64,000 nt of DNA from Acidobacteriaceae bacterium (GTDB lineage: Bacteria > Acidobacteriota > Terriglobia > Terriglobales > Acidobacteriaceae): positions 124,001-188,000 of the forward strand of contig JAPWKG010000004.1 in NCBI GenBank assembly GCA_028283625.1. Direction: 5' to 3'. Under the pieces are notes generated by a model. It was not told where the DNA came from and ran no database searches. It was given only the letters and a program-made list of their open reading frames with translations. This document shows, one piece after another, positions 1 to 64,000 of this stretch. Made by a program: the position numbers and the translations under genes. The first letter of the stretch is position 1. Every line of letters starts with the position of its first letter.

Positions 1-76
1 CGTAAGCGCCAAAACGTCCGGGCGCCGAACTCTTCGGCGCGGGGGCTGGGCGGTTGATCGTCTCCACTGGGCTCAT
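1..76 (-). CDS. trpB: tryptophan synthase beta chain, N-terminal fragment
   Basis: Partial gene: only the first 25 codons are in the window and the rest lies beyond base 1. The reading begins MSPVETINRP and reaches PGRFGAY, the usual TrpB opening (GRFGxYGGRxVPE). TrpB condenses indole with serine to make tryptophan, as the beta subunit of the TrpAB complex in the cytoplasm. The ATG at 74-76 has a GGAG ribosome site (RC CCGGAGATGAC). It is not directly joined to trpCF: a plus-strand small gene and an attenuator-like leader lie between. Identification rests on a short but characteristic motif. Confidence 0.75.
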   Translation of the reverse strand, partial: MSPVETINRPAPAPKSSAPGRFGAY

Positions 77-103
77 GTCATCTCCGGTTTGAGGTACAGA
101 AAG

Positions 104-132
104 CAAAAGCCGCAACCTTTAGGGTCGCGGCT
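104..132 (-). terminator. intrinsic terminator 31 nt before trpB start
   Basis: 10-bp stem AGCCGCGACC / GGTTGCGGCT with a CTAAA loop and a following T-rich tract, read on the minus strand. It ends about 30 nt before the trpB ATG, so it would stop transcription before the gene: the expected place for an attenuator and not for a gene-end terminator. Confidence 0.65.
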
Positions 133-229
133 CAGGGGGTCTTTGAACTTGGCTTGAAGCTGGTACTTCGTGTTACTTCGCTTCTCGCAGGCTCAGTCCG
201 CCGTCGCCGCTACCGGGTGCCAGTAGCGG
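108..229 (-). promoter_or_regulatory. candidate transcription attenuator upstream of trpB
   Basis: Four arms are visible on the minus strand. Arm 1 CCGCTAC (223-229) pairs perfectly with arm 2 GTAGCGG (within 207-214). Arm 3 CCGCGACC (123-130) pairs with arm 4 GGTTGCGG (110-117) inside a 10-bp stem (108-117 with 123-132), followed by CTTTTGCTTT, an intrinsic terminator. Arm 2 GGTAGCGG could instead pair with arm 3 with a single mismatch, forming an antiterminator. Arm 1 overlaps the Tyr and Trp codons of the leader peptide, just after its Phe run. A ribosome stalled on Phe, Tyr or Trp would mask arm 1 and free arm 2. The 76-nt gap between arms 2 and 3 is long for this class. Confidence 0.6.
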
Positions 230-267
230 AACGGAAAGAAGAAAAACGGGCTGGCAAAGTTCTGCAT
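193..267 (-). CDS. aromatic-amino-acid leader peptide of the trpB attenuator
   Basis: A 24-codon open frame in the trpB leader, running from ATG at 265-267 to TGA at 193-195. It reads MQNFASPFFFFPFRYWHPV followed by AATAD. It has six Phe codons (four consecutive at 235-246), then one Tyr and one Trp codon. This is the composition of classical attenuator leaders such as PheL and PheM of enterobacteria, though here it sits before trpB. The Tyr-Trp codons lie inside the first arm of a hairpin (see regulatory feature). No good Shine-Dalgarno precedes the ATG, and the frame stays open upstream, so the start is uncertain. The function would be ribosome stalling when aromatic aminoacyl-tRNA is scarce. 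Confidence 0.6.
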   Translation of the reverse strand: MQNFASPFFFFPFRYWHPVAATAD

Positions 268-485
268 CGAGAAAAAGCGTAACCCGCGACAAGGCTCCAG
301 TGCAAGCGCTCTATTCCAGAACGGCCGATTTCAGTACGGAAAAGAAGACGCAGGTATCTCATTCTGCACGGCCACGATATTCGACCGGATTGTCACAGTG
401 ACGTGAATCGAATGCCCGGTTCGTACATCTTTTCTTGTGTAACGCTCGATCCGACTATGACGGACCGACCAAACAGGAGAGCCGC

Positions 486-638
486 ATGAAGAACGCACGC
501 TATGTGCTTGCTGCGGCCTTGATCCTAGCACCCGCGATTGCGTCTGCTCATCCGATCATCGCCGCCCACCCGCAAACGATTTCTGTACACGACCGCACGC
601 CGAAGCCGCATATGCACACCATCAGTGCACACCGCTAA
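486..638 (+). CDS. small secreted His-rich peptide
   Basis: 50-residue product with a strong Shine-Dalgarno (CAGGAGAGCCGC before ATG). Residues 1-22 are a Sec-type signal peptide (MKNARYVLAAALILAPAIASA) with an ASA cleavage site. The mature part is about 28 residues and contains seven His, in HP, PHMH and AH pairs. Family not recognised. The histidines suggest periplasmic metal binding, but that is inference. It is encoded alone, divergent from the trpB leader and convergent with trpF, with a two-way terminator just after it. Confidence 0.55.
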   Translation: MKNARYVLAAALILAPAIASAHPIIAAHPQTISVHDRTPKPHMHTISAHR

Positions 639-680
639 AACTGCAGTTCGTTGTTGGTCGCAGCATTCAGTGATCACCTA

Positions 681-735
681 AAAAAGAAAAGAGCCCGCAT
701 CGCCAAACTGGCAGAGCGGGCTTTTCTCTTTTTAC
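681..735. terminator. bidirectional intrinsic terminator
   Basis: AGCCCGC (692-698) pairs with GCGGGCT (716-722). An A-rich run precedes the stem and TTTTCTCTTTTT follows it, so it can serve both the plus-strand small gene and minus-strand trpF. Confidence 0.75.
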
Positions 736-746
736 CGGCTGCACTT

Positions 747-1418
747 CTAGGGATTGCTTCTAGCGGCGGTAAGGAAGGCTTGTACGCGCGCGGGGTCTTT
801 CCTGCCCGCAGAGGCTTCCGTGCCGCTGGCAACATCGACTCCGTCCGGCTGGAAGATTGCAATTGCTTCTGCAACGTTGTCTGCGTGCAGTCCGCCGGCA
901 ACGATGAGTTTTGTCTGGCTACGTGTTTGTTCGTAGAGTCGCCTTACGATCTGCGCGGCGCTGCTCCAATCGAACGTCACGCCCAACCCGCCGGAGACGC
1001 CGGACTTTACCGTATCCAACAGGACAGCATCGATACCGGGATGCCTGAGCGCCTGCTCAAGGGCCGCGGCAAACTCCGCTTCCTTCCCTCTCTCAAAACC
1101 CACTACCTGCACCAGCCGCAGGTTGCTTCCGCCTGCAGCCCGTAACGTCTCGATCAGTGCTGGGTCGGTGTGGCCATGCAGCTGAACGCCCGTGAGGCGT
1201 GCGGCCTGAGCGGCTGCCAGAATCTCGGCGGCGTTACCGCTGGTGAAGACGCCGATCGTTTCGATTCCAGCGGGCAGCTTCGACGTGATGGCGGCTACCT
1301 GTTCGACGTTCACCTGCCGTTTCGACGGGGCAAAGACGAAGCCTATGGCATCGGCTCCCAGCTCACTGGCCAGCAGCGCGTCTTCCAGATTGGTGTTCGC
1401 GCAGATTTTGACCCACAT
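747..1418 (-). CDS. trpF: phosphoribosylanthranilate isomerase
   Basis: 223 aa, the usual TrpF length. It isomerises phosphoribosylanthranilate to CdRP, the third step of tryptophan synthesis. Visible motifs: VKICAN near the N-terminus with the catalytic Cys (family consensus KICG), GVQLHG, LLDT carrying the general-acid Asp, IVAGGLHADNV and GVDVASG, which bind substrate phosphate. The start chosen (ATG 1416-1418) overlaps the trpC stop as TGATG, implying translational coupling. A longer open frame upstream lies inside trpC and is not used. Downstream lies only a terminator. Confidence 0.93.
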   Translation of the reverse strand: MWVKICANTNLEDALLASELGADAIGFVFAPSKRQVNVEQVAAITSKLPAGIETIGVFTSGNAAEILAAAQAARLTGVQLHGHTDPALIETLRAAGGSNLRLVQVVGFERGKEAEFAAALEQALRHPGIDAVLLDTVKSGVSGGLGVTFDWSSAAQIVRRLYEQTRSQTKLIVAGGLHADNVAEAIAIFQPDGVDVASGTEASAGRKDPARVQAFLTAARSNP

Positions 1419-2233
1419 CAGCCGATCAGCTCCTGTAGCGCTTTTCCGGGGCGTTCGGCACGCATCAGTGACTCGCCGATAAGAAAGGCGTGGAAGCCCG
1501 CTGCGCGCAAGCGATCGACATCGGCGCGTGTGCCAATGCCGCTTTCGGCAACACGAATCACATCGGGTGGAAGCTGGGCGGCGAGCTCCATGGCGCGCTC
1601 CAGAGAGACGTGGAAGGTCTTCAGATCGCGGCTGTTGACGCCGACGCACTCGCAGTCGAGCGATTGCGCGCGATCCAGCTCTTGCTGATCGTGCACCTCG
1701 CAGAGAACGTCCATCTCCATGCGGCGCGCCTCTGCACGGAGCAGCTTCAGCTCGACGTCGGTGAGCGAAGCCACAATGAGCAGGATGGCGTCGGCCTTGT
1801 TGGCGCGGGCCTCTACGATCTGGAATGGATCGACGATAAAGTCCTTCCGCAGTAAGGGAAGCTGGACCGCGTTGTGGGCCAGTCGCAGGTTTTCAAGGGA
1901 GCCCTGGAAGAACGGCTCATCGGTAAGCACGGAGAGCACGGTTGCACCCGCCTGCTCCAGCTCCACGGCAAGCTCTGCGGGGTGAAACTCCGGACGAATG
2001 AGGCCCTTGGAGGGCGACGCTTTTTTGAGTTCGGCGATGACTGCCGGCGCGGTGGCCGAACGGGCCCGCAGCGCCTGGGCGAAGCCGCGCGGCGTGTGGG
2101 CGGCGGCCTGCTGTTCGAGCATCGCGAGCGAGGTGCTTGCCTTGCGGCGCTCTACGTCCTGCCGATGCCAGGCCATGATTTCGGGCAAGTACATGCGCTG
2201 CTCAGTCTGTTGCGAAACGGTCATAGTGACCAT
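1418..2233 (-). CDS. trpC: indole-3-glycerol phosphate synthase
   Basis: 271 aa from the ATG at 2231-2233 (MVTMTVSQQ). It closes the indole ring of CdRP in tryptophan synthesis. Motifs: ELKKASPSKG (catalytic Lys), LLRKDFI, CEVHDQQEL, GVNSRDLKTF (family usually NNRDL) and VAESGI, in normal TIM-barrel order. The frame remains open another 46 codons upstream, but this start matches the family length. ATG 2224 is an alternative, and neither has an obvious Shine-Dalgarno. First gene of the trpCF pair. trpA and trpE are not in the window. Confidence 0.93.
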   Translation of the reverse strand: MVTMTVSQQTEQRMYLPEIMAWHRQDVERRKASTSLAMLEQQAAAHTPRGFAQALRARSATAPAVIAELKKASPSKGLIRPEFHPAELAVELEQAGATVLSVLTDEPFFQGSLENLRLAHNAVQLPLLRKDFIVDPFQIVEARANKADAILLIVASLTDVELKLLRAEARRMEMDVLCEVHDQQELDRAQSLDCECVGVNSRDLKTFHVSLERAMELAAQLPPDVIRVAESGIGTRADVDRLRAAGFHAFLIGESLMRAERPGKALQELIG

Positions 2234-2567
2234 GCTACGTGACCAGGCTGCGCGGTGTTCCTGTGGCATGGAATCGCCCGTGATCCGGGAAACCATCCCG
2301 CACAGCAGCCCGTGGAGAGCCGTTGAAGCGGCAGCGTACGCGTTGACGAGCCAAAACCAACCGTTCGACACGAAATTTAAGCCGTTCGCTGAAAAAGCGC
2401 TTTGCGTGGATCTAGGACTAAGTTAGTCTTACTTTCAGAAAGAGCTGGATTCCGGTCAGTCTTTTGGCGAAGCGGCCGGAATGCACAGCGAATTTGAGAT
2501 CGACAGGAATGGCTGGTCGTGGCTTCGTGAGGGGAAGCGCTCGGCCTGGCCGGAAGGATGAAGTCGT
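2234..2567. other. divergent intergenic region trpC / rpsD
   Basis: 334 nt with no supported gene. It must hold the trpC and rpsD promoters. A small palindrome GACTAA-g-TTAGTC lies at 2416-2428 and could be an operator. No identifiable riboswitch or S4-binding leader was seen. Confidence 0.5.
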
Positions 2568-3191
2568 ATGAGCGAACGCAAGAAGTTTAAGATTCAACGC
2601 GCGCTGGGTTTGGAGTTGCCGGGGCTGGGTAAGGCCGGTGCTCTCGAGAAGAACCCCACCCCTCCAGGACAGCATGGTGCCGCGCAGGGCCGTCGCAAGC
2701 TAAGCGAGTATGGTTTGCAGCTCCGGGAAAAGCAGAAGGTGCTCTTCCACTATGGTTTACGCGAAGAGCAGCTTCGCCGGTTTGTGCGCGATGCTCGCCG
2801 CATCTCTCCCTCGAACTGGATTGAAGCTTTGATCGGCCTGTTGGAGCGTCGTGTGGACAACCTGGTTTTCCGCGCAGGTTTTGGCCGCTCGATGGCTGCA
2901 GCGCGCCAGCTGGTGAACCACGGTCATGTTCTGGTGAACGGCAAGCGGCTCACGATCGGCTCCGCCGTGCTGCGTCCGGGCGACACGTTGGAGCTCACCG
3001 AGTATGCCAAGGGCTTAATGACAGAGGACAGCCGCCGTTCGCCTCGTCTGCCTCTGCCGGAGTTCCTGCAGTTCATTGAGCCTGCTGATAATACACGCGC
3101 CACGCTCACAGCGCTTCCTGCTGCGCGGCACATTCCTTTCGCGTTCGAACCGCAGCGCGTGGCCGAGTACTACGCGCAGAGAGGCGTCTAA
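2568..3191 (+). CDS. rpsD: 30S ribosomal protein S4, cysteine-free (C-minus) type
   Basis: 207 aa. S4 nucleates 16S rRNA 5'-domain folding. Strong family landmarks: PPGQHG (about 32-37), RRKLSEYGLQLREKQK (42-57), LLERRVDNLVFRAGFG, ARQLVNHGHVLVNGK (the S4 RNA-binding fold, about 110-125), RPGDTLEL, and a C-terminal VAEYYAQR. The N-terminus lacks the four-Cys zinc knot seen in many bacterial S4 proteins. No rpsK, rpsM or rpoA is nearby, so this is either a relocated single copy or a paralogue. Ribosome site AAGGA lies 9 nt before the ATG. A small gene follows after 6 nt. Confidence 0.9.
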   Translation: MSERKKFKIQRALGLELPGLGKAGALEKNPTPPGQHGAAQGRRKLSEYGLQLREKQKVLFHYGLREEQLRRFVRDARRISPSNWIEALIGLLERRVDNLVFRAGFGRSMAAARQLVNHGHVLVNGKRLTIGSAVLRPGDTLELTEYAKGLMTEDSRRSPRLPLPEFLQFIEPADNTRATLTALPAARHIPFAFEPQRVAEYYAQRGV

Positions 3192-3197
3192 ACCGCT

Positions 3198-3458
3198 ATG
3201 GCTCATCCAATCCCCGCACCGAAGAAGTTGTCGTCTGCACACGTGGACAAGCCTCAATCTCTGGCGCAGGCCGAGGGCCTGGGCAGCGTAACGCAGTGTT
3301 CCTGCGGCACGCTGAGCCTGAACGTCCAGGCCTTTAGTTTGCGGCTCGACCTTGAGAGCTTTGCGCGTCTGTTGCTGATGTGTTCGGAGGCGATGGATGT
3401 TGTTGAGCGCGGTATGGATACGGCCAGCAGTAAGACCAGACCGACACTGGTCCACTGA
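3198..3458 (+). CDS. small protein with a CxCG motif, function unknown
   Basis: 86 aa, starting 6 nt after rpsD and probably co-transcribed. A polar N-terminal 30 residues is followed by a compact region with CSCGTLSLNVQAFSLRLDLESF and a predicted helix to about residue 70. The CxCGT-beta-beta-helix pattern resembles small uncharacterised proteins in several phyla, but I cannot name a family. There is no Shine-Dalgarno close to the ATG, so translation may be coupled to rpsD. The cysteine pair next to a zinc-free S4 is suggestive only. Confidence 0.6.
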   Translation: MAHPIPAPKKLSSAHVDKPQSLAQAEGLGSVTQCSCGTLSLNVQAFSLRLDLESFARLLLMCSEAMDVVERGMDTASSKTRPTLVH

Positions 3459-3559
3459 GGGTCCCGTGCCTTCGCCGCGAACTCTCTCATGCGGCGAAGG
3501 CACTTTTTCATGGCAGCGTATGCCATCGCGCTGCTGGGGGATGGCGTTAGAGTAAGGGC

Positions 3560-4507
3560 ATGATGAGAATGCTCTCCAGCTTGTTCCTCGCGCCTCTGGT
3601 TGTCTCTGCGGCCCTTGCACAGACAAACTCTCCTAACCCGCACGAGTGGCGTATGCGGGCAACGGACTCTCCGGTTCAAATCTCAGAACATGTGTGGATG
3701 GTGAAGGGGATGCCCAACATCGCCATTGTGGTCGGCACGCGCTCCGTGCTGGTGGTGGACACCGGCATGGGCCCGAAGTACGGCGCGATGGCTGCACAGT
3801 TTGCGGCAAAGCTTGCGCCGGGGAAAAAGCTTTTTCTAACCACAACGCACTTTCATCCTGAGCATGCCGGGGGCGATGAGAACTTTCCTCCCAGTACGGT
3901 GCTGATTCGCAACGACGTGCAGCAGACGGAGATCGAGCAGAGCGGCATGGAGATGGTGAATCTTTTCCGTGGTCGTTCCGAGGAGTATCGCCGGGATCTG
4001 GAAGGGGTTTCCTTCCGCGAGCCCGATGTCACCTTTCACAAGGAAGCGAAGCTTGAGTTGGGCGGCGGCGTGACGGTTCGCCTGATGTGGCTTGGAGGAG
4101 CACACACGGTCGGCGATGAGCTCGTGTTTGTCGATCCGGATGCAACGTTGGTGAGCGGCGACGTGGTGCAGAACAAAACGCCTCCGATGATTTTCACGCA
4201 GGTGGGCAAGGGCGGAACTCCGAGCTCCTGGCTGCATGTGCTCGACAAGCTCGAGAAGCTGCATGCGCAGCATGTTGTGCCTGACCACAGTGAGCCTGGC
4301 GACGGTTCCTTGGTGGAGCAGGAGCGGAGCACGATCGCCGAGATTCGTACCAGTGCATTGTCTTTGAAGCAGAGCGGCGTCAGCGTGGAGCAGGCCGGCC
4401 AGCAAATCAGCGCGAAGTTCAAGCAGGAGCACCCTGACTGGTTCGATACCAACGTCTCCGGCTTTGTAAAGAACGTCTATGACGACCCCGATACGAATCC
4501 GATGTAA
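3560..4507 (+). CDS. secreted metallo-beta-lactamase-fold hydrolase
   Basis: 315 aa with a signal peptide ending at ALAQ (about residue 21), so periplasmic. MBL landmarks: VLVVDTGMG, the metal-site motif THFHPEHAGG (about 95-104), GGAHTVGDELVF, LVSGDVVQ (Asp ligand) and VVPDHSEPG (last His). The usual HxHxDH reads HFHPEH, so the Asp that holds the second metal is Glu. The fold assignment is firm; the substrate is unknown. Two stacked hairpins follow, the first overlapping the stop codon. Confidence 0.85.
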   Translation: MMRMLSSLFLAPLVVSAALAQTNSPNPHEWRMRATDSPVQISEHVWMVKGMPNIAIVVGTRSVLVVDTGMGPKYGAMAAQFAAKLAPGKKLFLTTTHFHPEHAGGDENFPPSTVLIRNDVQQTEIEQSGMEMVNLFRGRSEEYRRDLEGVSFREPDVTFHKEAKLELGGGVTVRLMWLGGAHTVGDELVFVDPDATLVSGDVVQNKTPPMIFTQVGKGGTPSSWLHVLDKLEKLHAQHVVPDHSEPGDGSLVEQERSTIAEIRTSALSLKQSGVSVEQAGQQISAKFKQEHPDWFDTNVSGFVKNVYDDPDTNPM

Positions 4508-4523
4508 GGCGGTGCCTTACATC
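4501..4523. repeat. 10-bp inverted repeat across the stop codon
   Basis: GATGTAAGGC-ggt-GCCTTACATC is perfect. It includes the TAA of the MBL-fold gene and stands 17 nt before the stronger terminator hairpin, so it may protect the mRNA 3' end or help termination. Confidence 0.6.
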
Positions 4524-4540
4524 GTGATGTGGCACAGGAT

Positions 4541-4580
4541 GCAGAAAGCCCGTGAAGCTGGTGCTTCACGGGCTTTCTGC
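4541..4580. terminator. bidirectional terminator, 18-bp perfect stem
   Basis: GCAGAAAGCCCGTGAAGC (4541-4558) pairs perfectly with 4563-4580 around a TGGT loop. It lies between the convergent MBL-fold gene and aconitase. Confidence 0.75.
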
Positions 4581-4601
4581 GTTCTGCGATGTGAGTAGGG
4601 C

Positions 4602-7490
4602 TTAGGCTTTTCCTGCCAGCTGACGCAGCACATACTGCAGAATGCCGCCATGCTGGTAGTAGAGGATCTCCTGCGGTGTATCGATGCGAACGGTTGCGGA
4701 GAACTCGATGGTCTTACCTTCGTTGTTCTCTGCCACAACAGCAACGGTCTTGCCTTCGGCGAACTTCGAGTCGAGTACCTTCTTCAGGCCGACGACTTCG
4801 AAGATCTCTTCGCCCGTGAGGCCAAGCGATTCGACGTTCTGACCTTCGACAAACTGCAGGGGCAGAATGCCCATGCCGACGAGGTTCGAGCGGTGGATAC
4901 GCTCGTAGCTCTCCGCGATCACGAAGCGGATGCCGAGCAGGCGCGGTCCCTTGGCTGCCCAGTCACGGGACGAGCCCGAACCGTACTCCTTGCCTGCGAG
5001 AATGGCGAGCGGAGTGCCGCGTTTGGCGTACTCAACCGATGCGTCGTAGATGCTCATCTGGTCGCCTTCCGGCAGCAGACGGGTTACGCCGCCTTCCGTA
5101 CCGGGGGCCAGCTTGTTGCGAAGACGAACATTGGCAAAGGTGCCGCGGACCATGACCTCGTGGTTGCCACGACGTGAGCCGTAGCTGTTGAAGTCGGCAG
5201 GCTTCACTCCGTGGTCGGTCAGGTACTTGCCGGCCGGGCCGTTCAGCTTAATGGAGCCTGCAGGGGAGATGTGGTCGGTGGTCACGGAGTCGCCTAGAAC
5301 GGCGAGCACGCGCGCGGCTTTGATCTCTTCGACTGCCGCTGGCGTAGCGGGCATACCGTCGAAGTACGGTGCCTTGCGGATGTAAGTGGAGTCCAGCTCC
5401 CAGCCATACGTGTCGCCGAGCGGGAACTTCAACTGCTGCCAGTTGGCATCGCCGTCAGCTACCTTGGCGTACTGGGTCTTGAACATCTCGGAGTCGATCG
5501 AGGCATGCACTGCATCGGAGACTTCCTTTTGCGTCGGCCAGATATCGCGCAGGAAGATGGGCTTGCCATCCTTGCCCTTGCCCAGCGGCTCGGAGTCGAA
5601 GTCGTGCGAGATGTGGCCTGCGAGCGCATAGGCCACCACCAGCGGCGGGGACATCAGGTAGTTGGCGCGAACCTCCGGCGAGATACGGCCTTCGAAGTTA
5701 CGGTTGCCGGAGAGTACGGAGACCGCGACGAGACCATGCTCCTCGATGGACTTTGAAACGTCCGTCGGCAGGGGACCGGAGTTCCCGATACAGGTGGTGC
5801 AGCCGTAGCCGACAACCTGGAAGCGTAGCTTGTCGAGGTAGGAGAGCAGCCCCGCGCGCTCATAGTAGTCGGTCACAACGCGCGAGCCCGGTGCGAGCGA
5901 GGTCTTTACCCACGGCGGTGTGCTCAGGCCGGCATCGACAGCTTTCTTTGCGAGCAGGCCGGCTGCCATCATCACGTACGGGTTGGACGTGTTCGTGCAG
6001 CTGGTGATGGCCGCAATGACGATCGAGCCATCGGAGAGGTACTTGTCCGGGTTGACCCCGAAGCGTGCTTCAACGGAGTTCGCCGGCGCAACCAGAGCAT
6101 CCTTGCTGGCAAGCGGGTTCTCATGCGTGGTTGTTTTCACGACAACGCTGACCGGAACCTGCGGCGCGGGCGAACCTTCGCTGCTGGTAATGTCTCCTGT
6201 CGCCGAAGCGTGTCCGCCCTCGCCTTCCCAGCGCACCATCTGGCGCAGAGCGCTCTTGTTCGCGTTGGGACCCTGCAGTGCAGGCAGTTGCTTGGCAAAG
6301 CTGGAGCGGGTCTCTGAGAGCAGGACACGGTCCTGCGGACGCTTCGGTCCTGCCACGCTGGGCTCCACGGTTGCGAGATCCAGCTGCAGCACGGTGGAGT
6401 ACTCGGCCTCTGCCGCGTCCGCGGTGTGGAACATGCCCTGTGCCTTGTAATAAGCCTCGACGAGAGCGATCTGCTCCGCCGGGCGCCCCGAGAGACGCAG
6501 GTAGTTCAGGGTCTCGGCATCCACCGGAAAGATGCCGCAGGTTGCACCGTATTCCGGCGCCATGTTGGCGATGGTGGCACGATCGGCGAGCGGAAGGTCG
6601 CTCACGCCGGGGCCGTAGAACTCAACGAATTTACCGACAACACCCAGCTTGCGCAGCATCTCCGTCACGGTGAGAACTAGATCTGTTGCGGTGGCGCCTT
6701 CGCGCAGCTTGCCCGTCAGCTTGAAGCCGACAACCTGCGGCACCAGCATGGAGACGGGTTGGCCCAGCATCGCAGCCTCTGCTTCAATGCCTCCGACACC
6801 CCAGCCCAGAACGCCCAGACCATTGATCATTGTGGTGTGCGAGTCTGTGCCGACAACGGTATCCGGATAGGCGGTGACGGTGCCGTCGCTGTTTTCGCGC
6901 GTGAAGACGACGCGTGCCAGATACTCCAGGTTGACCTGGTGGCAGATGCCCATGCCCGGAGGTACGGCCGAGAAGTTGCGGAAAGCGGTTTGACCCCACT
7001 TGAGGAAGGCATAGCGTTCGCGATTGCGGGTGAACTCCAGAGCGGCGTTCAGATCGTAAGCATTGGCCGCGCCGTATTCATCTACCTGTACGGAGTGGTC
7101 GATGACCAGTTCGGCAGGCTGCAGCGGGTTGATCTTCTGCGGGTCGCCGCCGAGCACCTTCATGGCATCGCGCATGGCTGCGAGATCGACGATGGCGGGC
7201 ACGCCGGTGAAGTCCTGCATCAGTACGCGGGCCGGCATGTACGCGATCTCGCGCGCGGGCTCGGCTTCCGCGTCCCAGTTGGCCAGGAACTGGATGTCGT
7301 CGGCGGTGACGCTCTTGCCGTCCTCATGGCGCAGCAGGTTCTCCAGCAGGATGCGCAGAGAGAAGGGCAGCTTGGAAAGGTCAGTGCCGAGCTTGGCTGC
7401 CAGCGCGGGAAGCGAGTAGTACTGCACGGTTTGAGCGCCGGAGTTCAGCGTAGCGGCTGCTCCAAAGCTATTGGGGTTGGTGGTTGCCAT
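4602..7490 (-). CDS. acnA: aconitate hydratase A
   Basis: 962 aa, slightly longer than typical AcnA (about 890). It interconverts citrate and isocitrate in the TCA cycle using a 4Fe-4S cluster. Landmarks: the N-terminal YYSLPALAAKLG, PARVLMQDFTGVPAIVDLAAMRDAM, GTDSHTTMINGLGVLGWGVGGIEAEAAMLGQP (substrate and cluster Ser/His region), IAAITSCTNTSNP (cluster Cys), VGYGCTTCIGNSGPL (two further cluster Cys) and, in the swivel domain, GDSVTTDHISPAGSI, GSRRGNHEVMVRGTFAN and GSGSSRDWAAKGP. Extra length sits in a linker around residues 395-460. Ribosome site GAGGAG lies upstream of the ATG. Encoded singly. Confidence 0.96.
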   Translation of the reverse strand: MATTNPNSFGAAATLNSGAQTVQYYSLPALAAKLGTDLSKLPFSLRILLENLLRHEDGKSVTADDIQFLANWDAEAEPAREIAYMPARVLMQDFTGVPAIVDLAAMRDAMKVLGGDPQKINPLQPAELVIDHSVQVDEYGAANAYDLNAALEFTRNRERYAFLKWGQTAFRNFSAVPPGMGICHQVNLEYLARVVFTRENSDGTVTAYPDTVVGTDSHTTMINGLGVLGWGVGGIEAEAAMLGQPVSMLVPQVVGFKLTGKLREGATATDLVLTVTEMLRKLGVVGKFVEFYGPGVSDLPLADRATIANMAPEYGATCGIFPVDAETLNYLRLSGRPAEQIALVEAYYKAQGMFHTADAAEAEYSTVLQLDLATVEPSVAGPKRPQDRVLLSETRSSFAKQLPALQGPNANKSALRQMVRWEGEGGHASATGDITSSEGSPAPQVPVSVVVKTTTHENPLASKDALVAPANSVEARFGVNPDKYLSDGSIVIAAITSCTNTSNPYVMMAAGLLAKKAVDAGLSTPPWVKTSLAPGSRVVTDYYERAGLLSYLDKLRFQVVGYGCTTCIGNSGPLPTDVSKSIEEHGLVAVSVLSGNRNFEGRISPEVRANYLMSPPLVVAYALAGHISHDFDSEPLGKGKDGKPIFLRDIWPTQKEVSDAVHASIDSEMFKTQYAKVADGDANWQQLKFPLGDTYGWELDSTYIRKAPYFDGMPATPAAVEEIKAARVLAVLGDSVTTDHISPAGSIKLNGPAGKYLTDHGVKPADFNSYGSRRGNHEVMVRGTFANVRLRNKLAPGTEGGVTRLLPEGDQMSIYDASVEYAKRGTPLAILAGKEYGSGSSRDWAAKGPRLLGIRFVIAESYERIHRSNLVGMGILPLQFVEGQNVESLGLTGEEIFEVVGLKKVLDSKFAEGKTVAVVAENNEGKTIEFSATVRIDTPQEILYYQHGGILQYVLRQLAGKA

Positions 7491-7884
7491 CGGGGTCGGA
7501 TCTCCTCGGCCTCTGGACGCACTGAGGCCAGTGTGATGGCTCCTCGCAAGGGATGGCGAGCGAAGGAGCGTGACATGGGTTGTGACGGGGGAAAACAGGA
7601 GCGCGCGCGGAGCGCAGGGGCTCAGCGTCCGCGGTCATGGCGGCCTCGGCGGAATCGCTTCAAGGTTCGCAGGCTCATGGCTGTCATCTTACGCCGTACG
7701 AATTCCGGTTGGATAGTGGCACGTACGCACGATGCTGCGCAGGCTGGCGGCGTTGCTCGCGGAAGACCGCTTTTTTGCAGATTTCGAAGGGTGCTTCCAG
7801 AGGCTGTGGAATTGCATCCAACGGCACGGAGCGAGCGAAACCCGGGGCTGAGAGCCGGGTTTTACTCGAATGAGGAGATTCGTT
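7491..7884. other. divergent intergenic region acnA / lipoprotein gene
   Basis: 394 nt without a supported gene. A hairpin AAACCCGG...CCGGGTTT followed by TAC lies at 7838-7863, just before the ribosome site of the downstream lipoprotein. It could be an attenuator or a translational control stem. Nothing else was identified. Confidence 0.4.
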
Positions 7885-9666
7885 ATGTACCGCACAGCGC
7901 ACCATGCTCTTCGCACGCTGATGTTCGCCGCCGCGACCGGCTGTGTTGTTCTGGGCGTGGCTGGTTGCAACGGATGCAACACCACAGGAACGCAGCCTGC
8001 CACCATCGTGGACAACAATCCTCCGGACACCAATAACGGCCAAGACCCGGCGCTGGCCAATATGGACGCGACCGGTGCGCCGCCGGCATCCAATGCCACG
8101 ACCGCAACGCCCAGAATGCAGGGGCGGACCGCGGTTGCGGGCCAGAGCGCCAGCTATGCTCCCCAGCAAAGCAGTGAAGCGTACAGCGATGGTCAGCAGG
8201 CCCCGGCACCGATCGTAGACGCCTATAGCAATCCGCAGCAGGGCAATGCTCCGCAGTACAACGGCCCCCAGTACAACGCGCCCCAGCAGAGCGACGATCA
8301 GTACAACGGTGCATATCCGCAGCAGGCTTATGACAGCGGCTACGATCAGGGAGCCAATGACGAGCAGCAGCCGGTCTATAGCGATCAGGCGCCGCCTCCC
8401 TTGCCGGAGTATGAGCAGCCGCCCGCGCCTGAGGATAATGACCTTTGGACGCCCGGCTACTGGGGCTGGGGCAACGCAGGCTATTACTGGGTTCCCGGGG
8501 CCTGGGTGGCCGCACCCTATTACGGCGCCTTGTGGACGCCGCCCTACTGGGGTTGGTACGGCGGACGGTATCTCTTTCATCACGGCTACTGGGGACCGCA
8601 TGTCGGCTTTTACGGCGGCATCAACTACGGCTGCGGCTATATCGGCACAGGCTACTGGGGCGGCTACTGGCACGGGCATGACTTCTGGTACAACCGCTCG
8701 GTCACACGCGTGAACGTGGTGAACATTCACAACGTTTACAACCGCACGGTGGTCTATAACAACGTGCGCTACGGTGCGCAGCCCATGAACCGTGTCAGCT
8801 ACAACGGCGGACATGGCGGCATCAACATGGCTCCGCGCCCGTTTGAGATGGCTGCCATGCGTGAGCGGCATGAGGGGCCCACCACTATGCAAATGCAGGC
8901 GCACAACGCGGCGATGAATAACCGTGCGCAGTCGTTCAATGCCAACCACGGTGCGCCCTCCAGCCTTGCGGCGGCGCACGCCTACGGTCAGACAAACGCC
9001 ATCCGCGCGACGCCCACAGGCGTAACGACAGGACGCCCTGGGATGAATGGTGTGCCTGCGGGCAACGGCAATCACGGAGCTCCGAACGGCGGCTTGAACA
9101 ACAGCGTCAACCCGATGAATCGCGGCTCAGTGACAAACAATATGGCGCATCCGGGCATCGTGCAGAACGGCACCGCACCTGCGAATGCGCAGAACAGTAT
9201 GCAGCGGCACCAGAACGGAAACGTCAACGGAAATAGCCAGTTCCGTGAACAGAATGGGCAGTTCCAGCAACAGCATCAGACTGCGCAGCCGGGTTCTGCT
9301 TCACAGAGCAATATGCAGCACGGCATGGAAAATCGCCCTGCGACGACCAATACCGGAGCACGGCAACAACAGTTTGAAACACGCACGCCCGGTGCGGAGA
9401 ACATGCATTCGAACCAGCAGAACAATTGGCAGAATGTGCAGCGCCCTGCTACGGAGAGCCGTCCGTCTGTAACGCGGGAGGTTCCGCAGCAACAACAATC
9501 GCAGCGACAGAATGAGGTGCGGCACAGCGCGCCGCAGATGCACGAGATGCAGCGTCCGCAGCAGCAACAGCATGAAGTGCAGCATGCCGCACCGCAAATG
9601 CATGAGCAGCCGCATCCGCAGCACTCCGAGCCTCATGGGGGCGGAGACGGTGAGCATCATCACTAA
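7885..9666 (+). CDS. YXWGXW-repeat lipoprotein with Gln/His-rich tail
   Basis: 593 aa from ATG 7885, preceded by GAGGAG. An upstream in-frame ATG at 7870 is less likely. The signal peptide ends in a lipobox (LGVAGC, Cys about 29), so it is a predicted lipoprotein. Layout: Ala/Gln/Pro-rich spacer (30-180) with YNGPQYNAPQ repeats; an aromatic Gly-rich core (about 185-275) with PGYWGWGNAGYYWVPGAW and WTPPYWGWYGGRYLFHHGYWG, typical of YXWGXW-repeat proteins; then about 300 residues rich in Asn, Met, His and Gln, ending HGGGDGEHHH. The role is unknown; envelope surface or metal binding is possible. Terminator follows. Confidence 0.8.
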   Translation: MYRTAHHALRTLMFAAATGCVVLGVAGCNGCNTTGTQPATIVDNNPPDTNNGQDPALANMDATGAPPASNATTATPRMQGRTAVAGQSASYAPQQSSEAYSDGQQAPAPIVDAYSNPQQGNAPQYNGPQYNAPQQSDDQYNGAYPQQAYDSGYDQGANDEQQPVYSDQAPPPLPEYEQPPAPEDNDLWTPGYWGWGNAGYYWVPGAWVAAPYYGALWTPPYWGWYGGRYLFHHGYWGPHVGFYGGINYGCGYIGTGYWGGYWHGHDFWYNRSVTRVNVVNIHNVYNRTVVYNNVRYGAQPMNRVSYNGGHGGINMAPRPFEMAAMRERHEGPTTMQMQAHNAAMNNRAQSFNANHGAPSSLAAAHAYGQTNAIRATPTGVTTGRPGMNGVPAGNGNHGAPNGGLNNSVNPMNRGSVTNNMAHPGIVQNGTAPANAQNSMQRHQNGNVNGNSQFREQNGQFQQQHQTAQPGSASQSNMQHGMENRPATTNTGARQQQFETRTPGAENMHSNQQNNWQNVQRPATESRPSVTREVPQQQQSQRQNEVRHSAPQMHEMQRPQQQQHEVQHAAPQMHEQPHPQHSEPHGGGDGEHHH

Positions 9667-9684
9667 TTGTTGTCTGCTCGACAC

Positions 9685-9715
9685 AGCAAAGCCCGCTCCT
9701 TGAGCGGGCTTTGCT
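9685..9715. terminator. bidirectional terminator, 13-bp stem
   Basis: AGCAAAGCCCGCT (9685-9697) pairs with AGCGGGCTTTGCT (9703-9715) around CCTTG, between the convergent lipoprotein gene and mntH. Confidence 0.8.
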
Positions 9716-9735
9716 GCTACAGGACAAAATGTTTT

Positions 9736-11103
9736 TCAGCTTCCGAGCGCTACCTGTACCAGCAGCACCGCGTTCAGGGCCAGGATGATTCCGGCTACGA
9801 TCCATCCGGCGATTCGCGTCTGCATGCCGGAGCGGAACTCTCCCATCACGTCTTTGCGCGCGGTCAGCAGCAACAGGGGAATCAGCGCTGCTGGCAGTGA
9901 GAAGCTCAACAGGACCTGCGATCCGATCAGGATGCGCAGCGGATCCCACCCCATGCCGATGACGACCAACGCAGGCAGCACCGTGATGAAGCGGCGCAGG
10001 AAGATGGGGAACTTTACCTCAAGAAACCCTTCGATCACGACCTGACCGGCCATGACGCCTACCGTCGAGCTTGAGAGGCCAGAGCACAGCAGGGCAACGG
10101 CAAAGACGACGGCGGCTCCACGTCCCAGCAGAGGGCCGAGCGTGTGAAAGGCGTCCTGAATCGTGGGCTGCGCGCTTGGCCCTTTGAAGAGGGCAACGGC
10201 AGCCATCACGATCATGGCGGAGTTGATAAGCCAGGCGCCGTTCATCGCCACGAAGACATCTACCAGCTCGAAGTGCAGATACTGGCGCAGTACATTCGGC
10301 AGCGCGCGTTTCGGCGGAGGGGCAAGCTCCAGCAGCCGCGGCTGCACCAGAGCGGAATGCAGGTAGATCACATGCGGCATGACGGTCGCGCCCAGCATGC
10401 CTACGGCTGCGTAAACGCTGGCCTGCATCGCGTGCGGATCAAAGCGCGGTAGCAGCGTTGAGACAAAGGCGCTATGCCAGTCCGGGTGTACAAGAAAGAC
10501 TTCAAAGCCGTAGCAAAGCCCAATGGCGCCGACAAAGGCCATGATGCCGCGTTCGAGCCACTGATAGCCTGCGAGATCGAGTGCCAGGATGGCGACAACG
10601 GCTACGGTTGCGATGAGCGCAGAAATCATCAGCGTTGCGGTGGGGCTGTAGCCATGGGCATGTAACGCCGGTCCAAGCAGGAGATCGAGCCCCATGGCTG
10701 CGCCGAGAAACTCGGCGAGGTCGGTGGCCACCGCGGAGATCTCGGCGGCGATCCAGAGCGCAATCGTCCAGCCGCGCGAGAAGTGTGCGCGGCAGTTCTG
10801 CGGGAGCGTGCGTCCGGTGACGATACCCAGCTTGGCAGAGAGGTACTGGATGAGAATGGCCATGGCGTTGGACCACAGCAAAACCCACAGCAGGCGGTAG
10901 CCGAACTGCGCTCCGCCCAGAAGATTGGTCGCAAAGTTGCCGGGGTCGATATAGGCCACGGAGGCAACGAAGGCGGGCCCGAAGTACGAGCGCATACGAT
11001 CGGCACGGAAGCTCGCGCCGGAGGCAGCGGCTGCGCTGGCAGCCGGGGAGGTGGCTTGATCGGGAAAGCGGATGCTCTCGCTCGACGGCGCAGACTCACT
11101 CAT
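9736..11103 (-). CDS. mntH: NRAMP-family Mn2+/H+ symporter
   Basis: 455 aa, an inner-membrane importer of manganese and possibly iron. Metal-site motifs are present: DPGN in TM1 (within VASVAYIDPGNFATNLLGG, about 47-65) and MPH in TM6 (GATVMPHVIYLHSALV). The consensus transport loop between TM8 and TM9 reads LLCSGLSSSTVGVMAGQVV. About 11 hydrophobic segments. A Ser/Ala-rich N-terminal 30 residues precedes TM1. The upstream region contains a DtxR/MntR-like palindrome at 11120-11133, so metal-dependent repression is likely. Confidence 0.92.
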   Translation of the reverse strand: MSESAPSSESIRFPDQATSPAASAAAASGASFRADRMRSYFGPAFVASVAYIDPGNFATNLLGGAQFGYRLLWVLLWSNAMAILIQYLSAKLGIVTGRTLPQNCRAHFSRGWTIALWIAAEISAVATDLAEFLGAAMGLDLLLGPALHAHGYSPTATLMISALIATVAVVAILALDLAGYQWLERGIMAFVGAIGLCYGFEVFLVHPDWHSAFVSTLLPRFDPHAMQASVYAAVGMLGATVMPHVIYLHSALVQPRLLELAPPPKRALPNVLRQYLHFELVDVFVAMNGAWLINSAMIVMAAVALFKGPSAQPTIQDAFHTLGPLLGRGAAVVFAVALLCSGLSSSTVGVMAGQVVIEGFLEVKFPIFLRRFITVLPALVVIGMGWDPLRILIGSQVLLSFSLPAALIPLLLLTARKDVMGEFRSGMQTRIAGWIVAGIILALNAVLLVQVALGS

Positions 11104-11119
11104 ATCGCCGCAGTATATT

Positions 11120-11133
11120 TTAGGTAAGCCTAA
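11120..11133. promoter_or_regulatory. putative MntR/DtxR-family operator
   Basis: Perfect 5-bp arms TTAGG-taag-CCTAA, 17 nt upstream of the mntH start and embedded in an AT-rich patch. It matches the half-site TTAGG of DtxR/IdeR/MntR-type boxes. The placement over the mntH promoter fits Mn-dependent repression. No regulator gene is nearby. Confidence 0.6.
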
Positions 11134-11314
11134 TTATTCAACGGAAAATAGCCTGTTGCTGGAAGCAGCATCAATATTGCTTGCGTATGCTGCAGTCTTT
11201 GCCGTCCGGCTGTGCTGGGAGGGGCAAACGCAGGCAGCAGGTTGCGTGTTCGCGGAACCTCGGACAGGGCCGCCGCAGCCGCGCTGCCCGCGCGGCTGCG
11301 GCGCCTGGCGTAGC

Positions 11315-11764
11315 TTATTGTCCGGTGGAGCCAAAGCCGCCTGTGCCGCGGGGGGCTTCGGCCAGCGTGTCGGTTTCCTCAAAGCGAGCTTCGATGCGAC
11401 GTACGATGCGGAGTTGTGCGATGCGATGGCCGGGAGCGATCTCCTGCGGCTCTTTGGAGAGATTGGTGAGTACGATCTTCAGTTCGCCGCGATAGCCGGG
11501 GTCGATGACGCCGGCCAGCGTGGTGATGCCGCGAATCGCCAGACCGCTACGGTCCTCTACCAGCGCGCCGTGGGTGGACGGTAGCTCCATGGCGAGCCCG
11601 GTGCGGACGGCGAGCGTTTGTCCGGGTGTCAGCGTGGTTGCTTCGGCAGCAAAGAGATCAGCGGCAAGGTCGCCATAGGCTCCCTGGTGGGCGTAGCGCG
11701 GCGGCTGGGCGTTGGGCAGCAGGCGTTGCACGAGGATGCGAGGCGTTTCGATCGAGTCGTTCAT
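11315..11764 (-). CDS. dut: dUTP diphosphatase
   Basis: 149 aa, the normal trimeric dUTPase size. Hydrolyses dUTP to dUMP and PPi, keeping uracil out of DNA and feeding dTMP synthesis. Motifs in order: AYGDLAADLFA (motif 1), EDRSGLAIRGI (motif 2), GVIDPGYRGELKIVL (motif 3, catalytic Asp), GHRIAQLRI (motif 4) and the C-terminal arm RGTGGFGSTG (motif 5). Start ATG 11762-11764 is preceded by GAAAGGCC. The frame continues upstream into non-conserved sequence and is not used. Confidence 0.95.
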   Translation of the reverse strand: MNDSIETPRILVQRLLPNAQPPRYAHQGAYGDLAADLFAAEATTLTPGQTLAVRTGLAMELPSTHGALVEDRSGLAIRGITTLAGVIDPGYRGELKIVLTNLSKEPQEIAPGHRIAQLRIVRRIEARFEETDTLAEAPRGTGGFGSTGQ

Positions 11765-11847
11765 AATGTGGCCTTTCAGTGTCGCGAACGCGGAGGAGAA
11801 TTCGCGCGTGGTGCTTGGGATGGAGGAGCTATGGCTGGCAGCTGGGC

Positions 11848-13176
11848 TCAGGCGTTTCTTGCGGGGCGCGCTTCTGTCGAGCGGAAGAGGTAGACCGTGA
11901 GCACGCAGATCAAGGGCTCCAGAGGGTGGCGGAAGCGGGCCTGCACCGTGACCAGGTAGTAGGGAAGGGGGGAGAGAAGGAATACCCAGAAAAACAGCCA
12001 TGCTCCTGGAACGCGTCTGCGCAGAGCGAGCGCGAGGCCAAAAAGTCCGGTCGTGCTCAACACGCCGTAGTTGAGCAGGCGCAGCGCTTCGCTGACGGTC
12101 ATGCGGTCGGCGGCATGCGGCCAGATGTACCAGAAGTACTGCACGCGATAGGCGGTGAACTTGGCGTAAAGCTCTGGATGCGCCTTGATGTTGGAGAGAG
12201 CCTGCTGCTGTCGCATGTGCGCGAAGCGCACCTCCCCCATGCGGGTGAACTGGCGGAACTCGGCATCATCAGGTGCGAGGGTAAGCGCCGTGCCCCAGGG
12301 GATCGCATCGTGGTACCAGACTGAGGCGTTCCAGAGCTCGATGCCGAAGTTGGAGCGAGCCGGAACAAAAGCGTGCAACGCACGTTCGTTGCGCACGATC
12401 CATGGTGTCAGGCAGAGCCATACCAGCAGAAAGCTCAGAGCCGCTCCAGCCCATCCGCGTAGAAAGCCCAGTCGCGGCCAGAGAATCCAGGCCGTGACGC
12501 CCGGCCAGCAGATGAGCAGCGTTGTGTTGGAGAGTGCGAGCACGCCCCAGAGCAGGCCATAGATTCCCCACGCACTCATGCGTGCCTGCGCGGGGCGCGT
12601 GCCGGTCTGTTCTCCTGTGCCGCGCAGGCGTAGCGCAAAGACCAGGGCCCAGGTAAAGAGTGTGGTGGAGATCGCGGTCTCCCAAAGCCAATGCACGGCA
12701 AACTGCATTGCCGCCGGGTGCAGCGCCCACGCCCAGGCGGACCACAGGGCAACAGGAGCTGCCTTGGTGGCGTTACGGCGCGCCAGGCCGAAGGCATCGA
12801 GGCAGCGCGCGGCGATCTCGTAGACGGCAGGCGCGACCAGGGCCGAGGCGAGACTGTCCAGAATCATCAGGAACGCCGCTGCGCCCTGGCTATAAATGCC
12901 GAAGAGCTTGAACGCCAGGGCCATCAACAGCGGATACAGAGGAGGAAGCCACGCCGTGGGGCCGCTGTTGCCGTTGAAGGGGCTGGAGTAGCCGTGGCCG
13001 AGCACGAGGGAGCGCGCGATGCGTCCAGCCTCGAAGCCATAATCAAAGTGGTCGTCCAGCGAGCGTACGCGGAAGGTATGGCCGATCAGAATGCAAAGCA
13101 GGCGGATGGCAAAGGCCGCCCAGAAAATATTCGAGGGAGCACGAAAAAAAGAGGGTTTTCGAGGGCTGGCGTTCAT
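11848..13176 (-). CDS. membrane glycosyltransferase-like protein (GT-C type)
   Basis: 442 aa with roughly 9-10 hydrophobic segments. The first loop has DDHFDYGFEAGRIA followed by GHGYSSPF and TAWLPPLYPLLMAL. An acidic loop-1 pair plus this PPLYP pattern is typical of dolichyl-phosphate-mannose/ArnT-like (GT39/GT83) enzymes, which use polyprenyl-linked sugars. A soluble-looking loop with WNASVWYHDAIPWG follows TM8. The specific sugar and acceptor cannot be told. Encoded upstream of dut on the same strand with an 83-nt gap. Confidence 0.65.
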   Translation of the reverse strand: MNASPRKPSFFRAPSNIFWAAFAIRLLCILIGHTFRVRSLDDHFDYGFEAGRIARSLVLGHGYSSPFNGNSGPTAWLPPLYPLLMALAFKLFGIYSQGAAAFLMILDSLASALVAPAVYEIAARCLDAFGLARRNATKAAPVALWSAWAWALHPAAMQFAVHWLWETAISTTLFTWALVFALRLRGTGEQTGTRPAQARMSAWGIYGLLWGVLALSNTTLLICWPGVTAWILWPRLGFLRGWAGAALSFLLVWLCLTPWIVRNERALHAFVPARSNFGIELWNASVWYHDAIPWGTALTLAPDDAEFRQFTRMGEVRFAHMRQQQALSNIKAHPELYAKFTAYRVQYFWYIWPHAADRMTVSEALRLLNYGVLSTTGLFGLALALRRRVPGAWLFFWVFLLSPLPYYLVTVQARFRHPLEPLICVLTVYLFRSTEARPARNA

Positions 13177-13235
13177 CGATCCCCCTCATTTTAGATGGGA
13201 ATGGCAGGGCACCGTCTTTTCTGCCGTATAAACCG

Positions 13236-13264
13236 TTGTCCCCGCGTGCTCGATCTGGTATATT
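13236..13264 (+). promoter_or_regulatory. sigma-70-type promoter of rplU-rpmA
   Basis: TTGTCC (13236-13241) and TATATT (13259-13264) are separated by 17 bp, about 160 nt before rplU. That leaves a leader long enough for an L21-type regulatory structure, though no specific structure was recognised. Confidence 0.5.
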
Positions 13265-13427
13265 TGAATGGTTTGGCGAAGCTGTCTGCTTTACTAGTCA
13301 GCTAGGCCGAAGGGCAAACCGGCATTTATGTCGAGGCAGCTCCGGCCGGGCAAAAGAGCCCTCCCTCACAACAGGTTTTGAAGTTCAGGGCAGATGCGGC
13401 AAACCGCGTCCGCAAAAGGAAACAGCC

Positions 13428-13751
13428 ATGTACGCAGTGATCCGCACCGGCGGTAAGCAGTACCGCGTCGCCCCCGGCGACACCGTGAAGATTGAAAAGT
13501 CGGCACACGAAAACGGCACACTCGAGTTTTCCGATGTGCTCGCCGTCTCCGGCGAAGAGGGTAAGTTCGAGCAGGAACTTAAGGGCGCCAAGGTGCTCGC
13601 TTCCGTTGTTGGCGAAGGCCGCGGCGAGAAGATCCTCGTCTTCCACTACAAGCGCAAGAAGCAGTACAAGAAGCTTCAGGGCCACCGCCAGAGCTTCGTG
13701 GAAGTGAAGATCAACGAGATTCAGGTAAACGGCAAGAGCTTCAAGGCCTAA
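13428..13751 (+). CDS. rplU: 50S ribosomal protein L21
   Basis: 107 aa. Opens MYAVIRTGGKQYRVAPGDTVKIEK, the classical L21 start, and contains VVGEGRGEKILVFHYKRKKQYKKLQGHRQ (C-terminal 23S rRNA-binding RKK region). ATG 13428 has AAGGA 7 nt upstream. The frame is open to 13236, but that part is leader. First gene of the usual rplU-rpmA pair. Confidence 0.97.
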   Translation: MYAVIRTGGKQYRVAPGDTVKIEKSAHENGTLEFSDVLAVSGEEGKFEQELKGAKVLASVVGEGRGEKILVFHYKRKKQYKKLQGHRQSFVEVKINEIQVNGKSFKA

Positions 13752-13781
13752 GCCGAAAAATTTTGAAGAGGTAACGCTCAA

Positions 13782-14045
13782 ATGGCACATAAAAAAGGTC
13801 TTGGTAGCTCTAAGAATGGCCGTGACTCAAACGCGCAGCGCCTTGGCGTGAAGCGCTTCTCCGGCGAAACCGTCACCGGCGGCTCCATCCTGGTTCGCCA
13901 GCGTGGCACACCGCTGAAGGCTGGCAAGAACGTCGGCCGCGGCTCCGATGACACGCTCTTTGCGAAGGTCGACGGCGTCGTCAAGTTCCAGAACCGTGGA
14001 CAGCACGGCCGCTTCGTCTCGATCGAGCCGGTCATCGCAGCCTAA
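13782..14045 (+). CDS. rpmA: 50S ribosomal protein L27
   Basis: 87 aa. Begins [16 protein letters not shown], the mature-type L27 N-terminal tail that reaches the peptidyl transferase centre; no cleavable Firmicute extension is present. Contains [21 protein letters not shown] and [14 protein letters not shown]. It lies 30 nt after rplU and is followed by a strong terminator. obgE, often next, is absent here. Confidence 0.97.
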
Positions 14046-14067
14046 GTTCGGCAAACCCGCTTTTAGA

Positions 14068-14091
14068 AAAGCCCCGCACAAGCGGGGCTTT
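14068..14091. terminator. intrinsic terminator of rplU-rpmA
   Basis: AAAGCCCCGC (14068-14077) pairs with GCGGGGCTTT (14082-14091), loop ACAA, then TTTCT. The A-run on the left also suits minus-strand hemL. Confidence 0.8.
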
Positions 14092-14148
14092 TTCTATTGC
14101 AGACGCCGATTGCTTTTGTGAGTTCGAGACGCTTTGCCGTTGCCTGCC

Positions 14149-15465
14149 CTAGCGGGTCAGCAGGGCAAAGGACTCTCGGGCAGCGCCGAGAATGTGTTCG
14201 ATCTCGGTAGTTCCGATCGCTGTAGAGACAAACGCCGCTTCATACTGGCTGGGCGGAAGCCATACGCCGCGTTCCAGCATGGCGCGGTGGAAGCGTGCAA
14301 AGAGCGTTGCATCTGACGTGCTGGCAGAGGCGAAGTCGTTTACCGCCGTTGGCGTGAAGAACCAGGTGCCCATGGAGCCGACACGATTGGTTGTGAGCGC
14401 GATGCCGTACTCGGCCGCGGCTGCGGCAACGCCTGCAAAGACGGTCGCGCTGGTCTCTTCAAGCTGTGGGTAGATCTCGGCTTTGTTGTCGAGCAGATAA
14501 CGTAGCGTGGCGATTCCCGCAGCCATGGCGAGAGGGTTGCCGCTCAGCGTTCCCGCCTGATACACCGGGCCGAGCGGAGCAAGCTTTTCCATAATGTCGG
14601 CGCGTCCGCCGAAGACGCCAACGGGTAGTCCGCCGCCGACGATCTTTCCAAGTGTAACCAGATCGGGCTTAAGCTCAGGCGTGGTAAAGCCATAGAAGCC
14701 CTGCGCGCCGCCGGCGGAGAGACGGAAGCCGGTCATGACCTCGTCGAAGATCAGCAGTGCGCCTTCGCGCCGCGTGATCTCGCGCAGGCCGCGCAGAAAG
14801 CCTTCCGTGGGCGCGATCGTGCCGGCGTTGCCGACCACCGGCTCCAGAATGATGGCGGCGATCAGGCCGGGGTGCGAAGCGAAGGCTTCCTCTACCGCAC
14901 TGAGGTCGTTGTACGGCAACGCGAGCGTGTGCATCGCTGTTTCTGCGGGCACGCCTGCCGAACCGGGAATGCCGAAGGTGGCAAGGCCGGAGCCCGCCTT
15001 GACCAGTAGAGCGTCGGCGTGGCCGTGGTAGCAGCCTTCAAATTTGAGGACAAAGGGGCGGTCCGTGTAGCCGCGGGCCAGCCGAATGGCGCTCATGCAG
15101 GCTTCGGTTCCGGAGGAGACAAAGCGCATCCGCTCCATGGCAGGGAAGCACTGCTGAACCAGTTCAGCGAGTTCAGCTTCCGCAGGGGTGGAGGCACCGA
15201 ACGAGGGGCTGGCCGAGGCTGCGCGCTGGATGGCTGCCACGGCAGGCGGGAAGGCGTGGCCGAAGAGCATCGGTCCCCAGGAACCAAAGAGGTCGACATA
15301 GCGATTGCCGTCCGCATCGGTCAGGTAGGCCCCTTCCGCGCTGACGACAAAAGGCGGGTGGCCACCGACCGCGCGGAAGGCGCGTACGGGGGAGTCGACG
15401 CCGCCGGGGAGCAGGGTTTCGGCGCGCTGTTGCAGTTCGGCGGAGCGGGTAAAGCGATAAGGCAT
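14149..15465 (-). CDS. hemL: glutamate-1-semialdehyde 2,1-aminomutase
   Basis: 438 aa. PLP enzyme that makes 5-aminolevulinate for haem in the C5 pathway. Motifs: [11 protein letters not shown] at the N-terminus, [40 protein letters not shown] (Asp to pyridine N), and the PLP lysine in [17 protein letters not shown], followed by [15 protein letters not shown]. The start ATG 15463-15465 (MPYRFTRS) gives the family length. The frame runs further upstream without similarity. Encoded alone; hemA is not in the window. Confidence 0.95.
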
Positions 15466-15670
15466 GGCCACAGTATAGGAGGCGCGCGATCGTGTGGGGT
15501 GTCCGCGTGCGTTCAACGGCCGTAGGTTGCCCGGAATGTCCACAACCACGGCGACCGCGGTCGTAAGCGTTTGCACCGTATTTGAGGCAACGGCCGCAAA
15601 GCCTTGTATAGCGGCATTTTTTTGACACAAGAGTGTTTTTCTTTCACCTTTTCTTCGCTAAAGTGTGGGC

Positions 15671-16744
15671 ATGGAACGCGAGCGGAAAACCTCTGGAAAG
15701 GCTGTGCATCGGGCGGCGCCTCTGGAAACGGCCTACGCTTCTCCGGCGCATCAGCGTGTGGCAGAGGCCAAGAACAGGATTCGTGGTTTGGCGAGGCGAA
15801 CTTTCTCGAAACCTGTTCTCTCGGAGCTGGGAGGCTTTGCCGGACTGTTTGCGCTGGATACCGCCAAATTTCCCGAGCCGGTGCTGGTGGCTTCAGCAGA
15901 TGGCGTGGGCAGCAAGCTGCAGTTAGCGGCGGAGCTGGGGCTGCATGCTTCTGTGGCGGCCGATCTGGTGAACCACTGTGCAAACGACCTTGCGGTGCAG
16001 GGCGCCACGCCGCTTTTCTTTCTTGACCACATCGCGGCGGCGCGGCTGGATGCCGAGGTGGTAGGGCAGATCGCCAGCGGTTTCGTAGACGCTTGTCGAG
16101 CGAACGGGATGGCGTTGCTGGGTGGTGAGACCGCCGAGATGCCGTTACTCTTTCGGCCCGAAGGTCACTACGAGCTGGCGGGTTTCGCCGTTGGCGTGGT
16201 GAGCCGGCCTCAGATGGTGACCGGAGCCACGATTGAAGAAGGGGATGTGCTGTTGGCGTTGCCCTCCACAGGACTGCACACTGAGGGATATGCCCTGGCG
16301 CAGCGCCTGCTCCTGGAGGAAGCCGGCTACCAGCACGGGCAGTACGTCACGGCACTGGGCGATAAGGTGGGTGCAGCGCTTATGCGGCCGCATCGCAGCT
16401 ATCTCACGCCGATTCGTAAGTTGCTGCCGTACGCGCGGGGCTTTGCGCACATTACCGGGGGCGGGCTGAGCGCCAACCTGCCGCGTATTTTGCCCAAGGG
16501 CCTTGGGGCGGAAGTCGATCTGTCGTCGTGGGAGGTTCCGGCGTTGTTTGCGCACCTGGCCGAGCTGGGGACGCTGGGGCGTGCGGAGATGTTTGCCACC
16601 TTCAATATGGGGGTGGGGCTGGTGGCGGTCTTACGTCCGGATGGAGTGAAGGCCGCGCGTCTGGTACTCTCCCGTTTAAACGAGCGCTGCTTTGTCCTTG
16701 GCCGAGTTGTCCGAAGCACGCAACGAACTGTGTTGTATCGCTGA
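15671..16744 (+). CDS. purM: phosphoribosylformylglycinamidine cyclo-ligase
   Basis: 357 aa. ATP-dependent ring closure of FGAM to AIR in purine synthesis. Motifs: ASADGVGSKLQLA, VNHCANDLAVQGATPLFFLDHIA, LLGGETAEMPLLF, YELAGFAVGVV, THITGGG-type AHITGGGLSANLPRILP and MFATFNMGVGLVAV. The usual N-terminal YKDAGVDID segment is not evident, replaced by ETAYASPAHQRVAEAK. ATG 15671 is chosen; an in-frame GTG at 15665 is possible. Followed after about 100 nt by the purN-like gene. Confidence 0.92.
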   Translation: MERERKTSGKAVHRAAPLETAYASPAHQRVAEAKNRIRGLARRTFSKPVLSELGGFAGLFALDTAKFPEPVLVASADGVGSKLQLAAELGLHASVAADLVNHCANDLAVQGATPLFFLDHIAAARLDAEVVGQIASGFVDACRANGMALLGGETAEMPLLFRPEGHYELAGFAVGVVSRPQMVTGATIEEGDVLLALPSTGLHTEGYALAQRLLLEEAGYQHGQYVTALGDKVGAALMRPHRSYLTPIRKLLPYARGFAHITGGGLSANLPRILPKGLGAEVDLSSWEVPALFAHLAELGTLGRAEMFATFNMGVGLVAVLRPDGVKAARLVLSRLNERCFVLGRVVRSTQRTVLYR

Positions 16745-16846
16745 CGCCTGACTGGTGTTGCTGAGCCTCGATGGTTTCTCCTGTCCAGCGATCTGTGGTG
16801 CTTTCGCAGTGGTCGTGAATCAGAAGATCTTGAAGAAGGTAGCGGT

Positions 16847-17527
16847 ATGCACGAAGAAATTCCTGCAGAAACGACATCTCGGCCGCGACGGCTGGGGTTC
16901 CTGATCTCTGGCGGCGCGGAGCATGTGTTGCTTGTCGCGGAGGCGATTGCGTCTGGTCGTCTGGCTGGCTGCGAAATTGCGATTGTGGTGTGCAACATCC
17001 CTGGGGCGCCGGGAGCTGAAGCGGCTCGGCAGGCGGGGGTGCAGACCGTCACCATGGAAGCTAGGGGGCTCAATCCGCGCGACCACGAAGCCGCGGTGGA
17101 TGCACTTATGCGGCGTATGCGCGTGGATATCGTGTGTCTGGCAGGTTATCTGCGAAAGTTGAGCGTGGCGTTTCTGCGCCATTGGCCGAACCGGGTGCTG
17201 GCGGTGCATGGTTCGCTTCTGCCGGCCTTTGCACGGCCACGTCCTGCGCGTGAGGCTGTGGAGTTCGGAGTTCGTCTGACCGGATGCACGGTGTACGTGG
17301 TGGATGAGCGTATGGAAGGCGGCGTGGTGCTGGAGCAGCAGGCGCTTGCGGTGGAGGAAGAAGAGACTGAGCAAAGTCTGCTGGAGAGGCTTGTGCCGCT
17401 CGAGGCTGAGGCCTATATCAACGCGCTGGAACGCTTTGTCTCCGGAGAGTGGGAGATCGACGGTCGTCGCTACCGGCGTAAGCCGCGAGAGCTAGAAGCC
17501 CGCCTGGTGCAGCAGGGCGAGTGGTGA
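16847..17527 (+). CDS. purN: PurN-like formyltransferase with altered active site
   Basis: 226 aa, formyltransferase fold, next to purM. Canonical PurN transfers formyl from 10-formyl-THF to GAR using an Asn-His-Asp triad. Here the N-terminal GxGSN phosphate loop reads LISGGAEHV. The NIHPSLLP motif reads AVHGSLLPAF, with Ala for Asn, His kept and Gly for Pro. The acidic motif DELDGG reads DERMEGG, with Glu at the usual Asp. LAGYLRKLS matches GFMRILS. The fold and context say PurN; the residues say it may have changed chemistry or be inactive. purT or another purN could do the job elsewhere. Overlaps the convergent M50 gene by 36 nt. Confidence 0.75.
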   Translation: MHEEIPAETTSRPRRLGFLISGGAEHVLLVAEAIASGRLAGCEIAIVVCNIPGAPGAEAARQAGVQTVTMEARGLNPRDHEAAVDALMRRMRVDIVCLAGYLRKLSVAFLRHWPNRVLAVHGSLLPAFARPRPAREAVEFGVRLTGCTVYVVDERMEGGVVLEQQALAVEEEETEQSLLERLVPLEAEAYINALERFVSGEWEIDGRRYRRKPRELEARLVQQGEW

Positions 17528-18586
17528 GAGGGTGAACAGCAGCGTGAAGCCCAGGGCCAGAAGGAGGCCGAGAAAGTAGACCATGGTCCGGGTATCAGGG
17601 TGCGCGGGTTCGTCCGCGGTGAAGCAGCGCCAGAGCATGCCAGCGCCTACAAACGCAAAGACCCACTGGGTCATCGGGCCGAAGAAGTTGCCGTTTGCAG
17701 CATTGACCGTGAGCCCAAAGAAGATCAGACAGGTGGCGGTGATCAGTAACCGCTGCAACTTGCCCAGCGCATAGGTGGCTTTGGAGCCGTCCAGCCCGCC
17801 GAGAGGCAACAGATTGAAGAGGTTGATCCAGGCTCCGACGTTGGCCAGCACCAGAAAAATGGCGTGGTGCGTCACAAGCCAGATTCCCAGGCAGAGGAGC
17901 GCGGCAACAAGGCCGTAGGCCGGTCCTGCCAGGGAAACCAGCGCCAGCTCTTCTGCGGCGACATCCTGGGCAAACCAGCGCACATACGCCCCGAGAAACG
18001 GGATCAGGATCGGAAGCTCGGGTTTGTAGCCGCGTCGCTTCAGCGTGAGGTAGTGCCCCATCTCGTGGATCATCAGCATCGCGGTAAAGCCGAGCGCAAA
18101 CTTCCAGCCGAAGAGCAGCCAGTAGAAGGAGAAAAAGCTCAGAAAGCCGAGCAGGAACTTAATTTTGAAGAGTACAAAGAGCGCAGATTTTGCTTTGAAG
18201 AGAAAAAGCAGAACCGGCGCCAGCGGGCCGAGGCGCTTTTTCCAGCGGGACTCGCGTTCCTGTTCCTTGTCGAGCCTGTCCTGAATTTGCGCGATATGCT
18301 GGCGAATCGTCGCAGCTTGCTGGGTCTCTTCCGGGAGCCAGCGGAGCATCTCGCGCCAGAAACCGAGCGCCTCTGGGAAACGGTCAGCCTGTTCGAGCGC
18401 CTGGGCCTGATTGGCGAGTGCGGTCAGGTGCTGTCCATAGGTCAGGGTGCCGCACTCCGGGCACACGAGTGCGGTACCGTCGCCAAGCCAGAGCTCACAG
18501 CCGGGGCAGTTGTGGATCGCTTGCGGATTCGTGGAGCCGTTTTCAGCGGCCTCGGCGTTCAGGAGCTGCTCAGCCATGCTGGCCAT
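17492..18586 (-). CDS. M50-family site-2-type protease with N-terminal zinc ribbon
   Basis: 364 aa from ATG 18586. A GTG at 18631 and ATG at 18577 are alternatives and none has a clear ribosome site. Residues 20-40 form a zinc ribbon (CPGC...CPEC), followed by a helical, TPR-like stretch (50-110). Membrane segments follow, carrying the metalloprotease motif MLMIHEMGHYLTLKRRG (HExxH) and a distal LLPLGGLDGSK (the LDG Asp zinc ligand). The family cleaves substrates within the membrane. The substrate is unknown. The 3' end overlaps purN in convergent orientation. Confidence 0.82.
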   Translation of the reverse strand: MASMAEQLLNAEAAENGSTNPQAIHNCPGCELWLGDGTALVCPECGTLTYGQHLTALANQAQALEQADRFPEALGFWREMLRWLPEETQQAATIRQHIAQIQDRLDKEQERESRWKKRLGPLAPVLLFLFKAKSALFVLFKIKFLLGFLSFFSFYWLLFGWKFALGFTAMLMIHEMGHYLTLKRRGYKPELPILIPFLGAYVRWFAQDVAAEELALVSLAGPAYGLVAALLCLGIWLVTHHAIFLVLANVGAWINLFNLLPLGGLDGSKATYALGKLQRLLITATCLIFFGLTVNAANGNFFGPMTQWVFAFVGAGMLWRCFTADEPAHPDTRTMVYFLGLLLALGFTLLFTLSPLALLHQAGF

Positions 18587-18776
18587 TCTAGCTGGGTGTC
18601 TTTTGATGTGCTCTTCAGGAATCAACAGCACCTCGCGTGAAAACTTAAAGTGCTGCTTGAGGGTGGGGTTTACTTTTTATGTTCCCCCTTTTGAGCAGGG
18701 CAAAGCAAAAAAAGGGAACCGTACAAAACACTCGCGGCCGGGAGTCCAAAATCCTATACTTTTCTAAGCTTTTGCT

Positions 18777-19424
18777 ATGGGAACGCACCATCCAATCCGC
18801 AAGCAGGTCGCCCCGCCCGAGATTCCGGACAAGCTGTACTTCCGGATCGGCGACGTAGCGCGCCTGTGTGAAGTGCCGGCCTACGTATTGCGTTTCTGGG
18901 AGACCGAGTTTCCCCAGCTGAAGCCGAACAAAGGCGGAACAGGACAGCGTCTCTACCGCCGTCGCGATGTTGAAATGGCGCTTCGCATCAAGAGTCTGCT
19001 CTACGATCAGGGTTATACGATCCCCGGGGCTCGTCAGGTCTTCAAGAATGAGTCGCGTCCGCAGGAGATGGGGCCGGTCATGGCGCAGGCCGCTGAGACC
19101 GAGCCCGTGCTGGACGAAGCTTCTGCGATCGATCCAGTTGCTGCCGTCTCTCCCGAGCCGGTTCAGGGGCTTGTCCTCTCCCCGGCAATCTCGGCTACAG
19201 AGCAGGAGGAGCGTGACCGCAGGCTTAGTCTGCTGCGGACGGAGATGCGCGATCTGCTGGGAATGCTCTCGCGACCGTTTGCCTCTGCCCATCCGCTGGC
19301 GGAGCAGAAGGTGCAGGCACTTCGTCCTCGCCTTGTGACCGCGATGAAGCCCGCGCGTTCTCTCAATCAGCCGGATCTCTTCGGCGGGGTTGCTGAGGAG
19401 CCTCCCGGGCCTAAGGTCTGCTGA
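18777..19424 (+). CDS. MerR-family transcriptional regulator
   Basis: 215 aa. Residues 18-90 are a MerR winged HTH: DKLYFRIGDVARLCEVPAYVLRFWETEFPQLKPNK, then RLYRRRDVEMALRIKSLLYDQGYTIPGARQVF. This subtype (LRFWE-EFPQL) has no metal-binding cysteines. The C-terminal half is Glu/Pro-rich, then helical (RRLSLLRTEMRDLLGMLSRP). The effector is unknown. 68 nt upstream of murJ on the same strand, so possibly co-transcribed; divergent from the M50 gene. Confidence 0.85.
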   Translation: MGTHHPIRKQVAPPEIPDKLYFRIGDVARLCEVPAYVLRFWETEFPQLKPNKGGTGQRLYRRRDVEMALRIKSLLYDQGYTIPGARQVFKNESRPQEMGPVMAQAAETEPVLDEASAIDPVAAVSPEPVQGLVLSPAISATEQEERDRRLSLLRTEMRDLLGMLSRPFASAHPLAEQKVQALRPRLVTAMKPARSLNQPDLFGGVAEEPPGPKVC

Positions 19425-19492
19425 TTCTCTGTCCTTGTGCGTTTGCCTGGCTCTGCGCAAAGCGCTGTCCGTGGCGAAGGTGACCTGAGAGA

Positions 19493-21160
19493 ATGAAGCA
19501 GTACCGCATGTCTACATCGCTACAACAACCTGAGCCCTCTCGTGAGCCGCTGTCGGAGCCGGATCTTCTTGATCCTGCGCAGACGCCTCAGCCCGTAGCG
19601 CCTGTGGCGGAGATGCCGGAGACGAAGATGCCGCGAGCGCAGACCGTGGCCTCGGCCGCGCTGCTGCTGATGGTGTGGAACCTGCTCTCCGGCCTGTTAG
19701 GCCTGGTGCGGACCAAGTACATCAACCATATCTTCGGGGCCAGCTCCGCCACCGATGCCTACAACGCAGCCTTCCAGCTGCCGGATATGATCAGCTATTT
19801 CCTGATCGGCGGTGTGGGGTCTGCCACGCTGGTTACGATGCTGACGCGCTTTCACGAGCGCGGCGACACCGAGGGCGAAGACAGAACGCTGTCGGCGGTG
19901 CTGAACGCCATGCTGATCGTGTTGACCGCAGCGATTCTGCTGGCCGAGCTTCTGGCGCCGCTCTATGTACATCTTGCGTTTCCGCGGTTTGACCCGCCGA
20001 CCGCAGCGTTGTGCACCTCGTTGACGCGGCTGCTCCTGCCGGCTCAGATCTTCTTCTTTGCCGGAGGCGTATTTGGAGCCCGCCTTCTGGCGCGCCGGTT
20101 CTTTCTCTATCAGGCGGTGGCACCGTTTATTTACACGCTGGGAATCATCGCGGGCGCGTTCCTTTTTTCTGGTCGCTATGGCGTCTACTCGCTGCCGATC
20201 GGCGTGCTGATCGGCGTCGTGCTTGGGCCTGGCTTGTTGCAGGCGGCGGGCGCGTTTCGCTCAGGCTTGAAGTACACGCCGGGTTGGACACTGAACGATC
20301 CGGCTTTTCGGGAGTGGCTTCGCCTGAACCTGCCGCTTATGCTCGGCATCACCGTCGGCATGAGCGACAAATGGATCATGGCCCACTTTGCCTCGGCGGA
20401 TCAGGGAGGCATCTCGCGCCTGACCGTGGCAAAGAGCCTCTTCAGCGCTCCGCTGAATATCGTGGGTGGCGCTGCCGGTGCGGCCTCGCTGCCGTTCTTT
20501 GCCCGCCTGTACGCGCAGGGCAAGGTCTATGAGTTCTCGTCCTCAGTGGCGCGTTCTGTCTCTCGTTTGCTGGAGTTCGGTGCGCTGATCGGTGCCTGGA
20601 TGATTGCGCTGGCGCCCTGGCTGCTGGATCTCTTCCGTGGCGGTAGTTTCCATCGTGCGGACGCGGCAGAAACGACACGTTACTTTGTTGTGTTCTCCCT
20701 GACCCTGGGAGTCTGGTCGGCTCAGGGCATTTATGCGCGAGCATTTTATGCGGCGGGCAATGCTCGAACGCCGTTGGTTGCCGGGACAGTGATTACGCTG
20801 CTGAGCCTGCCGGTGTACTGGGTGCTCTTCCGTCTGCTGGGAACGACGGGCCTTTCTCTGGCAAGCGATCTCGGTATGCTCAGCTACACCGCGATCCTTG
20901 CGGTGCTGCTGCACAAGTCTCGTCTGGTTTCAATTGCGCATCTGGAAGGAATGCAGCTGCTCAAAGCCTACGGCGCTGCGGTGCTGGCCGGGACGGTGAC
21001 ATGGCTTGTCGCCACGTATCTTCCGTCCCCGAAGTCCCACAGCGGCGACTTGGTTGTGCTCGCTGTGGGATCGGTCGTTTGGGCGCTGGTGGGCTTCAGC
21101 GTGCTGTTGCTTTCCGGCAGTGAGCTGCCTCGGCAACTGCTGCGTCGCTTCCGCCGCTAA
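19493..21160 (+). CDS. murJ: lipid II flippase MurJ (MviN)
   Basis: 555 aa. MATE-like MOP-superfamily flippase that moves lipid II to the periplasmic face for peptidoglycan synthesis. A 55-residue Pro/Glu-rich cytoplasmic extension precedes TM1. Landmarks: LLGLVRTKYINHIFGASSATDAYNAAFQLPDMI, LIGGVGSATLV, FFAGGVFGARLLARRFFLYQAVAPF and GAAGAASLPFFARLYAQG. About 14 TMs. ATG 19493 is used; ATG 19508 is an alternative. Ends 3 nt from a convergent small gene without room for a hairpin. Confidence 0.93.
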   Translation: MKQYRMSTSLQQPEPSREPLSEPDLLDPAQTPQPVAPVAEMPETKMPRAQTVASAALLLMVWNLLSGLLGLVRTKYINHIFGASSATDAYNAAFQLPDMISYFLIGGVGSATLVTMLTRFHERGDTEGEDRTLSAVLNAMLIVLTAAILLAELLAPLYVHLAFPRFDPPTAALCTSLTRLLLPAQIFFFAGGVFGARLLARRFFLYQAVAPFIYTLGIIAGAFLFSGRYGVYSLPIGVLIGVVLGPGLLQAAGAFRSGLKYTPGWTLNDPAFREWLRLNLPLMLGITVGMSDKWIMAHFASADQGGISRLTVAKSLFSAPLNIVGGAAGAASLPFFARLYAQGKVYEFSSSVARSVSRLLEFGALIGAWMIALAPWLLDLFRGGSFHRADAAETTRYFVVFSLTLGVWSAQGIYARAFYAAGNARTPLVAGTVITLLSLPVYWVLFRLLGTTGLSLASDLGMLSYTAILAVLLHKSRLVSIAHLEGMQLLKAYGAAVLAGTVTWLVATYLPSPKSHSGDLVVLAVGSVVWALVGFSVLLLSGSELPRQLLRRFRR

Positions 21161-21163
21161 CCG

Positions 21164-21430
21164 CTACTGTTTGGGCTCGGCGGGTGGCTGCTGGGCCTTG
21201 GTAGCTTCCTGATCGGCTTCATCCTGCTTACGAGCCGCGTCCTTTACCTTGTCGCTCTTCAAGGCTTTGTGCGCGGCCTTATCGGCCTTTGCTTGGGCTT
21301 TGTCGGCTTTTGCCTGCTGCTTGGCCTGTTGTTCCGCCTGCTTGCGGTCGGTTTCGTTGGTCTGTGCGTATGCGGCGCCGCCAAGGCTGAGGAGCATGGC
21401 CAGGGCCGCGGTAGTTTGCCATTTTTTCAT
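21164..21430 (-). CDS. small secreted Lys/Ala/Gln-rich protein
   Basis: 88 aa from ATG 21428-21430, with GGAGG 12 nt upstream. Signal peptide MKKWQTTAALAMLLSLGGAAYAQ, then a low-complexity, highly charged helical repeat (KQAEQQAKQQAKADKAQAKADKAAHKALKS) and a Pro-rich end. Family not recognised. Such alanine/lysine helices can be periplasmic spacers. Composition alone does not assign a function. Confidence 0.6.
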   Translation of the reverse strand: MKKWQTTAALAMLLSLGGAAYAQTNETDRKQAEQQAKQQAKADKAQAKADKAAHKALKSDKVKDAARKQDEADQEATKAQQPPAEPKQ

Positions 21431-21524
21431 CACTGAGAAAAACCTCCGGCAAACTAAGACGCCGCGATCTGCAGAGGTGGTAGTAGCGCGGCGTCTTTTT
21501 CTTTGCGTTATATGGAAAGAATGT

Positions 21525-21746
21525 TTAGGCGCTCTTGGCGTCTTCGTACTCCTCATGCCACGCGGTTTGAATGGCTTCCAGAATGCCCTCGTTGGACTTG
21601 GCTGGATCGCCTACAAAGCCCGGAAGCTGCGTGACCCATTTGTGCAGGTCGGTGAAACGGATGGAATAGGGGTCGGTATCAGGAAACATCTCCTGCAGTT
21701 GAATGCCGATTTCTTCCGTATCGGTCCAGTTGATTTCGCGGGGCAT
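21525..21746 (-). CDS. iscX: Fe-S cluster assembly protein IscX
   Basis: 73 aa. Matches IscX/YfhJ: NWTDTEEIGIQL, FPDTDPYSIRFTDLHKWV, LPGFVGDPAKSNEGILEAIQTAW. IscX binds IscS and modulates Fe-S assembly. Ribosome site AAGGAG 6 nt before the ATG. It stands alone here, without iscSUA-hscBA-fdx, unlike the enterobacterial arrangement. A 12-bp palindrome lies between it and the divergent Yip1 gene. Confidence 0.88.
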   Translation of the reverse strand: MPREINWTDTEEIGIQLQEMFPDTDPYSIRFTDLHKWVTQLPGFVGDPAKSNEGILEAIQTAWHEEYEDAKSA

Positions 21747-21762
21747 CGCAAACTCCTTCGCG

Positions 21763-21790
21763 GTTCAGTGTACGCGGACGTACACTGAAC
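21763..21790. repeat. 12-bp perfect palindrome between divergent genes
   Basis: GTTCAGTGTACG-cgga-CGTACACTGAAC, in the 83-nt divergent promoter region of iscX and the Yip1-family gene. No T-tract follows, so an operator (TetR-like symmetry, GTGTACG/CGTACAC) is more likely than a terminator. No cognate regulator is adjacent. Confidence 0.6.
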
Positions 21791-21829
21791 TGCGAACTCT
21801 CACCCTCATCACTTCAGGAGTAAGACGAG

Positions 21830-22582
21830 ATGTCGGAGCTTGTTTCCCCTGCGCTCTCTGATAGGCCAGCTCTCTCGCAGACCGAACGTATTGTGGATAC
21901 GTTGGTTGCACCCAGCAAGACCTTTACCGATATCCTGCGCAACGGCTCCTGGTGGGCTCCGTTCGTGCTGATCTGTATCCTCGCCCTCGTCTCGAGCGCT
22001 GTGGTGGGCAACAAGATCGGGTGGGATGCCGTAACGCAGCAACAGATCATGAAAAGCCCACGTGCAGCTGAACAGATGGCGCAGTTGAAGCCAGAGGATC
22101 GGGCTTCTCGCTTGCGACTCAGCGCAAAGGTGAGCCAGTATGTCTCCTACTCCGTGCCTGTGTTGATTTTGCTGATTTCCGCGCTGTGCGTGGTGGTGCT
22201 GTGGATGAGCATTAACTTCGGACTTGGCGCTCAAACCAGCTTCAACCAGATCTTTGCGGTTTGGATGTACGCCGGTTTGCCGAAGTTATTTATCACGCTG
22301 CTGAACATCGTCTTCGTGCTGGCGGGCATCGGTACGGAGAGCTATGACATCAAGAACCCGGTTGGCACAAACCTTGGCTATTACCTTTCGGACGCGCCGG
22401 CATGGCTGCAGGGACTCGGCAGCTGGCTGGATATCTTCAACCTCTGGGGGCTTTACCTGCTGGTGTTGGGCGTAAGCGTTGTGGCGAAGAAGACCAAGGG
22501 GCAGGCGGCCGCGGTGGTTGTTGGATGGTGGGTGGTTTGTCTGCTGGTTGCCGTGGGGTGGACGGCTGCTTTCGGCGGCTAA
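21830..22582 (+). CDS. Yip1-domain family membrane protein
   Basis: 250 aa with about five membrane segments (near 43-60, 100-125, 145-165, 203-222 and 228-248). Pattern LVAPSKTFTDIL-GSWWAPFVL at the N-terminus and the multi-TM C-terminus resemble bacterial YIP1-domain proteins. Function unknown; related proteins appear in Acidobacteriota genomes repeatedly. Good AGGAG ribosome site. Expression may be controlled by the palindrome just upstream. Confidence 0.65.
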   Translation: MSELVSPALSDRPALSQTERIVDTLVAPSKTFTDILRNGSWWAPFVLICILALVSSAVVGNKIGWDAVTQQQIMKSPRAAEQMAQLKPEDRASRLRLSAKVSQYVSYSVPVLILLISALCVVVLWMSINFGLGAQTSFNQIFAVWMYAGLPKLFITLLNIVFVLAGIGTESYDIKNPVGTNLGYYLSDAPAWLQGLGSWLDIFNLWGLYLLVLGVSVVAKKTKGQAAAVVVGWWVVCLLVAVGWTAAFGG

Positions 22583-22599
22583 CTCGTAACGAGAGACAA

Positions 22600-22630
22600 A
22601 CGGCGTTGAGAGCAGAGCTCTCAACGCCGT
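22600..22630. terminator. bidirectional terminator, 14-bp stem
   Basis: ACGGCGTTGAGAGC (22600-22613) pairs with 22617-22630 around AGA, followed by CTCTTTT. It separates the convergent Yip1-family and hydrolase genes. Confidence 0.8.
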
Positions 22631-22653
22631 CTCTTTTGCGTGAAAGGCTAAGG

Positions 22654-23487
22654 CTACTCGCTGAGGAACGAAAGCAAGGCCTTGTTCACCTCAGCAGCAT
22701 GCGTCCAGTTCAGGCCGTGCGGTCCGCCCTGAACCACATGCAGCTGGGCGTGCGGTACAAACTGTTGCACACGTGCTCCGGTAGCGTCCAGAGGCAGAAT
22801 GAGGTCGTCATCGCCGTGGAGCACCAGCGTCGGTACCTTCACCTGCGCAAGGTCTTCGCGGAAGTCTTCCAGCCACGCGTCCACGCAGTGCAGCATCGCC
22901 AGGTAGTAGGACCCTGTCGCGACGTTGAAGCTTGCATGGATTGCGGCATCGGAGACGTCTGTTCCACCAACGAGCTTCTTAGAGTAGAAGTTCTTGAGGA
23001 AGCCCTCCAGGAAAACGAAGCGGTCTTTTTCAATGCCGGACTTGATGCCATCGAAGACGCTGGGGTCAATGCCGTCGGGGTTATTTCCATCCTTCCGCAT
23101 GGCGGGCGTGATTGCGGCCATGAAGACAGCCTTGCTCACGCGCCCAGTGTCGTACTTGCCCAGATAGCGCGCTACTTCGCCACCGCCCATGGAGAAGCCC
23201 ACGATCGTCAGATCCTTCAGATCGAGCGCCTCGATCAGCTTGTAGGTGTCTTCGGCGAGCGTGTTGTAGTTGTAGCCTTCGCTGGGTTGCGAGGAGCGTC
23301 CGAAGCCGCGGCGATCATAGGTGATTACGCGATAACCGGCAGCGAGCAACGCTGCGGTCTGCTTTTCCCAGGAAGCGCCATTGAGCGGCCAGCCGTGGAT
23401 CAGCAACACCGGCTTTCCTGTGCCGCGATCCTCGTAATAGATCTGAATGTCTGCGTTGTTTTCTTGTCCGACTGTGAGGAATGCCAT
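22654..23487 (-). CDS. alpha/beta hydrolase, non-haem haloperoxidase type
   Basis: 277 aa from ATG 23485-23487, with AAGGAG 8 nt upstream. Motifs: VLLIHGWPLNGASWEKQ (oxyanion hole), YDRRGFGRSSQP, the nucleophile elbow GFSMGGGEVARY, VLHGDDDLILPLD (acid) and GGPHGLNWTH (His). This pattern is typical of cofactor-free chloroperoxidase/arylesterase enzymes. The haloperoxidase label reflects a side activity; the natural substrate is unknown. No signal peptide. Preceded on the same strand by fabF, which has its own terminator. Confidence 0.85.
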   Translation of the reverse strand: MAFLTVGQENNADIQIYYEDRGTGKPVLLIHGWPLNGASWEKQTAALLAAGYRVITYDRRGFGRSSQPSEGYNYNTLAEDTYKLIEALDLKDLTIVGFSMGGGEVARYLGKYDTGRVSKAVFMAAITPAMRKDGNNPDGIDPSVFDGIKSGIEKDRFVFLEGFLKNFYSKKLVGGTDVSDAAIHASFNVATGSYYLAMLHCVDAWLEDFREDLAQVKVPTLVLHGDDDLILPLDATGARVQQFVPHAQLHVVQGGPHGLNWTHAAEVNKALLSFLSE

Positions 23488-23590
23488 AAGACAACTCTCC
23501 TTCGTGCATTGTGAGATGCTGCAAGTCCTGCGAGCGATGGAAATCCTACACCGCTTCTCTGCAGCGGTTAGAAGAAGAGTTGGAGAAAAT

Positions 23591-23620
23591 GAAAAAGCGC
23601 CGAAGGCTCGGCGCTTTTTC
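23591..23620. terminator. fabF terminator, 13-bp stem
   Basis: GAAAAAGCGCCGA pairs with TCGGCGCTTTTTC, lying 20 nt beyond the fabF stop. On the minus strand it ends in a T-run. Confidence 0.8.
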
Positions 23621-23640
23621 AGGAAGGGCAAGGGCTAAGG

Positions 23641-24891
23641 CTATTCAGCACCCCAGCGCTTGAAGACCAACGAACCGTTCGTTCCACCGAAGCCGAAGCT
23701 GTTGGAAAGAGCGTAGTCGATCTTGGCAGCCTGTGGCTTGTGGGGCACGTAGTTCAGACGGCATGCGGGATCGGCTTCGTTGAGGTTTATGGTCGGAGGA
23801 GCGGTCTGGTTGAGCATGGCCAGAACCGTGATGCCTGCCTCCAGACCACCGGCGCCACCGAGCAGGTGACCCGTCATGGACTTGGTGGAGGAAACCAGCA
23901 GCGTGTGGTCCTTGGCGCGCTCTCCGAAGACGTTTTCAATTGCTTGCGACTCCAGAGCATCGCCCAGCGGAGTCGAGGTCGCGTGCGCGTTCACGTAGTC
24001 GATCTTGTCCGGTGAAATGCCGGCAGACTTCAACGCAGCGTTCATGGCGCGGTAGCATCCTTCGCCTTCAGGGGCCATACCGGTCATATGGAAGGCGTCG
24101 CCGCTCATGCCATAGCCGATCACTTCAGCCAGAATGTTTGCGCCGCGTGCCTTGGCAAACTCCAGTTCCTCAAGGATCAGGATTCCAGCGCCTTCACCGA
24201 CCACGAAGCCGTCGCGGTCCTTATCGAACGGGCGGCAGGCGTGCGTCGGATCGTCGTTGCGTGTGGAGAGCGCCTTCATGGCGGCAAATCCGCCGACACC
24301 CATGGGGGTAATCGCGGCTTCGGTGCCACCAGCAATCATGGCGTCGGCATCGCCGCGCTGGATGATCCGGAAGGCATCGCCAATGGAGTGCGCCGAAGAG
24401 GTGCAGGCCGTTGCGGTGGCTTCGTTCGGTCCCTTGGCGCCATAGCGGATGGAAACATGGCCAGCGGCCAGGTTCACAATCGAAGCCGGGATGAAGAACG
24501 GCGAGATCTTGCGCGGACCACCATTGATCAGGTTCGTGTGCTCGCGCTCGATGACATCAAAACCGCCGATGCCGGAGCCGATGTGCACGCCCACCATGTC
24601 GGCATTGGATTCGTTGACGGCAAGTCCTGAATGCTTCATCGCTTCGTCGGCCGCGGCCAGAGCAAAGTGAATGAAGCGGCCCATCTTGCGGGCTTCTTTC
24701 TTGTCGACAAACTGGTGGGGATCAAAGTTCTTGACTTCGGCGGCAAAGCGTACCGAATGGCCCGTAAGGTCGAAGCCCTTAATTTCGGCCATGCCGCTCT
24801 TGCCGGCAAGAAGGCCAGCCCAGACTTCAGGCGCGGTGTTGCCGACCCCGCAGATCAATCCGAGGCCGGTGACGACGACACGTCGCTGCAT
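23641..24891 (-). CDS. fabF: beta-ketoacyl-ACP synthase II
   Basis: 416 aa. Condenses malonyl-ACP with acyl-ACP in fatty-acid elongation. Starts MQRRVVVTGLGL after AAGGA. Catalytic triad: Cys in ATACTSSAHSIGDA, His in VNAHATSTPLGD, His in STKSMTGHLLGGAGG. C-terminal NSFGFGGTNGSLVF is typical. It lies 63 nt downstream of acpP on the same strand, forming the usual acpP-fabF pair. Confidence 0.96.
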   Translation of the reverse strand: MQRRVVVTGLGLICGVGNTAPEVWAGLLAGKSGMAEIKGFDLTGHSVRFAAEVKNFDPHQFVDKKEARKMGRFIHFALAAADEAMKHSGLAVNESNADMVGVHIGSGIGGFDVIEREHTNLINGGPRKISPFFIPASIVNLAAGHVSIRYGAKGPNEATATACTSSAHSIGDAFRIIQRGDADAMIAGGTEAAITPMGVGGFAAMKALSTRNDDPTHACRPFDKDRDGFVVGEGAGILILEELEFAKARGANILAEVIGYGMSGDAFHMTGMAPEGEGCYRAMNAALKSAGISPDKIDYVNAHATSTPLGDALESQAIENVFGERAKDHTLLVSSTKSMTGHLLGGAGGLEAGITVLAMLNQTAPPTINLNEADPACRLNYVPHKPQAAKIDYALSNSFGFGGTNGSLVFKRWGAE

Positions 24892-24954
24892 TGTGATTCC
24901 TTCGTGAGTTGGCGGCTGTTCCGGATGCATCATGCAGGGAACAGCCGTCCGGAG

Positions 24955-25191
24955 TTACTTCTTGTTCTTCTCGATGTAGTCGATCGCGTCCTTGACGGTC
25001 TTGATCTTCTCGGCGTCTTCATCCGGGATCTGGATGTCGAAGGCTTCCTCAAACTGCATGACGAGCTCGACTACGTCGAGCGAATCGGCACCGAGGTCTT
25101 CCTGGAAGCTCGCGCCTGGCGTAACTTCCGCTTCATCCACCTGAAGCTGTTCCACAATAATCTGTTTGACCTTTTCGTCAACGGCTGCCAT
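24955..25191 (-). CDS. acpP: acyl carrier protein
   Basis: 78 aa from ATG 25189-25191, preceded by AAGGAG. The 4'-phosphopantetheine serine is in [12 protein letters not shown] (about residue 38). The acidic helices [21 protein letters not shown] are standard. Carries acyl chains for FabF and others. The open frame extends upstream without similarity. Confidence 0.97.
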
Positions 25192-25354
25192 TCGATGCAA
25201 TCTCCTTCGATTTGCTGATGGGCTCTGTGGCCCTAACCAGCATAATGCCTCAGCTTGCAAGCATACCGGCGCTCTGTGGCGGTGTAAAGCGTGCCCGAGA
25301 GGGGAAGAGGCACGAATGTATATATTCTCTTGGTACTTTTGGATGCACAGCCGT

Positions 25355-25369
25355 ACTATTGACAATAGT
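25355..25369. promoter_or_regulatory. palindrome overlapping a TTGACA -35 hexamer
   Basis: ACTATTG-a-CAATAGT (7-bp arms, 1-nt centre) contains TTGACA at 25359-25364. It stands 32 nt before the zinc-ribbon gene. The -10 is weak (TAGTGG at 17 bp). A repressor site over a promoter is an inference. Confidence 0.35.
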
Positions 25370-25400
25370 ATCCCTCGACTCTAGTGGAGAAAATTGCAAT

Positions 25401-25577
25401 ATGAAACGTGTCTGTTCTTCTTGCAAGTGCGGAGAATACCAACGAATCAATCGCAGGGGATGGCTTCAAAGAAGCGTAATTACTTGGTTTGGCTTCTATC
25501 CGTGGGAGTGCGTCATCTGCCGGCGCGTCCGTTTTTTTCATGATGATGGACGGAGCTTAGGTCAGCAAGCCGCTTAG
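25401..25577 (+). CDS. zinc-ribbon microprotein
   Basis: 58 aa. Two metal-binding knuckles, CSSCKC near the N-terminus and CVIC near residue 39, flank RINRRGWLQRSVITWFGFYPWE. The arrangement CxxC - RRG - hydrophobic - GxYPxxC - C is one I associate with small proteins of soil bacteria, function unknown. The ATG has GGAG 14 nt upstream, imperfect. It is one of few convergent 3' ends here without a terminator hairpin, which lowers confidence. Confidence 0.5.
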   Translation: MKRVCSSCKCGEYQRINRRGWLQRSVITWFGFYPWECVICRRVRFFHDDGRSLGQQAA

Positions 25578-25625
25578 TCACGGTTCCCCACGCGACCTTT
25601 GTACGTATAAGTCGAATTGATGAGA

Positions 25626-27161
25626 TCATTCGGATTTTCCGAACGATGAATTTCCAAGAGGCTCTTCTTCCTCTTCGGCGGCTGCGAGCATCTGCAGCAT
25701 ATTTTGTCCCAGCGTTTCTCCCGCCAGGGGTGTTCCCATATCCAGCCGGTTCACGTTACGGAAAGCGCGGTTGACCGTTCGCGTTTTGCGGCCGATTTCG
25801 CCCAGCGTGTTCTGGACGGTACCGACCTGCTTTTCGACTTTCTCCATGAGTCCGCCGAATTTTTCGAACTCTTTCTGCGCAGTCATAAAGACCTGATGCA
25901 CGTCGTGCAGGTTTTTCTGGAACTTTACGGTGCGGAAGACGAGCTGGAAGCTGGTCAGGATCATCGTGAAAGCCGAAGGTCCGGCGATGACGACGTTGCA
26001 CTGCTGCTGAATTTCCGCGTGCAGGCCGGGACGGCGCATGACTTCGGCATAGAGAGCTTCGGTCGGCAGATACATGATGGCAAAGGGAAGCGTATTGGGC
26101 GGGTCAATATATTTATCGCAAATCCGCTTGCCCTCGGTACGGATCGCACGTTCGAAGGCTGTGCTGGCGCGCTTACGGTCCTCCTCTGTTCCATTTTCGT
26201 AGGCGTCTTCCAGGCGCTCCCAATCCTCCATCGGGAACTTGGAGTCAAGCGCGAGCAGGACGGTGGTGTCAGGTCCGTTCGGGACCTTCAGGGCAAACTC
26301 CACGGTCTCCTGCGTGCCTTTCTTGATCTGTGCGTTGACGACGTACTGATCGGCCGAGAACATCTGCTCCAGTTGCTGGCCGAGCAGGAATTCACCGACG
26401 ATGCCGCGTGCCTTTACGTTCGAGAGCACGCGCTTGAGGTCGCCGACGCCTGCAGCCAGAGTTGTCATCTCCCCGAGCCCCTTGTGCACGGTGGCAAGCT
26501 GGTCCGTAACAGCACCGAAGCTCTCGGTGAGCCGTGTATGCAGGGTTTGCTGCAGCTTTTCGTCTACGGTGGCGCGCATTTGTTCCAGCTTGGCGGCGTT
26601 ATCCTGATTCAGCTTGTCGAGCCGCTGCTGCATTGCCTCGCGCAGCTTGCTCTGCTCCGCGGTCTGGGCGAGGGAAAGCTCGTTCAGGCGTGAATGCAGT
26701 GTTTCGCGGCTGTCGTTGAGCTGCCGCGTGGTTTCCGAGGTAAAGCCAATCAGGCGCTGCTGTAGAGCGGCCAGCTGGTTTTCCACGTTTTTACGAAGCG
26801 CTTCGGCATCGGTTTTATTGTCGGCACGGAAGCTGCCGAGACCCACGTTGAGCGTGTTGCCGAGCGTCTGAATGCTGGCGAGGACTTCGGCACGCAGCTC
26901 CCGGTTGGCGGTGTCGCTTTGCTGGCGCAGGCGTGTGGCGTCCTCGGCGGCGTCCTTGCGCAGGCCGCTTAGTTCCCCTCGCAGATATTGCTCGGTGCCG
27001 GAGAGCTTTTGGTCCAGACGCACCATCTGCCCCTGCAGGTCGGAGGCGAGCAGAGCCTCCAGCCGCGGGTCGGTCGAGCCGGATTTCCCTGGCTTGCGTA
27101 GCAAAAGCGCAAGAGCGATGAGGAGCGTGAGAACTTCAAGGGCAACAAGGGTGAGGGTCAT
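25626..27161 (-). CDS. rmuC: DNA recombination protein RmuC
   Basis: 511 aa. One N-terminal membrane segment (MTLTLVALEVLTLLIALALLL), a long coiled coil (about 35-230), then the RmuC nuclease-like domain: GIVGEFLLGQQLEQMF, VEFALKVP, ALDSKFPMEDWERLEDAYE, KYIDPPNTLPFAIMYLPTEALYAEV and VIAGPSAFTMILTSFQLVFRT. The DSKFP region carries the PD-(D/E)XK-like core. RmuC limits genomic inversions and is implicated in phage/anti-DNA defence in some bacteria. Start ATG 27159-27161 with AAGGA. Confidence 0.93.
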   Translation of the reverse strand: MTLTLVALEVLTLLIALALLLRKPGKSGSTDPRLEALLASDLQGQMVRLDQKLSGTEQYLRGELSGLRKDAAEDATRLRQQSDTANRELRAEVLASIQTLGNTLNVGLGSFRADNKTDAEALRKNVENQLAALQQRLIGFTSETTRQLNDSRETLHSRLNELSLAQTAEQSKLREAMQQRLDKLNQDNAAKLEQMRATVDEKLQQTLHTRLTESFGAVTDQLATVHKGLGEMTTLAAGVGDLKRVLSNVKARGIVGEFLLGQQLEQMFSADQYVVNAQIKKGTQETVEFALKVPNGPDTTVLLALDSKFPMEDWERLEDAYENGTEEDRKRASTAFERAIRTEGKRICDKYIDPPNTLPFAIMYLPTEALYAEVMRRPGLHAEIQQQCNVVIAGPSAFTMILTSFQLVFRTVKFQKNLHDVHQVFMTAQKEFEKFGGLMEKVEKQVGTVQNTLGEIGRKTRTVNRAFRNVNRLDMGTPLAGETLGQNMLQMLAAAEEEEEPLGNSSFGKSE

Positions 27162-27267
27162 TTCGTATTTCCTTCGCCATCGAGCATATCGCATCGCAGG
27201 GAAGAAACCTGTGTTTGAATCGTAATGAGAGCACACTTGCTCACCGAAGGGTTGCGTTCAAGTCTTT

Positions 27268-27942
27268 ATGCGTATGCTTCGCGTTTCCTCTGTTGCCGTT
27301 CTGTCGCTCGCTTTTGCTGCGTCTGCTGCTGTTGCGCAGACTTCGGTGCCGCCTAACCAGATCTCGGTTAAGGGCGATACCTCCATCCTGAAGGCGCCTG
27401 CGGGCGTGAAGGTCGCCATCCTGGAGTGGGAAGATCTGGAGTGCCCGGCCTGCGCGCACGCGTTCCCGATCGTGCACGAGGCTGCGGGTCATTACAAGAT
27501 TCCGATCGTCGAACGCGACTTCCCGCTGCAGATGCATCTTTGGTCCAAGCGTGCGGCGCTCTATGCGCGGTATATGCACGACAAGATCTCTCCGGATTTT
27601 GCTCTGGAGTACCGTCGCGAGGTCTTTGCCAAGCAGTACAGCATCTCGTCGATGGATGATCTGGAAGGATTTACCCGCCAGTACATGAGCAAGTCCGGCA
27701 AGCAGCTGCCTTTTGTTGTGGACCCGGATGGCTCGCTGCAGAAGGAGATCGATGCGGATTACAACCTGGGCGTTCGTCTGGGGATTAACGAAACGCCGAC
27801 CATCGTCGTGGCAACCCAGCATCACTGGATCCAGGTGAAGGACGTTTCGCAGCTTTATAACGCGATCGATCAGGCCAATGAAATGGCTGCTCATGAAGTT
27901 CCCACATCGACAGGCGCGCACAAGACCGCAGTGAAGAAGTAA
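27268..27942 (+). CDS. DsbA-like periplasmic thiol oxidoreductase
   Basis: 224 aa with a signal peptide (to VAQ, about residue 24). Thioredoxin-fold motif ECPACAHAFPIVHE (CPAC active site, about 58-61) and cis-Pro loop NETPTIVVA. The inserted helical domain fits the DsbA/DsbC-G superfamily. Probably oxidises or isomerises disulfides in exported proteins. 10 nt before the next gene, so likely an operon. Confidence 0.85.
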   Translation: MRMLRVSSVAVLSLAFAASAAVAQTSVPPNQISVKGDTSILKAPAGVKVAILEWEDLECPACAHAFPIVHEAAGHYKIPIVERDFPLQMHLWSKRAALYARYMHDKISPDFALEYRREVFAKQYSISSMDDLEGFTRQYMSKSGKQLPFVVDPDGSLQKEIDADYNLGVRLGINETPTIVVATQHHWIQVKDVSQLYNAIDQANEMAAHEVPTSTGAHKTAVKK

Positions 27943-27952
27943 ACTCGCCCGT

Positions 27953-28351
27953 ATGTCGGGATTCTGGGACAAACTTTTTTCGAAACGCCAACCAGCCCCT
28001 CAGTGTCCGCCGGATGTTTCGGCTGATGCCGAGGGGTTGACTGTTGCGGAGATGGATGGCGAAGAAGCCGTTTATGTGCGTGTTCCGTGGACGTCGATCA
28101 CCACGATTCTGGCGCATAGGCAGGATGTTTTCGGTGTCGAGCAGCTGCGGTTTGAGGTGCTGACCGACCTCGCAGATGAAGCGGTGCTGATCACGGAGGA
28201 TGACACGGGGTTTGAGGCGTTTCTTCAAGGCGCCGTGTCTTTTCTGCCGGGCATCGGGGCCTCATGGGCCCAGGATCTTGCCGCAATGCAGATCGTTCCG
28301 GGCGAGGTCCGGGTTCTTTACCGTCGCGAGGCCGGGTACTCGGCTGAGTGA
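27953..28351 (+). CDS. conserved-looking cytoplasmic protein, function unknown
   Basis: 132 aa, 10 nt after the DsbA-like gene. Contains MDGEEAVYVRVPWTSITTILAHRQDVFGVEQLRF and TEDDTGFEAFLQGAVSFLPGIG. The mixed alpha/beta pattern with a short acidic loop (EDDTGFEAF) resembles uncharacterised small proteins. No signal peptide or membrane segment. No family recognised. Confidence 0.7.
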   Translation: MSGFWDKLFSKRQPAPQCPPDVSADAEGLTVAEMDGEEAVYVRVPWTSITTILAHRQDVFGVEQLRFEVLTDLADEAVLITEDDTGFEAFLQGAVSFLPGIGASWAQDLAAMQIVPGEVRVLYRREAGYSAE

Positions 28352-28560
28352 GCACACGAGGGTGCAGCCCGTCCGCGGAAAGGGATGATCCCACCACCTC
28401 ATCGGCAGCAATCATGCCGATGCTCTGCGCCGGCTTCTGGAGCACAAGTGGCCTGTTGAAGGCGGGGAGCGAATCTTCCCAGGTCCGAGCTCCCTCTGGA
28501 AGCCGCTCGGCCCGTGCTGGAGCTGCTGCAGGCTGAGTCGGCGGCCGGATAAAGCAAACA

Positions 28561-28594
28561 GAAACGCCCTGAGGCTTAGGCCGCAGGGCGTTTC
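28561..28594. terminator. bidirectional terminator, 11-bp stem
   Basis: GAAACGCCCTG (28561-28571) pairs with CAGGGCGTTTC (28584-28594). The 210 nt before it (28352-28560) show no supported gene. Confidence 0.7.
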
Positions 28595-28612
28595 GCATGT
28601 CAGTACGAAAAC

Positions 28613-29707
28613 TTATTGGATCTGGATCAGCTCGGACTCGGGTGCTCCGTGATGTCCGGCACCGCCTGGAGTGATGGTCGTGTGCTGCGGTGCGCGCCAG
28701 TGGTCGATGTAGCTGACCTGATGCACACAGGAGATGGTGCAGTTTGGTGCGCAGGACTTTTCGGTCAGGAACTCGCGTTTGACGTCCTCGGTGGTGTACT
28801 CCGCAATGGGAACGCCGGGATAGCCGCGCTGCTGCGAACAGTAATGCACCAGCCCGTTTTCGCAGACGTAGATGTAACGCGAACCGGCACGGCAGCGCCA
28901 GTCGTTCGGCAGGCCATTGGCGATTGCTTCCTGGAAGCCGTTGAAGCGCGAGTAGCTGCGGCGGGTAAGGCGGCGAACCTCATCCCAAACCTTGCGCTCC
29001 GCTTCGCCAAGCGGCTTGAGCTGTCCGGAACCATCGTGAATGATGCCGATGGTGGAGGAGAAGCCCAGCGAAAGGGCCCGTTTTGAGATTGTGAGCGCAT
29101 CTTCCGGGTTCGATACACCGCCACCGACCACGGAGTTGATGTTTACGTGGAAGTCGGCAGACTCGGCCAGCATGCGCAGCTTGGCGTCGAGCACCTTGAG
29201 CGACTTCTTGGAGACCTCATCCGGCATGATGTTGTCGATGGAGATCTGCATGTGATCGAGCCCGGCCTTGTTCAGGCGCTGGATACGCTCCGGCATGAGC
29301 AGATAGCCGTTGGTGATCATGCCGGCGATTGCACCGGTCTTGCGGATGCGCGCGATGATCTGGTCCAGTTCCGGGTGGAGAAGGGGCTCGCCGCCGGAGA
29401 TGGTGATGACGGAGGTGCCGAGGCGGCCCAGATGGTCGATCCGGCTCAGCATTTCGTCGATGGGGGTCGGCTTGGAGACGTCGTCGAACTCGTTGCAGTA
29501 CGTGCAGGCCAGGTTGCAGCGGCGCATGGGCACGATGTGCGCCATGTACGGGTGCGAGGTCGAGGCAAGCGCACTTCCGATGGAGCCGATCTCCCGGAGT
29601 TTGCGCGCAGCCGCGATAAGGCGTCGGCGCGCGGTCATCTTGCGTTTGAAGGGCGTTTCGCCGGGGGCGAACTTCTGGGCTTCCACGGGCTGCGTTTGAG
29701 TCGACAT
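28613..29707 (-). CDS. radical SAM protein with SPASM-like cysteine tail
   Basis: 364 aa. The 4Fe-4S/SAM motif is CNLACTYC (about 63-70), followed by SGGEPLLHPELDQII (GGEP SAM contact). The C-terminal third has further cysteines (WRCRAGSRYIYVCENGLVHYC...SCAPNCTISC) that could bind extra clusters. Such proteins modify peptides, lipids or cofactors; no partner peptide or substrate gene is adjacent, so the role is unknown. The ATG follows AAAGGTGC. Confidence 0.85.
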   Translation of the reverse strand: MSTQTQPVEAQKFAPGETPFKRKMTARRRLIAAARKLREIGSIGSALASTSHPYMAHIVPMRRCNLACTYCNEFDDVSKPTPIDEMLSRIDHLGRLGTSVITISGGEPLLHPELDQIIARIRKTGAIAGMITNGYLLMPERIQRLNKAGLDHMQISIDNIMPDEVSKKSLKVLDAKLRMLAESADFHVNINSVVGGGVSNPEDALTISKRALSLGFSSTIGIIHDGSGQLKPLGEAERKVWDEVRRLTRRSYSRFNGFQEAIANGLPNDWRCRAGSRYIYVCENGLVHYCSQQRGYPGVPIAEYTTEDVKREFLTEKSCAPNCTISCVHQVSYIDHWRAPQHTTITPGGAGHHGAPESELIQIQ

Positions 29708-29770
29708 GATGCACCTTTTATTCTACCGCGTCGGCCTTGCGTGCGAGCGGTATGCTCAAGAGCGAGACCG

Positions 29771-30586
29771 ATGGAGAAACTGCTGGATGTCCGAGAGTTG
29801 CGTGTGCGTTTTGGCGCGTATGAGGCCGTGCATGGCATCTCCTTTGCTGTGGGCAAGGGGGAAACGCTGGGGCTGGTGGGAGAGTCCGGCTCGGGCAAGA
29901 GCGCAAGCAGTCTGGCTCTGATGGGACTATTGCCAGCAACCGCCGCAGTGAGCGGCGTGCTCCGGCTGGGGGAGCAGGATGTGCTTGCCCTGGGCGAAGA
30001 GGAGCGTCGCAGGCTGCGCGGCCGCCGTGTCGCCATGATCTTTCAGGAGCCGATGACTGCGTTGAATCCTGTGATGCCCATTGGCCGGCAGATTGCCGAG
30101 GCGGTCCTGGCGCATGAGCCGCACATCGCGCGCGCGCGGCTAAAGCAACGGGTGCTCGAGGCGCTGCATGAGGTGGCGCTGCCGCAGCCGGAGCGCCGTT
30201 ACCACGATTATCCGCACCAGTTCTCCGGCGGTCAGCGCCAGCGCATTGTGATCGCCATGGCCCTGATCAACCGGCCGGAGCTGGTGATCGCCGACGAGCC
30301 GACCACGGCGCTTGACGTAACGGTGCAGAAGCAGATTCTTGCACTGCTGCGTCGCTTGCGAACCGAGCGTGGGATGGCGATGATCTTTATTTCCCATGAC
30401 CTTGCGGTGGTGGGCGAGGTCGCGGACCGTATCGCGGTCATGCGGCAAGGGCAGATTGTCGAGTGCGGGCCCATGCGGCAGATACTGCTGGAGCCGCAAC
30501 ATACCTATACGAAGCAACTGCTTGCAGCGGCACCCACGATGCATACCGACCGCGATCACGCTCTGGAGACCGGTCAGGGGGCGTAA
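29771..30586 (+). CDS. oligopeptide-type ABC transporter ATP-binding protein, orphan
   Basis: 271 aa from ATG 29771. DppD/OppD-like ATPase: Walker A GESGSGKS (about 38-45), Q-loop MIFQEPMTALNP, signature FSGGQRQRIVIAMAL, Walker B LVIADEPTTALD, His-switch ISHDL. The C-terminal oligo_HPY hint is QHTYTKQLLAAAP. No permease, binding protein or second ATPase is next to it, so its transporter must be encoded elsewhere or is lost. The frame extends far upstream through unrelated sequence. Confidence 0.88.
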   Translation: MEKLLDVRELRVRFGAYEAVHGISFAVGKGETLGLVGESGSGKSASSLALMGLLPATAAVSGVLRLGEQDVLALGEEERRRLRGRRVAMIFQEPMTALNPVMPIGRQIAEAVLAHEPHIARARLKQRVLEALHEVALPQPERRYHDYPHQFSGGQRQRIVIAMALINRPELVIADEPTTALDVTVQKQILALLRRLRTERGMAMIFISHDLAVVGEVADRIAVMRQGQIVECGPMRQILLEPQHTYTKQLLAAAPTMHTDRDHALETGQGA

Positions 30587-30625
30587 GGTGGAAGCAGAAG
30601 CTTCTGCGGTGCAATGGTGGGATCC

Positions 30626-30653
30626 TTGCGCTGTTCTTCTGCTGCGATACACT
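30626..30653 (+). promoter_or_regulatory. candidate promoter of the phosphoesterase gene
   Basis: TTGCGC (30626-30631) and TACACT (30648-30653) with a 16-bp spacer, 25 nt before the ATG. The -10 core and its flank (CTGCGATACACTGAG) recur with small changes before the aquaporin gene at 38791. Confidence 0.4.
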
Positions 30654-30678
30654 GAGGCGTCACCCGACGGAATTTTGC

Positions 30679-31428
30679 ATGCGCGTTCTTGTAATCTCCG
30701 ACATCCACGGAAACTTTCACGCTTTGCAGGCTGTGCTTGAGGTTGCAGGCCCCTGGGACGAGCTGTGGAATCTTGGCGATGCGGTCGGCTACGGTGCACT
30801 TCCGAACGAAGTGCTGGATGCATTGCGGCCGGTAGCGAAGCTGAACGTGCGCGGAAACCATGACCGCGCATGCTCGGGCGTGAGCAGCACGCATGGCTTC
30901 AACCCTGTCGCGGCAGAGGCTGCGAGCTGGACGATGGAGCATTTGACGGTGGAGAACCTGGAGTGGCTGCGGAACTGGCCCAAGGGGCCGTTGCACGCCA
31001 CTGAACGCGCTACGTGCGCGCATGGCTCGCCGCTGCATGAGGATCACTACATTGTGAGTATGCGCGACGCCTGGATGCCGCTGCAGCGCATGGAAACCGA
31101 GCTGACCTTCTTTGGGCACACGCACGTGCAGGGCGGGTTTTCGCTTCATCAGCAGGACTGGGAAGAATCGCGCCCGATCTATCGCACCAAGGATGCGGCC
31201 GAGTTCTGGAGTATGGAGGTTGCTCGCGGTTCCAAGCACCTCGTCAACCCGGGTTCGGTTGGCCAGCCCCGCGATGGAGACTGGCGTGCGGCGTATGCGA
31301 TCTACGACACGGAGCTGGAACGCGTGACCTTCTACCGGATTCCTTATGACGTGGAGGCCGCGCAACGGGCGATTCGTGAGGCGCATCTGCCGGACCGTCT
31401 TGCGACGCGGCTTGCCTCCGGGCGCTAG
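30679..31428 (+). CDS. calcineurin-like metallophosphoesterase
   Basis: 249 aa. Five metal-binding blocks: ISDIHGNFHAL (DxH), LGDAVGYG (GD), VRGNHDRAC (GNHD), CAHGSP and FFGHTHVQGG (GHxH). The size and order match the YfcE/MJ0936 group of phosphodiesterases. The substrate is unknown. Followed by msrA after 38 nt. Confidence 0.88.
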   Translation: MRVLVISDIHGNFHALQAVLEVAGPWDELWNLGDAVGYGALPNEVLDALRPVAKLNVRGNHDRACSGVSSTHGFNPVAAEAASWTMEHLTVENLEWLRNWPKGPLHATERATCAHGSPLHEDHYIVSMRDAWMPLQRMETELTFFGHTHVQGGFSLHQQDWEESRPIYRTKDAAEFWSMEVARGSKHLVNPGSVGQPRDGDWRAAYAIYDTELERVTFYRIPYDVEAAQRAIREAHLPDRLATRLASGR

Positions 31429-31466
31429 ACGCATCGTTCCGGGCTGCTGCGGCGTCCAATCAGATT

Positions 31467-32093
31467 ATGGCTACGAAACGTTCTGAACCCATTCCCGCTC
31501 CGTTGCACGATCTGACCGCTCCTGCGTCTGGCTATGAGGCCGGGCAGAAGGAAGCAGCCGTGTTTGCAGGGGGTTGTTTCTGGGGTGTGCAGTCGGTCTT
31601 CCAGCGTGTGAAGGGCGTGATCGACACGGTGGTGGGCTACAGTGGCGGCTCGGCGGAGACGGCAAACTATCGCACCGTCTGCGAGGACTGGACGGGGCAC
31701 GCCGAGGCGATTGAGATTACCTACGACCCCTCGGTGGTCAGCTACGGCACGTTGCTGCGGATCTTCTTCTCCGTAGTGCATGACCCCACGCAGCTGAACC
31801 GACAGGGCAATGACATTGGCACCAGCTATCGCTCGGCGATTTTTACCGTGAACGAGGAGCAGGCGCGCGTAGCCCAGGAGTACATTCGCCAGCTGGACGC
31901 TGCGCATATCTTTCTGGAGCCGATCGTGACGACGGTACAGCCGCTCGGAACGTTCTATCGCGGGGAGGACTACCACCAGGATTATGCGGTCCACAATCCG
32001 CAGAATCCCTACATCCAGGTCTGCGACGTGCCAAAGGTGGCTGCTCTGGAGCAGCAGTTCCCGGACCTGTTGCAGCCCTATCACTTGCGATAA
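31467..32093 (+). CDS. msrA: peptide methionine sulfoxide reductase A
   Basis: 208 aa. Catalytic GCFWGVQSVFQ (Cys about 37), GVIDTVVGYSGG, YRTVCEDWTGHAEAIEI and the conserved FFSVVHDPTQLNRQGNDIGTSYRS. Reduces Met-S-sulfoxide in damaged proteins. No signal peptide, so cytoplasmic. No msrB domain or gene follows. One more Cys (QVCDV) near residue 190 may serve as a resolving residue. Confidence 0.95.
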   Translation: MATKRSEPIPAPLHDLTAPASGYEAGQKEAAVFAGGCFWGVQSVFQRVKGVIDTVVGYSGGSAETANYRTVCEDWTGHAEAIEITYDPSVVSYGTLLRIFFSVVHDPTQLNRQGNDIGTSYRSAIFTVNEEQARVAQEYIRQLDAAHIFLEPIVTTVQPLGTFYRGEDYHQDYAVHNPQNPYIQVCDVPKVAALEQQFPDLLQPYHLR

Positions 32094-32246
32094 CCGCGCC
32101 GCATGACGGAAAAGAGGGAAACGGGGGTGGCCGACAGGCTTCCCCCGTTTGTTTTGTCGCAGTTATGAACCATCCGTGCAGGGTTTTTGCGCGTCCAAGA
32201 GTTACACCATCGCTGTGCTGGATTTTGTTTGAGTAAGGACGCCCCC

Positions 32247-34625
32247 GTGAATCGATCTGTGCCGTTTGCCCGTTTTGCCGCTGTTGTGCTGGCCGGATGC
32301 CTGCCCATTTCCTCTGTATGGGCCCAAAGCGCTCCCTCCACCGCGCCGCAGGAGAGCCGGAAGTCGCATCACGAGCATGAGCAGGCCGTCGATAGTGGGG
32401 AGCTTTCCGCTTCCGATACAAAGCTGCGTCTGGGGCCGACCGATCCCACGACGGCCCCAACGGGGTTGCCGAAGAATCGCCCGGTGATCGGCCTGGCCCT
32501 GGGGGGTGGTGCGGCATTGGCCATGAGTGAGATCGGCACGCTTCAGTGGCTGGAAGAACACCACATTCCCGTGGACGTGATTGCAGGTACCAGCATGGGA
32601 TCGATTCTGGCTGCGCTTTACTCCACGGGGAAAACGCCGGAACAGATGAAGTACGTTCTGACCGATGAAAGTGTGAACCGCGTCTTCCGGATCGGATCGG
32701 ATTATGCGGCGCAGAACTATCGCCGCCGTGAAGACACGCGACAAATTCCTGCGGGGGTCGGTGTCGGTCTGCGCCATGGCGTAAGCATGCGAAATTCTCT
32801 GCTCACCGATGTTGGCCTGAACGAGCTGCTGGATCGCGAGTTCCTTCGCTATAACGACGAGACGGATTTCAACTCCTTGCCGATCCCGTTCCGCTGCCAG
32901 GCGACGGATCTCAACGACGCCAAGACGGTAACGTTTGCTCGCGGCAGTCTGCAGGATGCGGTGCGCGCTTCCGCTTCGCTGCCGGGAGTCTTTCGTCCGT
33001 TTGAGCTGAACGGGCACAAGTACGTTGATGGCGCTATTCTCGAAAACTTGCCGACGCAGCAGGTCAAGGCGATGAAGGCGGACGTGGTCATTGCGGTGAG
33101 TCTGCCGCTGGCGCCTGCGACGCCGAGTGATCTGAACTCGATCATCGGTGTGCTGCAGCGCGCGTTTTCCGTGGGGATCGAAGCCAATGAAGCCAATAGC
33201 CGCAAGCTGGCCAACGTGGTCATCATGCCGGATACGAACGGCTTCAGCGCGACAAGTTATCTGGAGACGAAGGCGTTGGCCAAGCGGGGGTATGAGGCCG
33301 CGGAGAAACATAAAGCGGAGCTGATGCGTTACGCGCTTCCGGACGCGGAGTGGGATGCTTATCGGGCGGCGAAGAAAGCCAAGGAACGTCCGCCGGCAGG
33401 TGAGGTGCTGCAGGTAAAGGTCAAGGCGCCGAGCCCGGAGCTGAGTGGTCTGGTGCAGCAGATCTTCAAGCCGGTTGTGGGGAAGCCTGTTGATCCGGAT
33501 CAGATTGAGCAGCTGCTCTCGCAACTGCGCTCGGATGGACGTTATGAGGCGGATTACACCGTCGGCTACGAGAATGCGCAGTCGGATGAACCCATCATCC
33601 TGGTCGACATGGAAGATAAGAAGACGGGACCGCCGTTCCTGACGCTTGGGGTGGATCTGCAGGCGCAGAGCGGAGGTGTCTCGCGCGGAACGCTGGCAAC
33701 GATCTTCAACTGGCAGGATCTGGGCAGCTACGGCTCGGTGCTCAAGTTCAACGTCGACTTTGGGTATATGAACCGCGTGGAAGGCGAGTATTACTGGAAG
33801 CCGACACCGCTGGGACATCTGTTTGTCGCTCCGCGAGGCGGTGTGACACGACGGGCGTATTACATCTACAACCTCGATCGTTTCCGTATCTCCGAGCGGC
33901 AGTCGCAGCTGGCGAACATCGGTGGGGATGTCGGCTGGACGGATGGCCGCTACAAGGAGCTGCGTGTTGGTGGCGAGCTGACCAATGCTCAGTGGACGCT
34001 GATTACCGGAAACGACCAGGAGCCGAAGTTCGGAGGGAACTCGGAGACGGCGCGCGTACGGTATGTCTTCGACAATCAGGACCGTGCGCTGGTGCCTCGC
34101 TTCGGTATGCGGACGATCTTTGAAGGCGGCTACTTCTTCAACAGCGTTGTGCCGGAGAATCCGGCCGGGAACGCAACTCTCTCGGCTACCAGCGGAGCGC
34201 CGCGCTTTACCGGAAAGATTGAGCTGGCGCACACCATCTCGAAGAAGAACACCTTTCTGATGAATGCGGAGGGAGGCACGATGTTCAATCGCAACATCGC
34301 TCAGCCGTACCGCTTTACGTTGGGTGGCCCTCTGCGGCTTTCTGCTGCCGCCAGCGATCAGTATCGCGGAACGGATTACTGGTTGCTGACGCCAGGATAT
34401 CTTCGCCGTCTCTCGACGCTTCCGGCTCCGTTAGGACAGTCAATTTACTTCGGCATTACCGCTGAGGCAGGTCAGATGCGCTCTCCGAACGCGAACACGA
34501 TTACGCGTGAAGATATCTACTTCGGGCTCGTCGCGGAGACGCCGCTCGGTGTGGTTACGCTTGCGCCGTCCATCGGGTCCAACGGTGAGCACAAGTTCAC
34601 CTTCGCCCTGGGACGCTACTTTTAG
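32247..34625 (+). CDS. patatin-like phospholipase fused to POTRA and barrel (type Vd-like)
   Basis: 792 aa from GTG 32247, chosen for AAGGA 8 nt upstream and the signal peptide MNRSVPFARFAAVVLAGCL...WA. Patatin domain about 75-350: oxyanion LGGGAALAMSEIG, nucleophile GTSMGS, dyad Asp in VDGAILENLP. Residues about 390-470 look like a POTRA (VKVKAPSPELSGLVQQIFKPVVGKPVDPDQIEQLL). The remaining 300 residues alternate as outer-membrane strands and end in FALGRYF, an aromatic C-terminal signal. This architecture matches PlpD-type self-secreting lipases. Lipase and self-secretion are inferred. Confidence 0.85.
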   Translation: MNRSVPFARFAAVVLAGCLPISSVWAQSAPSTAPQESRKSHHEHEQAVDSGELSASDTKLRLGPTDPTTAPTGLPKNRPVIGLALGGGAALAMSEIGTLQWLEEHHIPVDVIAGTSMGSILAALYSTGKTPEQMKYVLTDESVNRVFRIGSDYAAQNYRRREDTRQIPAGVGVGLRHGVSMRNSLLTDVGLNELLDREFLRYNDETDFNSLPIPFRCQATDLNDAKTVTFARGSLQDAVRASASLPGVFRPFELNGHKYVDGAILENLPTQQVKAMKADVVIAVSLPLAPATPSDLNSIIGVLQRAFSVGIEANEANSRKLANVVIMPDTNGFSATSYLETKALAKRGYEAAEKHKAELMRYALPDAEWDAYRAAKKAKERPPAGEVLQVKVKAPSPELSGLVQQIFKPVVGKPVDPDQIEQLLSQLRSDGRYEADYTVGYENAQSDEPIILVDMEDKKTGPPFLTLGVDLQAQSGGVSRGTLATIFNWQDLGSYGSVLKFNVDFGYMNRVEGEYYWKPTPLGHLFVAPRGGVTRRAYYIYNLDRFRISERQSQLANIGGDVGWTDGRYKELRVGGELTNAQWTLITGNDQEPKFGGNSETARVRYVFDNQDRALVPRFGMRTIFEGGYFFNSVVPENPAGNATLSATSGAPRFTGKIELAHTISKKNTFLMNAEGGTMFNRNIAQPYRFTLGGPLRLSAAASDQYRGTDYWLLTPGYLRRLSTLPAPLGQSIYFGITAEAGQMRSPNANTITREDIYFGLVAETPLGVVTLAPSIGSNGEHKFTFALGRYF

Positions 34626-34692
34626 CGCGCTAGACTAAGGGGTAGCGTCTTGCCGTTGCAGGACGCCACTTCGCGCAGAAGGATTGAGCTGC

Positions 34693-35031
34693 ATGGATTG
34701 TTTGTTCTGCAAGATCGTCGAGGGGGTTATCCCCGTGACGCGACTGTATGAAGACGAGCAGGTTTTGGCGTTTCCTGATATTCAGCCACAGGCGCCGACG
34801 CATATTCTCGTGATCCCCAAAAAGCACATCGCATCCCATGCCAAGGCTGTGGCGGAGGATAAAGAGATGCTCGGCCATCTAATGTTTGCTGTAGGAGAGC
34901 TGGCGCGCGAAAAGAAGCTCGACGCAGGCTATCGGCTGGTGATCAACACGGGCCCGGATGGCGGGCAGACCGTTGACCATATGCATGTGCACCTGCTGGG
35001 GGGCCGTGCGATGCATTGGCCTCCGGGCTAG
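34693..35031 (+). CDS. HIT-family (HinT-like) nucleotide hydrolase
   Basis: 112 aa. Opens MDCLFCKIVEG, includes YEDEQVLAFPDIQPQAPTHILVIPKKHI and the HIT triad HMHVHLLGG. HinT proteins hydrolyse adenosine phosphoramidates. ATG 34693 is chosen over TTG 34684. A TAGACT -10-like element lies at 34631. Confidence 0.93.
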   Translation: MDCLFCKIVEGVIPVTRLYEDEQVLAFPDIQPQAPTHILVIPKKHIASHAKAVAEDKEMLGHLMFAVGELAREKKLDAGYRLVINTGPDGGQTVDHMHVHLLGGRAMHWPPG

Positions 35032-35073
35032 GTCCGGAACCAGGAAGCCAGCGCAGCACGTGATGCTGCCAAC

Positions 35074-35110
35074 ACGAACGGCGGCGAGTACTTCACTCGC
35101 CGCCGTTCGT
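35074..35110. terminator. bidirectional terminator, 16-bp perfect stem
   Basis: ACGAACGGCGGCGAGT (35074-35089) pairs perfectly with 35095-35110 around ACTTC, between the convergent HIT and M48 genes. Confidence 0.75.
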
Positions 35111-35127
35111 ATTTGTTCCTGTGTTGG

Positions 35128-36471
35128 CTACTGCTTGGGAAAGTACTTAGGAGCGTAGCCCGGAGCCCACGGGTTGTACGCGTGAGCAAAGGCTGCGCGA
35201 CGGCCAAGCGCCGGGTGGCTGCCAAGCAGAACTTCTTCCCAGTGCGCTGTGTTCGGAACATCGAAGCTGGCCTTGCCGAGATCGATCATGGCTCCCTGCA
35301 TGGCCTGCTGCGGATCGGGTACCAGGCCGTGGATGGCTTCCATCCCGTAGACATCGGCTGCGTGTTCCATGTTGCGGGAGAGCGTGTTGCCGAGCGGCGT
35401 CAGCACGAAGTTGAGAATGGAGGCGCTGAGCATCAGCACGGCAACCGCGCCCCAGTCCGATTGGTCGGGAATCTTCCAGGTTGCGCCGAAGCGTGCCAGC
35501 ATCCAGCGCGTCATCAAAAACATGAGCCACAGGCTGAAGAAGACGATGGCGAAGCTGCGGAAGATGCCGGTGCGGATGTGGTTGAGGACGTAGTGCCCGC
35601 TCTCATGGCCGAAGACGGCGATGACCTCTTCGGGCTTCATCTTGTTGATCGTCGTATCCCAGACGACGACGCGCTTGGTGGAGCCAAAGCCCTCAACGTC
35701 GGCGTTCATCGTGGTGACCTTCGCTGAGGCCTGCATTACATACATGCGCTCGAGCGGGATATCCATGTGGCCCTTGTCGACGACTTGCTTGATCTGCTGC
35801 GCGAGCTGGGCATGGTTTTTGGTCAGTGGTTCGTACTTGTTGTAAAGGAAGCCGATATACGGTGAAACGAAGATCGAGAAGATGGTGATGGGGATGGAGA
35901 CGACCCAGAATGCAATCCACCAGCGACGTGGAAATTTGCGGGTGACCCAGAAGAGCAGCATGATCAGCAGCGTGCCAATAATCCACTCGAGCCCGACTGA
36001 TTTGGCCTGATCGGCGGCCCAGCTTCCCCAGCTTTGCACAGAGAGCCCGTAGCGAAGCGCGAGGTTGTGTCCGTAAAGGCTGATCGGAAGGTCGAGCGCG
36101 AGCCCGACGACCGTGAAGATAGCGAAGAACGCTGCTCCTTGCACCCAGCGGAAGGGAGAGGTGCGAACAGCAACGTCACGCATCCATCCCACGACGCCAA
36201 GCCACAGCAGCAGAACCAACTGCAGAATGCTCCACGCCGTATCGACGGCGACGAGGGTGATCTCTGTGGTGTGCAGGTGTTGCGCCCTGGACAGATCTGC
36301 GGGAGAGAGCGAGTAATCCGGGAGATTGCCCCCAATGGGGTGTGAGGCGAGCTCCTGCGCTGCGTAGACATTTGCCGCATGTTCCGCCGCTGTTTCGCTG
36401 GCATGGGCCAAGGGAGCGGAGAGCAGTACGACGCTGAAGGAAAGGGTTGCGGCCAGGGCACGCAGTCGCAT
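35128..36471 (-). CDS. M48 (Ste24-like) membrane metallopeptidase
   Basis: 447 aa from ATG 36469-36471, beginning with a signal sequence MRLRALAATLSFSVVLLSAPLAHA. About five TMs precede the catalytic part, as in the Ste24/M48 N-terminal domain (LPISLYGHNLALRYGLSVQSWGSW). Zinc motif AVFGHESGHYVLNH and downstream Glu in SRNMEHAADVYG. NADVEGFGSTKRVVVWDTTINKM is typical. Likely degrades or processes membrane proteins; prenyl-protein substrates do not apply in bacteria. Confidence 0.9.
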   Translation of the reverse strand: MRLRALAATLSFSVVLLSAPLAHASETAAEHAANVYAAQELASHPIGGNLPDYSLSPADLSRAQHLHTTEITLVAVDTAWSILQLVLLLWLGVVGWMRDVAVRTSPFRWVQGAAFFAIFTVVGLALDLPISLYGHNLALRYGLSVQSWGSWAADQAKSVGLEWIIGTLLIMLLFWVTRKFPRRWWIAFWVVSIPITIFSIFVSPYIGFLYNKYEPLTKNHAQLAQQIKQVVDKGHMDIPLERMYVMQASAKVTTMNADVEGFGSTKRVVVWDTTINKMKPEEVIAVFGHESGHYVLNHIRTGIFRSFAIVFFSLWLMFLMTRWMLARFGATWKIPDQSDWGAVAVLMLSASILNFVLTPLGNTLSRNMEHAADVYGMEAIHGLVPDPQQAMQGAMIDLGKASFDVPNTAHWEEVLLGSHPALGRRAAFAHAYNPWAPGYAPKYFPKQ

Positions 36472-36669
36472 AACGAGAATGGCTCCAGTTCTTAGTCTCT
36501 GCCTTGAGTTTGCGCTGTGAAGGGCATAGAGACAAGCAAGAAAGATCGGAAGGAGGGAACTCAAAGCCTGATCGATGCGTAGTTTGGGAAACGACACCGC
36601 CGCGCGTGGAGGCATGCCTGTGCCTGCAGGAGGGGTTGTAGTATCACTCCCACAGGAGATTTTGCACGT

Positions 36670-38748
36670 ATGCATAGATTGCGTAAAGTGGCGGCCGGCG
36701 TTTGTCTGGCCTCAGCAGCAGGGATAGCTATGGCCCAGCAGGGGAGTACAGCAACAGGCCCGGCACCGGCAGCGGCTCAGCCGTTGAATGCGATGCCTTA
36801 CTCGCCGTCCTTAGATGTGACCAGCCTGGATCGTACGGTGGATCCGTGCGTGGACTTCTATAAGTTCTCCTGCGGTGGCTGGCAGAAGCTGAATCCGATT
36901 CCCGCAGATCAGGCCCATTGGGATGTATACGCGAAGCTGGCCAATGAGAATATGCAGTTTCTCTGGGGCATTCTGCAGCAGGACGCTAAGGCAACCCAGC
37001 GTAACGCCGTGCAGCAGAAGGTTGGCGATTACTTTGAAGCTTGTATGGATACGACAAAGATCGATGCGCTGGGTGTGACGCCTGTGCAGCCGCTGCTCGC
37101 TCTCATTAGCGGGTTGAAGTCACGGCAGGCGCTGTTGGCGGAGTTGCCGGTGATTGACAGCAACTATCTCGGGGCATACTTCCTGGGTGCGGGTGTAGAG
37201 CAGGACGAAGCCGATGCGTCCAAGATGATCGTCGGTATCGGGCCGGGTGGGCTCGGACTGCCGGATCGCGATTACTACCTGAAGACCGATGAGAAGAGCG
37301 TGAAGCTGCGTGAGCAGTACGTCGCGTTTCTGGAAAAGCTGATGACACTTGGCGGAGAAAGCCCGGAGCAGGCCAAGAGTGATGCCGCGGCGACGATGGC
37401 GATTGAGACGGCTATGGCCAAGGCGCAGTTGTCGCGCGTAGAACGGCGCGATCCACACAAGACCTATCACTTGATGACGCTTGCAGAACTCAAGGCTCTG
37501 ACTCCCTCTGTGGACTGGACTCGCTTCTTCGAAATCGAAGGCAAGGCGCATCCCGCGAGCCTCAACATTTCGCAGCCTGAGTATATGAAGGCTCTGGAAA
37601 CGATTCTGAAGACAGAAGAGCTTTCTGCGCTGAAGGGCTACCTGCGTGTCCATGCGATGCTGGGTGCCGCCCCGTCTCTGGCTCACAATGTGGAGGAAAC
37701 CAACTTTGCGTTCTACGGCACGACGCTCCGTGGTACGCCGCAGATGCCTCCTCGCTGGAAGAGCTGCGTTCGCGGTGTAGACCGTCACCTGGGCGAAGCG
37801 CTGGGGCAGGAGTTTGTCGCACGTACTTTTACGCCGCAGATGAAGGCGCAGACCGTGCTGATGACCAAGCAGATTGAAGTGGCAATGAAGCAGGAGATCG
37901 AAGGGCTGGACTGGATGAGCCCTCAGACCAAGACGGAAGCGTTGAAGAAGCTGAGCGCGATTCGCAATAAGGTCGGCTACCCCGACAAGTGGCGCGATTA
38001 CTCTGCTCTTGAGATCAAGCGGGAAGACTACTTTGGCAACGTGCGCCGCGCAAATACCTTTGACAACGCCTATGAATGGAACAAGCTGGGTAAGCCTGTC
38101 GATCTGAATGAGTGGGGGATGACGCCACCGACGGTGAACGCCTACTTCGATCCGCAGAAGAACGACATCAACTTCCCTGCAGGCGTTCTGCAGCCACCCC
38201 TGTATGACCCCAAGATGGATGACGCGCCGAACTATGGCAACACCGGTTCGACGATCGGCCACGAGCTGACGCACGCCTTTGATGATGAAGGCCGCCAGTT
38301 CGACTGGCAGGGCAATCTGAAGGATTGGTGGACACCGGAGGATGCCAAGGGTTTTGAGACACGCATCCAGTGCCTGCGCGACCAGTACGCTGATTTCGTT
38401 GTTGTCGACGACGTACATATCAACAGCAAGCTGACCAGCGGGGAAGATGTGGCAGACCTTGGAGGAACGCTGCTCGCCTACATCGCCTGGAAACAGGAGA
38501 CGGAAGGCAAGACGCTTGAAAACAAGGATGGCTTCACGCCCGATCAGCGTTACTTTGTGGGGATGGCGCAGTGGGCGTGCGAGAACGCACGGCCGGAAGA
38601 TCTGCGGGCTAACGCCATTACCGATCCACACTCGCCGGGCTTTGCGCGCATCAACGGCATTGTGAGCAATATGCCTCAGTTCCAGAAGGCGTTCGGCTGC
38701 AAGGCCGGCCAGCCTATGGTGCATACGCCAAGCTGTAAGGTCTGGTAG
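36670..38748 (+). CDS. M13-family (neprilysin-like) zinc endopeptidase
   Basis: 692 aa, exported (signal peptide to AMAQ, about residue 23). M13 marks: VDPCVDFYKFSCGGW at the N-terminus, VNAYFDPQKNDINFPAGVLQPP, zinc motif GSTIGHELTHAFDDEG, third ligand GEDVADLGG (usually GENIAD), and C-terminal ITDPHSPGFARINGIVSNMPQFQKAFGC. Cleaves small peptides in the periplasm or outside. The adjacent minus M48 gene is divergent and may share its promoter region. Confidence 0.93.
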   Translation: MHRLRKVAAGVCLASAAGIAMAQQGSTATGPAPAAAQPLNAMPYSPSLDVTSLDRTVDPCVDFYKFSCGGWQKLNPIPADQAHWDVYAKLANENMQFLWGILQQDAKATQRNAVQQKVGDYFEACMDTTKIDALGVTPVQPLLALISGLKSRQALLAELPVIDSNYLGAYFLGAGVEQDEADASKMIVGIGPGGLGLPDRDYYLKTDEKSVKLREQYVAFLEKLMTLGGESPEQAKSDAAATMAIETAMAKAQLSRVERRDPHKTYHLMTLAELKALTPSVDWTRFFEIEGKAHPASLNISQPEYMKALETILKTEELSALKGYLRVHAMLGAAPSLAHNVEETNFAFYGTTLRGTPQMPPRWKSCVRGVDRHLGEALGQEFVARTFTPQMKAQTVLMTKQIEVAMKQEIEGLDWMSPQTKTEALKKLSAIRNKVGYPDKWRDYSALEIKREDYFGNVRRANTFDNAYEWNKLGKPVDLNEWGMTPPTVNAYFDPQKNDINFPAGVLQPPLYDPKMDDAPNYGNTGSTIGHELTHAFDDEGRQFDWQGNLKDWWTPEDAKGFETRIQCLRDQYADFVVVDDVHINSKLTSGEDVADLGGTLLAYIAWKQETEGKTLENKDGFTPDQRYFVGMAQWACENARPEDLRANAITDPHSPGFARINGIVSNMPQFQKAFGCKAGQPMVHTPSCKVW

Positions 38749-38863
38749 GAAAGCAGCGATACAACGTTTCGTGATGCCAGAGTCTTCTTTGCTGCGATAG
38801 ACTGAGCCCGTCTTCAGGCAGACGGATCATTTTATGGAATCGCAAGACGCGGAGGAGCCTCTT

Positions 38864-39622
38864 ATGCAGGTGGCACTATCGAAACGTTGTATCGCTGAAT
38901 TTTTTGGGACATTTTGGTTGATCTTTGGTGGCTGCGGCGCGGCCGTACTGGCTGCCGCTTACCCCTCGCTGGGCATCGGTTTTGTGGGGGTTTCACTTGC
39001 ATTTGGACTGACGGTGCTGACGATGGCGTATGCGATCGGTCACATCTCCGGTTGCCATCTGAACCCTGCGGTCACGCTTGGGCTCGTAGCAGGCAAGCGC
39101 TTTCCGGCGAAGGAAGCTCTGCCGTACTGGATTGCTCAGGTGTTGGGTGGTATTGCCGCAGCGTGGGTGCTCTATGTTATCGCTGCAGGCAAGCCGGGTT
39201 TTGTGGCTGGCGGCTTTGCTTCCAACGGCTATGGCCTGAACTCGCCTGGAGGCTATGGGCTTGCAGCCTGCCTGTTGGCTGAGGTTGTGCTGACCTTCTT
39301 CTTCCTCGTGGTCATTATGGGATCGACGGACCAGCGGGCGGCCAAGGGCTTTGCTCCGTTGGCGATCGGTCTATGCCTCACTCTGATTCACTTGATCGGT
39401 ATTCCTGTAACGAACCTTTCGGTTAACCCCGCGCGCTCAACGGGACCTGCGCTGGTGGCGGCAGCAACGGGATCCAGCTGGGCTGTTGAACAGTTGTGGC
39501 TCTTCTGGCTGGCACCTCTGGTCGGTGGCGCTCTCGCCGGCTTCTTCTACAACACGGTACTGGGTGAGCGCATCGCTCCGCCGGTTGCGGAAGAGCCTGT
39601 AACGTTTGCTGCGAAGTCATAG
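38864..39622 (+). CDS. aqpZ: aquaporin Z
   Basis: 252 aa from ATG 38864, which has GGAGGAG 7 nt upstream; ATG 38834 is weaker. Six TMs and the two NPA boxes: [13 protein letters not shown] and [13 protein letters not shown]. Arg after the second NPA and the small residues around it fit a water-selective channel. A -10-like TAGACT lies at 38798. Confidence 0.93.
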
Positions 39623-39640
39623 CGCAACGGCACTGCAAAT

Positions 39641-39678
39641 CAAAGCCCCGGCTTCTTTCAAAGAAGGCCGGGGCTTTG
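39641..39678. terminator. bidirectional terminator
   Basis: CAAAGCCCCGGC (39641-39652) pairs with GCCGGGGCTTTG (39667-39678), with inner TTCTT/AAGAA pairing, between aqpZ and the acyltransferase gene. Confidence 0.8.
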
Positions 39679-39696
39679 CTCGTGGTGTGTGCTGGT

Positions 39697-40896
39697 CTAA
39701 AGTGTCGCGGGTTCTTGCAGCGGTGCTCGTTTGTAAGGGAAGTACTTTTTGAGTGCGAGAAAGTGCTTTTCGTAGAGATGGTAACTGGCGTAGGCAACGG
39801 CCATGGAAAGTGCTATGAGCGGAATGGCTGCCACCAGAAGATTGAGGGGCGCAGGCACACCATGATGCAGGAGGGCTCTGCGCAATCGGTCTGTCAGGGC
39901 AGAATCGATGCTGTAGTGCAAGACGTAGGCGCCGTAGCTGTATCGCCCGAAAAAACGCAGAAATGAGCTTGAAAAGAAACGGTTGGAAGGGGAGCCGGGT
40001 TGCAGGGTCATCCCGATGAGAGCGGTCATGCCAATGCTGAGGAGTGTCATGCCGAGCACGCCGAAGAGTGGGTTATGGTTCAGGTCGAAGTTTGCCACGT
40101 CACGCGTGCGGAAGTACTCGGGACGTAGAACCATCCACAGCACAGTGGTCGTGCAGAAGAGGAAAAGGTAGGGCGCCGCTTGCAGTACTTTGTCTCGTAA
40201 ACGTGTTCGCACAAGGATTGCGAGCATGCCGCCAAGAAGGATGGCGTCGAGGTTGCAGAGCAGCGAATGACCAGCGACCTCGACGCCAGCCAGAATCATG
40301 AGCCAGCGTGCTGCGATCGAGATAAGGCAGCCGATGAGTGCGGCCAGCAGGATACGTTTCGGCGTTTTGCATGTCAGTACGACGATGGGCCAAAAGAGAT
40401 AAAACTGTTCCTCCACCGCCAGAGACCAGAAGTGAATGAGGTTGATGTAGGGGGCTGGGTTGCTGTTGAAGTTGAGAGAAAAGGGGAGGTTATTCAGGTA
40501 GAGCCACAGCATCCACATTTGCCCATGCCATTGAAAATGCAATGGTTTCGTCAGCAGCAGAAGAAGCAGCAGGACACCGTAATAGAGCGGAAATATGCGC
40601 AGAACGCGCCGGGCCCAGAAGGTTCTCAGGTAATGCTGGGCCCCCAGTGAGTCGTAAAGGATGCCCGTAATGAGAAACCCGGAAAGCGCAAAAAAGAGGT
40701 AGACCCCGCTCCACGCCATTCCTTTCAGGTCGAGGAACGCCTGCATGAAGGGATTTGCAGAAGTATTGGTGGACCAAAGAAAGTGAACCGCGAGGACCAT
40801 AAGCAGTGCGATACCACGAACCCCGTCCAGTGCTGCCAGGTGACCCTGAAAACCGGGGAGGGCAGATGGCTTTCTAACGACGGCGGAAGAGTGCAA
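39697..40896 (-). CDS. acyltransferase-3 (OafA/YrhL-like) membrane protein
   Basis: 399 aa with about ten TMs. Opening LAALDGVRGIALLMVLAVHF and FFALSGFLITGIL, then YLRTFWARRVLRIFPLYY and FWSLAVEEQFYLFWP are the standard acyltransferase-3 blocks, with the catalytic His in VHF. Transfers acetyl or other acyl groups to surface sugars or lipids. The acceptor is unknown; no glycan cluster is adjacent. Confidence 0.9.
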   Translation of the reverse strand: MHSSAVVRKPSALPGFQGHLAALDGVRGIALLMVLAVHFLWSTNTSANPFMQAFLDLKGMAWSGVYLFFALSGFLITGILYDSLGAQHYLRTFWARRVLRIFPLYYGVLLLLLLLTKPLHFQWHGQMWMLWLYLNNLPFSLNFNSNPAPYINLIHFWSLAVEEQFYLFWPIVVLTCKTPKRILLAALIGCLISIAARWLMILAGVEVAGHSLLCNLDAILLGGMLAILVRTRLRDKVLQAAPYLFLFCTTTVLWMVLRPEYFRTRDVANFDLNHNPLFGVLGMTLLSIGMTALIGMTLQPGSPSNRFFSSSFLRFFGRYSYGAYVLHYSIDSALTDRLRRALLHHGVPAPLNLLVAAIPLIALSMAVAYASYHLYEKHFLALKKYFPYKRAPLQEPATL

Positions 40897-40921
40897 GCGG
40901 GTACCTCGTTGATATTTTTAG

Positions 40922-43729
<2,808 letters not shown>

Positions 43730-43764
43730 CGGTAGTGGTTTCGACCATCAAAGAGTAGAGAGAA

Positions 43765-43809
43765 CAACAAAAAGAACCGGATCGTTCCTCGATCCGGTTC
43801 TTTTTGTTG
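43765..43809. terminator. bidirectional terminator, 20-bp perfect stem
   Basis: Arms 43765-43784 and 43790-43809 pair perfectly around TTCCT. A-run to the left and T-run to the right serve both gyrB and the convergent sulfotransferase-like gene. Confidence 0.85.
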
Positions 43810-43816
43810 CGCGTTA

Positions 43817-45439
43817 TTACCACTGCACGCCGGGATATAAACTTGGCCACCGTTCGCCGCGATAAGCCTGTGCGTTGTTCATCTGCATGGACCAGACAGT
43901 CTTTGCCGTGGAGTCTCCAGTAACCTCGTAGGCGGCCGATTTCGTGGAGTTGGAGAGACCCGCGAGATGGTACTGCACATCGCCGTTTGCAAGGATGTTG
44001 GTATTGCCGCCCCACTCGTTATAAAGCGAAGGGGAGAGGATCTGGTGGAAGAGGAACTTCGCAGTCTTTGCGCTCTCATCGAGCTGAAAGATTGGGATGG
44101 TGGAGTAGCAGGTGTCGCCTGCTGTGACCGGACAGCTTGTACCGTTGGCAAACTGGCGATCGTTGCCGTTGTCCATGAGGCTCATGGTGATGCGGCCAGA
44201 CTCGTCGGTGCTGATGTACTCGGCTGCATGCTGGGAGTAGAACCAATCCTCCGGGGCGTTGTCTACGCTGCCGTCTGTGGCAAGCAGCGAGAAGTCGCCT
44301 TGCGGTCCCAGCTTCCACAGAATGGTGCCGTCTCCGCTGCCGTTTGCGTAGTTGACCTTCAGCACCCAGTTTTGATGCCGCAAGGAGTAGAGCAGGGAAC
44401 CATCGACGGGGTCGTAGGAGATCGCATTTGCGTGTGTCCAGTCCGGGAAGTTAAACGGATGCCGGTTCACGTCGAGATGATCGAAGGTGTTCCATGTCCA
44501 GACGGGTTGCAGGTTCGTGTCGAGATCGACGATCACGTCTCCCAGCACGGTGGTTGGCGTTGTATCGCCTGTGAGCGTAACGGATTGTTCGGTTGTGGCA
44601 TCCAGTACGAAGTGTCCGTTGCTGAGTTGAATTACGTCATGCGAGAAGCCGCCGAGCGTAAGCGTCTTTCCCTTGGCTGCGAGCCGGGCGTTGAGCTCAG
44701 TAATGCTGAGGCTTTGCACCGTATCGCCTGCGAGGTTGATCTCGCGTACTTCGGAGCCGGTATCAACCCCCGTTGTGTTTGTAAGCAGCGTGCTGGAGTT
44801 GTGCATGAGCAGCATCAACATATCGCCATTCGCCAGCAAGCGGATTGGCATAGCGGAAACCCCGGTGCTTTCGTCGGGGAAAGCGTAGGTCCAGAGAATG
44901 TTGCCTTGAAGATCGGTCGCGACGGGCGCGGGGAGATCGAGATTATTACCACCATCGATCATCTCGATGCCGGGCTGGGGCGTCATCCCTGAAGTTGTCG
45001 TGCCGGTGAGCGTTGCGGTGAATTTGCAAGGTACACCACCGGTGGTAAAGCTCTGGTCGGCGTCCGTTGTCACGGTGCCATCGTCAGCGGTGAAAACGGC
45101 CTGCATGTGATACGTGGTGTTTGCAAGCATGCCCGCGACCAGAATGCTTACACTTCCGCTTGAAGCGGTTACAGAAGAGGTTTTTCTTCCGTAACCTGTG
45201 GTTGTGCCGAACTGCACGTAAACGCTGCCCGCGCCTGGGGCCGTGTACGTGTACTTGGCTACTTGTGCGTTGCTGGTGACGCTCAGCCTGGCAGAGGTGG
45301 TCGACGCGGAAGCTGCAGAACAGGTGGCAGCGGTCGAGCTTCCTCCGCATCCCTGCAGGAAGAGAGGCGCGGCGAGGAGTGAAAGCCCGAACAGCGATTT
45401 TGTGCGTGCAGAGAACGAAAATGGCGCAAGTCTAATCAT
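43817..45439 (-). CDS. arylsulfotransferase-like (ASST) lipoprotein
   Basis: 540 aa. Lipobox LFLQGC (Cys about 31) makes it a predicted lipoprotein. A fibronectin-like N-terminal domain (about 45-135; TYTAPGAGSVYVQFG...YHMQAVFTADDG) precedes a beta-propeller resembling arylsulfotransferases: LANGDMLML, GFSHDVIQLSNGHFVLDA, NFPDWTHANAISYDP, SLRHQNWVLKVN, EDWFYSQHAAEY. The propeller His residues are conserved landmarks in ASST. Partners DsbA/DsbB-like are not adjacent. The substrate is unknown. Confidence 0.8.
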   Translation of the reverse strand: MIRLAPFSFSARTKSLFGLSLLAAPLFLQGCGGSSTAATCSAASASTTSARLSVTSNAQVAKYTYTAPGAGSVYVQFGTTTGYGRKTSSVTASSGSVSILVAGMLANTTYHMQAVFTADDGTVTTDADQSFTTGGVPCKFTATLTGTTTSGMTPQPGIEMIDGGNNLDLPAPVATDLQGNILWTYAFPDESTGVSAMPIRLLANGDMLMLLMHNSSTLLTNTTGVDTGSEVREINLAGDTVQSLSITELNARLAAKGKTLTLGGFSHDVIQLSNGHFVLDATTEQSVTLTGDTTPTTVLGDVIVDLDTNLQPVWTWNTFDHLDVNRHPFNFPDWTHANAISYDPVDGSLLYSLRHQNWVLKVNYANGSGDGTILWKLGPQGDFSLLATDGSVDNAPEDWFYSQHAAEYISTDESGRITMSLMDNGNDRQFANGTSCPVTAGDTCYSTIPIFQLDESAKTAKFLFHQILSPSLYNEWGGNTNILANGDVQYHLAGLSNSTKSAAYEVTGDSTAKTVWSMQMNNAQAYRGERWPSLYPGVQW

Positions 45440-45774
45440 GTGTGTCCATTAGCGGAGGCGTTGGATGAGCCGCTCTCAGGAGAGAGTGCTGCTCCGGGTG
45501 TGAAGAAAGCCTCTGCCGTGTCAAAGATGAATGCCTCTTGTGCGGTTAGACGAGAGACCCCGGTGCGAAAGACTACGCTTTCTCACGCAATAGGGATGTT
45601 TTCCCGGTGACAAGTACGGCGAGCGGTTGCTGCAATAATTGAAGAGATCGGTGCGAGAGAGAGCTGGTGCAATCTTCATCTCTCTTGCGTTTCTCCTCGA
45701 GTCTTTATGGCAGGTGCCGCAGCCTTCTGCAGGCACCCTGAGCCGCAATCCTGCACATCTAAACTCAAGAACCT
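45440..45774. other. divergent intergenic region
   Basis: 335 nt between the ASST-like and MscS-like genes. No gene is supported. A hairpin GGTGCC-GCAG...CTGC-a-GGCACC is at about 45713-45738, 36 nt before the channel start. Otherwise nothing recognised. Confidence 0.4.
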
Positions 45775-47901
45775 ATGGACCGAATGTTGAATCGTTTCGT
45801 TTCTCGCTCAGCAGCAATTTTTTCTGTCACTCTACTGCTTACGACAGCGGTGCAGGCTGATAGTTTGAAGCATCGCGCTCTCGCGGTGACGTCTCACAAC
45901 GCGCAATCGTCCTCGGTGGCTTCGACGACGAGCGCAGCGATCGCTACCCAGAGCACGCCCACTCCCGCTGTCGCTGCTTCCTCTGTCTCATCGGCAAGCG
46001 ACAGTGCGCTTACTTTGCAGCAACGCATTGCGCGCCTGCCGCCTCTGCGGGATACGGGAATCAATGTCACGCATCAGAGCGATGGCATTCGTGAGCATCT
46101 GAATTCGGTGCTTCGTTTCTATCGCGATGCAACGCACCAGGAACAGAAGACTGGTGAGCCGAGCGACATTCTTTATACGGAGCAGCTAAAGACACAGGCT
46201 TCCAGCATTGCACACCTGGCGTTTGCTTCTGCACGCAACACTGCCGCGCTTCTGGAGCGAGTGGACAGCAATGCGGTTGTGTCCACCTCTTCGGCGCCGA
46301 CGGTGTCGGTCAGCGAAGAGGCAAAGCGCTTGACGGCGTCGCAGGCGCGTGTGCAGTCGCGCATGGCAGAGCTTCAGACGCAGCAGGCCGCTATCGCGCA
46401 GCAACTGCTACATGCAAAACCAAAGGACCGTCCGGCGCTGCTGCAGAAGCAGGAGCAGATCGACGGTGGCCTGGATCTGGAACAGGCTACGCTGCAGGCG
46501 TTAGGCAACATCGACCGCTTTTCGGAAACTCAGCAAGGGCACAGCGGACTAGCTGGCGATATCGATCGGTTGGAGGCTTCTGCGCCGGAGTTGGCAGACG
46601 CAAGCAGTAAGCCGGTCACCTCGGCGCCGCTCGTGAACCTTTCAGACATTCAACATGCCGGTCTCGTTACACAGGCCAGCGCACTTTTTGATCTGATGTT
46701 TACGCGCCGTGCTATTGATGACCAGATTGCAGAGATCGACCGTCTTCACGATCAGGCAACGAAGCTTCGTTCGCCCATCGTGAAGGTCTTGCGCAGCACG
46801 GTGCAGCAGGGGGAAAAGCTCGCGCATCAGAACGTTGATCTCAGCGCAACGCCGACAACCGATGCGCAGGATCTTGCCGCAACGCGCAAGCAGTTTGATG
46901 ATCTGAAGCAGGTCTTCGAGGTTCTGGCTGCGAGCACCTTGCCGCTCAGCCAGGAGACCGTGCTGTTGGATGCAGCACGCGGCACGCTCAGCAGCTGGCG
47001 TGTCACAGTAGACGCTGAGTACCGAACGATGTTGCGTGCCCTGCTGATGCGTTGCGGCCTGATCGGTCTTGCGCTGCTGATTCTTGGAATCATCGGCCGC
47101 GTATGGGGACATGCGTCTCTGCATTATGTGCAGGATCTGCGCCGTCGGCGTCAGTTGTTGGTGGTGCGCCGTGTCGTCATGGGCTTCCTGTGTGTTCTGG
47201 TAGTTCTGTTTGGCTTCGTGACTCAGTTCAGTTCGCTGGCTACTTTCGCCGGCTTTATCTCTGCGGGCATTGCGGTTGGCTTGCAGACGATTCTGCTGTC
47301 GGTGGCGGCGTACTTCTTCATCATCGGCCGTTATGGCGTTCGTGTTGGCGATCGCATTACTGTGGCGGGTGTGACTGGAACGGTAATTGAGGTAGGTATC
47401 GCTCGCTTCTATCTCATGGAGCTGGTCGGAACGGGTAACGAGCTGCACTCGACGGGACGCGTGGCGGTCTTCGCGAACTCGGTGCTCTTTCAGACAGGCA
47501 CGCCGCTTTATAAGCAACTGCCCGGTACGGAATATGCCTGGCACGAGCTGACGGCGAAGCTTACGGAAGCAGCTGATCCTGATGCTGTGAGCAAGGAGTT
47601 GTGCCAGATTGTGCAGCAGGTTTATGAGACCTATAAGTCTGTGATTGACGCTCAGCAGCGCCAGATCGAAGGCTGGCTGGGAGCAGCGGTCGATGCTCCG
47701 CGCGTTGAAGCGCATCTGCGTCTGACGGATGCTGGAATGCAGGTTGCTGTGCTCTTCCCGGTCAACATCGAAGACGCAACGCATGCCGATGCCCGAATTG
47801 CGACCTCGATTCTGAAGGCTGTTCGGGAGGACAAGGCCGACGGTCCGCTGAAGGTCGGTTTGGATGGAACGCCCATCATCAAGGCTGCGATCAAGAGCTA
47901 A
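45775..47901 (+). CDS. MscS-family channel with long periplasmic coiled coil
   Basis: 708 aa. Signal peptide (to VQA), a Ser/Thr/Ala-rich linker, then about 300 residues of helical/coiled-coil sequence (100-400, e.g. SQARVQSRMAELQTQQAAIAQQLLHAKPKDRPALLQKQ). Three TMs at about 422-440, 462-482 and 488-515, then the pore helix AGFISAGIAVGLQTILLSVAAYFF and the beta domain GVRVGDRITVAGVTGTVIEVGIARFYLMEL of MscS. Likely gates on membrane tension. ATG 45784 is an alternative start. Confidence 0.85.
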   Translation: MDRMLNRFVSRSAAIFSVTLLLTTAVQADSLKHRALAVTSHNAQSSSVASTTSAAIATQSTPTPAVAASSVSSASDSALTLQQRIARLPPLRDTGINVTHQSDGIREHLNSVLRFYRDATHQEQKTGEPSDILYTEQLKTQASSIAHLAFASARNTAALLERVDSNAVVSTSSAPTVSVSEEAKRLTASQARVQSRMAELQTQQAAIAQQLLHAKPKDRPALLQKQEQIDGGLDLEQATLQALGNIDRFSETQQGHSGLAGDIDRLEASAPELADASSKPVTSAPLVNLSDIQHAGLVTQASALFDLMFTRRAIDDQIAEIDRLHDQATKLRSPIVKVLRSTVQQGEKLAHQNVDLSATPTTDAQDLAATRKQFDDLKQVFEVLAASTLPLSQETVLLDAARGTLSSWRVTVDAEYRTMLRALLMRCGLIGLALLILGIIGRVWGHASLHYVQDLRRRRQLLVVRRVVMGFLCVLVVLFGFVTQFSSLATFAGFISAGIAVGLQTILLSVAAYFFIIGRYGVRVGDRITVAGVTGTVIEVGIARFYLMELVGTGNELHSTGRVAVFANSVLFQTGTPLYKQLPGTEYAWHELTAKLTEAADPDAVSKELCQIVQQVYETYKSVIDAQQRQIEGWLGAAVDAPRVEAHLRLTDAGMQVAVLFPVNIEDATHADARIATSILKAVREDKADGPLKVGLDGTPIIKAAIKS

Positions 47902-47912
47902 ACCCACGAAGC

Positions 47913-47949
47913 GATAAGGGGCTGCGACTCATCGTCGTGGCCCCTTATC
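47913..47949 (+). terminator. intrinsic terminator after the MscS-type gene
   Basis: GATAAGGGGC (47913-47922) pairs with GCCCCTTATC (47940-47949), followed by TTTTTG. Confidence 0.8.
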
Positions 47950-48058
47950 TTTTTGAAGATTGCTTTGGAAGACGGGTGATGCAGTACAACGAGAGATACA
48001 GTACGACAAAGGGAGAAGCGGGGGTTGCGTTCTCACTGCGTTCCAGGAGTACGCAGGT

Positions 48059-48138
48059 GGGAAGGAGCGACCATACTGTCCTCAGGAGACGCACCCACGC
48101 TCCTTCCCCCGCATCAGACAGAGACGTAGGGAAGGAGC
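48059..48138 (+). promoter_or_regulatory. competing hairpins in the leader of the Met-rich protein gene
   Basis: GGGAAGGAGCG (48059-48069) pairs with CGCTCCTTCCC (48098-48108). The same middle arm also pairs with GGGAAGGAGC at 48129-48138. The two helices are mutually exclusive, a switch-like layout. It is 52 nt before the putative start. The rest of the 288-nt gap has no supported gene. Confidence 0.45.
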
Positions 48139-48189
48139 TGTGCGATTACAGCAGGTGCGGAAAATAATTGGCTTTCGAAAGGCGGCGCC

Positions 48190-49638
48190 GTGCGTCGTAT
48201 GCATGAGATGAAGAAAATAAGCGTACTTTGCCTGGCAACTCTTGTGTGCTCTGTTGCACAGGGCCAAAAGCTTTCTTCGGCCCAGTTGCCCGAGGTAATG
48301 ACCGCAGGTTCTCTGCGGGAAGCGATCCTGCAGCATGGCTCTTCCGGTACATCGATTGAGTCTGCCTCTACCCCTGTGCCCATGCTGATGACCACAAAAA
48401 ACCACTGGACGCTGATGCTGCATGGTGAGGGCTTTGTGGCCAATTCGCAGCAGCAGGCGGATAACGGTCGTGGGCGAGATGCGTGGTTTTCGACCAATTG
48501 GATTATGCCGATGGCGCAGCGTTCGCTGGGGCCGGGAGAATTAACGGTCCGTGCCATGTTCTCCCTTGAGCCCGGGACGATGCAGCAGCGTAACTACCCA
48601 GAGCTTTTCCAGCAAGGGGAGACTGCCTACGGTAATCCCATTGTGGACGGGCAGCATCCGCACGACTTCTGGATGGAGCTAGCCGCGCTGTACGATTTGA
48701 AGCTCGGTAAGAATGCTCTCTTCAGCATCTATCTTGCTCCCGTGGGCGATCCTGCCATTGGGCCAACGGCGTATCCTCACCGTCTGTCTGCCAGCGAAGA
48801 TCCGATCGCTGCGCTGGGGCACCATCAAGAAGACTCCACGCATATTGCGATGAACGTGGTGACCGGCGGACTGACGTACAAATGGGTGCGTCTGGAGCTT
48901 TCCGGTTTCCACGGCGGCGAACCGGATGAAGCGCACTGGCACTTTCAACCATCGCCGAACGGCACCGCGATTGATTCGGTCGCTTCTCGTCTGACGATTT
49001 CGCCGAATGCCGACTGGACAGGGCAGTACTCGTTTGCTCATATCACCTCGCCTGAAGCGCTCTATCCGGGGGAGGATCAGCAGCGCCAATCGGCAAGCGT
49101 TATGTGGCATCACACCTTCAAATCTAACGCCGTACAGAAGAAAGCAATGGCCGATATGGCCGGCATGGACATGGCTGATATGCCGGGCATGGATATGGGG
49201 CCGAGTTCGGCCGCCAAGCAGCAAGCGATGAGCGCAATGCACATGGCTCCGGCCCCTGCGAACGATCTCGCGGTGACTGCTATCTGGGGGCGTACGCGCT
49301 CCTTGAACGATAACTCCAAGGAAAATAGCTATCTGCTCGAGGCGCTTTATCGCTTCAGCACGAACAACTATGTCTGGACTCGTATGGAAAACGCGGGCCG
49401 TTCCAATGAGCTGCTGCTGACGCCGGGAACCCCTTTGCCGCCGAACTTTCACGAAGAGCCGATCGGACATGTCGCGGCCTTTAGCTTTGGCTACGATCAT
49501 GATTTCCCCTTCGGCCGACATCTGATCGCTGCTCCTGGAGCCCAGGTGACCGTCTATCGTTCGCCTGCCGCTCTGAGTGCTACCTACGGCGATACGCCGA
49601 CAGCCGAAACCATGTTTGTGCGCTTCCGTCTTCGTTAG
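48190..49638 (+). CDS. exported Met/His-rich protein, possibly copper-related
   Basis: 482 aa from GTG 48190 (GAAAGG upstream); ATG 48199 or 48208 may be used. Signal peptide MKKISVLCLATLVCSVAQGQ. Beta-rich body with NPIVDGQHPHDFWMELAALYD, YPHRLSASEDPIAALGHHQEDSTHIAMNVV and an insert (about 318-355) of MDMADMPGMDMG and MSAMHMAPAP repeats, the methionine/His composition seen in copper-handling proteins. No CopA/B neighbour. Family resembles uncharacterised exported proteins found near copper resistance genes; the function is inferred from composition. Confidence 0.7.
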   Translation: MRRMHEMKKISVLCLATLVCSVAQGQKLSSAQLPEVMTAGSLREAILQHGSSGTSIESASTPVPMLMTTKNHWTLMLHGEGFVANSQQQADNGRGRDAWFSTNWIMPMAQRSLGPGELTVRAMFSLEPGTMQQRNYPELFQQGETAYGNPIVDGQHPHDFWMELAALYDLKLGKNALFSIYLAPVGDPAIGPTAYPHRLSASEDPIAALGHHQEDSTHIAMNVVTGGLTYKWVRLELSGFHGGEPDEAHWHFQPSPNGTAIDSVASRLTISPNADWTGQYSFAHITSPEALYPGEDQQRQSASVMWHHTFKSNAVQKKAMADMAGMDMADMPGMDMGPSSAAKQQAMSAMHMAPAPANDLAVTAIWGRTRSLNDNSKENSYLLEALYRFSTNNYVWTRMENAGRSNELLLTPGTPLPPNFHEEPIGHVAAFSFGYDHDFPFGRHLIAAPGAQVTVYRSPAALSATYGDTPTAETMFVRFRLR

Positions 49639-49671
49639 TTTTGTCTGCAGCAAGATCAGCACAAGCAAGAA

Positions 49672-49734
49672 CAAACACCAGTAAGCGCAGAGGGAACTCC
49701 ATGCCGGAGTTCCCTCTGCGCTTACTGGTGTTTG
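49672..49734. terminator. 29-bp perfect inverted repeat between convergent genes
   Basis: Arms 49672-49700 and 49706-49734 pair without mismatch around ATGCC. The right arm reads GGAGTTCCCTCTGCGCTTAC onward. It lacks a strong T-run on the plus side, so it may act by stem strength alone. The longest hairpin in the window. Confidence 0.7.
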
Positions 49735-49739
49735 CGAGG

Positions 49740-50219
49740 CTAAAGCTTTTCCAACTCCTGGCGTACAAGGTCGCTCAGCAGTTTGCCATCAGCACGGATG
49801 CCATCAGCGAGCAGACGCTGTTTTGCCAGCTTGATCACGAGACCCATTTCGCGTGCGGTGGGTGGCGTGCCTCCGTTGTCCTCGGTGAGGTGCTTGATCG
49901 CGCCATGAATCTTGGGTAGCAGGTCTTCCGCCGAGGCTTCCTTTGGCAGGTAGGCCTCAATGAGCGTGATCTCGCTCTGCTCTTTGGCCGCCAGTTCCGG
50001 GCGTCCGCCCTTGGTGAACTGTTCGATGGATTCGCGGCGCTGTTTCAGCATGGTCGTAAGCGCCGCTTGTTCCTCGGCTTCCGTCAGCGGTTCGCGTTTG
50101 TCGATCTCTTTGGACTTCAGGATGCTCTTGACCAAGCGCAGCGTGGTGAGCTTCTCTGCTTCTTTCGCCTTCATGGCGGTGATGATGTCCTGGTCGATTT
50201 TGATTCCGATATCAGCCAT
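49740..50219 (-). CDS. yqeY: GatB/YqeY-domain protein
   Basis: 159 aa from ATG 50217-50219 (AAGGA upstream). Matches YqeY: KEAEKLTTLRLVKSILKSKEIDKRE, LTTMLKQRRESIEQFTKGGR, AAKEQSEITLIEAYLPK and a C-terminal GatB-like tail. Related to the tRNA-binding tail of GatB; possibly amidation or tRNA related. Often next to rpsU/dnaG; here only dnaB is near, divergent. Confidence 0.92.
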   Translation of the reverse strand: MADIGIKIDQDIITAMKAKEAEKLTTLRLVKSILKSKEIDKREPLTEAEEQAALTTMLKQRRESIEQFTKGGRPELAAKEQSEITLIEAYLPKEASAEDLLPKIHGAIKHLTEDNGGTPPTAREMGLVIKLAKQRLLADGIRADGKLLSDLVRQELEKL

Positions 50220-50475
50220 TGTCGTCTTGTCCTTCAGCCGACAGTGTAGCAGCGGCGTGCACCGTAAAATGGAGAAGACGCTTCGTGGTTGTGGTGAGCG
50301 TTGCGTGCACAAGGTGTCGGGCAGAAAATGGCCGCTGGCTGAAGGTAACGATGATTTCATGCCTGGATTTCCGCAGTATCCACAGCTTGCGCAGCGCTGC
50401 ACAGCCTGTGCCCGGGGTTGCAACGGAAACGCAGCATCCGCGCGCGCCACATGAAGCCTAGACTGAGAGTTGATT

Positions 50476-51870
50476 ATGGCCGCATCCCCCCAGTTCGACC
50501 TTTCCGCCGGTGCACCCGCAGCGGTCCATGCCGAGATCGCCATTCTGGGCGCCATGCTGATGGATTCGGTGGCCATCCTGGACGCAACCGCGAAGCTGCG
50601 CCCAGAGGATTTTTCGCTCGACTCGCACCAGCGAATCTATCGCGCCATTCTGGAGTTGCTTCAGGTTGGTCATGCTGTCGATTACGTAACCGTCATTGAC
50701 CAGCTGCAGAAGCGTCGTGAGCTCGATGCCATCGGCGGACGCGAGTACCTCTTCTACCTGACAGAGGGTATCGGTCGCGGTATGAACGTAGAGAGTTACG
50801 TTCGCATCGTAAAAGACAAGAGCCTGCTGCGGCAGCTCATGTCGATCTTCAGTGAAGGCCTGGCTGTGGCCAGCGATCAGGAAGCGGATGCGACCGAGGC
50901 GCTGAACTCGGTGGAAGCGAAGTTGGCGGATGTTGCGGATTCTGCGATTCAGCGCGGCTTTTCGAATATCCCTGACATTGTTGCACAGAGCTTTGGCTCG
51001 ATCGATGCGTTGTACGAGCAGGGCAAAGAAGTTACCGGTCTGGCGACGCATTATCTTGAGTTCGACAAGATGACTTCCGGCCTGCAGCCGAGCGAAATGA
51101 TCATCATCGCGGCGCGTCCTTCGATGGGCAAAACGGCATGGGCGATCAACATCGGACAGAACTGCGCTGTGCGCGATAACAAGGTTGTCGCGATCTTCTC
51201 TCTGGAAATGTCGAAGGAATCTTTGCTGCGTCGTATGCTTGCCTCGGAAGCGATGGTGGGTTCGCGCAAGCTGCAGACCGGCTTTATTCCTCGTGAAGAC
51301 AAAGGGAAGCTGATTGCTGCTCTGGACCGCTTGATGAACTCACGCATGTACGTGGACGATACTCCAGGCATTACGCTGGCGGAGATGCGAGCGAAGTGCA
51401 GACGTTTGCAGCAACAGGAAGGTCAGCTCGACCTGATCATCATCGACTACCTGCAGTTGATGACGGGCAGCAACCCAACCAGCAAGAAAGGCTTTGACAG
51501 CCGTACGCAGGAAGTCGCTTCGATCTCACGCGGTCTGAAGGCGTTGGCAAAGGAGCTGAAGCTTCCAGTGATTGCTCTCTCGCAGCTATCGCGTAACTCG
51601 GAGCAGCGAACCGGCGATAAGAAACCCTTGCTTTCGGATCTTCGCGAGTCGGGCTCGATCGAGCAGGATGCTGACGTCGTGGCCTTTATTCATCGCGAGG
51701 AGTACTACGATCGTGAAAATGAAGATGTGAAAGGAAAGGCGGAGATTATTATCGCCAAGCAGCGTAACGGTCCGACAGGAACGGTGCAGATGGCGTATCT
51801 CTCCGACTTCACACGCTTTGAGAATCTGGCCACCGACGATATGGGTGGTGGTGGCAACGACGCGTATTAA
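50476..51870 (+). CDS. dnaB: replicative DNA helicase
   Basis: 464 aa from ATG 50476. N-terminal domain VHAEIAILGAMLMDSVAIL...DYVTVIDQLQKRRELDAIGGREYL; RecA-like core with Walker A ARPSMGKTAWAIN, SLEMSKESLLRRMLASEA, Walker B LDLIIIDYLQLM, and VIALSQLSRNSEQRTGDKKPLLSDLRESGSIEQDADVV. Hexameric fork helicase. TAGACT at 50459-50464 would leave almost no leader if it is the -10; TTG 50470 is another possible start. Confidence 0.95.
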   Translation: MAASPQFDLSAGAPAAVHAEIAILGAMLMDSVAILDATAKLRPEDFSLDSHQRIYRAILELLQVGHAVDYVTVIDQLQKRRELDAIGGREYLFYLTEGIGRGMNVESYVRIVKDKSLLRQLMSIFSEGLAVASDQEADATEALNSVEAKLADVADSAIQRGFSNIPDIVAQSFGSIDALYEQGKEVTGLATHYLEFDKMTSGLQPSEMIIIAARPSMGKTAWAINIGQNCAVRDNKVVAIFSLEMSKESLLRRMLASEAMVGSRKLQTGFIPREDKGKLIAALDRLMNSRMYVDDTPGITLAEMRAKCRRLQQQEGQLDLIIIDYLQLMTGSNPTSKKGFDSRTQEVASISRGLKALAKELKLPVIALSQLSRNSEQRTGDKKPLLSDLRESGSIEQDADVVAFIHREEYYDRENEDVKGKAEIIIAKQRNGPTGTVQMAYLSDFTRFENLATDDMGGGGNDAY

Positions 51871-51891
51871 AGGATTCGTACGACTCCTGAC

Positions 51892-51921
51892 ACGCTCCTG
51901 ACAGTATGCTGTCAGGAGCGT
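51892..51921 (+). terminator. dnaB terminator, 13-bp stem
   Basis: ACGCTCCTGACAG pairs with CTGTCAGGAGCGT around TATG, followed by TTTTCT. Confidence 0.85.
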
Positions 51922-51976
51922 TTTTCTACCTTGAGTGCTGCAGGCGCTGTATCTGCAGAAGGGCAAGGAGAACAGA

Positions 51977-52354
51977 ATGAGCTTGTTTGAGCACAACGCA
52001 GTAACCTGGTTTGAAATTCCAACAGCAGACTTCGAGCGTGCGACCAAGTTTTATGAAGCGGTGCTGGACATTGAATTCAAATCTTCTCCTGGAGAGGATT
52101 CGTGCAATATCTTTCCGGCCGGAGGAGGAGTTGCAGGCTGTCTTATCTACCGGCCAGGGAGTAAACCTTCGCCGGATGGGGCGCGCGTATTTCTCAATGT
52201 GGACGGCAAGCTCGATGCTTCGATCAGACGCGCGCAGCGCCTGGGGGCAACGATTACGGTGCCTCGTACGTACGTGCCCGGTGGCAAGAGCGTATACGCC
52301 TGCTTCCTGGATTCGGAGGGCAATCACGTTGGTCTGCATAGCCGTTGCTTTTAG
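51977..52354 (+). CDS. VOC-superfamily (glyoxalase-like) protein
   Basis: 125 aa from ATG 51977, AAGGAG upstream. VOC pattern: NAVTWFEIPTADFERATKFYEAVLDIEF, PDGARVFLNVDGKLD, and C-terminal ACFLDSEGNHVGLHS with the metal Glu position replaced or shifted. Metal-dependent enzyme or binding protein, substrate unknown. 15 nt before a WYL regulator, likely co-expressed. Confidence 0.9.
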   Translation: MSLFEHNAVTWFEIPTADFERATKFYEAVLDIEFKSSPGEDSCNIFPAGGGVAGCLIYRPGSKPSPDGARVFLNVDGKLDASIRRAQRLGATITVPRTYVPGGKSVYACFLDSEGNHVGLHSRCF

Positions 52355-52369
52355 TCGTGGTGGTTTTGC

Positions 52370-53125
52370 TTGAGACGCGCGGACCGTCTCTTCCGCATTG
52401 TGCAGCTGCTGCGCTCGGGGCGCCTGAAGACCGCCCGTGCGCTGGCGGAGAAGCTTCAGGTCTCAGAGCGCACGATCTATCGTGACGTGCGCGATCTGCA
52501 GCTTGCGGGGCAGCCGATTGAAGGAGAGGCTGGCGTTGGCTATACGCTGCGGCGAGAGTTCGATCTTCCGCCTCTGATGTTTTCTCCGGATGAAGTGACC
52601 TCGCTCGTGCTTGGTGCGCGCATGGTGCGTGCCTGGGGCGGTATGCGCGCAGCGGAGGCGGCAACTACGGCACTGGCTCGCATTGAGGCCGTACTGCCGA
52701 AAGAGATCGCCGAGAAGCTGGACGGCATTGCAATGTATGCGCCGGAGTTTCAGATGTCGTCAGAGCACCGTGTCCTGCTCGATGCGTTACACGATGCCTG
52801 CGGCGAGCGTACGGTCATCCAGTTCCGCTATACGAAGCTTGCAGATACCGCAGACGAAGAACTATTGCGAACCGTTTGGCCGCTGGCGCTGGCGTTCTGG
52901 TCTGGCGTGTGGACTCTGCTGGCGTGGTGCGAATTACGCCGTGACTTCCGCACGTTTCGTATGGACCGAATGGCGCAATTCCACGCTACCGAGCGAAACT
53001 TTACGCCCAAGCGCGGGCAAAGGCTTTCTGACTTTGTTCAACGGGTACGTAAGGAAGCACGTACGCAACCCATGATGCGCGAGGAGACGATTACAGTGTC
53101 TCTCCCGGCGTTTCCTTCGGATTGA
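52370..53125 (+). CDS. YafY-type HTH and WYL-domain regulator
   Basis: 251 aa, TTG start 15 nt after the VOC gene. N-terminal HTH: RLFRIVQLLRSGRLKTARALAEKLQVSERTIYRDVRDLQ, a DeoR-like helix-turn-helix, then the WYL domain (AWCELRRDFRTFRMDRMAQF). YafY-type regulators bind a ligand through WYL. Operon-mate VOC suggests it controls or senses that pathway. Its 3' end overlaps the convergent L,D-transpeptidase gene by 35 nt. Confidence 0.87.
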   Translation: MRRADRLFRIVQLLRSGRLKTARALAEKLQVSERTIYRDVRDLQLAGQPIEGEAGVGYTLRREFDLPPLMFSPDEVTSLVLGARMVRAWGGMRAAEAATTALARIEAVLPKEIAEKLDGIAMYAPEFQMSSEHRVLLDALHDACGERTVIQFRYTKLADTADEELLRTVWPLALAFWSGVWTLLAWCELRRDFRTFRMDRMAQFHATERNFTPKRGQRLSDFVQRVRKEARTQPMMREETITVSLPAFPSD

Positions 53126-54971
53126 CCTTGTGCTCGCTGTGGTCATGCGGATGCTTGGCCAGCGCGGCTTCTAGCTGTTTGTCGTAGCCGTAGATGTCGT
53201 CGTAAAGATGTATCGTTCCATCCTCGTCGGCATTCGCGGTCAGGTAGGTGATGTTGACCGGCAGGAGCGTCTTCAGGTTGACGACTTTGTTATCTGCATC
53301 GCCATACATGGCTTCGTGAATTCTGTCGGCGTCCCAATTGGGCAGATCCTTGAGTACCCAGTTCGCCATGGCCTCTGCATCGTTCAGTCGAATGCAGCCG
53401 TGTGACTTGTCTCGACGCGTGAGGTTGAAGTACTGCATCTCCGGGGTGGAGTGCATGTAGATGTCATATTCGTTCGGGAACATGAACTTCACCAGTCCCA
53501 GGGAGTTCTGCGGGCCGGGCTTCTGGCGCACGACATAGCGTCCGTGCTCAAGATCGTTCGCTGTAAAGTTGGAAACGTGTTGCCCGCCTGCTGTAACCAC
53601 CTCGTAGTTGTGGCTGGCCAGGTATCCGATGCCGCTGGCGTTGATGTGCCGCATGAGTTCTTTTTTGATGATGGATGTCGGCAGGTTCCAGTAAGGCCGG
53701 AAGTTGACGTAGCGCATGGAGCGCACGAACATGGGCGTGTCGTGATTGCCCTGTGCCTGACCGACGACGACCTTCATCTTGAAGGCAAGTGAGTCATCCT
53801 CGTTATAGGTGCGTACCTGGAACTCCGGAAGGTTAACCAGGACGCGAGGATTGACGAAGTTATCCGGTAACCAGCGCCAGCGTTCCAGTGAGTCGTTGAA
53901 GGCGCGTACGCGGTCTGCGAAAGGAACGTTCAGGCTGTCGACCGTCTGTTGCGTCAGTCGTCCGTCAGCGGTGTAGCCGTGGCGCTGCTGGTAGTGCTTT
54001 ACCGCTGCGCTGAGGGCGCTGTTGTAGGTGGTGGTCTGCAAATCTTCGCCTGCGTCGCCTTCAAGCTGCAGACGTGCCAACAGCGCGGGTACAGCGGCAT
54101 AGTAGCCGCCGGTGTGAATCGCAGTTCCGCCAACTCCGGGCAAAGGGGCGGAGGGCTGTGCCGCCTGTTGTTGCGCAAGAGCGAGGTACTGGGAGAGCGC
54201 CTTTTCGGTGGCCGCGTACATGGCATTGCGCGGTTCAACGGTGCTGAAAACTGCAGCCGGGTCGCCTGAATCAACCACCTGATCGTTGACGAACGTTGGC
54301 AGGTCGAAGGCAGCCTGTTTGGCGGGAACGTCAATGTCGAAGTTCAGCGTCTGAGGATTGACGCGTCCGCTGTGCAGATCGGAGATGAAGCGCAGGGTGG
54401 AGATGGTTACCGCCGCATCGAACTGCGCGATGACCTCCTCCGCATTGTCGCTTTTGTCTTTGCGTTCCAGAATCTGGTGAAGCCGGGCAAGGCGCTGGGA
54501 CCAGCGGCTTGCATCGTAGTCTTCCGGCAAAAGGCCTTTCTGGTCGGCGTGGGTAAAGACCTCGATCAGAGCGGTGGTTGTTGCCGTGGGTTTGCCGTCG
54601 CGTGTCCAGGCCAGCTCATAGTTTCGCTGGTCGTAAAAGGTTTGAACCTGTTGCTGATAGTCGGAGTAATCGGCCCACTTGAGGATGGCGAGCTTTGGGG
54701 ACTGTACCAGTTGCGCGACATTGTCAGCGTATTCGCTGGAGTTGGATTTCGATTTCGCCTTGCGGTGGTGGAACCAGCTATAGATCGTGCGGCGGCCTGA
54801 CTTGCAGCCTTCCATCGGCGCAAGAATGCAGCCGACGAGAGCAAGCGAGAGCAGCGCAGGGACCAGTGCGGATGGGCGAAAGCGATGAGCAGACAAACTG
54901 AGCCTCGAACAATAACGTATGACCGTAGGATGCAGGATCAGGCAGAGGCGATGAAATGGGGAATGCGGCAA
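53091..54971 (-). CDS. L,D-transpeptidase, YcbB-like
   Basis: 626 aa. N-terminal hydrophobic segment with LVGC (possible lipobox). Domains: a helical scaffold (80-280), peptidoglycan-binding motif (VKHYQQRHGYTADGRLTQQTVDSLN, about 315-340), then the YkuD catalytic domain with IYMHSTPEMQYFNLTRRDKSHGCIRLNDAEAMANWVL, the catalytic Cys in SHGCIRL. Forms 3-3 crosslinks or anchors lipoproteins in peptidoglycan. His-rich C-terminal tail. Confidence 0.92.
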   Translation of the reverse strand: MPHSPFHRLCLILHPTVIRYCSRLSLSAHRFRPSALVPALLSLALVGCILAPMEGCKSGRRTIYSWFHHRKAKSKSNSSEYADNVAQLVQSPKLAILKWADYSDYQQQVQTFYDQRNYELAWTRDGKPTATTTALIEVFTHADQKGLLPEDYDASRWSQRLARLHQILERKDKSDNAEEVIAQFDAAVTISTLRFISDLHSGRVNPQTLNFDIDVPAKQAAFDLPTFVNDQVVDSGDPAAVFSTVEPRNAMYAATEKALSQYLALAQQQAAQPSAPLPGVGGTAIHTGGYYAAVPALLARLQLEGDAGEDLQTTTYNSALSAAVKHYQQRHGYTADGRLTQQTVDSLNVPFADRVRAFNDSLERWRWLPDNFVNPRVLVNLPEFQVRTYNEDDSLAFKMKVVVGQAQGNHDTPMFVRSMRYVNFRPYWNLPTSIIKKELMRHINASGIGYLASHNYEVVTAGGQHVSNFTANDLEHGRYVVRQKPGPQNSLGLVKFMFPNEYDIYMHSTPEMQYFNLTRRDKSHGCIRLNDAEAMANWVLKDLPNWDADRIHEAMYGDADNKVVNLKTLLPVNITYLTANADEDGTIHLYDDIYGYDKQLEAALAKHPHDHSEHKVNPKETPGETL

Positions 54972-55021
54972 CCGAACCGAAAATGGTTCCGGTAAGGGAA
55001 ACCATCTTCGATAGTGGTTCG

Positions 55022-55258
55022 TTAATGCGAAGCGTTGGACTTGATGTATTCGCGTAACTGCAGATTCAGGTCCAGAGCTTTATTGACCCCTGCGTCGAGC
55101 ATGCGCATCCATTCGTCTGCGGGCGGCTTGAGCTCGGTCATGGAGAGCAGGTAGCTTGTTTGCACAATGATCTCGAGAGCGTTGGAAAGCTCGTGCGCCA
55201 TACGGCGAATTTCGAGCGCAAGGTCTTCAGGTATCTGCGGCTGGGAGGAGGAAGGCAC
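55022..55258 (-). CDS. orphan H-box (histidine phosphotransfer-like) protein
   Basis: 78 aa with GTG start and AAGGAG 10 nt upstream. MAHELSNALEIIVQTSYLLS resembles the H-box of histidine kinases with HELxN(A/P)L; a second amphipathic helix (WMRMLDAGVNKALDLNLQLREYI) would complete the four-helix DHp bundle. There is no catalytic ATPase, sensor or receiver domain. It could act as a phosphotransfer or dimerisation module, or be a remnant. Confidence 0.6.
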   Translation of the reverse strand: MPSSSQPQIPEDLALEIRRMAHELSNALEIIVQTSYLLSMTELKPPADEWMRMLDAGVNKALDLNLQLREYIKSNASH

Positions 55259-55450
55259 GACAGACGGGCTCCTTAGCTTGTTTTTTCTTATTTATGTCAG
55301 CGGCGCCTGAGCGCGTGGGAGCAACGGAGAAAGTGCGATATAACGTCGTTTAGTGTATCGAACCGTTCACTGGTTTGACACTGCGGCCTTCTCTTGAGAC
55401 ACTAAAGACTCACGGGGAGCGTGAGCGCAACAGCGCTGGCTCAGCAGTGA

Positions 55451-55537
55451 GCCGAAGTGGCGGAATTGGCAGACGCGCATGGTTCAGGTCCATGTACTCG
55501 CAAGGGTGTGAAGGTTCGAGTCCTTTCTTCGGCACCA
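55451..55537 (+). tRNA. tRNA-Leu (anticodon CAG)
   Basis: Acceptor arm GCCGAAG / CTTCGGC, D-loop with GGCAGAC, anticodon stem-loop CATGGTTCAGGTCCATG with CAG, variable arm about 12 nt (class II, as Leu), T-arm GGTTCGAGTCC, encoded CCA at 55535-55537. Reads CUG codons, the leading Leu codon at this GC content. A TTGACA lies at 55375-55380 upstream. A terminator follows at 55560. Confidence 0.97.
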
Positions 55538-55559
55538 AAATTTTCGTACCAGAGAAACT

Positions 55560-55580
55560 GGCCTCCTTCATCAGGAGGCC
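55560..55580 (+). terminator. tRNA-Leu terminator
   Basis: GGCCTCCT (55560-55567) pairs with AGGAGGCC (55573-55580), then TTTCTT. Confidence 0.75.
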
Positions 55581-55620
55581 TTTCTTGCGTTTGCCGCCAG
55601 GTTGGTCTCGTGCTCCTGGC

Positions 55621-55834
55621 CCTGCGCCTGAAGCAGGCCGGATGCCTGCGGTGAGAGCCCGTTCAGGTAACCATCGCTGTGGTGACCTAAGAGGGACGGC
55701 TTGGAGGGTGGTTGTAGTTTCGACTAACCCGACCAGTGGGAGCTGCCCCCTCCTTCGTCCGGTCAGGTTCGACCTTCGAGGTCTGGGATAAACGTTCAGG
55801 GTGCGGGATTCTAGGACTGTCAGCAGGAGCTGAC
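55621..55834 (+). ncRNA. candidate structured RNA / leader of first micropeptide
   Basis: Five hairpins in 214 nt with no long frame: GCCTG/CAGGC (55626-55638); AGGT-ACCA...TGGT-ACCT (55665-55688); a two-part stem GGACG...GGAGGG with CCCTCC...CGTCC (55694-55760) that contains GGTT-AGT-ttcg-ACT-AACC; GACCT/AGGTC (55771-55783); GTCAGC/GCTGAC (55819-55834) just before the peptide's ribosome site. No known riboswitch consensus was matched by eye. It might be a free RNA or a cis-element. Confidence 0.4.
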
Positions 55835-55850
55835 CGTCTGGAGATTCACC

Positions 55851-55937
55851 ATGCACAGCCTTCTTACCGCCGCTGCCTTCCTCTTCATGCTTCTCCTCCC
55901 CTGCGTAGTGGCTTCGCGCTCCGGCAGCGCTGAGTAA
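55851..55937 (+). CDS. small membrane peptide A (28 aa)
   Basis: 28 residues: MHSLLTAAAFLFMLLLPCVV followed by ASRSGSAE. Ribosome site GGAG 8 nt upstream (GGAGATTCACC). One membrane segment (3-20) and a short polar C-terminus. Closely resembles the 30-residue peptide at 56091 in spacing and motif: MH(S/T), LLLPC(V/I)VA(S/T)R and GS(A/S)E. Two independent copies with kept motifs argue for real coding. Function unknown. Confidence 0.65.
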   Translation: MHSLLTAAAFLFMLLLPCVVASRSGSAE

Positions 55938-55947
55938 CTCGGCTTCT

Positions 55948-56024
55948 TGCCCTATGCAACTTTTAGGGCAGCCCGCCTAACGCCAACGTCCGGCGTTTTG
56001 AGCTGCCTGGCTGGCAGCGCGGGC
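55948..56024 (+). ncRNA. three-way-junction RNA element upstream of peptide B
   Basis: Hairpin TGCCCTA...TAGGGCA (55948-55970) is directly followed by a closed junction: P1 GCCCGC (55971-55976) / GCGGGC (56019-56024); P2 ACGCC-aacgtcc-GGCGT (55980-55996); P3 GCTGCC-tggct-GGCAGC (56002-56018). All four stems are perfect. It ends 66 nt before peptide B. A riboswitch or protein-binding leader is possible; no named class recognised. Confidence 0.5.
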
Positions 56025-56034
56025 AACATGGAAC

Positions 56035-56081
56035 ACATCTAAACAAGACATAAGGGGCGAAGAGCCCACATCTAAAGGAGG
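56035..56081 (+). promoter_or_regulatory. direct repeat, hairpin and strong ribosome site
   Basis: ACATCTAAA occurs at 56035-56043 and 56068-56076, flanking a GGGC-gaaga-GCCC hairpin (56055-56067). The second copy runs into AAAGGAGG, an ideal Shine-Dalgarno 9 nt before the start of peptide B. Confidence 0.45.
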
Positions 56082-56090
56082 ATGCAAAGT

Positions 56091-56183
56091 ATGCACACGG
56101 CACTGATTGTTGGAGCGTTTCTCGCAATCCTGCTCCTGCCCTGTATCGTCGCTACGCGCGCGCAGGGATCCTCCGAAGAGTAA
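56091..56183 (+). CDS. small membrane peptide B (30 aa)
   Basis: 30 residues: MHTALIVGAFLAILLLPCIV then ATRAQGSSEE. One membrane segment (4-21), Arg and acidic tail. AAAGGAGG lies 9 nt before the ATG, the strongest ribosome site in the neighbourhood. Paralogous to peptide A (see 55851). Terminator follows at 56207. Function unknown; small single-span peptides often modulate a membrane enzyme or act as stress toxins, which is only inference. Confidence 0.7.
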   Translation: MHTALIVGAFLAILLLPCIVATRAQGSSEE

Positions 56184-56206
56184 TTTTGGTAGCGATCAGC
56201 TACAGC

Positions 56207-56232
56207 AAAGGACGGCTCTAGAGCCGTCCTTT
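56207..56232. terminator. bidirectional terminator, 12-bp palindrome
   Basis: AAAGGACGGCTC-ta-GAGCCGTCCTTT, followed by TGTCATTTT, between peptide B and the convergent DUF2251-like gene. Confidence 0.75.
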
Positions 56233-56257
56233 TGTCATTTTGGGTGTTTGGCAGAAG

Positions 56258-56686
56258 CTAGGAAGGCTTCTCCTCGTAAAGCTCGGTTTCGAAGCGTTCG
56301 AAGGCTGCATCGTTCCAGGCATGCGTGCTTTTACGCCAGCTGTCTCCCTGAGCTTCCATGAAGTTCGGAAAGTCCGAGCGGCAGAAGCTTTCGCGCGTAG
56401 CGAAGTCAACGTATGCCTGGGCGTTTCCGTCGAGGTAGAGCACGGCGCGCAGGGCGTCCCGCGACCACTGGATGGAGACGACGCGCTCGGTTTCCCGGTC
56501 GCGCAGAGCTGCACCGTTGTAGATCAGCATCGCGTCCAGAACGCTCTCTTCGCCGTCGCCTAGCTGGCGATCGCAGGCGTAGCAGTAACCGGCAGGGCCC
56601 TCGTCCTCAAAGACCACGGCCCAGCGTCCGGTCAGGGACTGGGACATAAACAGGGCACGGCCGGGGACAAACTTAACAGAATCCAT
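56258..56686 (-). CDS. DUF2251-like protein
   Basis: 142 aa from ATG 56684-56686. Contains GRWAVVFEDEGPAGYCYACDRQLGDGEESVLDAMLIYNGAAL and ERVVSIQWSRDALRAVLYLDGNAQAYVDF, the pattern of the DUF2251 family (VVFEDdGxtGYFYA...ILDAlhIYN). Function unknown in the family. Divergent from a membrane protein gene, 67 nt away. Confidence 0.75.
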   Translation of the reverse strand: MDSVKFVPGRALFMSQSLTGRWAVVFEDEGPAGYCYACDRQLGDGEESVLDAMLIYNGAALRDRETERVVSIQWSRDALRAVLYLDGNAQAYVDFATRESFCRSDFPNFMEAQGDSWRKSTHAWNDAAFERFETELYEEKPS

Positions 56687-56753
56687 ACCAGCAGAGTACA
56701 GGCAACGGGCTCGCTCTGACGACCGTCGCCGCCGCGTACACTGATAGGCGACC

Positions 56754-57956
56754 ATGGAACTTCGAGGCTTCACCCTGGGGCGCCCGCAACGCGTCGCCCT
56801 GTTGCTGCTTGTCCTCATGCTCGGTGAGTGTCTTTGGACGATCGCACGCGAGCCGCTTGAGGCGAACGACTACCGCTTTGCGAGCTGCGGCCGCGAGATG
56901 TGGGAGCGCCCCTCTGCGATCTCGGGCTACTTCACCAGCTGCGGCAATCTGAACGGTGACGGCGTGCTGGGCTATCGTCTAGCGGGATTCCCGCTGAGCG
57001 TGGAGCGAGCGGTTTTGCTGACGGCAGATCACTTTCGTCAGCCGGAGAACCGGCTCTACGCCACCGGTTCGCTGAGCGGTTCGGCCTGGGAAGCGCGCCA
57101 TGAGATGGTCGGCGTGAAGTGGCTGTTGCGCTTGCCGTTTGTCTTCTTCGCGTTGTGGGCCGGTGGTGGCCTGTGGTGGGTTTCGCGACGTCTTTTCGGG
57201 AACGAAGGCGGTGCGCTTGCACTTGCGCTCTACGTCTTTTGCCCGGCGATTCTGCACTACGCAACGCGGCCGAACAACGAGGTGCTCGCTCTTTGGGGGC
57301 TGTATGGGCTCGTCTATACGGCCATTGGTGTGGCGCACGCGCTGCAGGGGCCACGCCGTAAATGGAAGCCCCGCATCCTGTTGCTGACCGCTTCCATTGC
57401 TCTTACGGCGGCGGCGCATACGCTTGCGGGGGTGCTGGGCTGGCTCTTCGGTTTTGGGCTCTTTCTCTACGTGGCTGAGCGGCGCCGAGCGCAGGCTGTG
57501 CCGATTATGGTTTTTTCCGGGTTGGGATCGCTGCTGGTTTTGTTCGTGCTCTTCGGCCTGCGGCCCTCGGCGTTCCAGTACGTTTTTCTTGGCGGAAGCG
57601 CGCGCTTCTGGTGGTCATGCAGTCAGGTGGTGCGCTGGATCGGTGCTCCGCAGAATGCTGGCATTGTGGCTGCTGCCGGTATTGCCTTTCTGCTCTATCT
57701 CGGCGTGAAGCGCTCGCGTTACTTCGGCAACACGACACCTTTGCTGGTCGGCCTGGGGCTGCTTCCGCTGTACACCACGCAGGTGGTAACGGCGCCGTGG
57801 CTTTGGGCAATGCCGTTTGTCTTTACCTTTGTGGGCGGTGTCTTTGCGGATGCTCTGGAGACGCGGTATCGGCGGCTCTACGTAACTCTAAGCGGAGCGC
57901 TTGTAATGATGCAGGCGATGCTGTGTGTGGCCTTCCTCGGTGGCTGGCTGCGCTAG
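56754..57956 (+). CDS. multi-spanning membrane protein, possible GT-C glycosyltransferase
   Basis: 400 aa with about ten TMs. The first periplasmic loop has an acidic start (REPLEANDYRF), TSCGNLNGDGVLGYRLAGFP and GSAWEARHEMVGVKWLLRLPF. PNNEVLALWGLYGL and HTLAGVLGWLFGFG resemble GT-C enzymes, but the catalytic DD/DxE is not clear. Function unassigned. TACACT at 56737 could be the -10. Ends 5 nt from convergent dacB. Confidence 0.6.
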   Translation: MELRGFTLGRPQRVALLLLVLMLGECLWTIAREPLEANDYRFASCGREMWERPSAISGYFTSCGNLNGDGVLGYRLAGFPLSVERAVLLTADHFRQPENRLYATGSLSGSAWEARHEMVGVKWLLRLPFVFFALWAGGGLWWVSRRLFGNEGGALALALYVFCPAILHYATRPNNEVLALWGLYGLVYTAIGVAHALQGPRRKWKPRILLLTASIALTAAAHTLAGVLGWLFGFGLFLYVAERRRAQAVPIMVFSGLGSLLVLFVLFGLRPSAFQYVFLGGSARFWWSCSQVVRWIGAPQNAGIVAAAGIAFLLYLGVKRSRYFGNTTPLLVGLGLLPLYTTQVVTAPWLWAMPFVFTFVGGVFADALETRYRRLYVTLSGALVMMQAMLCVAFLGGWLR

Positions 57957-57961
57957 GCGCG

Positions 57962-59674
57962 CTACAGGCTGGCCGAGATGGCAGCCACAATCCGATCCAT
58001 GATCTCGCGTTCTGCATGCGATCCGGGCATGTGGTTATCGACCATCAGGACAAAGATGACGCTGCGTCCGCTATGCGTATCCACGTAGCCCGCCAGGGCG
58101 TTGGCTTCGCCCAGCGTTCCGGTTTTGGCGTAGACGTGGCCCCGCAGCGGCGCCTGCGTGAAGCGTGAGAAAAGGGTGCCATCGACGCCTCCGATAGGAA
58201 GAGCGCTTTTCCAGCCGGGGAACCAGGATTGCTGGGCGTTATAGGCGAGCAGCTGCGCGGTCGCTCGTGGAGTCACGAGGTCTTTGTCGCTAAGCCCGGA
58301 GCCGTCATAGAACACGAAGTCCTCCGGATCAAGTCCGGCGTGGGTCAGATAGGCTCGTTCCAGCTGTAGTCCTGAGCGCAGCGTGCGCTCGCAGCTTTTT
58401 GCGGCAGCCAGGTTTCGCAGCATCAACTCTGCATGCAGATTCACCGAGTCTTTCAGGGTGAGTACGACATCTTCGGAGAGCGGCGGGGATAGCTTCTCCG
58501 TGAGTTGAGTTGTCCCCGGAACGGCTTGTGCTTCGGAGAGCTCGCAGTGCGCCTCGCTGCCTGCCTGAAAGAGGTGCATAGCGTCTGCGGCGGGCAGCGG
58601 CGTGCGGGAGGCGGCGAGCAGGGAGCCGGTGAAGCCTGAGTCCCAGTGCACGGCATGGGCTCTACCGCTGACGGAAACGCCGTGTTGCTCCAGGGCCTGC
58701 TGCATGGCGGCCGCTGCGAAGGCCGCGGGTTGATCGATTGCTACCTTCTGGCGAGCGGGTCCGTGTTCTGCGGCGACATTGCCAACGACGCGGAAGTCGC
58801 GCGAGCCGGGATCGCGCTCAATGAGAATGCGGTTTTGTCCGTAGCCGCCGCTCCAGACGCCGAGCGGCATCGGGGCGTTCGCGCTCTCCTGATTGACGGT
58901 GTAGAAGGGAACTGCGGGCGTCAGAGTGATGGTGTCCAGGTGCGGTGTACGCGGCTCTCCAGCATCGGTGACGGTGAGCTCAAGCTGATTGTCGTGCACG
59001 GTAAGCGCGCTGGCCGGGGCGCCGTAGCCCCAGAGCACGTCATCCACGCTCCAGCCTTCGCCGTATGGCGTGTCTTCAAAGGCGCGATCGTCGCCGAGAA
59101 TATCGCCGTCGATGCGCGTGATACCGTGCCCGGCAACCTGGGTGGCAAAGGCGTCAAGGTCCGGCAGCGTTGAAGCATCGGGCTGCGTGGCGAGCGGAGT
59201 CGTAGCGTGCGGGGCAGGTGCACGATAGGGCAGCGTATAGCTTCCGGCAAAGTTTGCATCGCCTCCACCTTGCAGAATCAGATCGCCGTGCAGAGTGCCG
59301 TCGGCGATGTTGCCGCGCATCAGCAGGGTTGTGCGGAAGCGGCGATCGGCTCCAAGCATCGCTGTTGCCGCGGATGTTGTGAAGAGCTTGGTGACCGAGG
59401 CGGGATGAAAGAGCTCTGCTTCGTGAATGCCGAGAAGCGGGGTTCCGTCGAGCGCCGTAACGGCTACTCCCCAATGAGCGCGGCGCACGCGTGGATCGGC
59501 CAGCAGGCCTTCGATGGAGCGTGCCAGGACGGAGTGTTCTGCGGTGGGATAAATCGTGGGCCAGGCCGGAAGGGTTGTCGCCGGAGCGGCTGCAACGGTT
59601 TGTGCGTGCGTCTCGAAAGCGGGAGCGAGGGACAACAGCAGGGCCGTGGTGCAGGCAAGAGATGCAGACCGCAT
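57962..59674 (-). CDS. dacB: D-alanyl-D-alanine carboxypeptidase, PBP4 (DacB) type
   Basis: 570 aa with a signal peptide (to THAQ). Class C low-molecular-weight PBP: SxxK in FHPASVTKLFTTS, SxN in VFYDGSGLSDKD (Ser-Gly-Leu in place of SxN), KTG in YAKTGTLGEANALAG. Large inserted domain between SxxK and SxN is typical of PBP4. Trims peptidoglycan stem peptides in the periplasm. Confidence 0.93.
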   Translation of the reverse strand: MRSASLACTTALLLSLAPAFETHAQTVAAAPATTLPAWPTIYPTAEHSVLARSIEGLLADPRVRRAHWGVAVTALDGTPLLGIHEAELFHPASVTKLFTTSAATAMLGADRRFRTTLLMRGNIADGTLHGDLILQGGGDANFAGSYTLPYRAPAPHATTPLATQPDASTLPDLDAFATQVAGHGITRIDGDILGDDRAFEDTPYGEGWSVDDVLWGYGAPASALTVHDNQLELTVTDAGEPRTPHLDTITLTPAVPFYTVNQESANAPMPLGVWSGGYGQNRILIERDPGSRDFRVVGNVAAEHGPARQKVAIDQPAAFAAAAMQQALEQHGVSVSGRAHAVHWDSGFTGSLLAASRTPLPAADAMHLFQAGSEAHCELSEAQAVPGTTQLTEKLSPPLSEDVVLTLKDSVNLHAELMLRNLAAAKSCERTLRSGLQLERAYLTHAGLDPEDFVFYDGSGLSDKDLVTPRATAQLLAYNAQQSWFPGWKSALPIGGVDGTLFSRFTQAPLRGHVYAKTGTLGEANALAGYVDTHSGRSVIFVLMVDNHMPGSHAEREIMDRIVAAISASL

Positions 59675-59732
59675 GGTGCGAGTGTACGGCAGGGAACTCC
59701 TGCCGCTGTCGCAATTTGCCTACAATCGAGAG

Positions 59733-60629
59733 GTGAGTTTTGTAGCGCGCCAACAGTTTTCCTGGCAGTTGCGGACGCGGAGCCTTTCTCTGGGCGAGCG
59801 CACGCGTGTGATGGCGATTGTGAACCTGACGCCGGATAGCTTTTCCGGAGACGGGCTCTCCGGAAAAGGGCTGGACGCAGCGATCGCAGCAGCGGTTGCA
59901 GCGGTGGATGCCGGAGCCGATTTGATCGATCTGGGGGCTGAGTCTACGCGTCCGGGTTCTGAGCCGGTGCAGCCGCACGAAGAGCAGCGACGGCTGCTGC
60001 CTGTTTTGGAAGGTCTGCTGAAGCAGCGGCCTGAGGCCATCGTCTCCATCGATACCTATCACGCATCGACCGCGCTGGAAGCCGCTCAATGCGGTGCGGA
60101 GATCATCAACGACGTTTCAGGCTTCACCTGGGACGAAGGCATGGCAGATGCCGTGCTTCGAACAGGCTGCGGTCTGGTGTTGATGCACACCTATGGCCGC
60201 CCCTCGGAGTGGCGCACGCAACCGGCGTTGGGCGCCGATGCCGTGCTGGATGCGGTGATCCGAGGCCTGAGCGAGCAGCTTGGCCGCGCGCTGAACGCAG
60301 GCATCCGCCGAGAAAGCATCGTGCTCGATCCCGGCTTTGGCTTCGGCAAGGTGGGTGAGGAGAACTTCACCCTGCTGGCGGGGCTCGACCGCTTGCAGTC
60401 TTTTGAGTGTGCGCTGCTGATCGGCCTTTCCCGCAAAGGGTTTTTCGCCCCGGTTGTGAAGCAGCTTCAGCCTGAAGGGCTGAGTGTGCCGGAGTCGCGA
60501 CGTATAGCCACCGCTGCTGCGAATGTGGCTGCGGTGCTGGCGGGAGCGCACCTGGTAAGGGTGCACGATGTACAGCAGACGCGTGAAGCGGTTGCCGTGG
60601 CCGACGCAATTCTGGCTGGGCGAGTCTAA
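59733..60629 (+). CDS. folP: dihydropteroate synthase
   Basis: 298 aa from GTG 59733. Condenses pABA with dihydropterin pyrophosphate in folate synthesis; the sulfonamide target. Motifs: VMAIVNLTPDSFSGDG, IDLGAESTRPGSEPV, IVSIDTYHASTALEA, EIINDVSGFTW, VLMHTYG, VLDPGFGFGKVGEENF and IGLSRKGFF. TACAAT at 59720-59725 is 7 nt from the start, so the mRNA may be nearly leaderless. Confidence 0.94.
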   Translation: MSFVARQQFSWQLRTRSLSLGERTRVMAIVNLTPDSFSGDGLSGKGLDAAIAAAVAAVDAGADLIDLGAESTRPGSEPVQPHEEQRRLLPVLEGLLKQRPEAIVSIDTYHASTALEAAQCGAEIINDVSGFTWDEGMADAVLRTGCGLVLMHTYGRPSEWRTQPALGADAVLDAVIRGLSEQLGRALNAGIRRESIVLDPGFGFGKVGEENFTLLAGLDRLQSFECALLIGLSRKGFFAPVVKQLQPEGLSVPESRRIATAAANVAAVLAGAHLVRVHDVQQTREAVAVADAILAGRV

Positions 60630-60671
60630 GCGGCGGCTCAAGGGAAAGCGAAGCAGTTCTTGCGTGCAACA

Positions 60672-60706
60672 AAAGCAGCGGCGGCCACATGGGCCGCCGC
60701 TGCTTT
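60672..60706. terminator. bidirectional terminator, 15-bp perfect stem
   Basis: AAAGCAGCGGCGGCC (60672-60686) pairs with 60692-60706 around ACATG, between convergent folP and frr. Confidence 0.8.
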
Positions 60707-60728
60707 GGGGCAATCAACGCGATTGCCT

Positions 60729-61313
60729 TTACAGGGTCATGATTTCCTTTTCCTTCGTCTTGAAGTGCTCGTCGATGCGCTTGATCTCGGCATCGGTGAG
60801 CGCCTGGATCTCTTCATTGGCCTTCTTTTCGTCGTCGGCGGAGATTAGCTTGTCCTTGGCGGCTTTCTTTACCTGATCATTGCCATCGCGGCGAATGTTG
60901 CGGATCGAGGTTTTGTGCTCTTCCAGAGTGCCTGCAAGCTGCTTGACCACGTCCTTACGCCGTTCTTCTGTCATGGGCGGAATGGGCACGCGAATAATCT
61001 TGCCGTCGTTCATCGGGTTGAAGCCCTGGTTGGAGCCGCGGATCGCCTTTTCGATGGGGCCCAGCAGGCTCTTGTCCCACGGCTCAACCGTCAGCAACTG
61101 GGCTTCGGGAGCCTTGAGCGTGCCTACCTGCGACAACGGCACCTCACTGCCGTACTGCTCCACGCGAACGCCGTCCAGCATGTGGACCGAGGCGCGGCCC
61201 GTGCGGATGCTGGCCAGATGTGTGCGGAAGTCCTCGACCGTCTTGTTCATGCGAGTCTTCAAGCTCTCTGCCACGCTCTTGAGCGCCTCAATATTTGCCA
61301 TTGCTGATGCCAT
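60729..61313 (-). CDS. frr: ribosome recycling factor
   Basis: 194 aa from ATG 61311-61313, with GAGGAAA upstream. Domain I/II landmarks: MNKTVEDFRTHLASIRTGRASVHMLDGVRVEQYGSEVPLSQVG, LTVEPWDKSLLGPIEKAI, GKIIRVPIPPMTEERRKDVVKQ and the C-terminal DEKKANEEIQALTDAEIKRIDE. Splits post-termination ribosomes with EF-G. Not accompanied here by pyrH or tsf. Confidence 0.97.
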   Translation of the reverse strand: MASAMANIEALKSVAESLKTRMNKTVEDFRTHLASIRTGRASVHMLDGVRVEQYGSEVPLSQVGTLKAPEAQLLTVEPWDKSLLGPIEKAIRGSNQGFNPMNDGKIIRVPIPPMTEERRKDVVKQLAGTLEEHKTSIRNIRRDGNDQVKKAAKDKLISADDEKKANEEIQALTDAEIKRIDEHFKTKEKEIMTL

Positions 61314-61900
61314 CTGTGTTTCCTCTCTTGATCGGGGCCAGCAGGCCACAACGAATGATTGTACAAAGCCCGGAGCGAATCTGCCCGGCTTTTGCTCTCC
61401 GCGCGGCCTGCCGGCTTTGTAAGCCGGTTGTGCTGGAAGGGGGGAGCGCCACGGTTTTGCCGCGCGGCTTGCTTGTCGGAGGCGTTCCTGAAGCCTCCGG
61501 AGCAGAAAACTCGCTCCCGGGCAGCAATATTCTTTTTGCGGCCCGTAGGAGGGGGCACGAGGGGAATCGTGTTCGCTAAGCGCTTGGCAAGGGGAGAGGC
61601 GTGCGGCGCTGGTGAAGACGTAAATGTTGATTTTGTTGCTAAAACAACGCTCTACGCCCCTCGGTTCGCTGGTCGGAGCTGCGGTCCGGACGCCCGGGAG
61701 CAGACCGCGGAAGGCTGGTTGGGGTGGCATCGCCGATTCGTTTGGTGTGGGGTTTTTTCTGCCGGTTCGCCTCCCGTGGCTCGGCTCGCCTATAATCAAG
61801 ACTCCCCCGGTTGGGCAGTTTTTCTTGGCTGTTTGAGGCGCGCGGGTAGCAAAGATTCAATTAGAGCAGTGAGGGTGTGGTCATCTTTACCGGAATGCGA
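61314..61900. other. 587-nt divergent intergenic region frr / bamA
   Basis: No gene is supported. TATAAT at 61791-61796 is a good -10 for the bamA-like gene, leaving a leader of about 100 nt; the -35 is weak (TTCGCC). A hairpin CGGAGGC-gttcctgaa-GCCTCCG is near 61480. One T-rich stretch (TTGATTTTGTTGC) stands out at 61625. Confidence 0.45.
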
Positions 61901-64000
61901 GTGAGCGCAAGCTCCCTGAACTGTAAGTCTCTGCCTGTGCGCACGCGCTCCAGCCGCTTTCGCATCCTTCTTGGATTGGCGGCTGCCTCCGCTGTGGCTC
62001 TGGGAGCCGCACGCTCGGCCTCCGCACAGGTTCATGCAACTCCACAATTTACGGCGGATAACGCGGGCCCGCAGATTCTGTGCCAGACACAGGTCGTCGG
62101 TAACCGTCGTATTCCTAAGGAGTCGGTGCTGGCGCGTCTGTTCTCGCGCCCTGGCGATCAGTACGACCCCGCCGTGGTGGAACGCGATTTCAACTCGCTC
62201 TGGAATACGGGCTACTTCGACGACGTGCGCATTGAGCGCGTGAACGATCCGAGCTGCGTGCAGCTCATCGTCTACGTTCGCGAAAAGCCGACGATCCGCG
62301 AGATTAACTACAAGGGCCTCAACGCGATCTCGGTCTCTGACGTGCTCGACCGCTTCAAGAAGGAGAAGGTCGGCCTTTCGGTGGAGAGCCAGTATGACCC
62401 CACGCGCATCAAGCGCGCAGAGGTCGTTCTGCAGCAGATGCTCGGTGAGCATGGTCATCAGTTCGCCAGCATTCGCACGGAAATCAAGACCATTCCTCCC
62501 GCAGCCGTAGCGGTCACCTTCAACGTGAAGGAAGGCCCGACGGTTAAGGTGGGACACATCCGCTTTGAAGGCAATGAGCATGTTTCTGCGCATGACCTGC
62601 GTGCTTCCATGCGCAACCTGAAGCCGATCGGTCTGCCGCACTCGTTGATCTTTGAAAACATCTTCCCGCGTACCTACGACGCGTCGAAGCTGGATGAAGA
62701 TGCTGATCGCGTTCGCCAGGCATACCGTGACCGTGGCTATGCCAAGGCCATCACCGGCGAGCCGGAGACGAACGTTCGTAACGCGGGCGGTATCAACCCG
62801 CTGACGCTGCGTCCTTCCACCGGCAAGCGTGTCGACATTCTGATTCCGATTGAAGAAGGGGATCGCTATCGTCTTGGTGGCATTACCTTCACCGGAAACA
62901 AGACGCTGACCAACTCGCGTGCGCTGCGTGCGCAGTTTGCGATCAAGGACGGCGACTGGTTCAATGCCACGCTCTTCGGCAAGGGGCTGCAGCAGCTGCA
63001 GAAGGCCTATGGCTCCTACGGCTTCATTAACTTTGTCGGAACGCCAACGCCGCGCTTTGACGATGCCAAGCACCTGATCTATCTGGACATCGACATCGAT
63101 GAAGGCAAGAAGTTCTACATCTCCCGCATCGAGTTCACGGGCAACACCCTGACGCGTGATCGCGTTATCCGCCGCGAGCTGATGGTGGAAGAAGGTCAGC
63201 CGTACAACTCGCAGATGATCGACTACTCTCTGCAGCGTCTGAACCAGCTTTCCTACTTCGATAACCTGAAGGCGGACGAGAGCGTGGAAACGCGTCAGAA
63301 CGCTGATGCCGGAACGGTTGATCTGCTGATCAAGCTGAAGGAAAAGGGTAAGAACTCCATCGGTCTGAACGGCGGTGTTTCCGGTACGTCCGGTTCGTTC
63401 CTCGGTCTGAACTACGAAACGAACAACTTCCTCGGTCTGGGAGAAACGCTCTCAGTCAACGCCAACATCGGTGACCTTTCGCGTAACCTTAGTCTCGGCT
63501 TTACCGAGCCGTATCTGCGCAACAAGCCGATCTCGCTCGGTATTCAGGTCTTCGCAACCAAGTACGACTACAACCCTGCGAAGAGCTACGCGATCGCGAA
63601 CGGCCAGAGCGCAAACCTGACGAACGCGCAGCAGTCGTTGCTGACTAACTACAACCAGTCTTCGACCGGTTTAACGGTTTCCACCTCGACGGCGCTGCGC
63701 AAGCTCTTCCACCTGACCGGTGTGTCGCGTGTGGGTGTTTCGTACTCGCTGTCGCGCTCGGGAATTTCAACCTTCAACGACAACACGCGTAACGTCTTCG
63801 AGACACTGGCCTTCCGCTCCGGTATCGCCGGACAGAACCAGCTTGACGGTATCGTCAGCTCGATCATTACGCCGAGCTTCTCGTTCTCGACGCTCGACCG
63901 TGGTGTCGGTCCTCACTCGGGTCGCGATCTGAACGTAGCCTTCCAGTTTGCAGGCTTTGGTGGTAACACCAAGTACTACACGCCGACGGTTGCCTTCCGC
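61901..64000 (+). CDS. bamA: outer-membrane assembly factor BamA-like (Omp85), 5' part
   Basis: First 700 codons; the gene continues past the window. GTG 61901 is in frame, with GGAA upstream, and gives a signal peptide (RILLGLAAASAVALGAARSASAQ); the ATG at 61894 is out of frame. Five POTRA-like repeats follow: QVVGNRRIPKESVLARL, INYKGLNAISVSDVLD, IRFEGNEHVSAHDLR, ITFTGNKTLTNSRALR and IEFTGNTLTRDRVIRR. The barrel begins near GLNGGVSGTSGSFLGLNYETNNFLGLGE. Inserts outer-membrane proteins. TamA is less likely with five POTRAs. Confidence 0.92.
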   Translation, partial: MSASSLNCKSLPVRTRSSRFRILLGLAAASAVALGAARSASAQVHATPQFTADNAGPQILCQTQVVGNRRIPKESVLARLFSRPGDQYDPAVVERDFNSLWNTGYFDDVRIERVNDPSCVQLIVYVREKPTIREINYKGLNAISVSDVLDRFKKEKVGLSVESQYDPTRIKRAEVVLQQMLGEHGHQFASIRTEIKTIPPAAVAVTFNVKEGPTVKVGHIRFEGNEHVSAHDLRASMRNLKPIGLPHSLIFENIFPRTYDASKLDEDADRVRQAYRDRGYAKAITGEPETNVRNAGGINPLTLRPSTGKRVDILIPIEEGDRYRLGGITFTGNKTLTNSRALRAQFAIKDGDWFNATLFGKGLQQLQKAYGSYGFINFVGTPTPRFDDAKHLIYLDIDIDEGKKFYISRIEFTGNTLTRDRVIRRELMVEEGQPYNSQMIDYSLQRLNQLSYFDNLKADESVETRQNADAGTVDLLIKLKEKGKNSIGLNGGVSGTSGSFLGLNYETNNFLGLGETLSVNANIGDLSRNLSLGFTEPYLRNKPISLGIQVFATKYDYNPAKSYAIANGQSANLTNAQQSLLTNYNQSSTGLTVSTSTALRKLFHLTGVSRVGVSYSLSRSGISTFNDNTRNVFETLAFRSGIAGQNQLDGIVSSIITPSFSFSTLDRGVGPHSGRDLNVAFQFAGFGGNTKYYTPTVAFR

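Follow-up and report, generated by a model that had tools for sequence, protein, structure and literature searches.

Between trpF and trpB, the minus strand carries an element that is very probably a ribosome-mediated, multivalent transcription attenuator for the supply of aromatic amino acids, as judged from comparative sequence analysis and a folding model. It was detected in a stretch of 64,000 nucleotides, here called the window. The conserved leader, the covarying helices, the alternative pairing and the gene contexts of many related copies were established by computation. The phylum would thereby gain a regulon with a predicted signal, predicted targets and a predicted mechanism, and the copies offer a natural series for how sensor codons change when a switch moves to another branch of one pathway.

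Anatomy of the element in the window

The features of the element are listed in Table 1. An earlier note on this DNA had described, without stating the strand, a Phe-rich (Phe/Tyr/Trp) attenuator before trpB with a leader of 24 codons, among them six Phe, one Tyr and one Trp, with arms for the helices 1:2, 2:3 and 3:4, and with a terminator and T-tract 31 nt from trpB. Translation of the minus strand confirmed the leader and its codon content. Its core F-x-F-x-[FY]-R-Y-W is also present in the leaders of relatives. The Arg-Tyr-Trp and Pro-Val-Ala codons of the leader itself make up hairpin 1:2 (229-207; pairing of 229-220 with 216-207). Arm 3 offers arm 2 a second partner (214-206 against 131-123, eight of nine positions complementary), and arms 3 and 4 form a terminator-like hairpin (133-107), which is followed by the T-rich tail and, 31 nt downstream, by the trpB ATG.

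Table 1. Features of the element in the window.
Feature	Position	Strand	Sequence and remarks
Candidate leader promoter	305-276	-	TTGCAC (305-300), 18-nt spacer, TACGCT (281-276)
Leader peptide ORF	267-193	-	24 codons, MQNFASPFFFFPFRYWHPVAATAD and stop codon; from translation
Arm 1	229-220	-	CCGCTACTGG; contains the Arg-Tyr-Trp codons; pairs with arm 2; covariation
Arm 2	216-206	-	CCGGTAGCGGC; partner is arm 1 or arm 3
Arm 3	133-123	-	GAGCCGCGACC; forms the 5' half of the terminator or pairs with arm 2
Arm 4	117-107	-	GGTTGCGGCTT; 3' half of the terminator
T-rich tail of the terminator	106-97	-	TTGCTTTCTG
Likely trpB ribosome-binding site	85-82	-	GGAG
trpB start	76-1	-	ATG at 76; gene continues beyond the window edge

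Without the evidence from relatives, the structure in the window stands out only moderately. The fold of 211 nt of the minus strand had a z-score of -2.7, with 2 of 200 shuffles equally stable, and a terminator scan of 2.4 kb on both strands found four terminators versus a chance expectation of 2.3. A plus-strand reading of the interval 104-270 was rejected; its fold is unremarkable (z = -1.25), and the leader lies on the minus strand. The element is regarded as real because, in the comparison with relatives that the earlier note had proposed as a check, the leader core, the order of the arms and the terminator were found again upstream of trpB, and because both helices, 1:2 and 3:4, show covariation among the copies. 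Conservation and covariation thus support the proposed attenuator.

The operon downstream of the element

The operon was read from the neighbouring contig stretch (L002) and has the order trpB-trpA-chorismate mutase-DAHP synthase, with all genes on one strand. The Pfam domains of the four gene products are PALP, Trp_syntA, CM_2 and DAHP_synth_1; the PALP protein was called TrpB based on its own sequence and the neighbouring trpA. Because a chorismate mutase and a DAHP synthase are included, the operon serves all three aromatic amino acids in addition to the last step of Trp synthesis. The Phe codons that guard a trp operon, which had been considered unexpected, are thus explained by the genes further downstream and are not odd. 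The suggestions that the element senses a general aromatic shortage or reflects the Phe-Tyr-Trp branch point have gained support, from the genes of this operon as well as from sister copies upstream of aroK, DAHP synthase and chorismate mutase-pheA-DAHP synthase units.

Outside the window, at 4579-9705 of the same neighbouring stretch, a thioredoxin-like gene on the opposite strand follows the DAHP synthase gene, and proB-like, proA-like and prephenate dehydrogenase (tyrA) genes are found on the strand of the operon, the last being the only one of these three annotated with Pfam.

Distribution and gene contexts

The trpB gene was present in 142 of 150 sampled genomes of the family. Among the best 30 trpB loci (L083-L112), 12 had a leader with the same core upstream and 18 had none, a point against the proposed attenuator. 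The start of trpF was located within 1 kb upstream in 17 of the 18 leaderless loci versus none of the 12 leader-bearing loci.

Two covariance models were used for searches. With an E-value cut of 0.01, model R1, built from a trimmed alignment of 13 trpB leaders, had matches in 195 of the 398 genomes of the family, representing 34 of 79 genera. Model R2, built from 51 diverse copies, had matches in 121 of 399 genomes at the class level (E <= 0.001), including 49 from other families, and in 46 of 396 genomes at the phylum level (E <= 0.01), including nine from other classes. The 192 copies examined comprised 152 copies scored with R1, 150 of them from among the matches listed and two from named contigs, and 40 copies chosen from the R2 matches, i.e., 17 from the 49 class-level genomes outside the family, four from the nine phylum-level genomes and 19 family copies.

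Nearly all copies (189 of 192) lie upstream of a gene of the aromatic pathway. The first such gene was trpB in 98 cases, aroK in 35, chorismate mutase in 29, DAHP synthase in 26 and pheA in one (L287, counted apart from the chorismate mutase group). The three copies with no downstream aromatic gene are L246 and L259, where the contig ends, and L294, a probable false match. The first genes were assigned with tblastn and a small set of reference proteins; Pfam later served to check those for aroK, pheA, chorismate mutase and DAHP synthase. For 18 copies with an arm 1 off the pattern the gene was assigned manually from the tblastn output, and the genus labels were also entered manually. L294 and L249 (a run of N) were left out of the leader counts, L259 and L198 (terminator not found) also out of the duplex and masking tests, and L295, L297, L300 and L312 (start not found) out of the counts that depend on the start. 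L003 and L123 agree in leader and spacing and possibly come from one organism.

The examined copies outside the family (17 of 17 at the class level and three of four at the phylum level) precede chorismate mutase, pheA or DAHP synthase. Because they are situated there, the Phe/Tyr form at the chorismate mutase-pheA-DAHP synthase operon is suggested, though not proven, to be the older form. The idea that the element is tied to trpB was rejected, based on these copies and also on the trpB genes that lack a leader where trpF is directly upstream. A tie to the chorismate mutase gene behind trpA was rejected as well, as the leaderless trpB loci also have this gene.

In the own genome, the assembly of which is 85% complete, no second copy of the attenuator was found at E <= 10, the sole other match being antisense and inside the same terminator. 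The 420 nt before the own aroK motif contained no such leader. Some genomes of the family have a leaderless trpB-trpA-chorismate mutase-DAHP synthase operon and a second DAHP synthase gene behind its own attenuator copy (e.g., G106; L155-L160, L229-L256 and others); the second DAHP synthase is about 46-51% identical to the first.

Covariation and alternative pairing of the helices

In the alignment of the 51 diverse copies, which was fitted to the structure and thus leans towards it, 94.6% of the helix cells pair, and nine of the 20 pairs have changed on both sides. Such changes on both sides were found in 48 cells, compared with 9.7 in shuffles and at most 17 upon sliding. A count that is free of the structure-fitted alignment was made for the Tyr codon of the core. 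TAC was found together with GTA in 79 cases and TAT with ATA in 26, crossed combinations numbered four, and this triplet was fully complementary in 121 of 183 copies. A silent exchange in the Tyr codon is thus accompanied by a switch between Val and Ile in its partner codon, so that it is the RNA pairing and not the peptide sequence that is kept there. Also when the Tyr of the core is replaced by Ser, Thr, Cys or Phe, matching changes occur in arm 2. As is typical for attenuators, hairpin 1:2 and the intrinsic terminator 3:4 are thus both conserved.

The duplex of arm 2 and arm 3 had a mean energy of -15.0 kcal/mol, versus -5.2 for windows of the linker and -10.5 for shuffled arm 2. In 178 of 188 copies it surpassed all linker windows. 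In only 87 of 188 copies was it below the 5th percentile of shuffled arm 2, a low number that is explained by the G+C richness of arm 2. Own pairs of arm 2 and arm 3 were more stable than pairs swapped between genera (-15.7 vs -13.7, n = 67, p = 6e-7, ignoring kinship). An antiterminator 2:3 that is mutually exclusive with the other two hairpins is therefore supported, with the reservation that 87 of 188 copies pass the shuffled-arm test at the 5% level.

Putative sensor codons of the leader

For comparison of the leaders, the Arg codon of the core was numbered 0. Codon -3 encodes Phe in 158 of 190 leaders, codon -1 Phe or Tyr in 153 (62 Phe, 91 Tyr; Ser or Cys in three), and codon +1 Tyr or Phe in 175. 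As codons -3 and -1 are both outside the modelled helices, their conservation suggests that the encoded amino acid is under selection. All four large gene groups have Phe and Tyr codons, which make up 13.6-21.7% and 8.3-14.6%, respectively, of the leader codons, compared with 4.09% and 2.86% in the long ORFs of the window. The copies thus have a short leader ORF with codons for the end products of the operon, as expected for an attenuator.

The distribution of Trp is different for the gene groups. At codons -2 to +4 it occurs in 89 of 97 leaders of trpB, 34 of 35 of aroK, 19 of 26 of DAHP synthase, one of 29 of chorismate mutase and in the single pheA leader (1/1). When the whole leader is regarded for copies with an assigned start, the respective numbers are 97/97, 34/34, 20/23, 4/29 and 1/1. 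The contrast between chorismate mutase (1/29) and trpB or aroK (123/132) at codons -2 to +4 is large (Fisher p = 2e-22, ignoring kinship), but such contrasts do not represent independent events because the gene groups largely follow clades.

At codon -3 (237-235 in the window) Phe is encoded by TTT in 155 of 158 copies, versus 218 of 601 Phe codons in the long ORFs of the window (p = 9e-64, ignoring kinship). A slow codon and a constraint on the RNA are two options for this excess.

Candidate promoter of the leader

Promoter-like pairs were scored by their matches to the 12 consensus positions, with 0.5 added for a 17-nt spacer and a cut of at least 7. Such a pair was found in 154 of 184 leaders. 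In 137 leaders it ends 3-16 nt before the leader ATG, compared with 20.25 in base-shuffled upstream regions, and the commonest distance is 10 nt. The candidate promoter in the window ends 8 nt before the ATG and is weak by itself, with six of 12 consensus matches; its score is under the cut, and it is absent from the list of the strict scan. It aligns with the conserved TTGC...TAT-like positions of the relatives. If the predicted promoters are used, the 5' UTR would therefore comprise only few nucleotides, and the leader mRNA is probably nearly leaderless.

Proposed mechanism and masking model

From these features we infer promoter use, ribosome stalling, antitermination and the amino acids that act, as follows. 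Transcription would start a few nucleotides ahead of the leader ATG, with a ribosome following the RNA polymerase and translating the leader. When charged tRNA-Phe or tRNA-Tyr, perhaps also tRNA-Trp, is scarce, the ribosome would stall on the F-x-F-x-[FY]-R-Y-W core and cover arm 1, so that arm 2 could pair with arm 3, the terminator would not form, and trpB-trpA-chorismate mutase-DAHP synthase would be transcribed. With a good supply, the ribosome would reach the stop codon and cover arm 2, or leave and allow hairpin 1:2 to form, and hairpin 3:4 would end transcription. Elsewhere in the phylum, where the element lies upstream of aroK, DAHP synthase and chorismate mutase-pheA-DAHP synthase units, its codons tend to suit the gene that it precedes.

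A masking model was used, in which the partition function of the nascent transcript up to arm 3 is calculated and the part covered by the ribosome is kept unpaired. It was applied to 64 leaders, with no genus contributing more than two to a gene group, and the assumed footprint sizes were 9, 12 and 15 nt. With the 12-nt footprint, the mean capture of arm 3 by arm 2 was 0.19 without a ribosome and 0 with a ribosome at the stop codon. It was 0.41-0.51 for stalls at codons -8 to -4, 0.59-0.64 at -3 to 0, 0.52 at +1, 0.46 at +2 (Trp) and 0.29 at +3. The peak is thus broad and not sharp, because codons -8 to -4 already give 0.41-0.51 and the ribosome-free mean is 0.19. For the window's own element the capture was 0.0 without a ribosome, 0.64-0.73 at -3 to 0, 0.48 at +1, 0.42 at +2 (Trp), 0.53 at +3 and 0.0 at the stop codon. 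Within the masking model, a stall at the regulatory codons therefore exposes arm 2 and a ribosome at the stop codon hides it. According to the model, Phe and Tyr would be the better sensors and Trp a weaker one, and the anatomy agrees with classical attenuation. Least certain is the sensing of Trp, because the footprint model favours stalls at Phe and Tyr codons over the Trp codon.

Alternative explanations

The same attenuator could have Trp as its main signal before trpB, with the Phe and Tyr codons being remnants of an older Phe/Tyr switch. In accordance with this, Trp is present in every trpB leader with an assigned start, including RYG variants that have an earlier Trp. It is nevertheless unlikely, as Phe at codon -3 and Phe or Tyr at codon -1 have been kept although they are outside the helices, the modelled capture of the own element is lower for a stall at the Trp codon than at codons -3 to 0, and the Trp codon lies within arm 1 and may be kept for pairing. 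The good conservation of the core would also suit a nascent peptide that, similar to TnaC, halts the ribosome when a free aromatic compound is present, and not via uncharged tRNA. This is very improbable, because the core residues vary while the pairing with arm 2 stays, as described above for the Tyr codon, and because the exchange of Phe and Tyr at codon -1 suits codon reading better.

Some attenuators of trp genes elsewhere are translational or act via an RNA-bound protein or a tRNA, and the element could be a switch on translation or of the TRAP, T-box or riboswitch type, with an incidental ORF. Against this highly improbable explanation, no Rfam family, T-box included, reached its gathering score at the element; the hairpin is contained in the leader ORF and keeps its register with the aromatic codons in copies before different genes; and hairpin 3:4 with its T tail is upstream of the trpB ribosome-binding site. 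The Trp_leader family (RF00513) did not match at the element, its only hit being at 649-729 on the opposite strand with 20.0 bits (cut-off 41), and the other weak hits, all below threshold, were at 602-754, apart from one plus-strand hit of 12.8 bits at 112-254. A chance neighbourhood of an aromatic-rich small ORF and an ordinary terminator, devoid of a joint function, could be proposed because fold and terminator of the window are not very unusual, but it is exceedingly improbable, given that the element is conserved and covaries across many genera and at different genes. The multivalent attenuator that reads charged tRNAs is thus the preferred explanation.

Comparison with known systems

The leader-peptide attenuators of trp, pheA and pheST of Escherichia coli each read one amino acid. 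They share with the new element the short leader ORF with end-product codons, the hairpins 1:2, 2:3 and 3:4, and the terminator before the first gene. In contrast, Phe, Tyr and Trp codons occur together in the new element, it is found at several aromatic genes, and it has no Rfam match. E. coli ilvGMEDA has a multivalent attenuator for the branched-chain amino acids. There, too, one leader carries codons for several end products of a branched pathway, whereas here the codons are aromatic and a family of copies is present on several operons. In the aromatic supraoperon of Bacillus subtilis, trp genes are also linked with DAHP synthase and chorismate mutase, together with tyrA; it is controlled by TRAP and not by a leader peptide as here.

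The trpL RNA of Sinorhizobium meliloti begins at the leader ATG (PMC7298713). It is likewise a leader-peptide attenuator with an RNA start at or near the ATG (here predicted few nucleotides before it), but it reads only Trp and precedes trpE(G), while the new element has Phe, Tyr and Trp codons and precedes trpB (PMC7298713). For gamma-proteobacteria, another report lists a pheA leader in Shewanella and cites attenuation of aroF by Tyr-tRNA (PMC2659441). In these proposals, too, an aromatic amino acid would attenuate DAHP synthase or pheA, in another phylum and with separate elements for each gene (PMC2659441). Actinobacteria are described as lacking conserved structures before Phe or Tyr operons (PMC1262725), and in 2010 the predicted attenuators of the present phylum were almost without assigned functions (PMC2965389). 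A literature search, with most subscription journals outside its reach, found no published account of this element. New is the family of multivalent aromatic attenuators over several operons; leader-peptide attenuation itself was already known.

An evenly balanced proposal is that one old attenuator family runs a phylum-wide aromatic regulon. A Phe/Tyr sensor would have been present before chorismate mutase-pheA-DAHP synthase first, the aroK, DAHP synthase and trpBA copies would have followed with a gain of Trp, and the codons would have been tuned for each branch.

Further features of the intergenic region

A small ORF on the plus strand (486-638), divergent from the trpB leader, encodes a His-rich, secreted-looking peptide of 50 amino acids (MKNARYVL...ISAHR). 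Homologues were found in eight of 28 genomes of the genus, including the own, and by coordinates the ORF is directly divergent from the trpB leader in at least four other genomes (G158, G236, G188, G311). Between this ORF and trpF lies a strong inverted repeat (about 680-735), flanked by runs of A at one side and runs of T at the opposite side, which is likely a two-way terminator; it attracts weak matches of Rfam leader families below threshold.
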